From the IMG/VR virus record IMGVR_UViG_3300027734_000187, positions 1 through 34,725 of that record: a stretch of DNA of 34,725 bases; one strand, 5' to 3'. The first letter of the stretch is position 1. Every line of letters starts with the position of its first letter. A program made the translations under genes and the position numbers. The DNA is from a virus. The notes beneath the pieces were generated by a model. The model saw nothing but the letters and a program-made list of their open reading frames with translations, did no database searches and was not told where the DNA came from. Shown one piece after another: positions 1-34,725 of the stretch.

Positions 1-122
1 CACTTCTCAGTCTTGGTCAGCGGTTTCGGATACATCCGAGAGCTGGACACCAGGCACAGACACTTCAGAATCATGGACAGCAATTTCAGATAACGCGGAA
101 ACTTGGCAAGCAATTGCATAGG
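1..122. repeat. Left copy of contig-end repeat
   Basis: These 122 bases are identical to 33679-33800. They carry the last 39 codons and stop of the decapeptide-repeat tail gene plus one base. Identity stops one base after the TAG stop. This copy continues into the ribosome site of the fibre gene, and the other copy continues into an HNH gene. Most likely this is the overlap of a circular assembly. Confidence 0.9.
2..121 (+). CDS. Decapeptide-repeat tail protein, C-terminal fragment
   Basis: Partial gene, cut off by the window start. The frame reads four ten-residue units ending in TAG at 119-121 and is identical to the 3' end of the complete gene at 33092-33799. It is therefore best read as the same gene seen again at the other contig end. 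The units carry a DTSESW-like core, and the last one is the degenerate DNAETWQAIA. The tail fibre gene follows after 9 bases. Confidence 0.85.
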   Translation, partial: TSQSWSAVSDTSESWTPGTDTSESWTAISDNAETWQAIA

Positions 123-130
123 AGCAAATC

Positions 131-1399
131 ATGGCAGATACGACAACGACCAACCTACTACTCACAAAGCCAGAGGTAGGGGCCAGTACCGACACCTGGG
201 GTACAAAGATAAATACGGATTTGGGGTTGGTGGACTCAGTGTTTGATGCGGCTGGTACAGGTACAAGCGTTGGTCTTAATGTTGGATCGGGTAAGACGTT
301 GACGGTTGCTGGTACGTTGAATCTAACCGGCACGGGAAACATCAATGCGGTTAACACCTTTGGTTTTAAGAACCGCATCATCAATGGCGGCATGGTCATA
401 GACCAGCGTAATGCGGGGGCGAGTGTTACTCCTATTAACGACCAGTATTTAGTAGACCGCTTTCAAGCTGTTTTGACGCAATCTTCAAAACTTACAACGC
501 AGCAAAGCACTACCGCTTCCACTGGTTTTGTAAACTCGTTATTGATTACTTCATCATCCGCTTACAGCGTACTTTCTGGCGACTTTTTTGGTATTAGGCA
601 GTCGATTGAAGGTTTAAACGTAGCAGATTTGGCATGGGGTACTTCAAGTGCTGCTACTATCACTTTATCATTTTGGGTTCGTTCAAGCCTAACAGGTACT
701 TTTGGCGGTTCGGTTTTTAACAGTGCTGGTAATCGTTCTTACCCTTTTAGCTACACAATCAGCGTGGCTAACACATGGGAACAAAAATCTGTAACCATCG
801 CTGGTGATACAACTGGCACTTGGCTAACGACAAATGGCAAGGGGATTCAGCTTTTATTTGGTCTTGGTGTTGGTTCTACATACAGCGGAACGGCAAACAC
901 ATGGTCTGGCTCTACTTACTTTGCTCCAACAGGAGCTACATCAGTAGTAGGCACAAACGGCGCTACCTTCTACATCACAGGCGTACAGCTAGAGAAAGGC
1001 TCCACTGCTACTAGCTTTGACTTTAGAGATTATGGTACGGAGTTGGCGCTGTGCCAGCGGTATTTTTACAAGTTTGGCGGGGCAGCTGCGTACAGTTCTG
1101 GAATTATGGGAAGCTCTACATTTATGCGTGCGTTTTATGCACATCCTGTTGAAATGCGTATAAATACTGGATTTACTATAACAACAACAGTTACAGGATA
1201 TGGCTCTGGAGCGACTCAAATTAACGTATATTCAAATAACGGATTTTTAACTAATTCAAGTTTTACTTTTGCATTTGATTTTGTAAATTCAAAAACAATC
1301 TCTTATTATTTGACAACAATGGGTGGCGGAACAGGAGGCTACACTGTAGCTCTTGATTTTGGTTCATCAGCTTTTATTCTTGTTTCTGCGGAGTTATAA
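131..1399 (+). CDS. Tail fibre / receptor-binding protein, allele A
   Basis: A 422-residue virion protein, probably the host-recognition fibre. The N-terminus (residues 1-35, with [20 protein letters not shown]) is a common phage fibre start and probably attaches to the tail. A Gly/Thr-rich linker follows to about residue 78. The motif [18 protein letters not shown] at about 81-98 then opens a beta-rich adhesin domain, which contains FYITGVQLEKGSTATSFDFR near 283-302. The last third of the gene is clearly AT-richer than its neighbours, which suggests an exchanged receptor-binding tip. The ATG is preceded by TAGGAG. A second allele of the N-terminal part lies at 34320-34725. Fibre identity is well supported, but the receptor is unknown. 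Confidence 0.85.
   Translation: MADTTTTNLLLTKPEVGASTDTWGTKINTDLGLVDSVFDAAGTGTSVGLNVGSGKTLTVAGTLNLTGTGNINAVNTFGFKNRIINGGMVIDQRNAGASVTPINDQYLVDRFQAVLTQSSKLTTQQSTTASTGFVNSLLITSSSAYSVLSGDFFGIRQSIEGLNVADLAWGTSSAATITLSFWVRSSLTGTFGGSVFNSAGNRSYPFSYTISVANTWEQKSVTIAGDTTGTWLTTNGKGIQLLFGLGVGSTYSGTANTWSGSTYFAPTGATSVVGTNGATFYITGVQLEKGSTATSFDFRDYGTELALCQRYFYKFGGAAAYSSGIMGSSTFMRAFYAHPVEMRINTGFTITTTVTGYGSGATQINVYSNNGFLTNSSFTFAFDFVNSKTISYYLTTMGGGTGGYTVALDFGSSAFILVSAEL
371..467. repeat. Adhesin-junction repeat, left copy
   Basis: These 97 bases are identical to 34629-34725, the last bases of the window. They encode the conserved [16 protein letters not shown] segment that opens the adhesin domain. Upstream of the block the two copies differ in sequence and length. 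The window ends inside the right copy, so the true extent of identity is not visible. Confidence 0.9.
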
Positions 1400-1400
1400 G

Positions 1401-1562
1401 ATGTATAAACAAATATCAAATGAACGTGGCCTTGTCGAGAATGTCATTAAAAGACTTTTAGATGGTGCTTTTATTTTTTTCTCACCAGAGAGCGCAGACT
1501 ACCAAGCCTATTTGAAATGGCTGGAAGAAGGCAACACACCAGAGCCTGCGGATGAGCCATGA
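1401..1562 (+). CDS. Small fibre-associated protein
   Basis: A 53-residue protein starting at ATG 1401, one base after the fibre stop. The frame is open further upstream, but a longer start would lie inside the fibre gene. The C-terminal motif ADYQAYLKWLEEGNTPEPAD is shared with many short proteins encoded just after phage tail fibres, some described as fibre assembly or tail accessory proteins. A role in fibre assembly is inferred from position. The gene is AT-rich like the fibre tip, so both may have been acquired together. It overlaps the next gene by ATGA. Confidence 0.7.
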   Translation: MYKQISNERGLVENVIKRLLDGAFIFFSPESADYQAYLKWLEEGNTPEPADEP

Positions 1563-1795
1563 ACATTCCAGAAACTATAGACCCGATTCGTTATGGAGTC
1601 CTTTGGCAGAAGGTGCAGGACTACGAGCGCCGGTTTGACGAAATGAGCGCCAAGATCGACAAGATGGAAACGTCTATTGACAAACTGGTTGAGATGGCGA
1701 ATCAATCCAAGGGTGGATTCTGGATGGGCATGGTTGCCGTGTCTGCTTTTGGTAGCGTGATCGGTTATGTAAGCCATTGGTTTGGTAAATCGTGA
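1559..1795 (+). CDS. Coiled-coil protein with C-terminal membrane segment (XhlA-like)
   Basis: A 78-residue protein that begins at the ATGA overlap with the previous stop. Residues 12-50 form a charged heptad-like helix (DYERRFDEMSAKIDKMETSIDKL), and residues 53-72 (GFWMGMVAVSAFGSVIGYVS) form one membrane span. Helix followed by a C-terminal span is the layout of XhlA-type lysis accessory proteins, and this gene opens the block that ends in lysozyme. It may assist the holin. Family membership is inferred from architecture alone. Confidence 0.65.
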   Translation: MNIPETIDPIRYGVLWQKVQDYERRFDEMSAKIDKMETSIDKLVEMANQSKGGFWMGMVAVSAFGSVIGYVSHWFGKS

Positions 1796-1801
1796 TCCAA
1801 A

Positions 1802-2272
1802 ATGATCGATCCAATCACCGCCTTTGCGACTGCACAAGCCGCGATAAAGGGGGTGCAGGCCGCGATCAAGATGGGCAAGGACATCCACGCTATTGGCGGG
1901 GAGATGATGAAGTTTTTCGAGGCAAAGGACATTGTCCAGAGGGAAGCGTCCAAGCCTAAGAGTAGTTTTGCAAAGTCGGACACGGCGCAAGCCTTTGAGA
2001 TAGTGATGCAGGCCAAGCAGTTGGCTGATGCTGAGAGAGAGTTAAACAACTATATGGTGATGTCCGGTAACGCTGACCTGTGGCAGCAGCTCATGGTAGA
2101 GCGCAACAACATCATCAAGCAGCGCAAGGTAGAGGAAATACTGGCAGAGAATCACGCTAAGAAGCGCAAGGCAGAGATAGAAGATTTGTTGACCTGGCTA
2201 ATTGGTGGTGCGCTTGCGCTGCTGTTGCTAGGTCTTTGTTTTTGGTGGCTAACACTTTTGATGGAAAAGTAG
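1802..2272 (+). CDS. Unknown helical protein with C-terminal membrane anchor
   Basis: A 156-residue protein, helical and Ala/Lys/Glu-rich over residues 1-130. One strong hydrophobic span lies at about 133-152 (WLIGGALALLLLGLCFWWL), followed by a short tail. It has no signal peptide or lipobox, so it is not an obvious spanin. The long cytoplasmic part with a C-terminal anchor, inside the lysis block, suggests a membrane-attached accessory protein. The stop TAG is followed directly by the next ATG. I do not recognise a named family. Confidence 0.65.
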   Translation: MIDPITAFATAQAAIKGVQAAIKMGKDIHAIGGEMMKFFEAKDIVQREASKPKSSFAKSDTAQAFEIVMQAKQLADAERELNNYMVMSGNADLWQQLMVERNNIIKQRKVEEILAENHAKKRKAEIEDLLTWLIGGALALLLLGLCFWWLTLLMEK

Positions 2273-2518
2273 ATGAACGACATCAAATCAAAACTTACGT
2301 TTTTTGTGACCCTAATGGTCAGCTTCACCCTGTGTGTGGTTGTCATTGGAATGGTCGGTGTGCTAATGGCTGGTCTGTTTAACCCCCTTGTGGACAACGC
2401 AGAAATTTTTAAACTCATATCTCCCGCATTTCAGACTATTGTTGGTGGCTTTATTGGGCTGCTGGCTGGCGTAAAACTTTCCCATAGTGAAGATGCTCCC
2501 CCCTGCAAAAAGGACTAA
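2273..2518 (+). CDS. Putative two-span holin
   Basis: An 81-residue protein with two membrane segments, about residues 9-35 (FFVTLMVSFTLCVVVIGMVG onward) and 50-68 (SPAFQTIVGGFIGLLAGVKL). A charged N-terminus and a polar, Lys-ending C-terminus fit a class II holin. Holins form holes in the inner membrane that release or activate the endolysin. The lysozyme lies about 700 bases downstream in the same transcription unit. Two other membrane proteins nearby could fill this role, so the assignment is tentative. Confidence 0.55.
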   Translation: MNDIKSKLTFFVTLMVSFTLCVVVIGMVGVLMAGLFNPLVDNAEIFKLISPAFQTIVGGFIGLLAGVKLSHSEDAPPCKKD

Positions 2519-2521
2519 ACC

Positions 2522-3037
2522 ATGCTGACTATCCTATCCACACTGATCTCCTTCCTGATGGGTGGCCTGCCCAAGTTGCTGGACTTCTTCCAGGACCGCA
2601 ATGACAAGAAGCACGAGCTGGCGCTGGCCGCTATGCAGATCGAGCGCGAGCTAGAGCTGCGCAAGGCAGGGTTTGAGGCGCAGGAACGGGTTGAGCAGAT
2701 ACACAGCCAGCAGCTAGAGTTAGAGACAACTGCCAAGGCTGGAGAGAACTTAGTCAATGCCCAGGTTGCTGAGATGAACGCCATCTACAAGCACGACGAG
2801 TCTCTGGGAGAGGGAACATCACAGTGGATAAAGGACTTGCGTGCTGGAACGCGCAGTTTCATTACTATGGGATTCTTTCTGCTGCTGGTTTTCGTAGACG
2901 TTGGTTTATTTATCTATGGATACAACAACGGCGTGGCATTCCCTGCGCTGGCTGAGAAGCTGTGGGACAGCAATACCCAGGCACTGTTTGCTTCCATAGT
3001 AGCGTTCCATTTTGGTGGCCGAGCCTTTGGAAAATGA
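2522..3037 (+). CDS. Putative three-span phage holin
   Basis: A 171-residue protein. A hydrophobic N-terminal stretch (residues 1-22) precedes a long charged helix (about 25-100) rich in Glu, Gln and Lys. Two further spans follow at about 115-136 (FITMGFFLLLVFVDVGLFIY) and 155-168. The layout and the C-terminal FHFGGRAFGK resemble phage holin families with three membrane segments. AAGGAC lies just before the ATG. The stop overlaps the next start by ATGA. It may be the holin or a partner of the smaller protein upstream. Confidence 0.6.
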   Translation: MLTILSTLISFLMGGLPKLLDFFQDRNDKKHELALAAMQIERELELRKAGFEAQERVEQIHSQQLELETTAKAGENLVNAQVAEMNAIYKHDESLGEGTSQWIKDLRAGTRSFITMGFFLLLVFVDVGLFIYGYNNGVAFPALAEKLWDSNTQALFASIVAFHFGGRAFGK

Positions 3038-3186
3038 TCTGGACCCTGGTGCTAGTTACAGGTATCAACATGAACTCAATCCTAATCGTTGGATATTTTG
3101 AGTACGAGGCTGCCTGCCAGAAGGCGGCTAAAGAGTGGCGCGACCTGGGCTACAAAGTGGGGTGCGTGCAAACGCAAAAGAAATGA
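3034..3186 (+). CDS. Small membrane-associated protein before lysozyme
   Basis: A 50-residue protein starting at the ATGA overlap at 3034. The frame is open further upstream, but only inside the previous gene. Residues 2-20 are hydrophobic, and the rest is a small soluble part (EYEAACQKAAKEWRDLGYKV) with two Cys. It is stop-start coupled to the lysozyme. Position and size suggest a lysis accessory role, but there is no lipobox and no recognised spanin signature. Function unknown. Confidence 0.6.
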   Translation: MIWTLVLVTGINMNSILIVGYFEYEAACQKAAKEWRDLGYKVGCVQTQKK

Positions 3187-3659
3187 AAGTATCTGCCAAG
3201 GCACTGTCAATGATTAAGCACCACGAGGGGACTAGGCAGCGCCCTTATCGCTGTCCGGCTCTGCTTTGGACTGTTTGCGTTGGCCACGTACTGTACCCAG
3301 CCCAGAGTAAGCTAAAGCTAGAAGAACGTAATGGATACCCATTGAGGCCAGAGGATGACCGGCTGTGGTCTATGGAGGAGGTAGATGGAATACTTGCAGC
3401 AGACCTTGATCGCTTTGAGCGCGGCGTGGAACGATTCTGTCCTGTCGTTCTTACACAGGGTCAGTTTGATGGGCTTGTTAGCTTTTCTTTTAACGTGGGT
3501 CTTGGGACACTCCAGCGTAGTACGCTACGCCAAAAAGTGCTACGCGGGGATATGGAAGGCGCTGCGGACGAGCTTTTGAAGTATTGCATGGCCGGCGGTA
3601 AGCCATTGAAAGGTTTGCAGAACCGGCGCAAGGATGAGCGCGTCCTATTCTTATCCTAA
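3183..3659 (+). CDS. Endolysin, GH24 phage lysozyme
   Basis: A 158-residue muramidase of the T4/P21 lysozyme family (glycoside hydrolase 24), which cuts peptidoglycan between MurNAc and GlcNAc. The catalytic Glu is E15 in IKHHEG, followed by PYRCPALLWTVCVGHV, the usual position of the second catalytic residue and of the T-x-G-x-GH strand. The C-terminal half has the family motif QFDGLVSFSFNVGLG and NRRKDERVLFL. The Asp seen in T4 is absent and Cys-Pro-Ala takes its place, as in some family members. There is no signal peptide or N-terminal anchor, so export probably depends on the holin. The ATG at 3183 overlaps the previous stop. Confidence 0.88.
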   Translation: MKVSAKALSMIKHHEGTRQRPYRCPALLWTVCVGHVLYPAQSKLKLEERNGYPLRPEDDRLWSMEEVDGILAADLDRFERGVERFCPVVLTQGQFDGLVSFSFNVGLGTLQRSTLRQKVLRGDMEGAADELLKYCMAGGKPLKGLQNRRKDERVLFLS

Positions 3660-3677
3660 TGGTGGCACAATAAAACT

Positions 3678-4316
3678 ATGGCCATCCAGCAAAAACTTGA
3701 GACTCCGACGCCGCCTAATCTGGGGTATCCACCAGAGGAGTACGAGCGTCGTAACTTCAATGAGTCCAATGGAGCGCTGAACGTTTACTTTCGCAAAATA
3801 ACTTCGGTGCTTGGCGCCTTGTTTGGGGTCAAGGGCAGCCGGTACATAAACGCGCCCTATGGCGCCTTTCAGAGTACTGTAGACCAGACTGCGGCGGCCA
3901 TCAATACCGCGTATGCCATGACGTTTAATACGACTGATTTCACCAATGGGGTGACAGTTGTCAGCAGCTCGCGTATCACAGTCACTGACTCTGGTATATA
4001 TAACCTACAGTGGTCTGGTCAGTTTGAAAATACAGCCAGCGCAGACCATGATGTAAGGGTATGGATTAAGGTCAACGGGACAAATCTTGTTGGCTCTACT
4101 GGATTTGCTGGGATACCTTCTAAGCATGGCGCAGTCAATGGCCACACAATAATTGCATGGAACTACTTTCTGTCACTTGCTGCCAATGACTACATCGAGC
4201 TTTGGTGGGAGACTGACAGCACCGCAGTCAGCATCCAGGCATACGCTGCGGCGTCCAACTATCCATCTACCGCGTCGCTGATTACGACCATGCAATTTGT
4301 GTCAAACACAATGTGA
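3678..4316 (+). CDS. Virion protein with C1q/TNF-like jelly-roll domain
   Basis: A 212-residue protein. Residues 1-60 are polar, with a YPPEEYERRNFNESNGALNV segment. Residues 62-210 look like an all-beta domain with alternating hydrophobic strands (ITVTDSGIYNLQWSGQFE, HDVRVWIKVNGTN, NDYIELWW) typical of jelly-roll domains in phage tail and head-fibre proteins. It probably forms a trimeric appendage. It lies between the lysozyme and the tail hub. The fold is assigned from pattern, not from a search. Confidence 0.65.
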   Translation: MAIQQKLETPTPPNLGYPPEEYERRNFNESNGALNVYFRKITSVLGALFGVKGSRYINAPYGAFQSTVDQTAAAINTAYAMTFNTTDFTNGVTVVSSSRITVTDSGIYNLQWSGQFENTASADHDVRVWIKVNGTNLVGSTGFAGIPSKHGAVNGHTIIAWNYFLSLAANDYIELWWETDSTAVSIQAYAAASNYPSTASLITTMQFVSNTM

Positions 4317-4323
4317 GAACGTC

Positions 4324-5808
4324 ATGTACATACCATTAAAAATACCACCAGGAATCTATCGTAACGGGACTGAGTACCAATCATCAGGGCGCTGGTACGA
4401 CGCTAACCTGGTTCGTTGGTACGAGAACACTCTGCGCCCGATTAACGGGTGGCGCAAGCGTTTCAGCTCTCAGACGGCTATGAGTGGAAAGTGCAGGGGA
4501 CTGATTACCTGGCGTGATAACACCAATGATCGTTGGATTGCAGCCGGTACGCACACTAAACTTTATGTGATGAACGAGTCGGGCACGCTCAAAGAGATTA
4601 CCCCAACAGGGTTTACGGCAGGCATTGCTGATGCTACTTCGTACACCGGCTACGGGTACGCTGCCTATGGAAACTTCGCGTATGGCGTGCAGCGCCCTGA
4701 CTTGGGTGACGTTATCAGCGCAACGACCTGGTCAATGGATACCTGGGGTGAGTACCTGATTGCTTGTTCAAGTGCAGATGGGAAGCTGTACGAGTGGCAG
4801 TTGGGTTTTACAACGCCTACGCTGGCAGCGGCCATCACCAATGCACCGACAGGATGCAAGGCGGTAATGGTGACCGCAGACCGGATCGTGTTTGCTTTAG
4901 GTGCTGGCGGCAACCCGCGCAAGGTGGCCTGGTCAGATCAAGAGAACAATACAGTTTGGACTGCCGCCATAGACAATTTGGCGGGTGACTACGAGTTGGC
5001 CACGCCAGGAACTTTACTGGCCGGCAAGCGCGTTAAGGGTGTAAACCTACTGTTTACTGACGTAGACGTGCACACAGCTCAGTACATTGGCGCACCATTC
5101 GTTTATGGGTTTGACAAGGCCGGCAGCGGGTGCGGGTTGATCTCGGCGCAGTCAGTGGCCGCCATCGACACTGCCGCCATCTGGATGTCCAGCAGCGGGT
5201 TTTGGATGTACGACGGGTACGTCAAGCCACTGCCGTGCGACGTGTCTGACTACATTTTCAACGATATAAACTTGACGCAAAAGTCAAAAATCTATGCCGT
5301 CCACAATAGCAAATTCGGTGAGATATGGTGGTTTTACCCCTCCAATGACTCCAACGAGAACGACTCTTATGTGACGTACAACTACCGCGAGGGTCACTGG
5401 AACATAGGCACATTGTCTCGCCTAGCGGGTGCTGATGCAGGGGTGTTCACCTATCCCGTGATGGTGGATACCAATGGCTATATCTACGAGCACGAGGTCG
5501 GTTTTGCCTATGACTCGGCCACCTTGTTCGCGCAATCTGGACCCATCGAGCTGGGTACAGGCGAGAACATAATGAACGTTAGGCAGGTGATTCCTGACGA
5601 GCAGACACTGGGCGAGGCCGTTGTTTCTTTCACGTCAAGGTTCTACCCGACAGGCGCGGAGTCTACTTTTGGACCCTACACGGCGGCAAACCCTACGTCT
5701 GTAAGATTTTCTGGGCGCCAGGTTGAGATGAAGGTTACGGCTAACACCTTGGCCGATTGGAGGATTGGGGTTATGCGGCTGGAGGCGACTGCCGGTGGGC
5801 GTCGGTGA
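4324..5808 (+). CDS. Tail hub / head-completion protein (P22 gp10-like)
   Basis: A 494-residue protein. The N-terminus (IPPGIYRNGTEYQSSGRWYD followed by NLVRWYENTLRPINGWRK) is typical of a widespread short-tailed phage family predicted to form a beta-propeller tail hub like P22 gp10. Repeated Gly/Trp/Tyr-rich beta blades (WIAAGTHTKLYV, WGEYLIACSSADGKLYEW, IWWFYPSNDS) support a propeller. It would plug the portal-adaptor channel after packaging. ATG 4324 is preferred over an in-frame upstream start at 4297, which overlaps the previous gene. The stop overlaps the next GTG. The gp10 link is a family-level inference. Confidence 0.7.
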   Translation: MYIPLKIPPGIYRNGTEYQSSGRWYDANLVRWYENTLRPINGWRKRFSSQTAMSGKCRGLITWRDNTNDRWIAAGTHTKLYVMNESGTLKEITPTGFTAGIADATSYTGYGYAAYGNFAYGVQRPDLGDVISATTWSMDTWGEYLIACSSADGKLYEWQLGFTTPTLAAAITNAPTGCKAVMVTADRIVFALGAGGNPRKVAWSDQENNTVWTAAIDNLAGDYELATPGTLLAGKRVKGVNLLFTDVDVHTAQYIGAPFVYGFDKAGSGCGLISAQSVAAIDTAAIWMSSSGFWMYDGYVKPLPCDVSDYIFNDINLTQKSKIYAVHNSKFGEIWWFYPSNDSNENDSYVTYNYREGHWNIGTLSRLAGADAGVFTYPVMVDTNGYIYEHEVGFAYDSATLFAQSGPIELGTGENIMNVRQVIPDEQTLGEAVVSFTSRFYPTGAESTFGPYTAANPTSVRFSGRQVEMKVTANTLADWRIGVMRLEATAGGRR

Positions 5809-6173
5809 CAGACCTGGACGAGTTAAACAGGCTGCGCCAGCAGGTGGAATCGGCTTTAGAATACTCTGAAGGTACACACACATTTGACGACATTGCCGAG
5901 GGGGTTGGAAATAACAGGTTCCAAGTATGGCCAGGCGTCAAGTCTGTTGTTGTGACCGAGATCATTGTCTACCCGCGAATCAAGAACTTGCACTACTTTC
6001 TTGCTGGCGGCGACCTAGATGAACTCAAGCTGATGCGACCACACATCGAGCGTTGGGGCAAGAGTTTAGGTTGCACGCGAGTTACTCTCGCAGGGCGTCA
6101 GGGCTGGGCCAAGACGTTTCTGCGCGATGAAGGATACGAACCTAAGTGGTTCATTTTGAGCAAGAACTTGTAA
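5805..6173 (+). CDS. Small GNAT-like phage protein
   Basis: A 122-residue protein if started at GTG 5805, which overlaps the upstream TGA by four bases. An in-frame ATG at 5757 would add 16 residues inside the hub gene. It has the pattern THTFDDIAEGV ... FQVWPGVKSVVVTEI ... LHYFLAGGDLDEL ... WGKSLGCTRVTLAGRQGW ... GYEP. This is common in small proteins encoded before phage internal virion proteins and resembles a reduced GNAT acetyltransferase fold. T7 gp13 is a comparable case. It may be structural, with no catalysis. Moderate confidence. Confidence 0.65.
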   Translation: MTDLDELNRLRQQVESALEYSEGTHTFDDIAEGVGNNRFQVWPGVKSVVVTEIIVYPRIKNLHYFLAGGDLDELKLMRPHIERWGKSLGCTRVTLAGRQGWAKTFLRDEGYEPKWFILSKNL

Positions 6174-6183
6174 GGGGAATGAT

Positions 6184-7044
6184 ATGAGTCTAGGCGGCAT
6201 CACTGACTATTTAAGAGCAAACAACATCTCTGCGCCAGAGGATTACTCCTCTACGCCTTACCTGCCATATGCGCAGCAGGGTCCGTATCAGGCCATCATG
6301 TCCCAGATGGGCAACTACGGCGGCTCTGCCGGTACTGGCTACCAGCAGGGCATGGGTAACGTCTATGGAGGCGGCGGTGCTGGTGGTGCTATGGGAGGGT
6401 TCAATCCTGACCTGTACAAACGAGCTGCACCTGCTGCACCTGTAGTCTTGCCCGATATGGGTGGTGGAAATCGTGGTGGCGGTAGCGGCGGTGATCGCAG
6501 TGGTGGCCAGTGCAATGGAAGCTATGGCGGTATGCCATTTAGGTATGACCCAAATAGTTATACAGGTGGTCTTTTACCAGCATTGCTAGGTCAGCAGCCA
6601 CCGGCTCCAATTGTTGACACTACTGGATATAACAGTGTTGCAGAGGCAGAGTCAGCACAATTGCAATCTCTTGCAAACCAGTATGGTATGTACAACAACC
6701 CGAATGCAGTTGGAGATTCTAACTACAGCAATGAAGGAAGTGATAGTAGAAGTTTTGGACGCCGTGATGCTGGTGGTGATAGTAGTTATGGTGGTGATAA
6801 TAGTGGTGATAATAAAAGCTGGGGAAGCCGTGATGCGGGTGGGCTTGCTAAAGGTGGACAGGTATCCATGCAGCACCTTAAAGGTCCAAACCCTATGGGT
6901 CCAGATCAAGGATATGGCGCCTTAAAGTCTGGAGAGTTTGTCATCAATGACAAGGCTGTAAAAAAATACGGCATCGAGTTGATGAACGCCATCAATAGCG
7001 GCAAGATTTCTAAGGGCAAGCTACGCGGCTTGCTCGAAATGTAA
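6184..7044 (+). CDS. Gly-rich virion protein with conserved C-terminal domain
   Basis: A 286-residue protein. Residues 45-120 are Gly-rich (GGGGAGGAMGG, GGGNRGGGSGGDRSGG). Residues 175-215 carry two imperfect copies of a Ser/Gly/Asp block that ends in RDAGG. The C-terminal 60 residues (GALKSGEFVINDKAVKKYG then MNAINSGK) form a motif found at the end of many phage virion-associated proteins. It opens the ejection-protein block and has an AAGGGG ribosome site. A minor capsid or internal role is inferred from position. No enzyme motif is visible. Confidence 0.65.
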   Translation: MSLGGITDYLRANNISAPEDYSSTPYLPYAQQGPYQAIMSQMGNYGGSAGTGYQQGMGNVYGGGGAGGAMGGFNPDLYKRAAPAAPVVLPDMGGGNRGGGSGGDRSGGQCNGSYGGMPFRYDPNSYTGGLLPALLGQQPPAPIVDTTGYNSVAEAESAQLQSLANQYGMYNNPNAVGDSNYSNEGSDSRSFGRRDAGGDSSYGGDNSGDNKSWGSRDAGGLAKGGQVSMQHLKGPNPMGPDQGYGALKSGEFVINDKAVKKYGIELMNAINSGKISKGKLRGLLEM

Positions 7045-7055
7045 AGGGGAAACGT

Positions 7056-7988
7056 ATGAGCAAAGGCGGCAGTCAGACGGCGACAACAAGCATTGATCCC
7101 GATCTAAAGAAAGCATTCTTAGCTAACCTGGAGCAGGCGCAGGGAGTTGCTGGTGCGCTACCAGTGCAGCAGTTTGCTGGATTCAATCCAATGTACCAGG
7201 CCGGAGAGGAGCAGTTAATCAATACCGGACTCGCTGGACCTGGACTTGGCACTGTTGACGAGGCCACATACCGTACTGGTGTTGAAGGAACCTATCAACC
7301 TGGAATGGTCAATGCTGCGCAGGCAAACCTTGGTATGAGTGGCGCTGGAAGTATCGGCAGCTACATGAACCCGTATACAAAATACGTTAGAGAAAACGCA
7401 TTGTCTGATCTGGAGACTTCGCGTCAGAATGCCATACGCCAGACTTCTCAACGTGCGCAACAGGCACGCGCCTTTGGTGGTTCACGTCAGGGTATTGCAG
7501 AGGCTGAGACAAACCTTGGCTATGGCACGCAGGCGGGCAGGCTTTCTACGCAGCTCAATGAGAACGCATTTAGAGAAGCTATGGCCGCGCAGCAGGCTGA
7601 TCTAGCACGTCAGCAGCAGGCGTCACTTGCTAATCAGGGTGCTGGTCTTTCGGGTGCTCAGTTAAGACTTGGAGCTGCTAATCAGTTGGGTAACCTTGGA
7701 CAACTACAGCAGGGTCTGCGCATGAGTGGCGCTAATACGGTTATGCAGGCTGGTGAAGCACGTCGAAAGTTGTTGCAAGATCAGATGGACGCGCAGCGCA
7801 ATATCGGTCTGCAAAAGCTACAGGTGGCGCAGTCTGCTTTGGGTCAGGGTATTCCTAACTTGGGTACTACAACAAGTGAACCATATACAAAAAATCCACT
7901 TACAGGTGCATTTGGAGGTGCTTTGGCTGGTTCTAAATTTGGCGTACCAGGAAGCATACTTGGCGGCTTGCTTGGACTACTTGGTTAA
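7056..7988 (+). CDS. Internal virion / ejection protein, Gln- and Ala-rich
   Basis: A 310-residue protein. The N-terminus (SKGGSQTATTSIDPDLKKAF) is typical of phage proteins encoded after the tail hub. Residues 100-275 form a long helical region rich in Gln, Ala and Arg (RQNAIRQTSQRAQQARAFGG, RQQQASLANQGAGLSGAQLR). The C-terminus (about 280-310) is Gly/Leu-rich and hydrophobic (FGVPGSILGGLLGLLG), which could insert in a membrane. Such proteins are ejected with the DNA and form a conduit across the host envelope. Role inferred from composition and order. Confidence 0.65.
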   Translation: MSKGGSQTATTSIDPDLKKAFLANLEQAQGVAGALPVQQFAGFNPMYQAGEEQLINTGLAGPGLGTVDEATYRTGVEGTYQPGMVNAAQANLGMSGAGSIGSYMNPYTKYVRENALSDLETSRQNAIRQTSQRAQQARAFGGSRQGIAEAETNLGYGTQAGRLSTQLNENAFREAMAAQQADLARQQQASLANQGAGLSGAQLRLGAANQLGNLGQLQQGLRMSGANTVMQAGEARRKLLQDQMDAQRNIGLQKLQVAQSALGQGIPNLGTTTSEPYTKNPLTGAFGGALAGSKFGVPGSILGGLLGLLG

Positions 7989-8000
7989 AGGGGAAACATC

Positions 8001-9458
8001 ATGGCAGATTTTGATTTAGGCGGCTTGCTGTTTGGCAATGCGCCATCCAGCGGCTTTGAAAGCTACCTGGACCCAGAGCAGTTAAAGGCTATGCGTGACC
8101 AAGGCGTCATGCAGGCAGCAATGTCATTGTTAAGGTCATCTGGTCCAAGTAGAGTGCCTATCGGTATCGGCCAGGCTCTGGGCGAGGCGTATGGGGCTGG
8201 ACAGACGGGTTACCAGCAGGCGCAGCAGCAGGGCATTGCAGGACTGCTTACTAAGCAGAAGCTGGAGGAGGCAAAGCGTGCGCAGCAGATGCAAGAGGAT
8301 TACGCCAAGATGGTTATGCAGCTAACTGGTGGACAAGCGCCAGAAATGGGCGCCATGACTCCAGAGTCTGTATTGGCTGCTCCAGTTACAGCGCAACTGC
8401 CTGCAGGACCTACTGTTGCTAGGGCCGAGATGATTGGTCAACTTTCTCCAAGTTTAGGTAATCCTGCTATTGGTGGTGCTCAAATGCAACGCGCTAATTT
8501 GCCTCCGCAAATGGCTGCATTGCTGTCTCGGTTGCCAGCAAAAGAAGGCATACCGGAGTTGATGAAGTATATGCAGCCAGCTAAGACACAAGGACAACCA
8601 TTTAAAGCTGCTGATGGAAAATACTATATCCAAACAGATACGGGCGGCGTGATACCGGCTCCAATTGAACCTGCTGATCTAGGTGCTGAAGAATACGGAG
8701 CACCAGTAGCGCAAGTTGTTAACGGACAAATTCAGATGGTCCAGTACAACAAAAAAGGCGATAGTAGGATTGCACAAGGTGTTATGCCGTATGAGCCACA
8801 GTCACCAGATATCCGTTCTGTTGAGTACCTTTTAGGTCAAAAACTAGGTGGAACTGGTGCTACTGGCATGGGCCAAGTTGGTGATTATCGTAGAACACTT
8901 GCACCAATAACAAAGGTCAATGTTCCTGTTGATATGACTGGCGGTCAAAAAGGCTTTGAAAATGAGATGTCTTTGGGTAAAGCATTTAAAGCAGAACCAA
9001 TCTACAAAGATTTCAGCGATATGCAATCTGCATACGGACAGGTAGTTTCATCATTAAAGCAAGGAACTCCAATTGGTGATGTTGCTGGCGCTACTAAGGT
9101 AATGAAACTGCTTGATCCTGGCTCTGTTGTACGTGAGTCTGAACTTGGTATTGCAATGGCCGCTGCTGGTCGCATGGATCGTTTACAGAACTACTTTAGC
9201 AACATGATGTCAGGTCAAAAGCTGACACCTACTCAGCGTGATGATTTCCAGAGTTTGTCTAATGAACTTTATGCGGCTGCTGGTCAGGCTTACAACAAAA
9301 AGCGTCAAGAGTACGAGGCATTTGGTACTTCATACGGATTCAAAAACCTTGGCACTGCACTTGGAGAACAGGCAAAAATTCCGTCTTTGATGGGTGGTGG
9401 ACCTGGTGGAACGCAAAGAAAGCCATTAGGCGATATTTTTAAGCCTAGAGTACCATAA
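8001..9458 (+). CDS. Internal virion / ejection protein
   Basis: A 485-residue protein with N-terminus ADFDLGGLLFG. A helical Gln-rich stretch lies at 60-110 (GQTGYQQAQQQGIAGLLTKQ), followed by a Pro/Gly-rich middle. A helical C-terminal part from about 310 (DFSDMQSAYGQVVSSLKQGT) contains LLDPGSVVRESELGIAMAAA, a motif I associate with phage virion and DNA-transfer proteins. A TTAAAGGGG ribosome site precedes it, nearly the same as before the previous gene. It probably acts with its neighbours in DNA delivery. There is no catalytic signature. Confidence 0.6.
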   Translation: MADFDLGGLLFGNAPSSGFESYLDPEQLKAMRDQGVMQAAMSLLRSSGPSRVPIGIGQALGEAYGAGQTGYQQAQQQGIAGLLTKQKLEEAKRAQQMQEDYAKMVMQLTGGQAPEMGAMTPESVLAAPVTAQLPAGPTVARAEMIGQLSPSLGNPAIGGAQMQRANLPPQMAALLSRLPAKEGIPELMKYMQPAKTQGQPFKAADGKYYIQTDTGGVIPAPIEPADLGAEEYGAPVAQVVNGQIQMVQYNKKGDSRIAQGVMPYEPQSPDIRSVEYLLGQKLGGTGATGMGQVGDYRRTLAPITKVNVPVDMTGGQKGFENEMSLGKAFKAEPIYKDFSDMQSAYGQVVSSLKQGTPIGDVAGATKVMKLLDPGSVVRESELGIAMAAAGRMDRLQNYFSNMMSGQKLTPTQRDDFQSLSNELYAAAGQAYNKKRQEYEAFGTSYGFKNLGTALGEQAKIPSLMGGGPGGTQRKPLGDIFKPRVP

Positions 9459-9468
9459 GGATTAAATC

Positions 9469-11631
9469 ATGGATGATCTAAAAATTAAGATCAAAGAGGC
9501 TAAATCTGCTGGATACCAGGATGATGAGATCATCAAGTATCTTGCCTCAATGCCTGATCTAACTCAAAGCATTACAAGCGCAGTAGAGAACCAATACGCA
9601 CCAGCAGAGATACTTAAATTCTTGTCTGAGCGTAAGTCTCCTGCTTACGAGGCCGGCGCCAAAAAGTCTGAACTTGAAAAAGGTTTCTTGACTGCGATGC
9701 AGGGTCCGACATTCGGCTTCTATGATGAACTTGCCGGTGCATTGGCGGCTCCCGTTACTGCCTATCAAACTGGTAAACCGCTATTCGAGGCGTATCAGCA
9801 GGAGCGTGATATACGTCGTGGAGCTGCTGAGTCCTACATGAAGGAAAACCCCTGGACATCTGCTGGCTTGCAGGGCGTGGCGTCAATCCCCACCATGCTT
9901 GCAGGTTTACCTATGAGGGCGGCTGGCGTTGTTAGCAAGGCAGTTATGCCTACAGTTGAATTTGCTGCACCAAAAGTGGCGCAGACTGTTTCAAATATTG
10001 GACGCTATCTAACTGCGGCGCCAGAGGCTGGCAAGGTTATGGGTCTGGGTCAGCGCATGGTCCAGGCCGGTGCTGGAGGCGTCGGTTATGGATTGCTTGG
10101 TGGGGCTGGAGCAAGCGAGGGACAGACAGCAGGAGAGATAGCAACAGACGCTGGAAAGAGCGCGCTGATGGGTGCGGTGCTTGGACCTATTACGCAGCCT
10201 GTAATGGGCGTTTTAGGAGCTGCTGGACGCCAGGTTGCTGGCAGGTATGGTTCACAAGAAACGGCATCTACCTATGCCCAGCAAAAGGTTGCCGAGGCGC
10301 TGCTGCGCGATACGCCACCAGATTTACTGCAAAGCGCATTGGGTATGGCGCAGGCCAGGATGGGTAAGCTCGGACCAGAGGCGCGTATTGCTGACGTTGG
10401 TGGCGCCAATGTTCGGCAATTGCTGGACACTATTGCTACGCTACCTGGTGAAACAAAGCAGGCTCTGGAGCGTGCTATCCGTGAGCGCCAGGCTGGACGT
10501 GCAGGCCGGTTAGTGACTGCCGCTGACGAGGCTTTAGGCACACAGGGTGCGCAGTTTCAGCAAAGCATTGATGCATTTAATGCACAACGCCAGTCTGAAT
10601 CTCGACCCTTTTATGACATTATTGATAAAGCGACTGTCAAGGTTGACGATACTTTAGCTGCATTGTTAAGACGATCTGAGTCTTTGCAGGGTCCTGCTGA
10701 GTTGCTGTACAAGACAAAGACGGGACAGACGATTGACTTGGCTAACTTGCAAAAAGGTGATTTTGTACCGATGAACGTGCTTGATACGCTAAAGCATTCT
10801 TTGTACGACTCTGCGCAGACGTTAAAGCGTGCTGGTGGTGGCCAACAAGCCAATGCCTATGATGATGTACGCAAGGACTTGATAACTGTACTAACAGATA
10901 AATCACCAAGACTTGGCGGTAAATCTGCTTATGCACAGGCTATGGAGAAGTGGGCAGGTCCTTCGCAAATGAGGGATGCCGCTGAACTTGGCCGCACTGC
11001 TATGACTGGTGATATTGTTGACTTTAAACAACAACTGGTTGGACTAACTCAGTCAGAGATGGATGCGTTTCGCGTTGGAGCATTGCAGGCTTTACGTCAA
11101 AAGACGGGTACAGTGGCTGGTCAAACGTCACTACTAAAGATGTGGCAAGAACCAAGTACACGGGAACGCGTAAAGGCAGTATTCAATAACGATTACCGAG
11201 AATTTGCGTCAGCAGTTGCAAAAGAGGCTCGACTTAAAGGTCTTGAATCTCTTGGCCGTGGATCGCAAAGTGCTGGACGTTTGGCTGGGATGGAGGACCT
11301 TGGAATACCCGCTGTTATGGCGGCTGGGCAGGCTGTAAGCACAGGTAATGTACCTGGTGTAGCGGCAGCGGCTACAAACCTATTTAATCGCATGGGTACG
11401 CCAGAGCCAGTTAGGGCTGAGATGGGACGTTTACTGCTATCGCGTGAGCAGCAGCGCCTTGTTGAGCTTGGTGACCAGATTCGCAGGATGAACGAGGCAC
11501 GTTCACGGGCAGCCGGTTATGGTGGATATACCGCTGGGCAAGCTGGCCGCGTTACGTCTCCGGTAATTGGTTCTGGCGTAGGCAATGATCAATTTAACTT
11601 TCTTAGCCCAGCAGGGCCGTATGGTCAATAA
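9469..11631 (+). CDS. Large ejection / internal virion protein
   Basis: A 720-residue, mainly helical protein. Residues 1-55 include two short helical units each containing a DDEIIKYL- or PAEILKFL-like segment, probably an imperfect repeat. Residues 70-260 are Ala/Gly-rich with weakly hydrophobic stretches (GLQGVASIPTMLAGLPMRAA, VGYGLLGGAGASEG, GAVLGPITQPVMGVLGAAGR). Residues 265-600 are charged helical sequence. The Gly-rich C-terminus is predicted disordered. Size, hydrophobic patches and position fit a DNA-ejection protein. No transglycosylase motif is visible. AAGGA precedes the ATG. Confidence 0.6.
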   Translation: MDDLKIKIKEAKSAGYQDDEIIKYLASMPDLTQSITSAVENQYAPAEILKFLSERKSPAYEAGAKKSELEKGFLTAMQGPTFGFYDELAGALAAPVTAYQTGKPLFEAYQQERDIRRGAAESYMKENPWTSAGLQGVASIPTMLAGLPMRAAGVVSKAVMPTVEFAAPKVAQTVSNIGRYLTAAPEAGKVMGLGQRMVQAGAGGVGYGLLGGAGASEGQTAGEIATDAGKSALMGAVLGPITQPVMGVLGAAGRQVAGRYGSQETASTYAQQKVAEALLRDTPPDLLQSALGMAQARMGKLGPEARIADVGGANVRQLLDTIATLPGETKQALERAIRERQAGRAGRLVTAADEALGTQGAQFQQSIDAFNAQRQSESRPFYDIIDKATVKVDDTLAALLRRSESLQGPAELLYKTKTGQTIDLANLQKGDFVPMNVLDTLKHSLYDSAQTLKRAGGGQQANAYDDVRKDLITVLTDKSPRLGGKSAYAQAMEKWAGPSQMRDAAELGRTAMTGDIVDFKQQLVGLTQSEMDAFRVGALQALRQKTGTVAGQTSLLKMWQEPSTRERVKAVFNNDYREFASAVAKEARLKGLESLGRGSQSAGRLAGMEDLGIPAVMAAGQAVSTGNVPGVAAAATNLFNRMGTPEPVRAEMGRLLLSREQQRLVELGDQIRRMNEARSRAAGYGGYTAGQAGRVTSPVIGSGVGNDQFNFLSPAGPYGQ

Positions 11632-11643
11632 GGAGTAACTGAG

Positions 11644-13185
11644 ATGGGCTTGCTTGACTATTTAGAGAGCATTGGAGAGACAGGAGCCATGCTTGGCTCG
11701 GGTGCTGTATCCAGCATGGTGGGTATGCCTTATGGCGTCTACAAGGGCATGACAAGTGGCAAGTATGGCACTTCAGAGGCCAATAGGATCGCCGAGGAGG
11801 AAGCGCGTAGGTTTATTGAGCGCAATACCTATCAGCCTAGAACTGAGGGTGCTCAGAACGCCTTGCAGTACCTTGGTGGGTTGCTGTCCGATGCCAAGAT
11901 ACCGCCAATACTGCCAGAGGCCGCTGCGCTTTCTGCAATACCTATGCGCCAATCAATGGCTAGGATGGCAGAAAACGCTGCAATGCCTAGCGAGTTTGGA
12001 TCGCAAACTGGTGCTGTAAGAATTGGCAAAAAGGATGCAACAGTGATGCGTCCGCAGCGTATTGCTTATCCCAATATTTATCAGAATCCAAAAGAACTTG
12101 TAGCGGAAGCTGCATCTCGCGTGGCTCCAGAAGACCCACTGCTAAATCAATTGTTTGGTGTTACTAGGGAAGACCTTTGGAATATTTCTCAGCAAGGTCA
12201 GCGTCAAGGAAACATTACTGATCGACCTTTTAAGGCTGCAAAAAATGCTACTGGTGCGGAGCACGCAGCAGAAGTAATGAATCCTAGAAATACGAAAAGG
12301 ATTACTGACATCATTGGTGAGGCACAGCAGCAGCCTGATTTGTATAAGGGTATGGCTTCCTGGTACACAATGGACCCACTATTTCAACGATTTGCTGATA
12401 TTTATGGCCCAGAGCAAGCCATTACTGAATACAACAAATTCAATACATTAACCGGAATGTCTAGTCCTGGAAGCGAGGTTCTTACCGAGTTAAATCGTGG
12501 TTCTGCTGCTTACATGATGGATAAAGCTGGAAGGTTTCAAGACTTTAAAAAGTATGGTGGATTGCCAGTTTACAAACGTAAAAGCGATTTCCCACCAGAG
12601 CTTGAAGCAATCATGGGCCACCCTTACCATAAGACAGCACAAGCTGGACCTATGGAAAAGTACTTGAGTGGTGGATTGCTTGATATGAAGTCTGCAAAAG
12701 TGCCAAGTTACATTGCAGCATCTGGAGTACCAGAGACAGGATTTCAGACTCAATGGCCAGTTGGTGATGCGCATTGGTCACGCATAGTTGGTCTGCCTGA
12801 TGTTCGTGGTGCTACCACTAAAAAAGGTAAAGCATCAGTGCCAAATGCAAGTGCATCTGTACCTGAGATGGTATCTCTTGGACCTTGGTGGCAAAATCAA
12901 ATTGCAGCTCCTATGGGGTTGGAGCCGGTCCCTGCGCAAGCAGTTATATGGGGTGCTGGATCGGGCGCTACTGGTGTTACATCACCAATTGGAGCTGGTA
13001 AGTTGGAATTGCTTTCCCAGCAAATTGGAAAGACTGCTAGGCGCCTAAACGTATCACCAGAAACTGCACGCGATATGATTATTCGTGGACAGACTCATGC
13101 TGGATACATTGATCCAGAACTGGCTGCATTGCTTGGGGCCGGCGCTGGCGGCTTGCTTGCTTACGACTCAATGAATAATGAGTAA
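11644..13185 (+). CDS. Virion-associated protein with conserved phage C-terminal domain
   Basis: A 513-residue protein and the last gene of the rightward structural block. Residues 1-100 are helical and Gly/Ala-rich. From about residue 220 there is a well-ordered globular region with conserved-looking motifs (FNTLTGMSSPGSEVLTELNR, GHPYHKTAQAGPMEKYL, VGDAHWSRIVGLPD, VPEMVSLGPWWQ, QAVIWGAGS). I believe this is a catalogued phage domain of unknown function (possibly DUF7178), but I cannot confirm the number. The His/Asp/Trp-rich motifs would fit an enzyme. AAGGAG lies upstream. Its 3' end overlaps a leftward gene by 107 bases. Confidence 0.6.
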   Translation: MGLLDYLESIGETGAMLGSGAVSSMVGMPYGVYKGMTSGKYGTSEANRIAEEEARRFIERNTYQPRTEGAQNALQYLGGLLSDAKIPPILPEAAALSAIPMRQSMARMAENAAMPSEFGSQTGAVRIGKKDATVMRPQRIAYPNIYQNPKELVAEAASRVAPEDPLLNQLFGVTREDLWNISQQGQRQGNITDRPFKAAKNATGAEHAAEVMNPRNTKRITDIIGEAQQQPDLYKGMASWYTMDPLFQRFADIYGPEQAITEYNKFNTLTGMSSPGSEVLTELNRGSAAYMMDKAGRFQDFKKYGGLPVYKRKSDFPPELEAIMGHPYHKTAQAGPMEKYLSGGLLDMKSAKVPSYIAASGVPETGFQTQWPVGDAHWSRIVGLPDVRGATTKKGKASVPNASASVPEMVSLGPWWQNQIAAPMGLEPVPAQAVIWGAGSGATGVTSPIGAGKLELLSQQIGKTARRLNVSPETARDMIIRGQTHAGYIDPELAALLGAGAGGLLAYDSMNNE

Positions 13186-13297
13186 TCTCATCAATAGCCC
13201 AGGTTAATGCTTCGACGGCAGTAGGCACTTCACCTGTCTCTGCCTCAATAGCATTAGCCTGGTCAAGCAATCGTTTGAGTATTTCTATTTCTTTCAC
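13079..13297 (-). CDS. Small unknown protein, last gene of leftward operon
   Basis: A 72-residue protein. Its ATG overlaps the stop of the upstream gene by four bases, which supports it as a true coupled gene. The N-terminal half (EIEILKRLLDQANAIEAETG then ALTWAIDEI) is helical, and the tail is basic and polar (RKQASRQRRP). The last 107 bases run antisense into the end of the rightward virion gene, and no terminator separates the two. No family recognised. Confidence 0.55.
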   Translation of the reverse strand: MKEIEILKRLLDQANAIEAETGEVPTAVEALTWAIDEITHYSLSRKQASRQRRPQAMQPVLDQCIQHESVHE

Positions 13298-13665
13298 TTG
13301 TACTCTCCATAAAACGCCGCAATCATTGGATCGCGCCTGGGTTTAATGCTCTTGGCCTTCTCACGCGCCTGGCGAAACTCTTTGTCCTCCTGAGTCTCTT
13401 TGGCACGGGACTTCTTCTTACGCTCAACATCAGAAGTCCGTGGAGGCTTTGGCGCATCGACGCCTATGCCTGCCCTAAACACCGCCGCAATGCCATCTGG
13501 CTGGCGCCGCCACCCTGACCTATACACCAGACCCTTGCGGCGCATCTTGGCCAGCAGCTCCTGCGCTGACCTTTGCGTGCAGTGGACCAGGACGCATATC
13601 TCTGAGGTAGACATATCCTTTCGCTGCAAGATGTCCAGTATGCGCGGCTCCCTGACGGACTTCAT
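13294..13665 (-). CDS. Winged-helix DNA-binding protein
   Basis: A 123-residue protein. Residues 1-55 form a winged helix-turn-helix (REPRILDILQRKDMSTSEIC, VHCTQRSAQELLAKMRRKGL) with the wing at VYRSGW. The C-terminal half is highly charged (ERKKKSRAKETQEDKEFRQA). It lies inside the leftward operon with ATGA overlaps on both sides. It is a likely transcription regulator or a DNA mimic/competitor acting on phage or host promoters. Targets cannot be seen from the sequence. Confidence 0.7.
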   Translation of the reverse strand: MKSVREPRILDILQRKDMSTSEICVLVHCTQRSAQELLAKMRRKGLVYRSGWRRQPDGIAAVFRAGIGVDAPKPPRTSDVERKKKSRAKETQEDKEFRQAREKAKSIKPRRDPMIAAFYGEYK

Positions 13666-13898
13666 GCTTTTCTGCTCCTGATGTTGAGGTGATCGTTAGC
13701 ACCAGGGCGAGGCGTCTCCATCTTTGGCGGTTGATAAACTGGATGATGCCAGATAGAGATAGTGGTAGGCGGTGCTTCGCCTGGCAGTTTCTCGCGTGGT
13801 GACCATTCACCAGCAAGGCCGAGGACCCTGCGCTTAGAGTCGCTGCCATTTGCAAAACGTCCGATAGCGGACTCGCGTTTGCTTTGAAAACCTGTCAT
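13662..13898 (-). CDS. Unknown small basic protein
   Basis: A 78-residue protein coupled by ATGA at both ends. It is basic and Pro-rich, with TGFQSKRESAIGRFANGSDS at the start and HHPVYQPPKMETPRPG near the end. It is probably partly disordered. A longer ORF in another frame of the same strand (13520-13855) competes for this stretch, but it lacks stop-start coupling. No family recognised. Confidence 0.5.
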   Translation of the reverse strand: MTGFQSKRESAIGRFANGSDSKRRVLGLAGEWSPREKLPGEAPPTTISIWHHPVYQPPKMETPRPGANDHLNIRSRKA

Positions 13899-14113
13899 GT
13901 TGTTCCCCTTGCTCTTGGATAAAAGGTCACCACATTGCTAGGCCAATGAATTGTTGCCGTCACGCCCAATCGTTTTGCAAGGGCATCCACCCAAATTGCA
14001 ATTCTTCGCTCAAAGTAAAAACTGCCAAAAAATTCTTTTTCAAGCAACCACAAGCTGATGGTTGCATCTTCGCCAGCAGAAACCTGCTCGGAAACCCAAG
14101 CCTCAAAGTTCAT
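13895..14113 (-). CDS. Unknown small protein
   Basis: A 72-residue protein if started at ATG 14113, which shares one base with the upstream stop (TGATG). The frame is open to 14155, but a start there would sit inside the upstream gene. The sequence (NFEAWVSEQVSAGEDATISL, WLLEKEFFGSF, RIAIWVDALAKRLGV) looks like a compact alpha/beta fold with acidic and aromatic residues. Small, slightly acidic folds in leftward phage operons often inhibit host proteins, but that is speculation here. Confidence 0.6.
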   Translation of the reverse strand: MNFEAWVSEQVSAGEDATISLWLLEKEFFGSFYFERRIAIWVDALAKRLGVTATIHWPSNVVTFYPRARGTT

Positions 14114-14325
14114 CACTTCCCCCAAAAAAAGAAAATCAGCGTCACTACAATGCACACAGCAAGCACAGAAATAAGCGCCTTAAACGTGCCGATTGTGTCT
14201 GTGTAGGGGTCAGTGTCCCTAATCATTCCACGCTCAGAATATGCCCTGTTTGCGGCCTCCCTGTGTGCTTGTCTAACGGGGCAGTTGGGTGCGTTAGTGC
14301 ATTTCCCATATTCGCAGCAGGTCAT
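14113..14325 (-). CDS. Small Cys-rich membrane protein
   Basis: A 70-residue protein. The N-terminal 15 residues hold four Cys (TCCEYGKCTNAPNCPVR), a possible metal site or disulfide cluster. A charged middle follows, and one strong membrane span lies at about 48-67 (FKALISVLAVCIVVTLIFFF). With no signal peptide it would sit as a single-span inner-membrane protein. It is coupled by ATGA upstream and TGATG downstream. Function unknown. Superinfection exclusion or membrane sensing is only a guess. Confidence 0.6.
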   Translation of the reverse strand: MTCCEYGKCTNAPNCPVRQAHREAANRAYSERGMIRDTDPYTDTIGTFKALISVLAVCIVVTLIFFFWGK

Positions 14326-14516
14326 AACTTGTACTCCTTCAGTCTGGTGTTTAAACGCTCAATGCGGGTCATATTCATATCGAGCACTGCCGCCGCATAC
14401 TCGACTGCTGCCTCTGCCTCCAGTCGGTCCAGATGGGCACAAGCAAGCTCACGCTGGATGACTTCGGCTGGCGTTAACTCTCGGTAGTAGTCCTTCAAAA
14501 ACTTAAAAAATCTCAT
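14322..14516 (-). CDS. Small helical phage protein
   Basis: A 64-residue, almost fully helical protein. FFKFLKDYYRELTPAEVIQR is followed by LDRLEAEAAVEYAAAVLDMN and a basic end. The start pattern (phe-rich helix, then YYRELTPAE) matches small proteins that I recall from Burkholderiales phages, where they lie beside the next gene upstream. It is coupled by ATGA on both sides. Possibly a coiled-coil adaptor. Function unknown. Confidence 0.6.
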   Translation of the reverse strand: MRFFKFLKDYYRELTPAEVIQRELACAHLDRLEAEAAVEYAAAVLDMNMTRIERLNTRLKEYKL

Positions 14517-14983
14517 GCTGATTTCTCCAATATTACCCGCGCCTTGCGGTTCTTTATTTCGTCCCTGACTATGTCGAGCGCATCCTCCATGTGCTTGATG
14601 CTGGTCACTTCTATCTGCGCGTCGTGTATCTCCATGCCTAAATTGATGGCGGTCAATTCCTGCGCCTTGAGCACGAACCGATACTCTCTGTCGATGCCTC
14701 TGCGTGAGACGGCGTATAGCGCGTTCTGGGCGGCTCTGACCTGGTCCCTGTACTCATCACCGATGCCCAGACGCTGCAAAGCCTCGGTAATGTTCAGCGC
14801 GGCAATGATCGTGTCAATGTCCTCGCGGTCCGCAACACCTTTTCTGAGTGCGTCGATGGCCTGGTGGTTCTTGATCTGGACATTCACAATGCCAGCCTGC
14901 GAGACAGGCTTAAAGCCATTAACAAGCCAGGCCACCGGATTCGGCAGCTGCGGCTTGGGCCGGTACGAGCTGCGCTTTCTCAC
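14513..14983 (-). CDS. Conserved phage protein of unknown function
   Basis: A 156-residue, mostly helical protein. The basic start RKRSSYRPKP, the segment QIKNHQAIDALRKGVADRED, then IAALNITEALQRLGIGDEY and ELTAINLGMEIHDAQIEV form a pattern I recall from a family in Burkholderiales phages. This is one of my reasons for suggesting such a host. No catalytic motif is visible. It lies in the middle of the leftward operon with ATGA overlaps at both ends. Confidence 0.65.
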   Translation of the reverse strand: MRKRSSYRPKPQLPNPVAWLVNGFKPVSQAGIVNVQIKNHQAIDALRKGVADREDIDTIIAALNITEALQRLGIGDEYRDQVRAAQNALYAVSRRGIDREYRFVLKAQELTAINLGMEIHDAQIEVTSIKHMEDALDIVRDEIKNRKARVILEKSA

Positions 14984-15231
14984 CTTTTCAGCTCCATTAT
15001 TTCTAATTCAAGTTGCTTGCAATGCTGGGCGAGGTTGTCGTAGTCCTGCTTGTGCTTGGCGCTGGTAAGTCTTTCGGCGCCAACCCATCCGATTAACGTT
15101 CCCCTGGTGGCCGCCATCCGCAGGTGGGACACCATCTCATGCGTAGTAAGGATGCCCAGGCTGCCTGGTTTGGGTGACAGCTCTGCTACCAGCGCGTCGA
15201 TTTCTTTTTGCATGGATTCACTCATAGTCAT
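14980..15231 (-). CDS. Unknown small protein
   Basis: An 83-residue protein if started at ATG 15231, which overlaps the upstream stop by ATGA. A second in-frame ATG at 15225 lies 7 bases after GGGAG and could be the real start. Residues 25-70 (PGSLGILTTHEMVSHLRMAA, RGTLIGWVGAERLTSAKHKQ) look globular. The C-terminus is a Glu/Leu helix (HCKQLELEIMELKR). A start further upstream (15297) would lie inside the upstream gene. Function unknown. Confidence 0.55.
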   Translation of the reverse strand: MTMSESMQKEIDALVAELSPKPGSLGILTTHEMVSHLRMAATRGTLIGWVGAERLTSAKHKQDYDNLAQHCKQLELEIMELKR

Positions 15232-15341
15232 ACTCCCATGAATAAGAAAAAGGCCAGACCGACTCCGATGGCAAGGGCCAGGGCAATCTCTGCCCATTTG
15301 CGGGTGACGGGTTGGATGGTGTAGTGTTCGCGGTAGCGCAT
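15228..15341 (-). CDS. 37-residue single-span membrane protein
   Basis: A short ORF of 37 codons. A strong ribosome site (AGGAG, 15348-15352) lies 6 bases before the ATG. The N-terminal 16 residues are basic and polar (MRYREHYTIQPVTRKWAE), and residues 17-37 form one membrane helix (IALALAIGVGLAFFLFMGV). Its stop overlaps the next gene by ATGA. Basic residues at the N-terminus predict N-in topology. The ribosome site, span and coupling make it a credible gene. Function unknown. Confidence 0.65.
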   Translation of the reverse strand: MRYREHYTIQPVTRKWAEIALALAIGVGLAFFLFMGV

Positions 15342-15358
15342 GGTGGACTCCTAAAGAT

Positions 15359-15372
15359 GGGGCCGCAGCCCC
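15359..15372 (-). promoter_or_regulatory. GC-rich hairpin between leftward genes
   Basis: Perfect 5-bp GGGGC/GCCCC stem with a 4-base loop. It lies in the 43-base gap between the first and second leftward genes, just before the AGGAG of the second. No T-run follows in the leftward direction, so it is unlikely to be an intrinsic terminator. It could protect mRNA or pause transcription. Confidence 0.35.
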
Positions 15373-15384
15373 GTGGGTTGGTGA

Positions 15385-15612
15385 TTATTTTGAGCGACGC
15401 TCAAACAGTGTTAAAGCATCTTCAAAAGCCAAATTTTTGGCAACATAACGCCATGTTTTGGCGATACCGCCAGAAATATGACGGCTATAGTTTTCACACA
15501 ATTTGTAAACGGCATAGGTAACGTCATCCGCATCAGCGGACAGACCAGTGTGAACGGCGAATAGGCCGTACTGGATGCCGTTTTTGTTTGTTTTGATTTG
15601 AACTGCTTTCAT
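15385..15612 (-). CDS. First gene of leftward operon, unknown
   Basis: A 75-residue protein starting at ATG 15612, six bases after AGGA. The frame is open to 15648, but that start has no ribosome site. The N-terminus looks beta-rich (MKAVQIKTNKNGIQYGLFAV), followed by helical sequence (DVTYAVYKLCENYSRHISGG, NLAFEDALTLFERRSK). As the promoter-proximal gene it is probably the most abundant early product. A host-takeover or regulatory role is possible. No family recognised. Confidence 0.6.
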   Translation of the reverse strand: MKAVQIKTNKNGIQYGLFAVHTGLSADADDVTYAVYKLCENYSRHISGGIAKTWRYVAKNLAFEDALTLFERRSK

Positions 15613-15779
15613 TTTGTATCCTGTTTGCTGGTTGTTGATGCCTTGCATCTTACATGAATTGACTACTTCATCAACTGATTTAAGTAGGTATTTACCCTTA
15701 GTTACGCAAAATAATTGCTTTTCTAGTCAAAAAACACCTTTAGAATGGACGCATTCGTCAATTAAAGGGGTTAGGCACA
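15613..15779. promoter_or_regulatory. Divergent control region
   Basis: 167 AT-rich bases separate the leftward operon from the rightward XRE gene, so both must be transcribed from here. Three direct copies of TTCRTCAAYTRA lie at 15667-15678, 15754-15765 and 15785-15796. The last is inside the first codons of the XRE gene. An inverted repeat CTACTT/AAGTAG flanks the first copy. These are candidate operators. TTGACT hexamers occur on both strands, but no well-spaced -10 box stands out, so I do not place exact promoters. Confidence 0.5.
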
Positions 15780-15989
15780 ATGATTTCGTCAACTGAGCAA
15801 GCAATCGAGGCAATACGTCTCAAAGCAAAGGAAGCAGGGTTCAAGATGAACGACCTAGCGTATGCAGCAGGCATTGACCCTGCCCAACTCAGCAGGTGGT
15901 CTACAGGCAAGACGATCCCGCTGTACAGCAATATTATGAAATTGGAGCAAGCAGTGGACGCGCTGATTGCGGCAAAGGCGCCCCAATGA
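15780..15989 (+). CDS. XRE-family HTH regulator, Cro-like
   Basis: A 69-residue protein that is essentially one helix-turn-helix domain. KEAGFKMNDLAYAAGIDPAQ contains helices 2-3, and LSRWSTGKTIP is the recognition end. With no oligomerisation or peptidase domain it resembles Cro rather than a CI repressor. It follows the divergent control region and starts the rightward replication operon, so it probably controls both directions by binding the repeated operators. AAAGGGG lies before the ATG. The stop overlaps the next gene by ATGA. Confidence 0.75.
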   Translation: MISSTEQAIEAIRLKAKEAGFKMNDLAYAAGIDPAQLSRWSTGKTIPLYSNIMKLEQAVDALIAAKAPQ

Positions 15990-16456
15990 TTGTCCTGTCC
16001 ATCGACCCAGGCTTGAGTGGCGCATTGGCGGTGTTTGACGGGCACGATCTCATTGCCGTTTTGGATATGCCTACCCACGAACTTACCCGCAACGGCAAAG
16101 CAAAGAGGCAGATAGCTGCTGCTGATTTGGCAGGTGTGTTTTGTCAATACGATCCTCGCCACGTCATTGTTGAGAAGGTATCCGCAATGCCAGGGCAGGG
16201 GGTGACATCAATGTTTAGCTTTGGGCGCAGCCTTGGCATCATTGAGGGCATTGTGGCGGCCTACAACATACCCGTCACCTACGTCATGCCTAGCGTATGG
16301 ACAAAGGGCATAGGCCGTGGTGCAGGCAAGGACGCATCACGCGCCAGAGCCTGCGAGCTGTATCCAAGTCACCAGAAATCCTTTGCACGGGTCAAGGATG
16401 ACGGGCGCGCTGATGCCGTGCTCATTGGCGCTTGGTATCTGAAGGGAAACAAGTGA
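15986..16456 (+). CDS. RuvC-like Holliday junction resolvase
   Basis: A 156-residue RNase H-fold nuclease. The first acidic residue is D7 in LSIDPGLSGALAVFD. E63 lies in HVIVEKVSAMPGQGV, the SMFSFGRS segment is at 75-82, and the last acidic group is D138/D139/D143 (VKDDGRADAVLIG). It should resolve branched DNA from replication or recombination before packaging, in the cytoplasm. The start at ATG 15986 overlaps the previous stop, and a longer start upstream lies inside the regulator gene. It is slightly shorter than bacterial RuvC. High confidence in family. Confidence 0.85.
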   Translation: MIVLSIDPGLSGALAVFDGHDLIAVLDMPTHELTRNGKAKRQIAAADLAGVFCQYDPRHVIVEKVSAMPGQGVTSMFSFGRSLGIIEGIVAAYNIPVTYVMPSVWTKGIGRGAGKDASRARACELYPSHQKSFARVKDDGRADAVLIGAWYLKGNK

Positions 16457-16650
16457 GCTTGCAAGACCTACGAACCCTACGCGAGCACGCCGTGTACCTG
16501 GCAACGCAACTGGAGCAAGAGCGCAACGCATCACGCGATAAGACCGAATTCCTGAAGCGCCTGGTGCATCCAGAGGACCTTGGCCACTGCGTAACGTCCG
16601 AGGTACGCAACCTTGCTTACCAATTACTCATCAACGAAAGCCCCGAATGA
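16453..16650 (+). CDS. Small helical protein of replication operon
   Basis: A 65-residue protein started at GTG 16453, which overlaps the previous stop (GTGA) and has GAAGGG upstream. An in-frame ATG at 16432 is also possible. It is highly charged and helical (LQDLRTLREHAVYLATQLEQ, then RNASRDKTEFLKRL). It is coupled to the nuclease gene by ATGA. It may be a partner of a replication or recombination enzyme. Function unknown. Confidence 0.55.
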   Translation: MSLQDLRTLREHAVYLATQLEQERNASRDKTEFLKRLVHPEDLGHCVTSEVRNLAYQLLINESPE

Positions 16651-17741
16651 AACAATTAATCCTTCGTCCATCATCCGCAGCTCGCTGGATCGCCTGCCCT
16701 GCATCAGCTCGCCTGTCCCTAAAAGTACCCTACGAGGAGTCAGGTGAGGCGGCAAAGATAGGCACTGCCATTCACTCGCTGTCTGAGACTTGCTGGCAGC
16801 TAGATCAGGACCCGATGGACTTTGTAGGTAAGGTCATTGAAGGCATCACAATGACTACGGAGAACGCTGAATTCGCACTCGCGCACATCCGCATGGTGGC
16901 TGCACTGGAGAAGGAACTAGGCACTATTAAGGTGGAGCAATTCGGGGTCGCGTTCTCCAACGACCTGGTCAGGGTTGCTGGTACTGCTGACGTTGTTGCC
17001 TTCAATGAGGACAAGTCGATACTGGAAATTGCGGACTTAAAAACAGGTCGGCAGTGGGTGGACGCTGACTCCCCACAGATGAAGATTTACGCATTGGGCG
17101 TGCTCAAGAAATATCTGAGTCATTCCTTTGAAATTATCAGACTTACGATTGTGCAGCCCCAGACAGGCGATAACCGAACGCACATAATGACAGCAACAGA
17201 GCTGCACGAGTGGGCTGATAACGTGCTCATGCCTGCGGTAAACGCTGCCGTGAAGGATACAACCGAACCCACACCATCCAAAGAAGCCTGCCAATACTGC
17301 CCCGCTAAGATGATCTGTCCCGCGCAGACCAAGGCGCTGGCCGCGGTCCCCGTGGCTGCTGACATCACAACCCTGACGCCGGACCAGGTATCGGACTTGC
17401 TGGACAAGGCGGAACTGGTAGAGGACTTCATCACTGCGCTGCGTAAGCAGGCCACCAAGACGCTGGAAGCGGGTGGTGTTCTGCGCGGCTGGCAGATGGC
17501 GCCTAAACGTCCCACCAGGCAGTGGACTAAGGACTCGGACGCTGTCCAGGTGCTGCTGTCTGCTGGCATACCCGAGACGCAACTTTACGAGACATCAATC
17601 ATTTCGCCTGCTGCCGCAGACAAGATTCTGGGCAAGGACAGGAAACAAGTTTTGGATAGTGTGACCAAGAAGGTTTCTTCTGGACTCACGTTATCCAAAT
17701 CCCGTGGGCTTGGCGAGAGCACAGCCCTACTACAACTCTGA
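16647..17741 (+). CDS. PD-(D/E)XK nuclease with Fe-S cluster (DUF2800-like)
   Basis: A 364-residue nuclease related to Cas4/AddB-type exonucleases. Core residues are D115 (GTADVV), D130-x-K132 (LEIADLKTG) and the QMKIYALG helix near 144-151. Four Cys (C17 in RWIACPAS, and C215, C218, C224 in CQYCPAKMIC) are placed as in 4Fe-4S nucleases. The N-terminus (LRPSSAARWIACPAS) fits DUF2800. It probably processes DNA ends for recombination with the SSB encoded next. It could also degrade host DNA. High confidence in fold. Confidence 0.85.
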   Translation: MKQLILRPSSAARWIACPASARLSLKVPYEESGEAAKIGTAIHSLSETCWQLDQDPMDFVGKVIEGITMTTENAEFALAHIRMVAALEKELGTIKVEQFGVAFSNDLVRVAGTADVVAFNEDKSILEIADLKTGRQWVDADSPQMKIYALGVLKKYLSHSFEIIRLTIVQPQTGDNRTHIMTATELHEWADNVLMPAVNAAVKDTTEPTPSKEACQYCPAKMICPAQTKALAAVPVAADITTLTPDQVSDLLDKAELVEDFITALRKQATKTLEAGGVLRGWQMAPKRPTRQWTKDSDAVQVLLSAGIPETQLYETSIISPAAADKILGKDRKQVLDSVTKKVSSGLTLSKSRGLGESTALLQL

Positions 17742-17761
17742 AAACTGAAAGCTAAACGCAA

Positions 17762-18337
17762 ATGCTAAATCTATCTTCATCATCCGGCTCTGGAAACTAC
17801 ATCCGGTTCTCGCCCCAAGCTAATGCCTGGACCAACAACAACAACGAGGAGATCGAACTCAAAAAAGTAGTGTTCGACATCGACAACATTAAGACAGGCT
17901 GGCTCTTGCTAGGTGTCGGTGTACGCGATTGGGTCCAAGACGAATCTGTCGGCAAGAAAGGGCCGCAGCCCAGCCCCGAACACAAGCGAGGTTTCCAGGT
18001 GGTGCTGTACAACAAAGAGATCGGTGCTGCCGAGTGGTCATCTAACGGCGTAGGCCCAAACATGGGGCTGGAGCAGATGTACAAGGCTTGCGCTGCCGAG
18101 CGTGCCGCTAACCCTAGCAAGCTGCCTGTGCTGGAGTACGGTCACTCTAAGGCCGAGAAGATTGGTAAGGGTACGACACGGATACCAATTTTCGTATTAA
18201 AGGGTTGGGTTGCCCGTCCTGCTGGATTGGATGCGGTAGCCGAGGAAGTAGCCTTTGAGCCAGCGCCAGTAGTGCAGCCGGTACGCAAGGCAGCTCCCAA
18301 GCCCGTGGAAGTGGTAGAGGATGACGAGATTTTCTAA
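17762..18337 (+). CDS. Phage single-stranded DNA-binding protein
   Basis: A 191-residue protein. Residues 1-150 look like an OB-type beta domain (LKKVVFDIDNIKTGWLLLGV, GFQVVLYNKEIGAAEWSSNG). The Pro/Val-rich C-terminal tail ends in the acidic-aromatic tip EDDEIF, the hallmark of SSB proteins that recruit partners. It lies between the nuclease and the primase-helicase. A strong terminator follows directly. It should coat single strands at the fork. Strength lies in tip and context, because the core sequence is not like E. coli SSB. Confidence 0.75.
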   Translation: MLNLSSSSGSGNYIRFSPQANAWTNNNNEEIELKKVVFDIDNIKTGWLLLGVGVRDWVQDESVGKKGPQPSPEHKRGFQVVLYNKEIGAAEWSSNGVGPNMGLEQMYKACAAERAANPSKLPVLEYGHSKAEKIGKGTTRIPIFVLKGWVARPAGLDAVAEEVAFEPAPVVQPVRKAAPKPVEVVEDDEIF

Positions 18338-18353
18338 GCGTTAGACTGAACGC

Positions 18354-18385
18354 GCCGGTGGGTTGATCTCCACCGGCTTTTTTTT
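18354..18385 (+). terminator. Rho-independent terminator after SSB gene
   Basis: Perfect 8-bp stem GCCGGTGG/CCACCGGC with an 8-base loop, followed by eight T. It lies 17 bases after the SSB stop and 26 bases before the primase-helicase ATG. Read-through or a promoter in that short gap is needed for the downstream gene. Confidence 0.9.
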
Positions 18386-18410
18386 CCCCTCGAATAACGA
18401 GAACGAATAA

Positions 18411-20417
18411 ATGGACACAGAAACAATAGCCAAGGCGCTGGGTAATGCCAAGCAGGTCAACGGGCAGTGGGTGTGCTCATGCCCCGTACCTGGCCACGGC
18501 AGAGGGAACGGCGACAAGAACCCCAGCCTGTCGATCACCGAGTCGGAGGGAAAGGTTCTGTTTCACTGTCACGGCGGCTGCGACCAGCGGGACGTGTTCG
18601 ACGCTGTCAGGGAGCGCAACCTGCTGCCCACCACACCTAAACGTGAGGAGATTAGCTTCACCCAGCACCAGGCTCCGGTACTGGAGAAGGAATGGCTGTA
18701 CAGGTCGGAGGACGGCGATGTCCTGTTTACCAAGCGCAGGTACAAGACTAACGACGCCAAGGGTAAGACGTACTCCATACACCGCGTGGACGCCGCGGGG
18801 AAGCGCATTGCCGGACTCAAGGACACTCGCATAGTGCCGTACCAGCTACCGGAACTCTTGGACGCTAAGACCGCAGGCCGTGCCATCTACCTGGTGGAGG
18901 GTGAAAAGGCAGCGGACGCCTTAGTAAGCATTGGCGCCATAGCCACCACGTCACACACGGGTGCAGGCAGTTGGCCAGCCGAGATAACGCAGTACTTCGC
19001 AGGCGCCAACATAGTGGTCATACCGGACAACGACGAGCCAGGTAGACAGTACGCCAGGCGTGCAATACAGAACCTGCTACCTGTGGCCAAGTCAATCCGG
19101 TACTTGGACCTGGACCTGATGGTAGAGGGGGATGACGCGCACGAGTGGGTGCACCACATGAAGGGTACGCGCAAGGAACTTGCGGAGATGGCAAAGCAGG
19201 CGCCGATCATCACTAAGGAGATGCCTGTCACAGACAGCGAACAATTAACAGAAACAACGCAAACAGAGCAAGAAGCCTACAACCCGACGCCGCAGCTCCT
19301 CAACATCGAGGCATGGGACACCATCAAGGATGAGCCTGTCAGGTGGATCATTGAGAACGTATTACCGGAGGGTGGGTTCTCGGCACTCTACGGACCACCT
19401 GGCAGTTTCAAGAGCTTTATCGCACTCGATTTAGCCGAGGCGGTGGCCACCGGCAGGCAGTGGATGGGTAACCAGGTAACGAACCCTGGTGCGGTCCTGT
19501 ACATAGCGGGAGAAGGCCATGGAGGTATCGGGGCGCGTATCAAAGCCTGCAAGATCAACCACCAGACTCAGGACGGGGCCGAAATCTACGTCATACGCTA
19601 CCAGTTGAACCTGAGATCAAGCGCGGATGACTTCAACCTGTTGATGGAGTCAATTGACAGCCTGATAGAGCGCACAGGCATAGAGCTGCGCCTGGTGCAG
19701 ATAGATACCCTTGCCAGAGCCTTCGGCGGCGGCAACGAGAACGACAGCCAGGACATGGGCGCATTCATCCATAACGCAGGCAGGTTACAGCGCAAACTGG
19801 ACTGCGCTTTGATGGTTTTGCACCATAGTGGCAAGGACGCCACTAAAGGATTGAGGGGTCATTCAAGCCTATTAGGCGCTGTGGATACGCAGTTGGAGCT
19901 GCAAAAGCTCGTCAATGATGACCTTAAAGAAGGCGTCGCTGGCCAAGGAATCCTCACCATAAGTAAGCAAAAGGATGGCCAGGACAACCTTAAATTTGGC
20001 TTTGAGATGGTCCAAATCAACATTAACCAGGACAAGGAAAGCGCATTAGGGCTGGACGAAAACGTCTCTTTAGCGGTCAGGGAGCAGCAGGAAAACATCG
20101 ACCAGCAGCACAAGAAATCCAAGGTTCCGCCGCCAAGGACAGGTCGTGGAGGTGTCCAAAAGTTGGTTCTGAACGCACTGCATAAGGCAATTAAGGAGCA
20201 TGGAGAGATGCGGGATAGTGCTGGAAAACGCAATAAATCGGTTCACGTTGACCAGTGGAGAGCAGCTTTTTATGCTACCCAGATCGACGAAACAACGGCA
20301 AAAAAGGACTTTGATCGGTGCTTTCAAACCCTACAAACCGCTGAAAAGGCAGATGTTTTCGCTCCTTATGCGTGGGTGATTTACAGCGATGATGACCAAA
20401 ACGATAGTGACTTTTAG
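18411..20417 (+). CDS. Primase-helicase (TOPRIM plus RecA-like ATPase)
   Basis: A 668-residue fusion. Residues 20-57 form a zinc-finger primase start (C22, C24, H29, then FHCHGGC). TOPRIM is near 155-215, with YLVEGEKAADAL and VVIPDNDEPGR. A RecA/RepA-like helicase spans about 300-550. Its Walker A is GPPGSFKS near 328-335, the Walker B region is LVQIDTLARAFGGG near 426, and sensor-like LHHSGKDATKGLRGHSSLLG lies near 470. It should prime and unwind at the fork. The C-terminal 100 residues are charged and may bind DNA. A candidate origin follows directly. Confidence 0.9.
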   Translation: MDTETIAKALGNAKQVNGQWVCSCPVPGHGRGNGDKNPSLSITESEGKVLFHCHGGCDQRDVFDAVRERNLLPTTPKREEISFTQHQAPVLEKEWLYRSEDGDVLFTKRRYKTNDAKGKTYSIHRVDAAGKRIAGLKDTRIVPYQLPELLDAKTAGRAIYLVEGEKAADALVSIGAIATTSHTGAGSWPAEITQYFAGANIVVIPDNDEPGRQYARRAIQNLLPVAKSIRYLDLDLMVEGDDAHEWVHHMKGTRKELAEMAKQAPIITKEMPVTDSEQLTETTQTEQEAYNPTPQLLNIEAWDTIKDEPVRWIIENVLPEGGFSALYGPPGSFKSFIALDLAEAVATGRQWMGNQVTNPGAVLYIAGEGHGGIGARIKACKINHQTQDGAEIYVIRYQLNLRSSADDFNLLMESIDSLIERTGIELRLVQIDTLARAFGGGNENDSQDMGAFIHNAGRLQRKLDCALMVLHHSGKDATKGLRGHSSLLGAVDTQLELQKLVNDDLKEGVAGQGILTISKQKDGQDNLKFGFEMVQININQDKESALGLDENVSLAVREQQENIDQQHKKSKVPPPRTGRGGVQKLVLNALHKAIKEHGEMRDSAGKRNKSVHVDQWRAAFYATQIDETTAKKDFDRCFQTLQTAEKADVFAPYAWVIYSDDDQNDSDF

Positions 20418-20448
20418 GGTGTTTTATAGCTTGCAGATTTGGGTTTGG

Positions 20449-20588
20449 AAAAATGGAAGAAAAATGGAAGAAGTCAATGCAAATGGGGAAATATGAAAAC
20501 TGGAAAAATGGGAAAAATGGAAGAAAAATGGAAGAAAAATGGAAAAAAACAGTGTTTCGGCATAGATTTGGCGGGAATGGAAAAATGG
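20449..20588. repeat. Iteron-like AAAAATGG array, candidate origin
   Basis: Seven exact copies of AAAAATGG start at 20449, 20460, 20504, 20513, 20524, 20535 and 20581. Several are 11 bases apart, about one helical turn. The strand is almost all purine. The array sits directly after the primase-helicase gene and before a strong hairpin. Iterons plus an AT-rich tract are typical of replication origins. One plus-strand frame is open through the array, but its Lys/Trp repeat product is low-complexity and probably not a gene. Confidence 0.5.
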
Positions 20589-20623
20589 GAGAGCGTATGT
20601 CTTGATATACGCTCCCATTTTTT
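20582..20623. terminator. Strong hairpin with T-run
   Basis: Arms AAAATGGGAG-AG-CGTAT (20582-20598) and ATACGCTCCCATTTT (20607-20621) pair over 15 bp with one 2-base bulge and an 8-base loop. T residues follow, and A residues precede it. It could terminate transcription from either side and insulate the replication and packaging units. It could also be a structural part of an origin. Confidence 0.75.
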
Positions 20624-20655
20624 CCTCCGCACAATGCCCAGAATCGGAGGACCAT

Positions 20656-21303
20656 GTGGCAACTAAAAAACTTAAATCTTTGGCGATTAACCCGCCAGCA
20701 ATGCCAGCATATCCAGCAGACAAGTTTGACGTGTTTAAAAACGCGGTCATGGTTGAGCTGGCTAATCGGAAGAATACCCATGATGCTAAATGGGGTATTG
20801 ATAGGCTGGTCTGGTTGGTGGATAGCGAGCTACGCGAAAAGGTGTGGCTGCAACTGGAGAGGGTTTGGCAGGCCCAGGAAGATCGGGACGACGAAAAGCT
20901 CAACAAGGCGGTCAGGGGTATGTGCAAGGCGTACCAGGCGATGGAGACCTGGGCTGCAGACAACGGGGTTAGCGAACTTCCAGACCTGGGGCAGATCGAG
21001 CACCAGCGCGAGGATGGAACAGTTTTCGTGATCGTGCCCGATGAGCGTGCCAAGGCGCTGTACTGCCAGCAGTGGCCAGGATCAACCGACAGGGACGTCT
21101 GGACGGCGGCAGAGGTTGCGATAATCCTAGCCAAGCAGGCAGGCGGTCAGCTGGGAGAGATCAAGCGGCTGTGGCCAGAGAGCAAGCTGGTGGCGGTCGG
21201 TGGTCCAAGCGGGTTCGATGACATGGTCAACGACCTGGACATGAGCAAACCGAGCACGCTGCCGAAACTGTTCGACACAAAGGCTTTTAAAGGGGCTAGA
21301 TGA
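20656..21303 (+). CDS. Unknown protein upstream of terminase
   Basis: A 215-residue protein started at GTG 20656, five bases after GGAGG. The frame is open to 20602, but an upstream ATG would fall inside the hairpin. The sequence is helical and charged (VKNDKWGIDRLVWLVDS-like region near 45-60, and KVWLQLERVWQAQEDRDDEK). A beta part follows (DGTVFVIVPDERAKALYCQQ), then a helix-turn-helix-like TAAEVAIILAKQAGGQLGEI. It lies at the head of the terminase cluster and may be a packaging or late regulatory protein. No family recognised. Confidence 0.65.
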   Translation: MATKKLKSLAINPPAMPAYPADKFDVFKNAVMVELANRKNTHDAKWGIDRLVWLVDSELREKVWLQLERVWQAQEDRDDEKLNKAVRGMCKAYQAMETWAADNGVSELPDLGQIEHQREDGTVFVIVPDERAKALYCQQWPGSTDRDVWTAAEVAIILAKQAGGQLGEIKRLWPESKLVAVGGPSGFDDMVNDLDMSKPSTLPKLFDTKAFKGAR

Positions 21304-21380
21304 TGCGTAGAAGCGATTATGTGGGGCTGGGCATGGGTATGGTGCTTGGGCGCGCTATTTTGCGTTGGAGGGCTTTCTAA
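21303..21380 (+). CDS. Tiny coupled ORF (25 residues)
   Basis: 25 codons joined to both neighbours. Its ATG shares a base with the upstream stop (TGATG), and its TAA shares a base with the terS start (TAATG). TTAAAGGGG lies just upstream. The product MRRSDYVGLGMGMVLGRAIL is basic, then Gly/Met-rich and hydrophobic. It could be a micro-membrane protein or simply a translational relay into terS. Coding status is uncertain. Confidence 0.4.
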   Translation: MRRSDYVGLGMGMVLGRAILRWRAF

Positions 21381-21817
21381 TGGCTGGGCAACCGAAAAAG
21401 ACTAGCGACCTAGCGGTGCTGGACTCGCTCCAGGTCGAGGAGATCGTGGCCATGTTCGAGGCCGGCAAGTCAACGGCGCGGATATGCGAGGCACTTGGAA
21501 TCGGGCGAAGGGCATTGGAAATATGGTGCGATATGCCCGATAACGAGCATAAAATTGCTCGCGCGCGCGCCCGTGCAGCAGATGTGCTCGCTTGCCAGAC
21601 GCTGGAGATCGCTGACCAGGCGGCGCCGGAGGAGAGCAACCTGGCTAGAGTGCGCATACAGACGCGCCAGTGGGTAGCAGAGCGCTGGAAGCCTGGCGTC
21701 TACGCCCAGCAGCGCGGTCCCGCGGTCAACATCTCCATTGGCGGCCTGCGCCTCGATGCGCTGCGCCATGTCGAGGTGGTGCAGGACGCTGACAACGTCC
21801 AGCAGGTCTGTGGATAA
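21380..21817 (+). CDS. terS: Terminase small subunit
   Basis: A 145-residue DNA-recognition subunit of the packaging motor. The helix-turn-helix is at about residues 20-50 (VEEIVAMFEAGKSTARICEA then LGIGRRALEIW). An Arg/Ala helix follows (ARARARAADVLACQTLEIAD), then RIQTRQWVAERWKPGVYA, typical of small terminases. It lies immediately before the large subunit. The ATG at 21380 is chosen by TAATG coupling, although the frame is open five codons upstream. The TAA stop forms the end of a perfect DnaA box. Confidence 0.85.
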   Translation: MAGQPKKTSDLAVLDSLQVEEIVAMFEAGKSTARICEALGIGRRALEIWCDMPDNEHKIARARARAADVLACQTLEIADQAAPEESNLARVRIQTRQWVAERWKPGVYAQQRGPAVNISIGGLRLDALRHVEVVQDADNVQQVCG

Positions 21818-21893
21818 CCATGTCTCAAGTGTCTCTACTTTATACGACGGGCATTATGTTAAGTTGTTTAGCCTGTGACTATCCTGTGGATAA
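21809..21893 (+). promoter_or_regulatory. Pair of perfect DnaA boxes
   Basis: TGTGGATAA, the complement of the consensus DnaA box TTATCCACA, occurs at 21809-21817 (overlapping the terS stop) and at 21885-21893. The copies are in the same direction, 76 bases apart. They could recruit host DnaA, or they could be part of a packaging site. Two 9-mers in 34 kb might also be partly chance. Confidence 0.4.
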
Positions 21894-21963
21894 CTTACCA
21901 CTGTACGCTGGGTACTGGCCCGTCCGGCTGGCTCCAGTGGCCGCGACCCCCCCCCTTTGCTTT

Positions 21964-22008
21964 GGCGGCGGGGGCGGCAACTGCTGCACCTAAACAGACA
22001 CCGCCGCC
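21964..22008 (+). promoter_or_regulatory. GC hairpin abutting terL start
   Basis: The 191-base terS-terL gap has no gene. GGCGGCGG (21964-21971) can pair with CCGCCGCC (22001-22008), which ends at the base before the terL ATG. A run of nine C lies just upstream (21947-21955), and no ribosome site is visible. The fold could limit terL translation. The region is also a plausible site for a packaging signal. Confidence 0.4.
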
Positions 22009-23529
22009 ATGACCCCGACCCCCCTACCCGTGTCACCGACACCGCCCTCTGCCAAAAAAAAAATAAAAACTGTGCCAACTATCGCGTCCACTGTCACCGA
22101 GATGACAGAGGCACAAGGCGAGCAGTCCAAGAACCCGTTTATTGAGTGGGCGAAGAAGTACTACCGCAACCCTGTGCTCTTTGTCCAGGAGGTGCTCAAT
22201 ACGGAGCCTGACCCCTGGCAGAAGGAATTTCTGATGCACATTGCCAAGGGTGAGCGCAGGATCAGCGTCCGGTCGGGACATGGCGTAGGCAAGAGCACGG
22301 CAGCAGCCTGGGCGATTATTTGGTATGCGTTCCTACGCTTTCCCGTCAAGATTGTGCTCACGGCGCCGACCAGCTCGCAGCTGTATGACGCTTTATTCGC
22401 GGAGCTAAAGCGCTGGGTGAAGGCATTACCGCCGACATTGCAAGACCAGCTGGAGGTTAAGCAAGACCGGATCGAGTTTAAGGAGTACCCAAACGAGGCG
22501 TTTATCAGCGCCAGGACCAGCAGGGCCGAGCAGCCGGAAGCGTTACAGGGTGTACACAGCGAGCACGTCATGCTGGTGGCAGACGAGGCCAGCGGTATCC
22601 CCGAGCAGGTGTTCGAGGCTGCGGCAGGTTCCATGTCCGGCCACAGCGCTGTAACTTTGTTACTAGGTAATCCGGTAAGGTCCAGTGGTTTCTTCTTTGA
22701 CACACATAACCGTTTGGCGGGTGATTGGATCACGATGAAGGTTTCGTGCGCGGACTCGCCCCGCGTCTCGGAGGCTTACATCGAGGAGATGAAGTCTAGG
22801 TATGGCGAGGAGAGCAACGCGTACCGCATTCGCGTGCTGGGTGAGTTTCCCAGGAGCGATGACGACACCGTTATCCCGATGGAGTTATTGGAGATGGCCA
22901 CACAGCGGGACGTGGCGCCAAGCGTCAGCGCAAGGTTAGTGTGGGGATTGGACGTGGCCAGGTTCGGCTCTGACCGTAGCGCACTTTGCAAGCGCCAGGG
23001 CAACGCGGTGACCGAGCCGATTAAGACGTGGAAGAATTTGGACCTAATGCAACTGACGGGTGCGATTGTTTCCGAGTATGAGGTGCTGATGCCGAGCCAG
23101 CGTCCGCACGAGATACTGGTGGACTCTATTGGTTTGGGTGCTGGCGTGGTTGACCGGCTGCGCGAGCTGAACCTGCCGGCGCGGGGTATCAATGTCTCCG
23201 AGAGTCCAGCGATGGGCGGTACGTACAGGAACTTGAAGGCAGAGTTATGGCACAAGGCCAAGGCGTGGTTGGAGCAGCGTGACTGCACCATGCCCAAGGA
23301 TGACCTGTTGATCTCGGAGCTGGCCACCGTGCGGTATTCGTTTACGAGCAGCGGCAAGATTCAGATTGAGGGTAAGGACGAGATCAGGAAGCGCGGGTTA
23401 GCGAGTCCCGATAGGGCAGACGCGTTTTGCTTGACGTTTGCAAGTGACGCGATAACGGGTGCGTTTGGCTCTGCGTCCAGCAATAAGTGGGGGCAGTCAC
23501 TGCGCAGGAACATACCCCGCGTAGCATAA
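22009..23529 (+). CDS. terL: Terminase large subunit
   Basis: A 506-residue packaging ATPase and headful/cos nuclease. Walker A is RSGHGVGKS at 88-96, and Walker B is VMLVADEAS near 187-195. A coupling LLLGNPVRSSGFFF region follows. The RNase H-like nuclease has its acidic residues in GLDVARFGSD (near 313), VDSIGLGAGVVD (near 370) and SPDRADAFCL (near 466). The first 30 residues are Pro/Thr/Lys-rich and poorly supported. No ribosome site precedes 22009, and ATG 22102 is an alternative start. A stop in frame at 21991 rules out a longer form. Confidence 0.92.
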   Translation: MTPTPLPVSPTPPSAKKKIKTVPTIASTVTEMTEAQGEQSKNPFIEWAKKYYRNPVLFVQEVLNTEPDPWQKEFLMHIAKGERRISVRSGHGVGKSTAAAWAIIWYAFLRFPVKIVLTAPTSSQLYDALFAELKRWVKALPPTLQDQLEVKQDRIEFKEYPNEAFISARTSRAEQPEALQGVHSEHVMLVADEASGIPEQVFEAAAGSMSGHSAVTLLLGNPVRSSGFFFDTHNRLAGDWITMKVSCADSPRVSEAYIEEMKSRYGEESNAYRIRVLGEFPRSDDDTVIPMELLEMATQRDVAPSVSARLVWGLDVARFGSDRSALCKRQGNAVTEPIKTWKNLDLMQLTGAIVSEYEVLMPSQRPHEILVDSIGLGAGVVDRLRELNLPARGINVSESPAMGGTYRNLKAELWHKAKAWLEQRDCTMPKDDLLISELATVRYSFTSSGKIQIEGKDEIRKRGLASPDRADAFCLTFASDAITGAFGSASSNKWGQSLRRNIPRVA

Positions 23530-23559
23530 TTGGCGTAATTAATTTCTAGGAGTGAAATC

Positions 23560-23721
23560 ATGAAGATGACCAAGGCACAGAAGAAAGTTGGCAAGGTGAT
23601 GCATGAATTTAAGACCGGAGGCTTGCACTCTGGACCAGGCGGCAAAGTAGTGAAGAATCCACGCCAGGCGGTGGCTATTGCTTTGAGTTCTGCTGGAATA
23701 AAGCAGAAGAAAAAAAGCTAA
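23560..23721 (+). CDS. DUF6496-like small protein
   Basis: A 53-residue basic protein with AGGAG before the ATG. The motif KVMHEFKTGGLHSGPGGKVV, followed by NPRQAVAIALSSAG, matches my recollection of DUF6496, a family common in phages and environmental bacteria. The Lys-rich ends suggest nucleic acid or virion binding. The last 47 bases overlap the 3' end of an antisense HNH gene, so the HNH insertion has run into this gene's end. Function unknown. Confidence 0.75.
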   Translation: MKMTKAQKKVGKVMHEFKTGGLHSGPGGKVVKNPRQAVAIALSSAGIKQKKKS

Positions 23722-24214
23722 GTTCTAACTTTTGATGTTCTGAATTTGTTAAAACTTGTAAATTTTCAATCCTGTTATCAGATGAATCCCCATTGATATG
23801 ATGAATATGTTCGTGAGTTTCTAATTTTCTACCAAGATGAACCTGCATTACATGGCGATGTTCTCTAATATATTTTCCATCAACTTTGATAACAATGTAT
23901 TTTTTGATTGATCCAATGCCTGCTCTTTTCATAAGAGGGCTTGCAAGTCGAGCTTTTTTCGTATTTTGAGGATTGGCAATTGATGTGCATTTCCTAGAGC
24001 AAAATTTTGCTGTTTCAATTCTGTATGCAGGGACATAGAATGATGTTGAGCAAATTAAACATGAAAGAATTTTCCCATTTTTACGTTTTTCAGCTCTTTG
24101 CTTGCCAGTCAAGATTCCGATGTTTTTTGTCTGGCAATGTCTGCAGCAGTATTTTGTTGTTTTCTTTTTTGGAGTGAATTGTTTTTTACAAAACAAGCAT
24201 TCTGAAGTTTTCAT
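23675..24214 (-). CDS. Free-standing HNH homing endonuclease with zinc ribbons
   Basis: A 179-residue mobile endonuclease, antisense to all its neighbours and clearly AT-richer. Residues 5-30 (CLFCKKQF, YCCRHC) and 48-80 (LSCLIC, FCSRKC) look like two zinc ribbons. The HNH domain spans about 105-165, with REHRHVMQVHLGRKL and HIHHINGDSSDNRIENLQVL. ATG 24214 is chosen because the longer frame to 24304 runs into the next gene and adds unrelated residues. Such genes cut alleles that lack them and spread by repair. This one lies between DUF6496-like and Cys-rich genes. Confidence 0.88.
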   Translation of the reverse strand: MKTSECLFCKKQFTPKKKTTKYCCRHCQTKNIGILTGKQRAEKRKNGKILSCLICSTSFYVPAYRIETAKFCSRKCTSIANPQNTKKARLASPLMKRAGIGSIKKYIVIKVDGKYIREHRHVMQVHLGRKLETHEHIHHINGDSSDNRIENLQVLTNSEHQKLELSFFSSALFQQNSKQ

Positions 24215-24224
24215 GATAGCGATT

Positions 24225-24243
24225 GCAATGTAGTTTTCATTGC
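24225..24243. promoter_or_regulatory. Inverted repeat between divergent genes
   Basis: GCAATG and CATTGC form a perfect 6-bp dyad around 7 bases, in the 51-base gap between the HNH start (minus) and the next gene (plus). TTGCAA and TAGTAT, 17 bases apart, could form a weak rightward promoter. It may be an operator or a homing-site remnant. Confidence 0.3.
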
Positions 24244-24265
24244 TATAGTATACAAGGAGAATGTA

Positions 24266-24733
24266 ATGGCCACGAATATGCGTGATGTGCCTGCGCGCTA
24301 CCAAGGCGCGATGAAGCAGATGATGTCTAAGACAGACAAGAAGTGTCCGCTACCTACGCAGGACGTGACTCTGAACTTGAAGAACCGCGCCAAGGCGATT
24401 ACTACGGCGGCGTATGGCCCTGAGAATCCTGATCTGCCTAACACGGCGTACTGGAAGAAAAAGGCCGATACCTGGAGCGTGAGCATTGCTGACGCCAAGC
24501 AGAGCCGCTGTGGTAACTGCGCCGCGTTCAATGTGCAGGATGCCATCAAGGAGTGTATTGCCAAGGGTATCGGTATGGAGGCAGACCCGTGGGGGACGAT
24601 TGCCTTGGCTGACCTTGGGTACTGCGAGATATTTGACTTCAAGTGCGCGGCCAGCCGGACGTGCGATGCGTGGGTTGTTGGCGGCCCTAATGATGGGGAC
24701 ACTGAATCGGTTGATACTAATTTAGGTGATTGA
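24266..24733 (+). CDS. Cys-rich phage protein
   Basis: A 155-residue protein. Residues 1-75 are basic (KQMMSKTDKKCPLPTQDVTL). The C-terminal half holds a Cys pattern: CGNCAAFN, KECIAKG, YCEIFDFKCAASRTCDAWV. It is probably a metal or iron-sulfur site, and the spacing loosely recalls high-potential iron-sulfur proteins. I recall similar proteins beside terminase genes of aquatic phages. AAGGAGA lies upstream. Role unknown. Packaging or virion association is possible. Confidence 0.7.
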   Translation: MATNMRDVPARYQGAMKQMMSKTDKKCPLPTQDVTLNLKNRAKAITTAAYGPENPDLPNTAYWKKKADTWSVSIADAKQSRCGNCAAFNVQDAIKECIAKGIGMEADPWGTIALADLGYCEIFDFKCAASRTCDAWVVGGPNDGDTESVDTNLGD

Positions 24734-24734
24734 T

Positions 24735-24896
24735 ATGAAGAACGCAAAACCTGGACTCTATGCCAACATTAACGCCAAGCAAGCGCGTATCGCGGCTGGC
24801 TCTAAAGAGAAGATGAACAAGGTCGGCAGCAAGGCGGCGCCCTCTGCTGCTGACTTTAGGCAGGCGGCTAAGACAGCGAAGAAGCCTAAAAAGTGA
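24735..24896 (+). CDS. Small Lys-rich phage protein
   Basis: A 53-residue basic protein starting one base after the previous stop. The motif KPGLYANINAKQARIAAGSK, then KMNKVGSKAAPSAADFRQAA, and a Lys-rich end form a family I recall near phage terminase and portal genes. It is probably a DNA- or virion-associated peptide. The stop TGA overlaps the GTG start of the glycosyltransferase. Function unknown. Confidence 0.7.
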   Translation: MKNAKPGLYANINAKQARIAAGSKEKMNKVGSKAAPSAADFRQAAKTAKKPKK

Positions 24897-25588
24897 TCTG
24901 CCCCATAGTCATATCCACAGTACACGGCAAGGGTTTGCGGGTGATGCTTGCGAGCATTGCCGAGTATTGTCCCGAGGTTCCTGTTTACTTGCGCGGTCCT
25001 CAGTCGGTGATTGGCGGCTTTGATACTGACCTTAAAGTATTTGGCTCACCGCACAATTTTGGTGAAGATTACAACCAGATCATAGACAGAGCACTGAGCG
25101 ATGGGTTTGATTCCGTGGTGGTGGCCAATGACGATATTGTTTTGACGCCTACCAGCTACAAGGAATTGATGGAGGACGTGCAGCAGTTGAAAAAAGAGAC
25201 TGCCGATCCAGTGGGTTGGGTGTCGGCGCGCTGTGATGCGGCGCGTCCTGGGCAGAACGTTCGCACCAATCCCTTTGACGAGAAGCTGCACTACTTCAAG
25301 TATCCCTATGAGGATTGCATTGTGCAGATGGAGGTTGTTAGTCCCATATTTGCGTGGATAGGGCGCGATGCGTGGGATTGCTTTAAGTTTCCTCCGCTGA
25401 ACTGGTACTCCGATGATGTCCACTGCGAGGACTTGCGCCAGGCCGGTTTCCAGCATTACCTGAGTCGGTCTTATGTGCATCACATTGGCAGCGCGACCAT
25501 TGGCTTGGATGGTGAGAGATTGACCCAGCAGGCCATGCCCTGGTTGCGAAAGAACCGGCCACACTATGCAGAGGTCTGGTTCAAATGA
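24893..25588 (+). CDS. Glycosyltransferase, GT-A fold
   Basis: A 231-residue protein started at GTG 24893 by GTGA overlap. The Rossmann-like N-terminus (CPIVISTVHGKGLRVMLASI) is followed by DSVVVANDDIVLTPTSYKEL, where the ANDD group sits at the place of the DxD metal/nucleotide-sugar site. SPIFAWIGRDAWDCF and SDDVHCEDLRQAGF match the acceptor-side motif of GT2-like enzymes. It would add a sugar to a phage or host target. The next gene is a methyltransferase, suggesting a two-step modification. Substrate unknown. Confidence 0.72.
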   Translation: MICPIVISTVHGKGLRVMLASIAEYCPEVPVYLRGPQSVIGGFDTDLKVFGSPHNFGEDYNQIIDRALSDGFDSVVVANDDIVLTPTSYKELMEDVQQLKKETADPVGWVSARCDAARPGQNVRTNPFDEKLHYFKYPYEDCIVQMEVVSPIFAWIGRDAWDCFKFPPLNWYSDDVHCEDLRQAGFQHYLSRSYVHHIGSATIGLDGERLTQQAMPWLRKNRPHYAEVWFK

Positions 25589-26100
25589 GTCACCAAGCAC
25601 AAATTGATTTTGTCAGTGGCGTCAAGGCGCACTTCCCTGAGTTTTTTTCGGGTGGGCGGGTCTTAGAGGTTGGCTCACTGAACATCAACGGCAGCGTGCG
25701 TGAGTTCTTCTCAAGCTCTGACGAGTATGTCGGTTGCGACCTGGGCGAGGGCGAGGGCGTTGACATTGTGTGCGCGGGTCACGAGTTGCCATACGCTGAT
25801 GGTTACTTTGATGTGGCCATATCGTGCGAGTGCTTTGAGCATGACCGGCACTGGCGCAAGACATTTACCAAGATGATTGACCTGGTGAGGGTTGGCGGCT
25901 TGGTTGTATTTTCCTGCGCGACTACCGGAAGGCAGGAGCACGGGACGACGAGAACGTCACCGCGTGATGCGCCCTTTACCAATGACTACTACATGAATCT
26001 TGAGGCGGGACACTTTGGTTTGTTGGCTAAGAGGTTTTCACGTCATCAATTTAGCGAAAGCCAATCTCCAAGAGATTTGTATTTTTGGGGCATTAAATGA
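25585..26100 (+). CDS. SAM-dependent methyltransferase, class I
   Basis: A 171-residue enzyme. Motif I is GRVLEVGSLNINGS (about 24-37), the acidic residue of motif II is in EYVGCDLGEGEG, and LPYADGYFDVAISCECFEH carries motif IV near 70-90. LVRVGGLVVFSCAT is the later beta strand. No DNA-base motif (DPPY/PCQ) is present, so a sugar, small molecule or protein target is more likely. The start overlaps the glycosyltransferase stop by ATGA, and its own stop overlaps the next gene. The two probably act in sequence. Confidence 0.8.
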   Translation: MSHQAQIDFVSGVKAHFPEFFSGGRVLEVGSLNINGSVREFFSSSDEYVGCDLGEGEGVDIVCAGHELPYADGYFDVAISCECFEHDRHWRKTFTKMIDLVRVGGLVVFSCATTGRQEHGTTRTSPRDAPFTNDYYMNLEAGHFGLLAKRFSRHQFSESQSPRDLYFWGIK

Positions 26101-26390
26101 AAACACCGGCCTGGCAGCGTAGTGAGGGAAAGAGTCCCAGCGGTGGCTTAAACGCCAAGGGGCGCGCTAGTGCCAAGGCCCAGGGCATGGATTTAAAAGC
26201 GCCGGTTAAGTCTGGCGACAACCCGCGCAGGGCGTCATTCCTTGCGAGAATGGGCAATATGCCTGGCCCTGAGATGAAAGACGGCGAACCGACCAGGCTG
26301 CTGTTATCCCTCAAAGCGTGGGGCGCGTCCTCCAAGGAAGATGCTCGCGCAAAGGCAAAAGCAATATCTGCAAGGAACAAATCAAAATGA
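26097..26390 (+). CDS. DUF6321-like phage protein
   Basis: A 97-residue basic protein. The N-terminus KTPAWQRSEGKSPSGGLNAK, then GRASAKAQG, NPRRASFLARMGNMPGP and LKAWGASSKEDARAKA matches my recollection of DUF6321, often encoded just before phage portal genes. It may bind DNA or the procapsid. It is coupled by ATGA to both neighbours. Function unknown. Confidence 0.72.
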   Translation: MKTPAWQRSEGKSPSGGLNAKGRASAKAQGMDLKAPVKSGDNPRRASFLARMGNMPGPEMKDGEPTRLLLSLKAWGASSKEDARAKAKAISARNKSK

Positions 26391-28564
26391 TGAACGAATT
26401 ACTTACCACCGACGTGTCGGCGATGGAACCGATGGATGATGCCGAGCTTGAGGCGATCATTGGCCAGGACCTGACCGACGCGGTCAGTTATGTAGATTCT
26501 GATTTGTCGCCTATCCGTGCGCGTGGTACTGAGTACTACCGAGGCGACAAGTTTGGGAACGAGGAAGATGGCCGATCCCAGGTGGTGGCGATGGAGGTGC
26601 GGGACACTGTCTCGGCCATGATGCCAAGCCTGATGCGGGTGTTCTTCTCCAGCGAGAACGTTGTCGAGTTTGTGCCAGAGGGTCCCGAGGACGTGGCATT
26701 TGCCAAACAGGCCACCGACTACGCTAACTTCGTGTTCAACAGTGACAACAACGGGTTTATGACCACTTACGCTATCTTCAAAGATAGCCTGGTGCGTAAG
26801 TGTGGGATTGCTAAGTACTGGTGGGAGGAGACAGAATCTGTCCGGATTGAGGAATATTCTGGCTTAGATGACCAGACATTGCAGATACTTGCGCAAGAAG
26901 ATGCCGAAGTCAAGATTGTCGTTAGCTACCCAGACCCTGCCGCAGCGCAGGCGATGCAGGGCATGGCGCCACAGGTTGACCCAGCCACCGGCCAGCCGAT
27001 GCCTATGCCGCCACCGCCGATGCTGCACGACGTGCAGATCAAGCGCGTGATAAAGGATGGCCGCATCCAGATCATGGCAGTGCCGCCCGAGGAATTATTG
27101 CTCGACCGGCGCGCCAGGTCCTTTGATGATGCCGGAATCATTGCCCACCGCAAGATGGCCACAGTCGAGGAGCTGGTGGCGATGGGCTACGACGAGGACG
27201 AGGTACGCGACAACATCACGTCCACAGATTTGGACAGTAATGAGGAGTATTTGGCACGCCAGCCGCTGTCTACTACGTTTGGTATGAACGACAGCGCGAA
27301 CCCGATGCAGCAGCGCGTCTTGTACATTGAGGCATACTCGCGCATTGACTATGACGGCGACGGCATGGCAGAGCTGCGCAAGATTTGCTGCATTGGCTCT
27401 GGGTACAAGGTAGTACGTAACCTGCCAGCGTCCTACATTCCATTTGTTGACTTCCCCTGCGACCCCGAGCCGCACACGTCTCCACTGGAGGCGATGTCTA
27501 TTTTCGACATCACGCACGACATCCAAGAGATCAAGTCAGAGATTTTGCGCAATACCCTAGATTCTTTGGCGCAGTCTATCCATCCGCGCACTGCGGTGGT
27601 GGAGGGCATGGTCAACATGGATGACGTGCTCAACAACGAGACGGGCGCCGTTATCCGTATGCGCCAACCTGGGATGGTGCAGCCCTTTAGCAATCCATTT
27701 GTTGGCCAGGCAGCGTTCCCGATGCTGGACTACATCGACCAGATCAAAGAGGACCGCACCGGCATGAGCAAGGCCGCGATGGGCTTGAACGCTGATGCCT
27801 TGCAGTCGAGCACCAAGGCCGCGGTGGCCGCCACCATCAGCGCAAGCCAGGGCAGGATTGAACTGACGGCACGATTGATGGCCGAGGGCATGAAGAAGCT
27901 GTTTAAGGGAATATTGTTCTTGCTGGTGACGCACCAGGACAAGCCTCGGATGATTCGTTTGAGTAACGGGTTTGTGCAGATGGACCCGCGCGCATGGAAT
28001 TCAGCGATGGACGTACACATCAATATCGGCCTGGGTAACGGGGACACCAACGAGCGCATCCAGGCTCTGATGATGATCCTAGCCAAGCAGCAGGAGGCAC
28101 TGACCCAGCTAGGCCCACAGAACCCGCTGGTTACCCCGTCTCAGTACTCCCATACCCTGCGCCAGATCGTGGCGCTGTCTGGGTTTAAGGATACGTCCCA
28201 GTATTTCAATGACGTGCCTGCTGACTACCAGCCGCCAGCGCCACCAGCTCCCAAGCCTACTCCCGAGGAGGTATTGGCGCAGGTGCAGGCCAAGTCTATC
28301 GAGGCCGATATTCAGAAAAAAGCGGCAGAGCTGGAGCTAAAGCATCAGCAGATGCTGCGCGATGACGATTACCGGCGTGATGCCTTGGCTCAAGATTTAT
28401 ACTTAAAGAAATATGAATTAGAGTTAAAGTACAACGCACAGATTTCTACGGCTGAGATTGAAGCACAGCAAAGTCTTAACCGAGAAGCAATGCAGCAGCA
28501 GACTACCCTGGCACAAGCCCAGATGTCAGCGGCTGCGCCCATCAACCAATTTGGAATGGCATAA
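26387..28564 (+). CDS. Portal protein
   Basis: A 725-residue portal of the short-tailed phage type, forming the ring through which DNA enters and leaves the capsid. The N-terminus (YVDSDLSPIRARGTEYYRGD) and MEVRDTVSAMMPSLMRVFFS are typical. The clip/stem part includes FDITHDIQEIKSEILRNTLD and DRTGMSKAAMGLNADALQSS. The last 90 residues form a charged helical barrel-like tail (EADIQKKAAELELKHQQMLR). ATG 26387 overlaps the previous stop. A second ATG follows at 26390. It is followed directly by a small helical gene and scaffold. Confidence 0.9.
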   Translation: MMNELLTTDVSAMEPMDDAELEAIIGQDLTDAVSYVDSDLSPIRARGTEYYRGDKFGNEEDGRSQVVAMEVRDTVSAMMPSLMRVFFSSENVVEFVPEGPEDVAFAKQATDYANFVFNSDNNGFMTTYAIFKDSLVRKCGIAKYWWEETESVRIEEYSGLDDQTLQILAQEDAEVKIVVSYPDPAAAQAMQGMAPQVDPATGQPMPMPPPPMLHDVQIKRVIKDGRIQIMAVPPEELLLDRRARSFDDAGIIAHRKMATVEELVAMGYDEDEVRDNITSTDLDSNEEYLARQPLSTTFGMNDSANPMQQRVLYIEAYSRIDYDGDGMAELRKICCIGSGYKVVRNLPASYIPFVDFPCDPEPHTSPLEAMSIFDITHDIQEIKSEILRNTLDSLAQSIHPRTAVVEGMVNMDDVLNNETGAVIRMRQPGMVQPFSNPFVGQAAFPMLDYIDQIKEDRTGMSKAAMGLNADALQSSTKAAVAATISASQGRIELTARLMAEGMKKLFKGILFLLVTHQDKPRMIRLSNGFVQMDPRAWNSAMDVHINIGLGNGDTNERIQALMMILAKQQEALTQLGPQNPLVTPSQYSHTLRQIVALSGFKDTSQYFNDVPADYQPPAPPAPKPTPEEVLAQVQAKSIEADIQKKAAELELKHQQMLRDDDYRRDALAQDLYLKKYELELKYNAQISTAEIEAQQSLNREAMQQQTTLAQAQMSAAAPINQFGMA

Positions 28565-28819
28565 ATGGAGAATGATGAACTTGTACGCAAGGGCCGAAAG
28601 GCAAGCCAGTTGCTGGAGGATGAAACTTTCAACATGGCAATCAACAAAATGGAAAACGACCAGCTCTGGTACTTTCGGTCAACGAAACCAGAGGAGTCAG
28701 CCAAGCGAGAGATCGCCTGGTCCATGCTAAAGGCAATTGACAATCTAAAGATTGAATTGCAAAAGATTGTTGATAACGCAAAGGTGGCGCAACGCGCTAT
28801 CGAGCGTGCGAATAAGTAG
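28565..28819 (+). CDS. Small helical protein between portal and scaffold
   Basis: An 84-residue charged helical protein that starts immediately after the portal stop. The pattern (GRKASQLLEDETFNMAINKM, then WYFRSTKPEESAKREIAWSM) recurs in phage genes between portal and scaffold. It may aid procapsid assembly. No enzymatic motif. Confidence 0.65.
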   Translation: MENDELVRKGRKASQLLEDETFNMAINKMENDQLWYFRSTKPEESAKREIAWSMLKAIDNLKIELQKIVDNAKVAQRAIERANK

Positions 28820-28828
28820 AGGACATTT

Positions 28829-29815
28829 ATGCAACAAGCACAAACGGGTTCTGCGGGACCCATGAATCTGGACCAAGCGGCCCAGGCACTCTCAGCAATG
28901 CTGCCCGATGAGGGAGAACAGTCAATTGAGGAGACGTTTGACGATTCGCTGGAAGGCGAGTCGGCGGCGCAATCCGAAACATCAGCGGAAGATGCAGACG
29001 CAACCGATGATGTCACGGATGGCGAACAGTTAGAGGAAAGTGAAGATTCCGAGGAAGAAAAGCCGGATCAGACCTTTACCGTCAAAGTTGACGGCACTGA
29101 GGTTACTGTAACCCTGGACGAACTTCAGAAGGGATATTCACGGACTCAGGACTACACGCGAAAGACTCAGCAGATTGCCGAAATTCGACGCCAAGTCGAG
29201 TCGGAAGCCGAGGCCATTCGTGCCGAGCGTAGTCAGTACGCTCAGTTGTTAGGAGCATTGGAGTCGCAGGTTCAGCAAGCCGCGCAACCTAATATCGACT
29301 GGGATCGCCTCTACCAAGAGGACCCCATCGAGTGGGTGCGGCAGAAAGAGGTGATGCGTGAAAACCAAGCAAAGTCGCAGGCTATTCAATTTGAGCAGCA
29401 GCGTCTTATGCAGATTTCACAGCAGGAGCAAGCTCAACAGATGCAGTCTTTTCTTGCGCAACAGCAAGACGAGCTGCTGAAGGTTTTGCCTGATTGGAAA
29501 GACCCAAACAAGGCGAAAAAAGAGAAAGAATTGCTCATTGACTTCGGCCAAAAGGCTGGGTTTAGCACCGATGAACTGAAGAACATATTCGACCACCGAG
29601 TCGTTAACGTGCTGCGTAAGGCGGCACTGTACGAGCAGATGATGGGCAAGAGGCAGAACATCAAGCCGGTGACGAACAATGGTCCACGTCCTGCCAAGCC
29701 AGGTGCAGCAGGCCGTGTCTCCACGACAAGTGAAGCTACTCGCGCAAAACAGCGTCTTGCAAAAACTGGTCGCGTCAACGACGCGGCTTCCGCAATTGAA
29801 CTTTTATTAAAGTGA
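28829..29815 (+). CDS. Capsid scaffolding protein
   Basis: A 328-residue protein. Residues 25-85 are extremely acidic (ETSAEDADATDDVTDGEQLE). A small conserved domain near 88-115 reads FTVKVDGTEVTVTLDELQKG then YSRTQDYTRKTQQI. A long Gln/Glu/Ala coiled-coil follows to about 220. The C-terminus is basic (ATRAKQRLAKTGRVND), the usual coat-binding end. Acidic start, coil and basic end, directly before the capsid gene, are typical of scaffolds. AGAGGAC precedes the ATG. Confidence 0.85.
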   Translation: MQQAQTGSAGPMNLDQAAQALSAMLPDEGEQSIEETFDDSLEGESAAQSETSAEDADATDDVTDGEQLEESEDSEEEKPDQTFTVKVDGTEVTVTLDELQKGYSRTQDYTRKTQQIAEIRRQVESEAEAIRAERSQYAQLLGALESQVQQAAQPNIDWDRLYQEDPIEWVRQKEVMRENQAKSQAIQFEQQRLMQISQQEQAQQMQSFLAQQQDELLKVLPDWKDPNKAKKEKELLIDFGQKAGFSTDELKNIFDHRVVNVLRKAALYEQMMGKRQNIKPVTNNGPRPAKPGAAGRVSTTSEATRAKQRLAKTGRVNDAASAIELLLK

Positions 29816-29822
29816 GTAAATC

Positions 29823-30785
29823 ATGACTATCGTAACTAACACCTTCACTACCTTTGATGCCAAAGGTATCCGTGAAGATTTGAGCAATATTATTACCAAT
29901 ATTGCACCGGAAGATGTACCGTACCAATCCAACATTGGACGCGAGTCGATCAGCAATTCTTTGTTTGAGTGGCAGACCGATACCTTGGCAGCCGCAGCAG
30001 CGAACAAGCAATTAGAGGGTGACGATGTTGCATCCTTCGATGCTGTTGTCGCTACCGTGCGTTTGCAGAACTACGCTCAGATTTCGCGCAAGACTATTGT
30101 CTTGTCCGCAACTGAGGAAGTGGTTAACAAGGCAGGGCGTCGCAGTGAACTAGCCTATCAAATTGCCAAGCGGGGTTCTGAACTTCGTCGCGATCAAGAA
30201 TTCACCTTTCTCAATGGTGCAGTGGCTGCCGCTGGTTCTACCAGCGTTGCACGCGGTACTGCTTCGCTTGGTGCGTTTATCAAGACCAACGTGGATAAGG
30301 CGAGTGACGGCACTAACCCATCTTACACAACGCTGCCTAACAGCGCCCGTACTGATGGCACGGTGCGTACCTTCACCGAGACAATTTTGAAGAACGTCAT
30401 CCAGCAAGTCTGGGCCGCTGGCGGTACTCCAAAAATCTTGATGGTTGGTCCTATCAACAAGCAGCGCGTCTCTGGTTTTGCCGGTATTGCGTCCTCGCGT
30501 TTCAACATTGATGGTGGCGCAAAACCCGCCACTATCGTGGGGGCCGTGGATCTTTATGTCAGCGATTTCGGAAATGTGGCCACGGTTGCGAACAGGTTCC
30601 AACGTGAGCGTGATGCCTGGGTGCTTGACCCTGAGTACGCAAAGGTAGCCACCTTGCGTCCTTACCAGCAGATCGAACTGGCTAAGACCGGAGACGCCGA
30701 TAAACGTATGCTTATCGTTGAATACGGTCACAAGGTTTTGACTGAGAATGCCCACGGCCTAGCTGCTGACCTGATTACTTCGTAA
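29823..30785 (+). CDS. Major capsid protein, SU10 / DUF5309 type
   Basis: A 320-residue HK97-fold coat protein. The N-terminal FDAKGIREDLSNIITNIAPE is followed by RESISNSLFEWQTDTL, VRLQNYAQISRKTIVLSATE and RGSELRRDQEFTFLNG. These match the SU10-type major capsid family, as do the ILMVGPINKQRVSGFAGIA and LDPEYAKVATLRPYQQIELA strands near the end. It is expected to be the most abundant virion protein. A terminator with a GAAA loop follows 10 bases after the stop. Confidence 0.9.
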   Translation: MTIVTNTFTTFDAKGIREDLSNIITNIAPEDVPYQSNIGRESISNSLFEWQTDTLAAAAANKQLEGDDVASFDAVVATVRLQNYAQISRKTIVLSATEEVVNKAGRRSELAYQIAKRGSELRRDQEFTFLNGAVAAAGSTSVARGTASLGAFIKTNVDKASDGTNPSYTTLPNSARTDGTVRTFTETILKNVIQQVWAAGGTPKILMVGPINKQRVSGFAGIASSRFNIDGGAKPATIVGAVDLYVSDFGNVATVANRFQRERDAWVLDPEYAKVATLRPYQQIELAKTGDADKRMLIVEYGHKVLTENAHGLAADLITS

Positions 30786-30795
30786 TCAACAATGG

Positions 30796-30825
30796 AAGGG
30801 ATCAGGGAAACCTGGTCCCTTTTTT
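30796..30825 (+). terminator. Terminator after capsid gene
   Basis: Stem AAGGGATCAGG/CCTGGTCCCTT (11 bp with one G-U pair), a GAAA tetraloop and a T-run. It ends two bases before the next ATG at 30828, so it must be read through for the downstream head and tail genes. Confidence 0.88.
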
Positions 30826-30827
30826 AA

Positions 30828-31142
30828 ATGAGCGAATCAAGATTATTTAACACAAACTCAGACCTTGGCATCAATCGGACGTGGCACTACGACGAGGACA
30901 CTGACAAGGCAACCATTCAGACAAGTCAAGATGTAACGGCGATCATTGAAGAAAACCGCAGCATTTACAACCAGGGCGAGAAGCACGACAAGTATGGAGA
31001 GTGGAGCCGCGTGGCGTCCATACCACTGAGTGTCTATTTCAAGCTCAAGGCAGAGGGTAAGTTGGATGATGATGCGTACATGAAACGCTGGCTCAACGAC
31101 CCCGAAAACCAATACTTTAGAACTCGCCCAGGACAAGTATGA
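30828..31142 (+). CDS. Small virion-associated phage protein
   Basis: A 104-residue protein. The N-terminus SESRLFNTNSDLGINRTWHY, then DEDTDKATIQTSQDVTAIIE and AGKLDDDAYMKRWLND-like C-terminal residues, recurs after capsid genes in aquatic phages. The ATG follows the T-run of the capsid terminator by two bases, and no ribosome site is visible. Its translation probably depends on coupling or a leader in the hairpin. It overlaps the glycosyltransferase start by ATGA. Function unknown. Confidence 0.7.
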   Translation: MSESRLFNTNSDLGINRTWHYDEDTDKATIQTSQDVTAIIEENRSIYNQGEKHDKYGEWSRVASIPLSVYFKLKAEGKLDDDAYMKRWLNDPENQYFRTRPGQV

Positions 31143-31795
31143 ACTATGTAGCAGTCTGCACGCCAGCGCGTGATATGGTCCACACAAATTTCACCTACTG
31201 CCTGGTGAATATGGTGGCGTATCACACTATCAGCACCACCGACGCCGTATCTCTGAAGATTATGCAGGGTACGCTGATACAGAACCAGCGTGCTGATTTG
31301 GCTTTGGATGCGATGGCCGAGGGCTGCACGCACATCCTGTTTATTGACTCGGATATGACCTTCCCGCAGGACATGGTTGGCCGGCTGCTCAAGCACGACC
31401 TTGACATTGTGGCCACCAACTGCGCACGGCGCCGTATGCCCACCGGACCCACAGCTCAGAACTACAAGCCTGACGGGACGCGGGAGCTGGTGTACACCAT
31501 GCCCGAGTCCACCGGAATTGAGGAGGTTGGCTCCATTGGCATGGGCGTGATGCTGATTAAGCGTAACGTCTTTGAGAAGCTGTCAGAGCCTTGGTTTGAG
31601 ACGCCGTGGCGCCCAAAGGAGCGCGGCTACATTGGAGAGGATATTTTCTTCTGCCGTAAAGCGCAAGATGCAGGGTTTAAAATCCACATTGACCATGACG
31701 TGAGCAAAGAGATTGGTCACATTGGCACGTTTGAATTCAAGCACGACCACACCTGGGTCATGCGCGAGCTTGAAGAAAAGGAAAAGGCAACGTAA
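31139..31795 (+). CDS. Second glycosyltransferase, GT-A fold
   Basis: A 218-residue protein. CTHILFIDSDMTFPQDMVGR holds the DxD motif (D-S-D) near residues 68-70, after the NQRADLALDAMAEG helix. EDIFFCRKAQDAGFKIHIDH matches the acceptor-side EDxxFC motif of GT2 enzymes. It lies between the capsid and adaptor genes and overlaps both neighbours. It probably decorates a virion or host component. It differs from the upstream glycosyltransferase, so the phage encodes at least two. Confidence 0.8.
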   Translation: MNYVAVCTPARDMVHTNFTYCLVNMVAYHTISTTDAVSLKIMQGTLIQNQRADLALDAMAEGCTHILFIDSDMTFPQDMVGRLLKHDLDIVATNCARRRMPTGPTAQNYKPDGTRELVYTMPESTGIEEVGSIGMGVMLIKRNVFEKLSEPWFETPWRPKERGYIGEDIFFCRKAQDAGFKIHIDHDVSKEIGHIGTFEFKHDHTWVMRELEEKEKAT

Positions 31796-32418
31796 TGGCT
31801 CTGACAACGTACACGGAGTTAAAGACATCAATCGGTGATTGGCTTAACCGCACCGATTTAACGTCTGCCATTGCCGACTTTATCTCTCTGGCAGAGGCGC
31901 AGATTGAGCGCCAGCTGCGCACCAGGCAGATGATTAATAGGGCTACGGCTAGTTTCTCTGCCGAGTACGGCGCCGTACCCGATGATTTCTTAGAGACAAA
32001 GTCACTCAAGCTGACAAGCACAAACCCCGTCACGCCATTAATATTCCAGACTATTGATGCATTGGACGATCTATCTAGAACATTTTCTGCCGCCTCGCGT
32101 CCTAAATACTTTGGCATTGTTGGTGGCCAGATCAGGCTAGTACCTACGCCAGATGCAACGTACACCACTGAGCTGGTGTACTACGCCAAATTGACCAAGT
32201 TGTCATCCACAGTAGCGACTAACTGGCTGCTGACATCCAGCCCCGATATCTACCTTTATGGCAGCCTATTGCAGGCTGCGCCATATCTGCAAGATGATGC
32301 GAGAATACCCGTATGGTCAAACCTGTACGACAGGGCGTTGACCGATGTTCAGACGGCAGATGATCGTGGCTCTACGTCTGGTGGAGCTATGGCTGCGCGT
32401 GCAAGGAGCTTTGGATGA
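31795..32418 (+). CDS. Head-tail adaptor protein
   Basis: A 207-residue helical protein (TTYTELKTSIGDWLNRTDLT, then DFISLAEAQIERQLRTRQMI). Its C-terminal ATNWLLTSSPDIYLYGSLLQ and LYDRALTDVQTADDRG are typical of phage adaptor proteins (SU10/P22 gp4-like) that sit under the portal. The ATG shares a base with the previous stop (TAATG). It matches its expected place between capsid and tail genes. High confidence in role. Confidence 0.82.
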   Translation: MALTTYTELKTSIGDWLNRTDLTSAIADFISLAEAQIERQLRTRQMINRATASFSAEYGAVPDDFLETKSLKLTSTNPVTPLIFQTIDALDDLSRTFSAASRPKYFGIVGGQIRLVPTPDATYTTELVYYAKLTKLSSTVATNWLLTSSPDIYLYGSLLQAAPYLQDDARIPVWSNLYDRALTDVQTADDRGSTSGGAMAARARSFG

Positions 32419-32606
32419 TTGTCACTACCACCAAGGGTGATATGGATGACTCTCTGCTGGTGAAGCAAGATGGCGCTATTGAAAACGATAACGAGCTAAC
32501 CAGTTGGACTGAGTACTGGTTAGATGGGGAACTGGTCCACAGATCGGTTCATGTACTGTTGAAAAAGAACGTCACGGCAGAGGGTGTCGCGGCGATGATT
32601 GGATAG
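32415..32606 (+). CDS. Small protein after adaptor
   Basis: A 63-residue protein with ATGA overlap to the adaptor. IVTTTKGDMDDSLLVKQDGA, then TEYWLDGELVHRSVHVLLKK recurs at this place in related phages, as far as I recall. It is probably a small beta-rich protein. Function unknown. Confidence 0.65.
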   Translation: MIVTTTKGDMDDSLLVKQDGAIENDNELTSWTEYWLDGELVHRSVHVLLKKNVTAEGVAAMIG

Positions 32607-32614
32607 GATTACCT

Positions 32615-33076
32615 ATGGCTAATACCCAGGCAATGTGTACGTCGTTCAAGGTTGACCTGCTAAACGCGGTCCATGCGTTTAACGGCACTGGAGTACCTGC
32701 GCACACTGTTTCCACGGCAGACACATTTAAGGCTGCCCTGTTTACCACAGCAGGTAGCCTGGGAGCCGCTACAACGGCCTACAGCAGCACCAATGAGGTG
32801 AGTGGTACTGGATACACCGCTGGCGGCGTTGCGGTCACGTTTGGCACTGCCCCGTCCTCCACAAGCACTACGGCGTTTATCACTCCCAGCGCGAGCATTG
32901 TCTTTAGCAGCGTCACGCTGACTACGGCGTTTGATGCGTGCCTGATCTATAACTCAAGCCAGAGCAACAAGGCAGTCAGCGTGCATACCTTTGGGTCACA
33001 GACAGTGACCGCCGGTACGTTTACCCTGACCATGCCCACCAATGACTCCAGCACCGGCCTGATTCGGCTGGCATAA
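32615..33076 (+). CDS. Virion structural protein, beta-rich
   Basis: A 153-residue protein dominated by Ser, Thr, Ala and Gly in alternating strands (TAYSSTNEVSGTGYTAGGVA, FSSVTLTTAFDACLIYNSSQ). The N-terminus FKVDLLNAVHAFNG is shared with phage head-decoration or tail proteins. It probably forms an outer surface or tail-base trimer. AGGA lies before the ATG. Confidence 0.6.
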   Translation: MANTQAMCTSFKVDLLNAVHAFNGTGVPAHTVSTADTFKAALFTTAGSLGAATTAYSSTNEVSGTGYTAGGVAVTFGTAPSSTSTTAFITPSASIVFSSVTLTTAFDACLIYNSSQSNKAVSVHTFGSQTVTAGTFTLTMPTNDSSTGLIRLA

Positions 33077-33091
33077 CCTGGGGGCAGCGAT

Positions 33092-33799
33092 ATGGCTGCA
33101 TACGGCTCTGGCTATTACGGCAAGGGCGTCTATGGCATAGGCAATGTCGTTGTCAGCGGTAACCAGGCAACTGGCGCCGTTGGCACATTGCTTGTCAACA
33201 TATCCGAGCAAGAGGATGGCGTAATTGCCACCGGCAACGTAGGCACTGTTGTCGCGTCAGTCTCGGTGGCCATCACCGGCAATGCGGCAACCTTGTCCGC
33301 TGGCTCGGTTGCGGTATCGAGCACCAAGGCAGTTACTGGTAACGCTGCAACCCTGTCCGTTGGCACTGTGGCGCCTGCCAGGTCGGTAGATGTATCTGGT
33401 AACTCTTCAACCCTGTCTGCTGGAACTGTATCTCGCGGAAATACTTCGTTTGCCCTAAGTGGTAATGCTTCAACCCTGTCCGTTGGGACATTCGGCGTTG
33501 AAGTAATCACGTTCCAAGAGATTACTGGCGTATCAGCGACATCAAATGTTGGCAGCGTCACAAACGTCATTTCGGTAGCGATAATTGGGGTAAGTGCATC
33601 AGGTTCTATTGGGACCATACTGGGATTCGGGTGGGGTGCTACACCAGACACATCCGAGTCCTGGTCAGGTCAGTCAGACACTTCTCAGTCTTGGTCAGCG
33701 GTTTCGGATACATCCGAGAGCTGGACACCAGGCACAGACACTTCAGAATCATGGACAGCAATTTCAGATAACGCGGAAACTTGGCAAGCAATTGCATAG
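33092..33799 (+). CDS. Repeat-rich tail protein
   Basis: A 235-residue protein in two repeat zones. The first (about 20-180) has some eight units of about 20 residues centred on SGNxATLSxGTV, probably a beta-solenoid or beta-helix stalk. The second is five exact ten-residue units (DTSESWSGQS, DTSQSWSAVS, DTSESWTPGT, DTSESWTAIS, DNAETWQAIA) ending at the stop. N-terminus MAAYGSGYYGKGVYGIG is Gly/Tyr-rich. It lies just before the fibre. It may be a fibre base, spike or connector. The 3' end is duplicated at the window start. Confidence 0.7.
   Translation: MAAYGSGYYGKGVYGIGNVVVSGNQATGAVGTLLVNISEQEDGVIATGNVGTVVASVSVAITGNAATLSAGSVAVSSTKAVTGNAATLSVGTVAPARSVDVSGNSSTLSAGTVSRGNTSFALSGNASTLSVGTFGVEVITFQEITGVSATSNVGSVTNVISVAIIGVSASGSIGTILGFGWGATPDTSESWSGQSDTSQSWSAVSDTSESWTPGTDTSESWTAISDNAETWQAIA
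33647..33796 (+). repeat. Five 30-base tandem repeats
   Basis: Units of exactly 30 bases (33647, 33677, 33707, 33737 and 33767) encode a DTSESW-like decapeptide and stop precisely at the codon before TAG. The DNA is less conserved than the protein, with many silent changes, so the repeats are old and kept by selection. Copy number could vary between relatives. Confidence 0.85.
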
Positions 33800-33800
33800 G
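33679..33800. repeat. Right copy of contig-end repeat
   Basis: Identical to window bases 1-122. After 33800 the sequence changes: here an HNH gene follows, whereas at the left end the fibre gene begins at once. Confidence 0.9.
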
Positions 33801-33806
33801 TTAAAA

Positions 33807-34307
33807 ATGAAAAATACGGAATTATTGACTCAGCAAAGATTGAAAGAAGTGTTGAACTATGACGCTGAGTCTGGTGTTTTTACATGGGCAATGGATAGGA
33901 CTAAAGCGGTAAAAGGAAGAATTGCTGGTAACAAAGATAGTCATGGTTATTGGATCATTGGAATAGATGGAGTCAGACACAGTGCTCATAGACTTGTTTG
34001 GATGTATGTTTATGGTTTCTATCCAAAAGAAATTGACCATCAAAATCATATAAGAACTGATAACAGACTTGTAAATCTTAGGGCAACTGACAGAGTTGGA
34101 AATGGAAAAAACATTTCAAAACCATCTGATAACACTTCTGGTGTTGTTGGTGTTTCATGGACTAAAAGATTAGGTAAGCGATACGACAAATGGGAAGTCA
34201 GGGCTTGCGGAAAATTTTTAGGATATTTTGACGATTTTTTTGAGGCTGTTTGCAAACGCAAATCAGCAGAATTGCAATTAAACTTTCATCCTAATCACGG
34301 GATTTAA
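33807..34307 (+). CDS. HNH homing endonuclease with AP2 domain
   Basis: A 166-residue mobile endonuclease. Residues 1-35 carry RLKEVLNYDAESGVFTWAMD. The HNH core is near 58-90 (HRLVWMYVYGFYPKEIDHQN and NRLVNLRATD). The AP2 DNA-binding part follows (SGVVGVSWTKRLGKRYDKWE, FLGYFDDFFEAVCKR). It is AT-rich, lies 7 bases after the stop of the repeat tail gene, and is absent from the left copy of this junction. It is a polymorphic insertion, and ATG 33807 is the first start after the upstream stop. The ORF is open further upstream, but only inside the tail gene. Confidence 0.9.
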   Translation: MKNTELLTQQRLKEVLNYDAESGVFTWAMDRTKAVKGRIAGNKDSHGYWIIGIDGVRHSAHRLVWMYVYGFYPKEIDHQNHIRTDNRLVNLRATDRVGNGKNISKPSDNTSGVVGVSWTKRLGKRYDKWEVRACGKFLGYFDDFFEAVCKRKSAELQLNFHPNHGI

Positions 34308-34319
34308 CGGAGATTTACT

Positions 34320-34725
34320 ATGGCAGATTCCACGACTTCTAACCTACTACTCACCAAGCCAGAGGTAGGGGCCAGTACTGACACTTGGGGTACAAAGATC
34401 AATACTGACATGGACACCATTGACGCGTTGTTCACAGCCAATGGCACAGGTACTTCTGTCGGCCTTAATGTCGGCTCTGGCAAGACGCTGAAGGTTGCTG
34501 GAACAATGACAGTTACTGGAGCAAGCACGCTCAACAATACAACGATTGGTGCTACAACAGCTGCCCCAGGAACTTTCACTACTCTTTTGGCTACAAGTTT
34601 TGACTCTGCCAGCACCTTCGGCTTTAAAAACCGCATCATCAATGGCGGCATGGTCATAGACCAGCGTAATGCGGGGGCGAGTGTTACTCCTATTAACGAC
34701 CAGTATTTAGTAGACCGCTTTCAAG
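34320..34725 (+). CDS. Tail fibre, allele B, N-terminal part
   Basis: Truncated by the window end. The first 135 residues match allele A (131-1399) in the attachment region ([20 protein letters not shown]). They then have a different, about 22-residue longer linker ([20 protein letters not shown]-like, residues 60-95). They rejoin exactly at [22 protein letters not shown] lies before the ATG, after the HNH stop. It is either an alternative allele of the same gene or a second fibre. Confidence 0.85.
34629..34725. repeat. Adhesin-junction repeat, right copy
   Basis: 97 bases identical to 371-467. The window ends here, consistent with the assembly re-entering sequence already present near its start. 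Confidence 0.9.

Follow-up and report, generated by a model that had tools for sequence, protein, structure and literature searches.

A putative leftward early operon combining a conserved backbone with exchangeable gene slots in a tailed freshwater phage

What does a compact minus-strand operon of ten small genes, mostly of uncharacterised products, do for the tailed freshwater phage that carries it, and is it, as the original prediction proposed, an undescribed system built from early host-takeover or anti-defence cargo? The operon (g1-g10) occupies positions 13079-15612 of the window, which is the whole stretch of 34,725 nt analysed here. All ten of its open reading frames were confirmed, and they are listed below from the promoter-proximal to the distal end.

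15385 to 15612, minus strand: g1, 75 aa, promoter-proximal slot gene; PHROG 24586 family (E 6e-11), present in 16 phage records
15228 to 15341, minus strand: g2, 37 aa, single-span membrane protein, backbone; hydropathy 2.57, pN/pS 0.28
14980 to 15231, minus strand: g3, about 83 aa, backbone; pN/pS 0.31
14513 to 14983, minus strand: g4, 156 aa, all-helical protein, backbone; PHROG 20828, pN/pS 0.26, model pLDDT 75
14322 to 14516, minus strand: g5, 64 aa, backbone; pN/pS 0.37, two swapped allele types
14113 to 14325, minus strand: g6, 70 aa, backbone; single membrane span, variable Cys-rich N-terminus, pN/pS 0.58
13895 to 14116, minus strand: g7, 73 aa, gene of the middle slot; its final codons match those of another family, k8
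13662 to 13898, minus strand: g8, 78 aa, backbone; pN/pS 0.31, opening codons (MTGFQSKRE) match those of the k7 family
13294 to 13665, minus strand: g9, 123 aa, winged-helix protein (predicted structure) with a basic tail, last backbone gene; pN/pS 0.20
13079 to 13297, minus strand: g10, 72 aa, distal-slot ORF; besides L023 it has one relative only, L028, at 90% identity

Genes g2 to g10 are linked by eight consecutive stop/start overlaps of 4 nt each, and the Shine-Dalgarno sequence of each next gene sits inside the 3′ end of the preceding one. Nine of the ten genes had been predicted to be linked by overlaps of 1-4 bases; the g1-g2 junction is a 43-nt gap. The resulting chain of nine ORFs exceeds chance, as the longest chain in 500 Markov shuffles of the operon region held five ORFs, and elsewhere on the minus strand no chain exceeds four. 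In g3 and g7, alternative starts are also present a few bases downstream. At the distal end, g10 and the convergent plus-strand gene at 11644-13185 share 107 nt, at the 3′ end of the latter. The operon was thought to be the only block opposed to the rest of the genome, and it is; since an HNH endonuclease gene outside it (23675-24214) also lies on the minus strand, it is the sole minus-strand block, not the sole minus-strand gene.

About 14 distinct relatives retain the operon. Seven genes, g2-g6, g8 and g9, are kept in nearly all near relatives and evolve under purifying selection (pN/pS 0.20-0.58), forming a backbone; this selection-based coding test covered the backbone genes, with too few relatives available for g7 and g10. 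Three exchangeable slots hold g1 (promoter-proximal), g7 (middle) and g10 (distal). With its seven-gene backbone, its three swap-in slots and a hairpin bounding the first of them, the operon looks like a modular host-takeover toolkit. We consider it fairly probable that it represents the leftward arm of an early, divergently organised control region and combines a conserved backbone with exchangeable slots.

In regard to the stronger proposal, according to which the whole operon is cargo and each of its genes blocks a host defence or another host function, such a role seems unlikely to us. It would agree with the early-type position, the small uncharacterised proteins and the variability of the slots, and there are precedents for anti-defence genes marked by regulatory sequences (PMC11065993) or carried in early-entering regions of plasmids (PMC11541004). 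However, seven of the ten genes belong to the backbone, unlike what is expected of cargo, so that the operon as a whole cannot be described as swappable, and no known anti-defence protein was matched in the libraries used, which include no dedicated anti-defence collection (PADLOC lists defence, not counter-defence, genes). For the slots themselves, an early takeover or anti-defence role is plausible, as their hypervariability and the position of the operon fit early cargo.

Searches for known functions were in line with the uncharacterised nature of these proteins. None of the operon proteins matched annotated virion, lysis, defence or toxin families; a DNA search of the operon region in annotated phages also gave no match. 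The predicted 37-residue membrane protein is g2, with its single span, while in g6, described as a Cys-rich single-span protein, the membrane span is conserved but the Cys-rich N-terminus is not, being absent in L014-L018. The most widespread gene is g4, with at least 467 viral candidates. Its BFVD matches are solely uncharacterised phage proteins, no Foldseek match to solved structures was better than E 1, and its Z scores stayed at helical-bundle level. Pfam matches of g4 to a Mu transposase and of g3 to a leucine zipper (HALZ) were under the curated cut-offs and were set aside. Among 48 g4 loci, g3 occurs in 30, mostly upstream of g4, and g9 in 26, usually as the last or nearly the last gene. 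In more distant relatives, g3, g4 and a late g9 are still present, and between them lie MazG, DUF3310 and DUF6378 genes.

Recombination scars mark gene junctions of the middle slot, among them the one following g7:

13876 to 13913, minus strand: recombination scar at the g7/g8 junction, matching the k8-k7 type junctions of other phages

This scar shares 31-37 nt at 92-94% identity with L003, L014, L017 and L018. The operon thus shows, base by base, how stop/start junctions serve the exchange of genes among phages.

As predicted, the operon starts at a control region, which is divergent, conserved and apparently regulated:

15613 to 15779, no strand: divergent control region separating the leftward operon from a rightward HTH gene; mean column identity 76% across 12 sequences, those of the window and of 11 relatives
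15744 to 15763, no strand: operator-like dyad O1, located at the HTH gene (minus-strand sequence AATTGACGAATGCGTCCATT); every leader examined has it, with at most two arm mismatches
15657 to 15676, no strand: operator-like dyad O2, which overlaps the leftward promoter (minus-strand sequence AGTTGATGAAGTAGTCAATT); every leader examined has it, with at most two arm mismatches
15685 to 15701, no strand: second conserved dyad-like block (minus-strand sequence CTAAGGGTAAATACCTA), lying some 10 nt upstream of the -35 box; in 12 sequences AGGG is invariant, as is most of the CCTA arm, suggesting a functional site
15632 to 15674, minus strand: leftward promoter TTGATG-N16-TAAGAT with conserved leader CATCAACAA, recognised as a sequence motif
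15780 to 15989, plus strand: divergent Cro/CI-type HTH gene (Pfam HTH_3, E 1e-5), heading the rightward replication-side operon

The O1 and O2 dyads are of TTGAC type, and O2 lies over the sigma-70-like promoter, which scores 8/12 against the sigma-70 consensus and is absent from the output of a generic promoter scan. The promoter-leader motif was found in 27 of 61 leaders against a background of 0.011 per kb, and it matches only once in the whole window. Because of this promoter and the position of the operon, the genes are probably switched on early: host RNA polymerase would transcribe them soon after DNA entry, and the backbone would probably support the early programme. The HTH gene adjoins the operon in near relatives and is a candidate regulator of both divergent sides, whose Cro-like product could shut down both arms through the dyads.

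The combination of a divergent Cro/CI-type HTH gene with operator-like dyads could also suggest an immunity or lysogeny module, where an HTH repressor and the winged-helix regulator control the lysogenic decision. We regard this as highly improbable, as no PF00589 (tyrosine) integrase was detected in the 34.7 kb, the HTH protein has 69 aa and is thus Cro-sized, devoid of the C-terminal domain of CI type, and the relatives are viral contigs, with a g4 scan of genome contigs giving only two hits, both metagenome-binned.

Directly behind the leftward promoter, the first slot holds unrelated small ORFs from one phage to another, and 22 such ORFs fall into 14 families. Families k14 and k39 recur across phages of different lineages with pN < pS; these two and six other slot ORFs had no informative match in Pfam or PHROG, and a sequence search of g1 against the PDB gave zero matches. 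The slot is closed by a tetraloop hairpin:

15359 to 15372, minus strand: hairpin GGGGC(UGCG)GCCCC, closing the promoter-proximal slot

Versions of this hairpin with UNCG or GNRA loops, GGGGC(UNCG/GAAA)GCCCC, are present in 25 of 61 leaders, where about 1.6 would be expected (background 0.027 per kb); the loops alternate between UNCG and GAAA among leaders, and the stem shows one paired change, GGGAC/GUCCC. The stability of the g1-g2 hairpin is not unusual in comparison with shuffles (z 0.06), and an Rfam search gave no match. Many leaders have no slot hairpin, and a perfect linkage between hairpin and slot gene was rejected because two of them, L129 and L131, do have a slot gene. In our preferred scheme, the first slot would supply a host-specific takeover or counter-defence protein, while the hairpin may protect the slot message at its 3′ end, insulate the backbone ribosome site from the inserted ORF, or both. 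It is alternatively possible, albeit doubtful, that the hairpin acts as an intrinsic terminator or attenuator, reducing read-through into the backbone: its G+C stem follows soon after the slot ORF and, in the window group, is itself followed by AUCUUU. Many copies, however, have no U-run after the stem (e.g., AGCAACUGAAAGG and AUUAAAGGAAAA), which disfavours a terminator of the standard kind, and a terminator scan did not report the structure.

At the other end of the backbone, g9 is a putative regulator. The predicted winged helix was supported by its structural model (pLDDT 85), which aligns with the ArsR-like regulator 2cwe over 67 residues (Z 12.5, rmsd 2.0) and is of ArsR/MarR type; NCBIfam and PADLOC searches of the operon proteins returned only generic HTH matches, all to g9. 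This protein could bind DNA, perhaps at the second dyad. Such an arrangement, with a regulator at the end of a chain of small genes, resembles the lambda nin region (ren-ninB...ninI-Q), where 4-nt stop/start overlaps likewise link NinB-NinC, NinC-NinD, NinE-NinF, NinG-NinH and NinI-Q (NC_001416), and whose accessory genes are, as a group, dispensable for plaque formation (PMC10695390). As the layout is a variant of such early accessory operons, the term "undescribed system" is too strong.

A closer relationship, in which the operon would be a diverged delayed-early region of nin type with recombination and accessory genes leading into a regulator, nevertheless appears improbable. The overlap chain and the terminal position of g9 agree with it, and g4 loci of other phages contain either ERF together with a YbcO-like match and a weak match to PAPS reductase (E 3e-4), or genes annotated as NinB and RusA. 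In contrast, none of the ten proteins matched a Nin-named PHROG, and the operon lies opposite to and divergent from the replication genes instead of between them and the late regulator. The similarity of g9 to PHROG 142 (Ren; E 0.0026, best among relatives 2.4e-4) is confined to the HTH part, and hhalign against lambda Ren gave a probability of 15% over 38 columns of the HTH. The promoter-proximal hairpin slot is a further difference from lambda.

Phage morons are small genes that different phages carry at a common insertion site, with an RNA structure on their 3′ side, and the first slot is similar in these respects. It differs in that g1 has no promoter of its own, being placed directly behind that of the operon, and its hairpin has no conserved U-tract and is probably not an intrinsic terminator of the standard kind. 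Intercistronic CUUCGG hairpins are found in T4, likewise UNCG tetraloops between phage genes, whereas here one specific hairpin with alternating UNCG/GNRA loops is linked to an exchangeable slot for the first gene.

The operon also recalls acr-aca operons and the early anti-defence genes of archaeal viruses, which conserved early regulatory sequences mark (PMC11065993). These likewise have small, variable genes downstream of a conserved early promoter, and an HTH or winged-helix gene as a possible off-switch, a part that g9 could play here through the second conserved dyad. The likeness concerns layout alone, and most genes of the window operon are conserved, not variable. We suggest only tentatively that widespread freshwater phages share an acr-aca-like layout, in which one regulated early promoter is followed by a hairpin-closed cartridge slot exchanging counter-defence genes, with the winged-helix autoregulator g9 near the end.

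Together, g3, g4 and g9 constitute a conserved core shared by many environmental phages. Should the first slot hold counter-defence genes, candidate anti-defence genes could be gathered from contigs of uncultured phages by searching for the promoter-leader motif and the hairpin, much as searches with regulatory sequences achieved for archaeal viruses (PMC11065993).

Ten ORFs, numbered g1 to g10 from the promoter-proximal to the distal end, occupy the minus strand of the window, a viral record 34,725 bases long, between 13079 and 15612, and the overlapping ten-gene chain of the original prediction was borne out, with 4-nt overlaps at eight consecutive junctions and 43 nt between g1 and g2. A nine-ORF chain with 1- or 4-nt overlaps is far beyond chance, as the longest chain did not exceed five ORFs in 500 shuffles of the operon region, or four elsewhere on the minus strand of the window. 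The plus strand carries the main genes (terminase, primase/helicase, exonuclease, RuvC), and the description of the operon as the only block opposed to the rest of the genome holds, except that one further gene also lies on the minus strand:

23675-24214, minus strand, HNH endonuclease gene amid plus-strand genes (PHROG 1271, E = 9e-21)

In regard to conservation, g4 as a query picked out 27 loci, and a profile scan yielded at least 467 candidates, of which the best 80 were considered; many of these represent the same contigs. Near relatives keep the gene order g2-g3-g4-g5-(x)-g6-(x)-g8-g9; some of their contigs stop within the operon, and a g9 match is absent from L014 and L015. L023 is practically the same phage as the window and did not enter the rate estimates. 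Compared with the window, the relatives gave a mean pN/pS of 0.28 for g2, 0.31 for g3, 0.26 for g4, 0.37 for g5, 0.58 for g6, 0.31 for g8 and 0.20 for g9, values that mark these seven as real, conserved backbone genes. The remaining three positions behave as slots. Among near relatives g1 is shared with L002 alone, its family extending to phages of Enterobacter, Pantoea, Pseudomonas, Variovorax and Sinorhizobium, while g7 has no relative beyond L023 and g10 a single one, in L028. The sole support for g7 and g10 as genes is their position in the chain. At its distal end, g10 overlaps the convergent plus-strand gene 11644-13185 by 107 nt (region 11644-13297); the two co-occur in L028, at 90% and 97% identity, and most other relatives have neither.

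Outside the nearest group, 30 of 48 g4 loci hold g3, mostly upstream of g4, and 26 of the 48 a g9 homologue, mostly well downstream. Variable genes lie between g4 and this late g9, including MazG (E = 1e-7), DUF3310 (1e-17) and DUF6378 (2e-8). The related locus L019 carries ERF together with weak PAPS-reductase and YbcO-like matches; its segment 3066-10527 belongs to an otherwise different phage with g4, g5, genes of the small variable families k8 and k9, and further small genes. Such content suggests that the module moves between phage groups. The nearest annotated phage by terminase, MW202879 (68.5%), retains homologues of the divergent HTH gene, of g9 and of the operon's convergent neighbour, and lacks the g2-g8 core.

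None of the ten proteins matched annotated virion, lysis, toxin or defence families beyond the generic HTH of g9, which also gave a weak Ren-like match, and no PF00589 integrase was found. The winged-helix protein expected in the operon is g9, of ArsR/MarR type, with a basic C-terminal part and a conserved end (RRDPM..AFYG). Likewise, the 37-residue membrane protein corresponds to g2, with one hydrophobic span; g6, described as a Cys-rich single-span protein, has the span, but its Cys-rich part is not conserved across relatives. The g4 protein is predicted to be all-helical (pLDDT 75), has no solved structural relative, and is similar to uncharacterised proteins from phages of Ralstonia, Achromobacter, Iodobacter, Bordetella and Escherichia.

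The interval between g6 and g8, and a few other places, hold differing small genes among relatives, belonging to families k7, k8, k9, k11 and k13 or occurring singly. Across the g7/g8 boundary of the window, 31-37 nt agree at 92-94% identity with junctions of the k8-k7 type in L003, L014, L017 and L018, whereas the bodies of the two genes have no resemblance to k8 and k7. The extra N-terminal codons of g8, MTGFQSKRE, match the k7 start and are fused onto the g8 core; in most other phages the protein begins with MTIGRFANG or MTISRFANG. These junctions provide direct sequence evidence for gene exchange. At the displayed junctions a gene's Shine-Dalgarno sequence is mostly found within the final codons of the gene before it, and exchange there would therefore preserve translation.

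Bases 1-122 of the window are identical to 33679-33800, past which an extra HNH-like ORF (about 33800-34307) and the start of a second tail-fibre-like gene follow. The contig may come from a circular genome and wrap at the site of an HNH insertion that only part of the population carries or, alternatively, the tail-fibre region may be duplicated.

Upstream of g1, 167 bp separate it from a divergent HTH gene, with a mean column identity of 76% among 12 sequences. Features of this control region are:

15780-15989, divergent from the operon, HTH gene (Pfam HTH_3)
15744-15763 and 15657-15676, two TTGAC-N6-GTCAA-type dyads, recurring in all leaders examined
15685-15701, almost invariant second dyad-like block AGGG...CCTA, upstream of the leftward promoter

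A third, weaker TTGAC-N6-GTCAA-type dyad is likewise present in all leaders examined. Judging from its position, the HTH protein probably binds these dyads; the block at 15685-15701 may serve another regulator. Behind the promoter, TTGATG-N16-TAAGAT, lies the leader CATCAACAA. A motif combining the two was present in 27 of 61 distinct leaders and at 0.011 per kb elsewhere, with a single occurrence in the window; as the motif was derived from the same leaders, this enrichment reflects conservation and does not independently test promoter activity.

In relatives, the interval from the leader to the first backbone gene is either empty or holds an unrelated small ORF, and sometimes two or three. 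The 22 slot ORFs behind a recognised promoter fall into 14 families; one of the 22, in L096, is probably a backbone membrane protein in shortened form. Phages of different lineages share families k14 and k39, whose pN is well below pS. Of the 61 leaders, 25 have in their slot region a hairpin GGGGC(loop)GCCCC whose loop is UNCG or GAAA, whereas the background (0.027 per kb) predicts about 1.6; it typically lies 5-12 nt past the slot ORF and before the next ribosome site, and is absent beside some slot genes (L129, L131). Each of the two slot ORFs of L064 has its own hairpin, one stem bearing the paired change GGGAC/GUCCC, but covariation support is thin because the stem sequence is strongly constrained, and the fold is not unusually stable relative to shuffles. 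The missing U-tract argues against a standard terminator. Our best guess is that the hairpin would protect the 3′-end of the slot message and insulate the backbone ribosome site.

The layout, with a conserved promoter, a variable first gene and a winged-helix gene near the end, is similar to that of acr-aca operons. We infer that the operon acts as an early accessory operon similar to the lambda nin region, with presumed early timing and regulation and a putative function, although its gene content sets it apart from the nin family. The suspicion of early host-takeover or anti-defence cargo would be directed better at the slots, and at g1 in particular, than at the operon as a whole.
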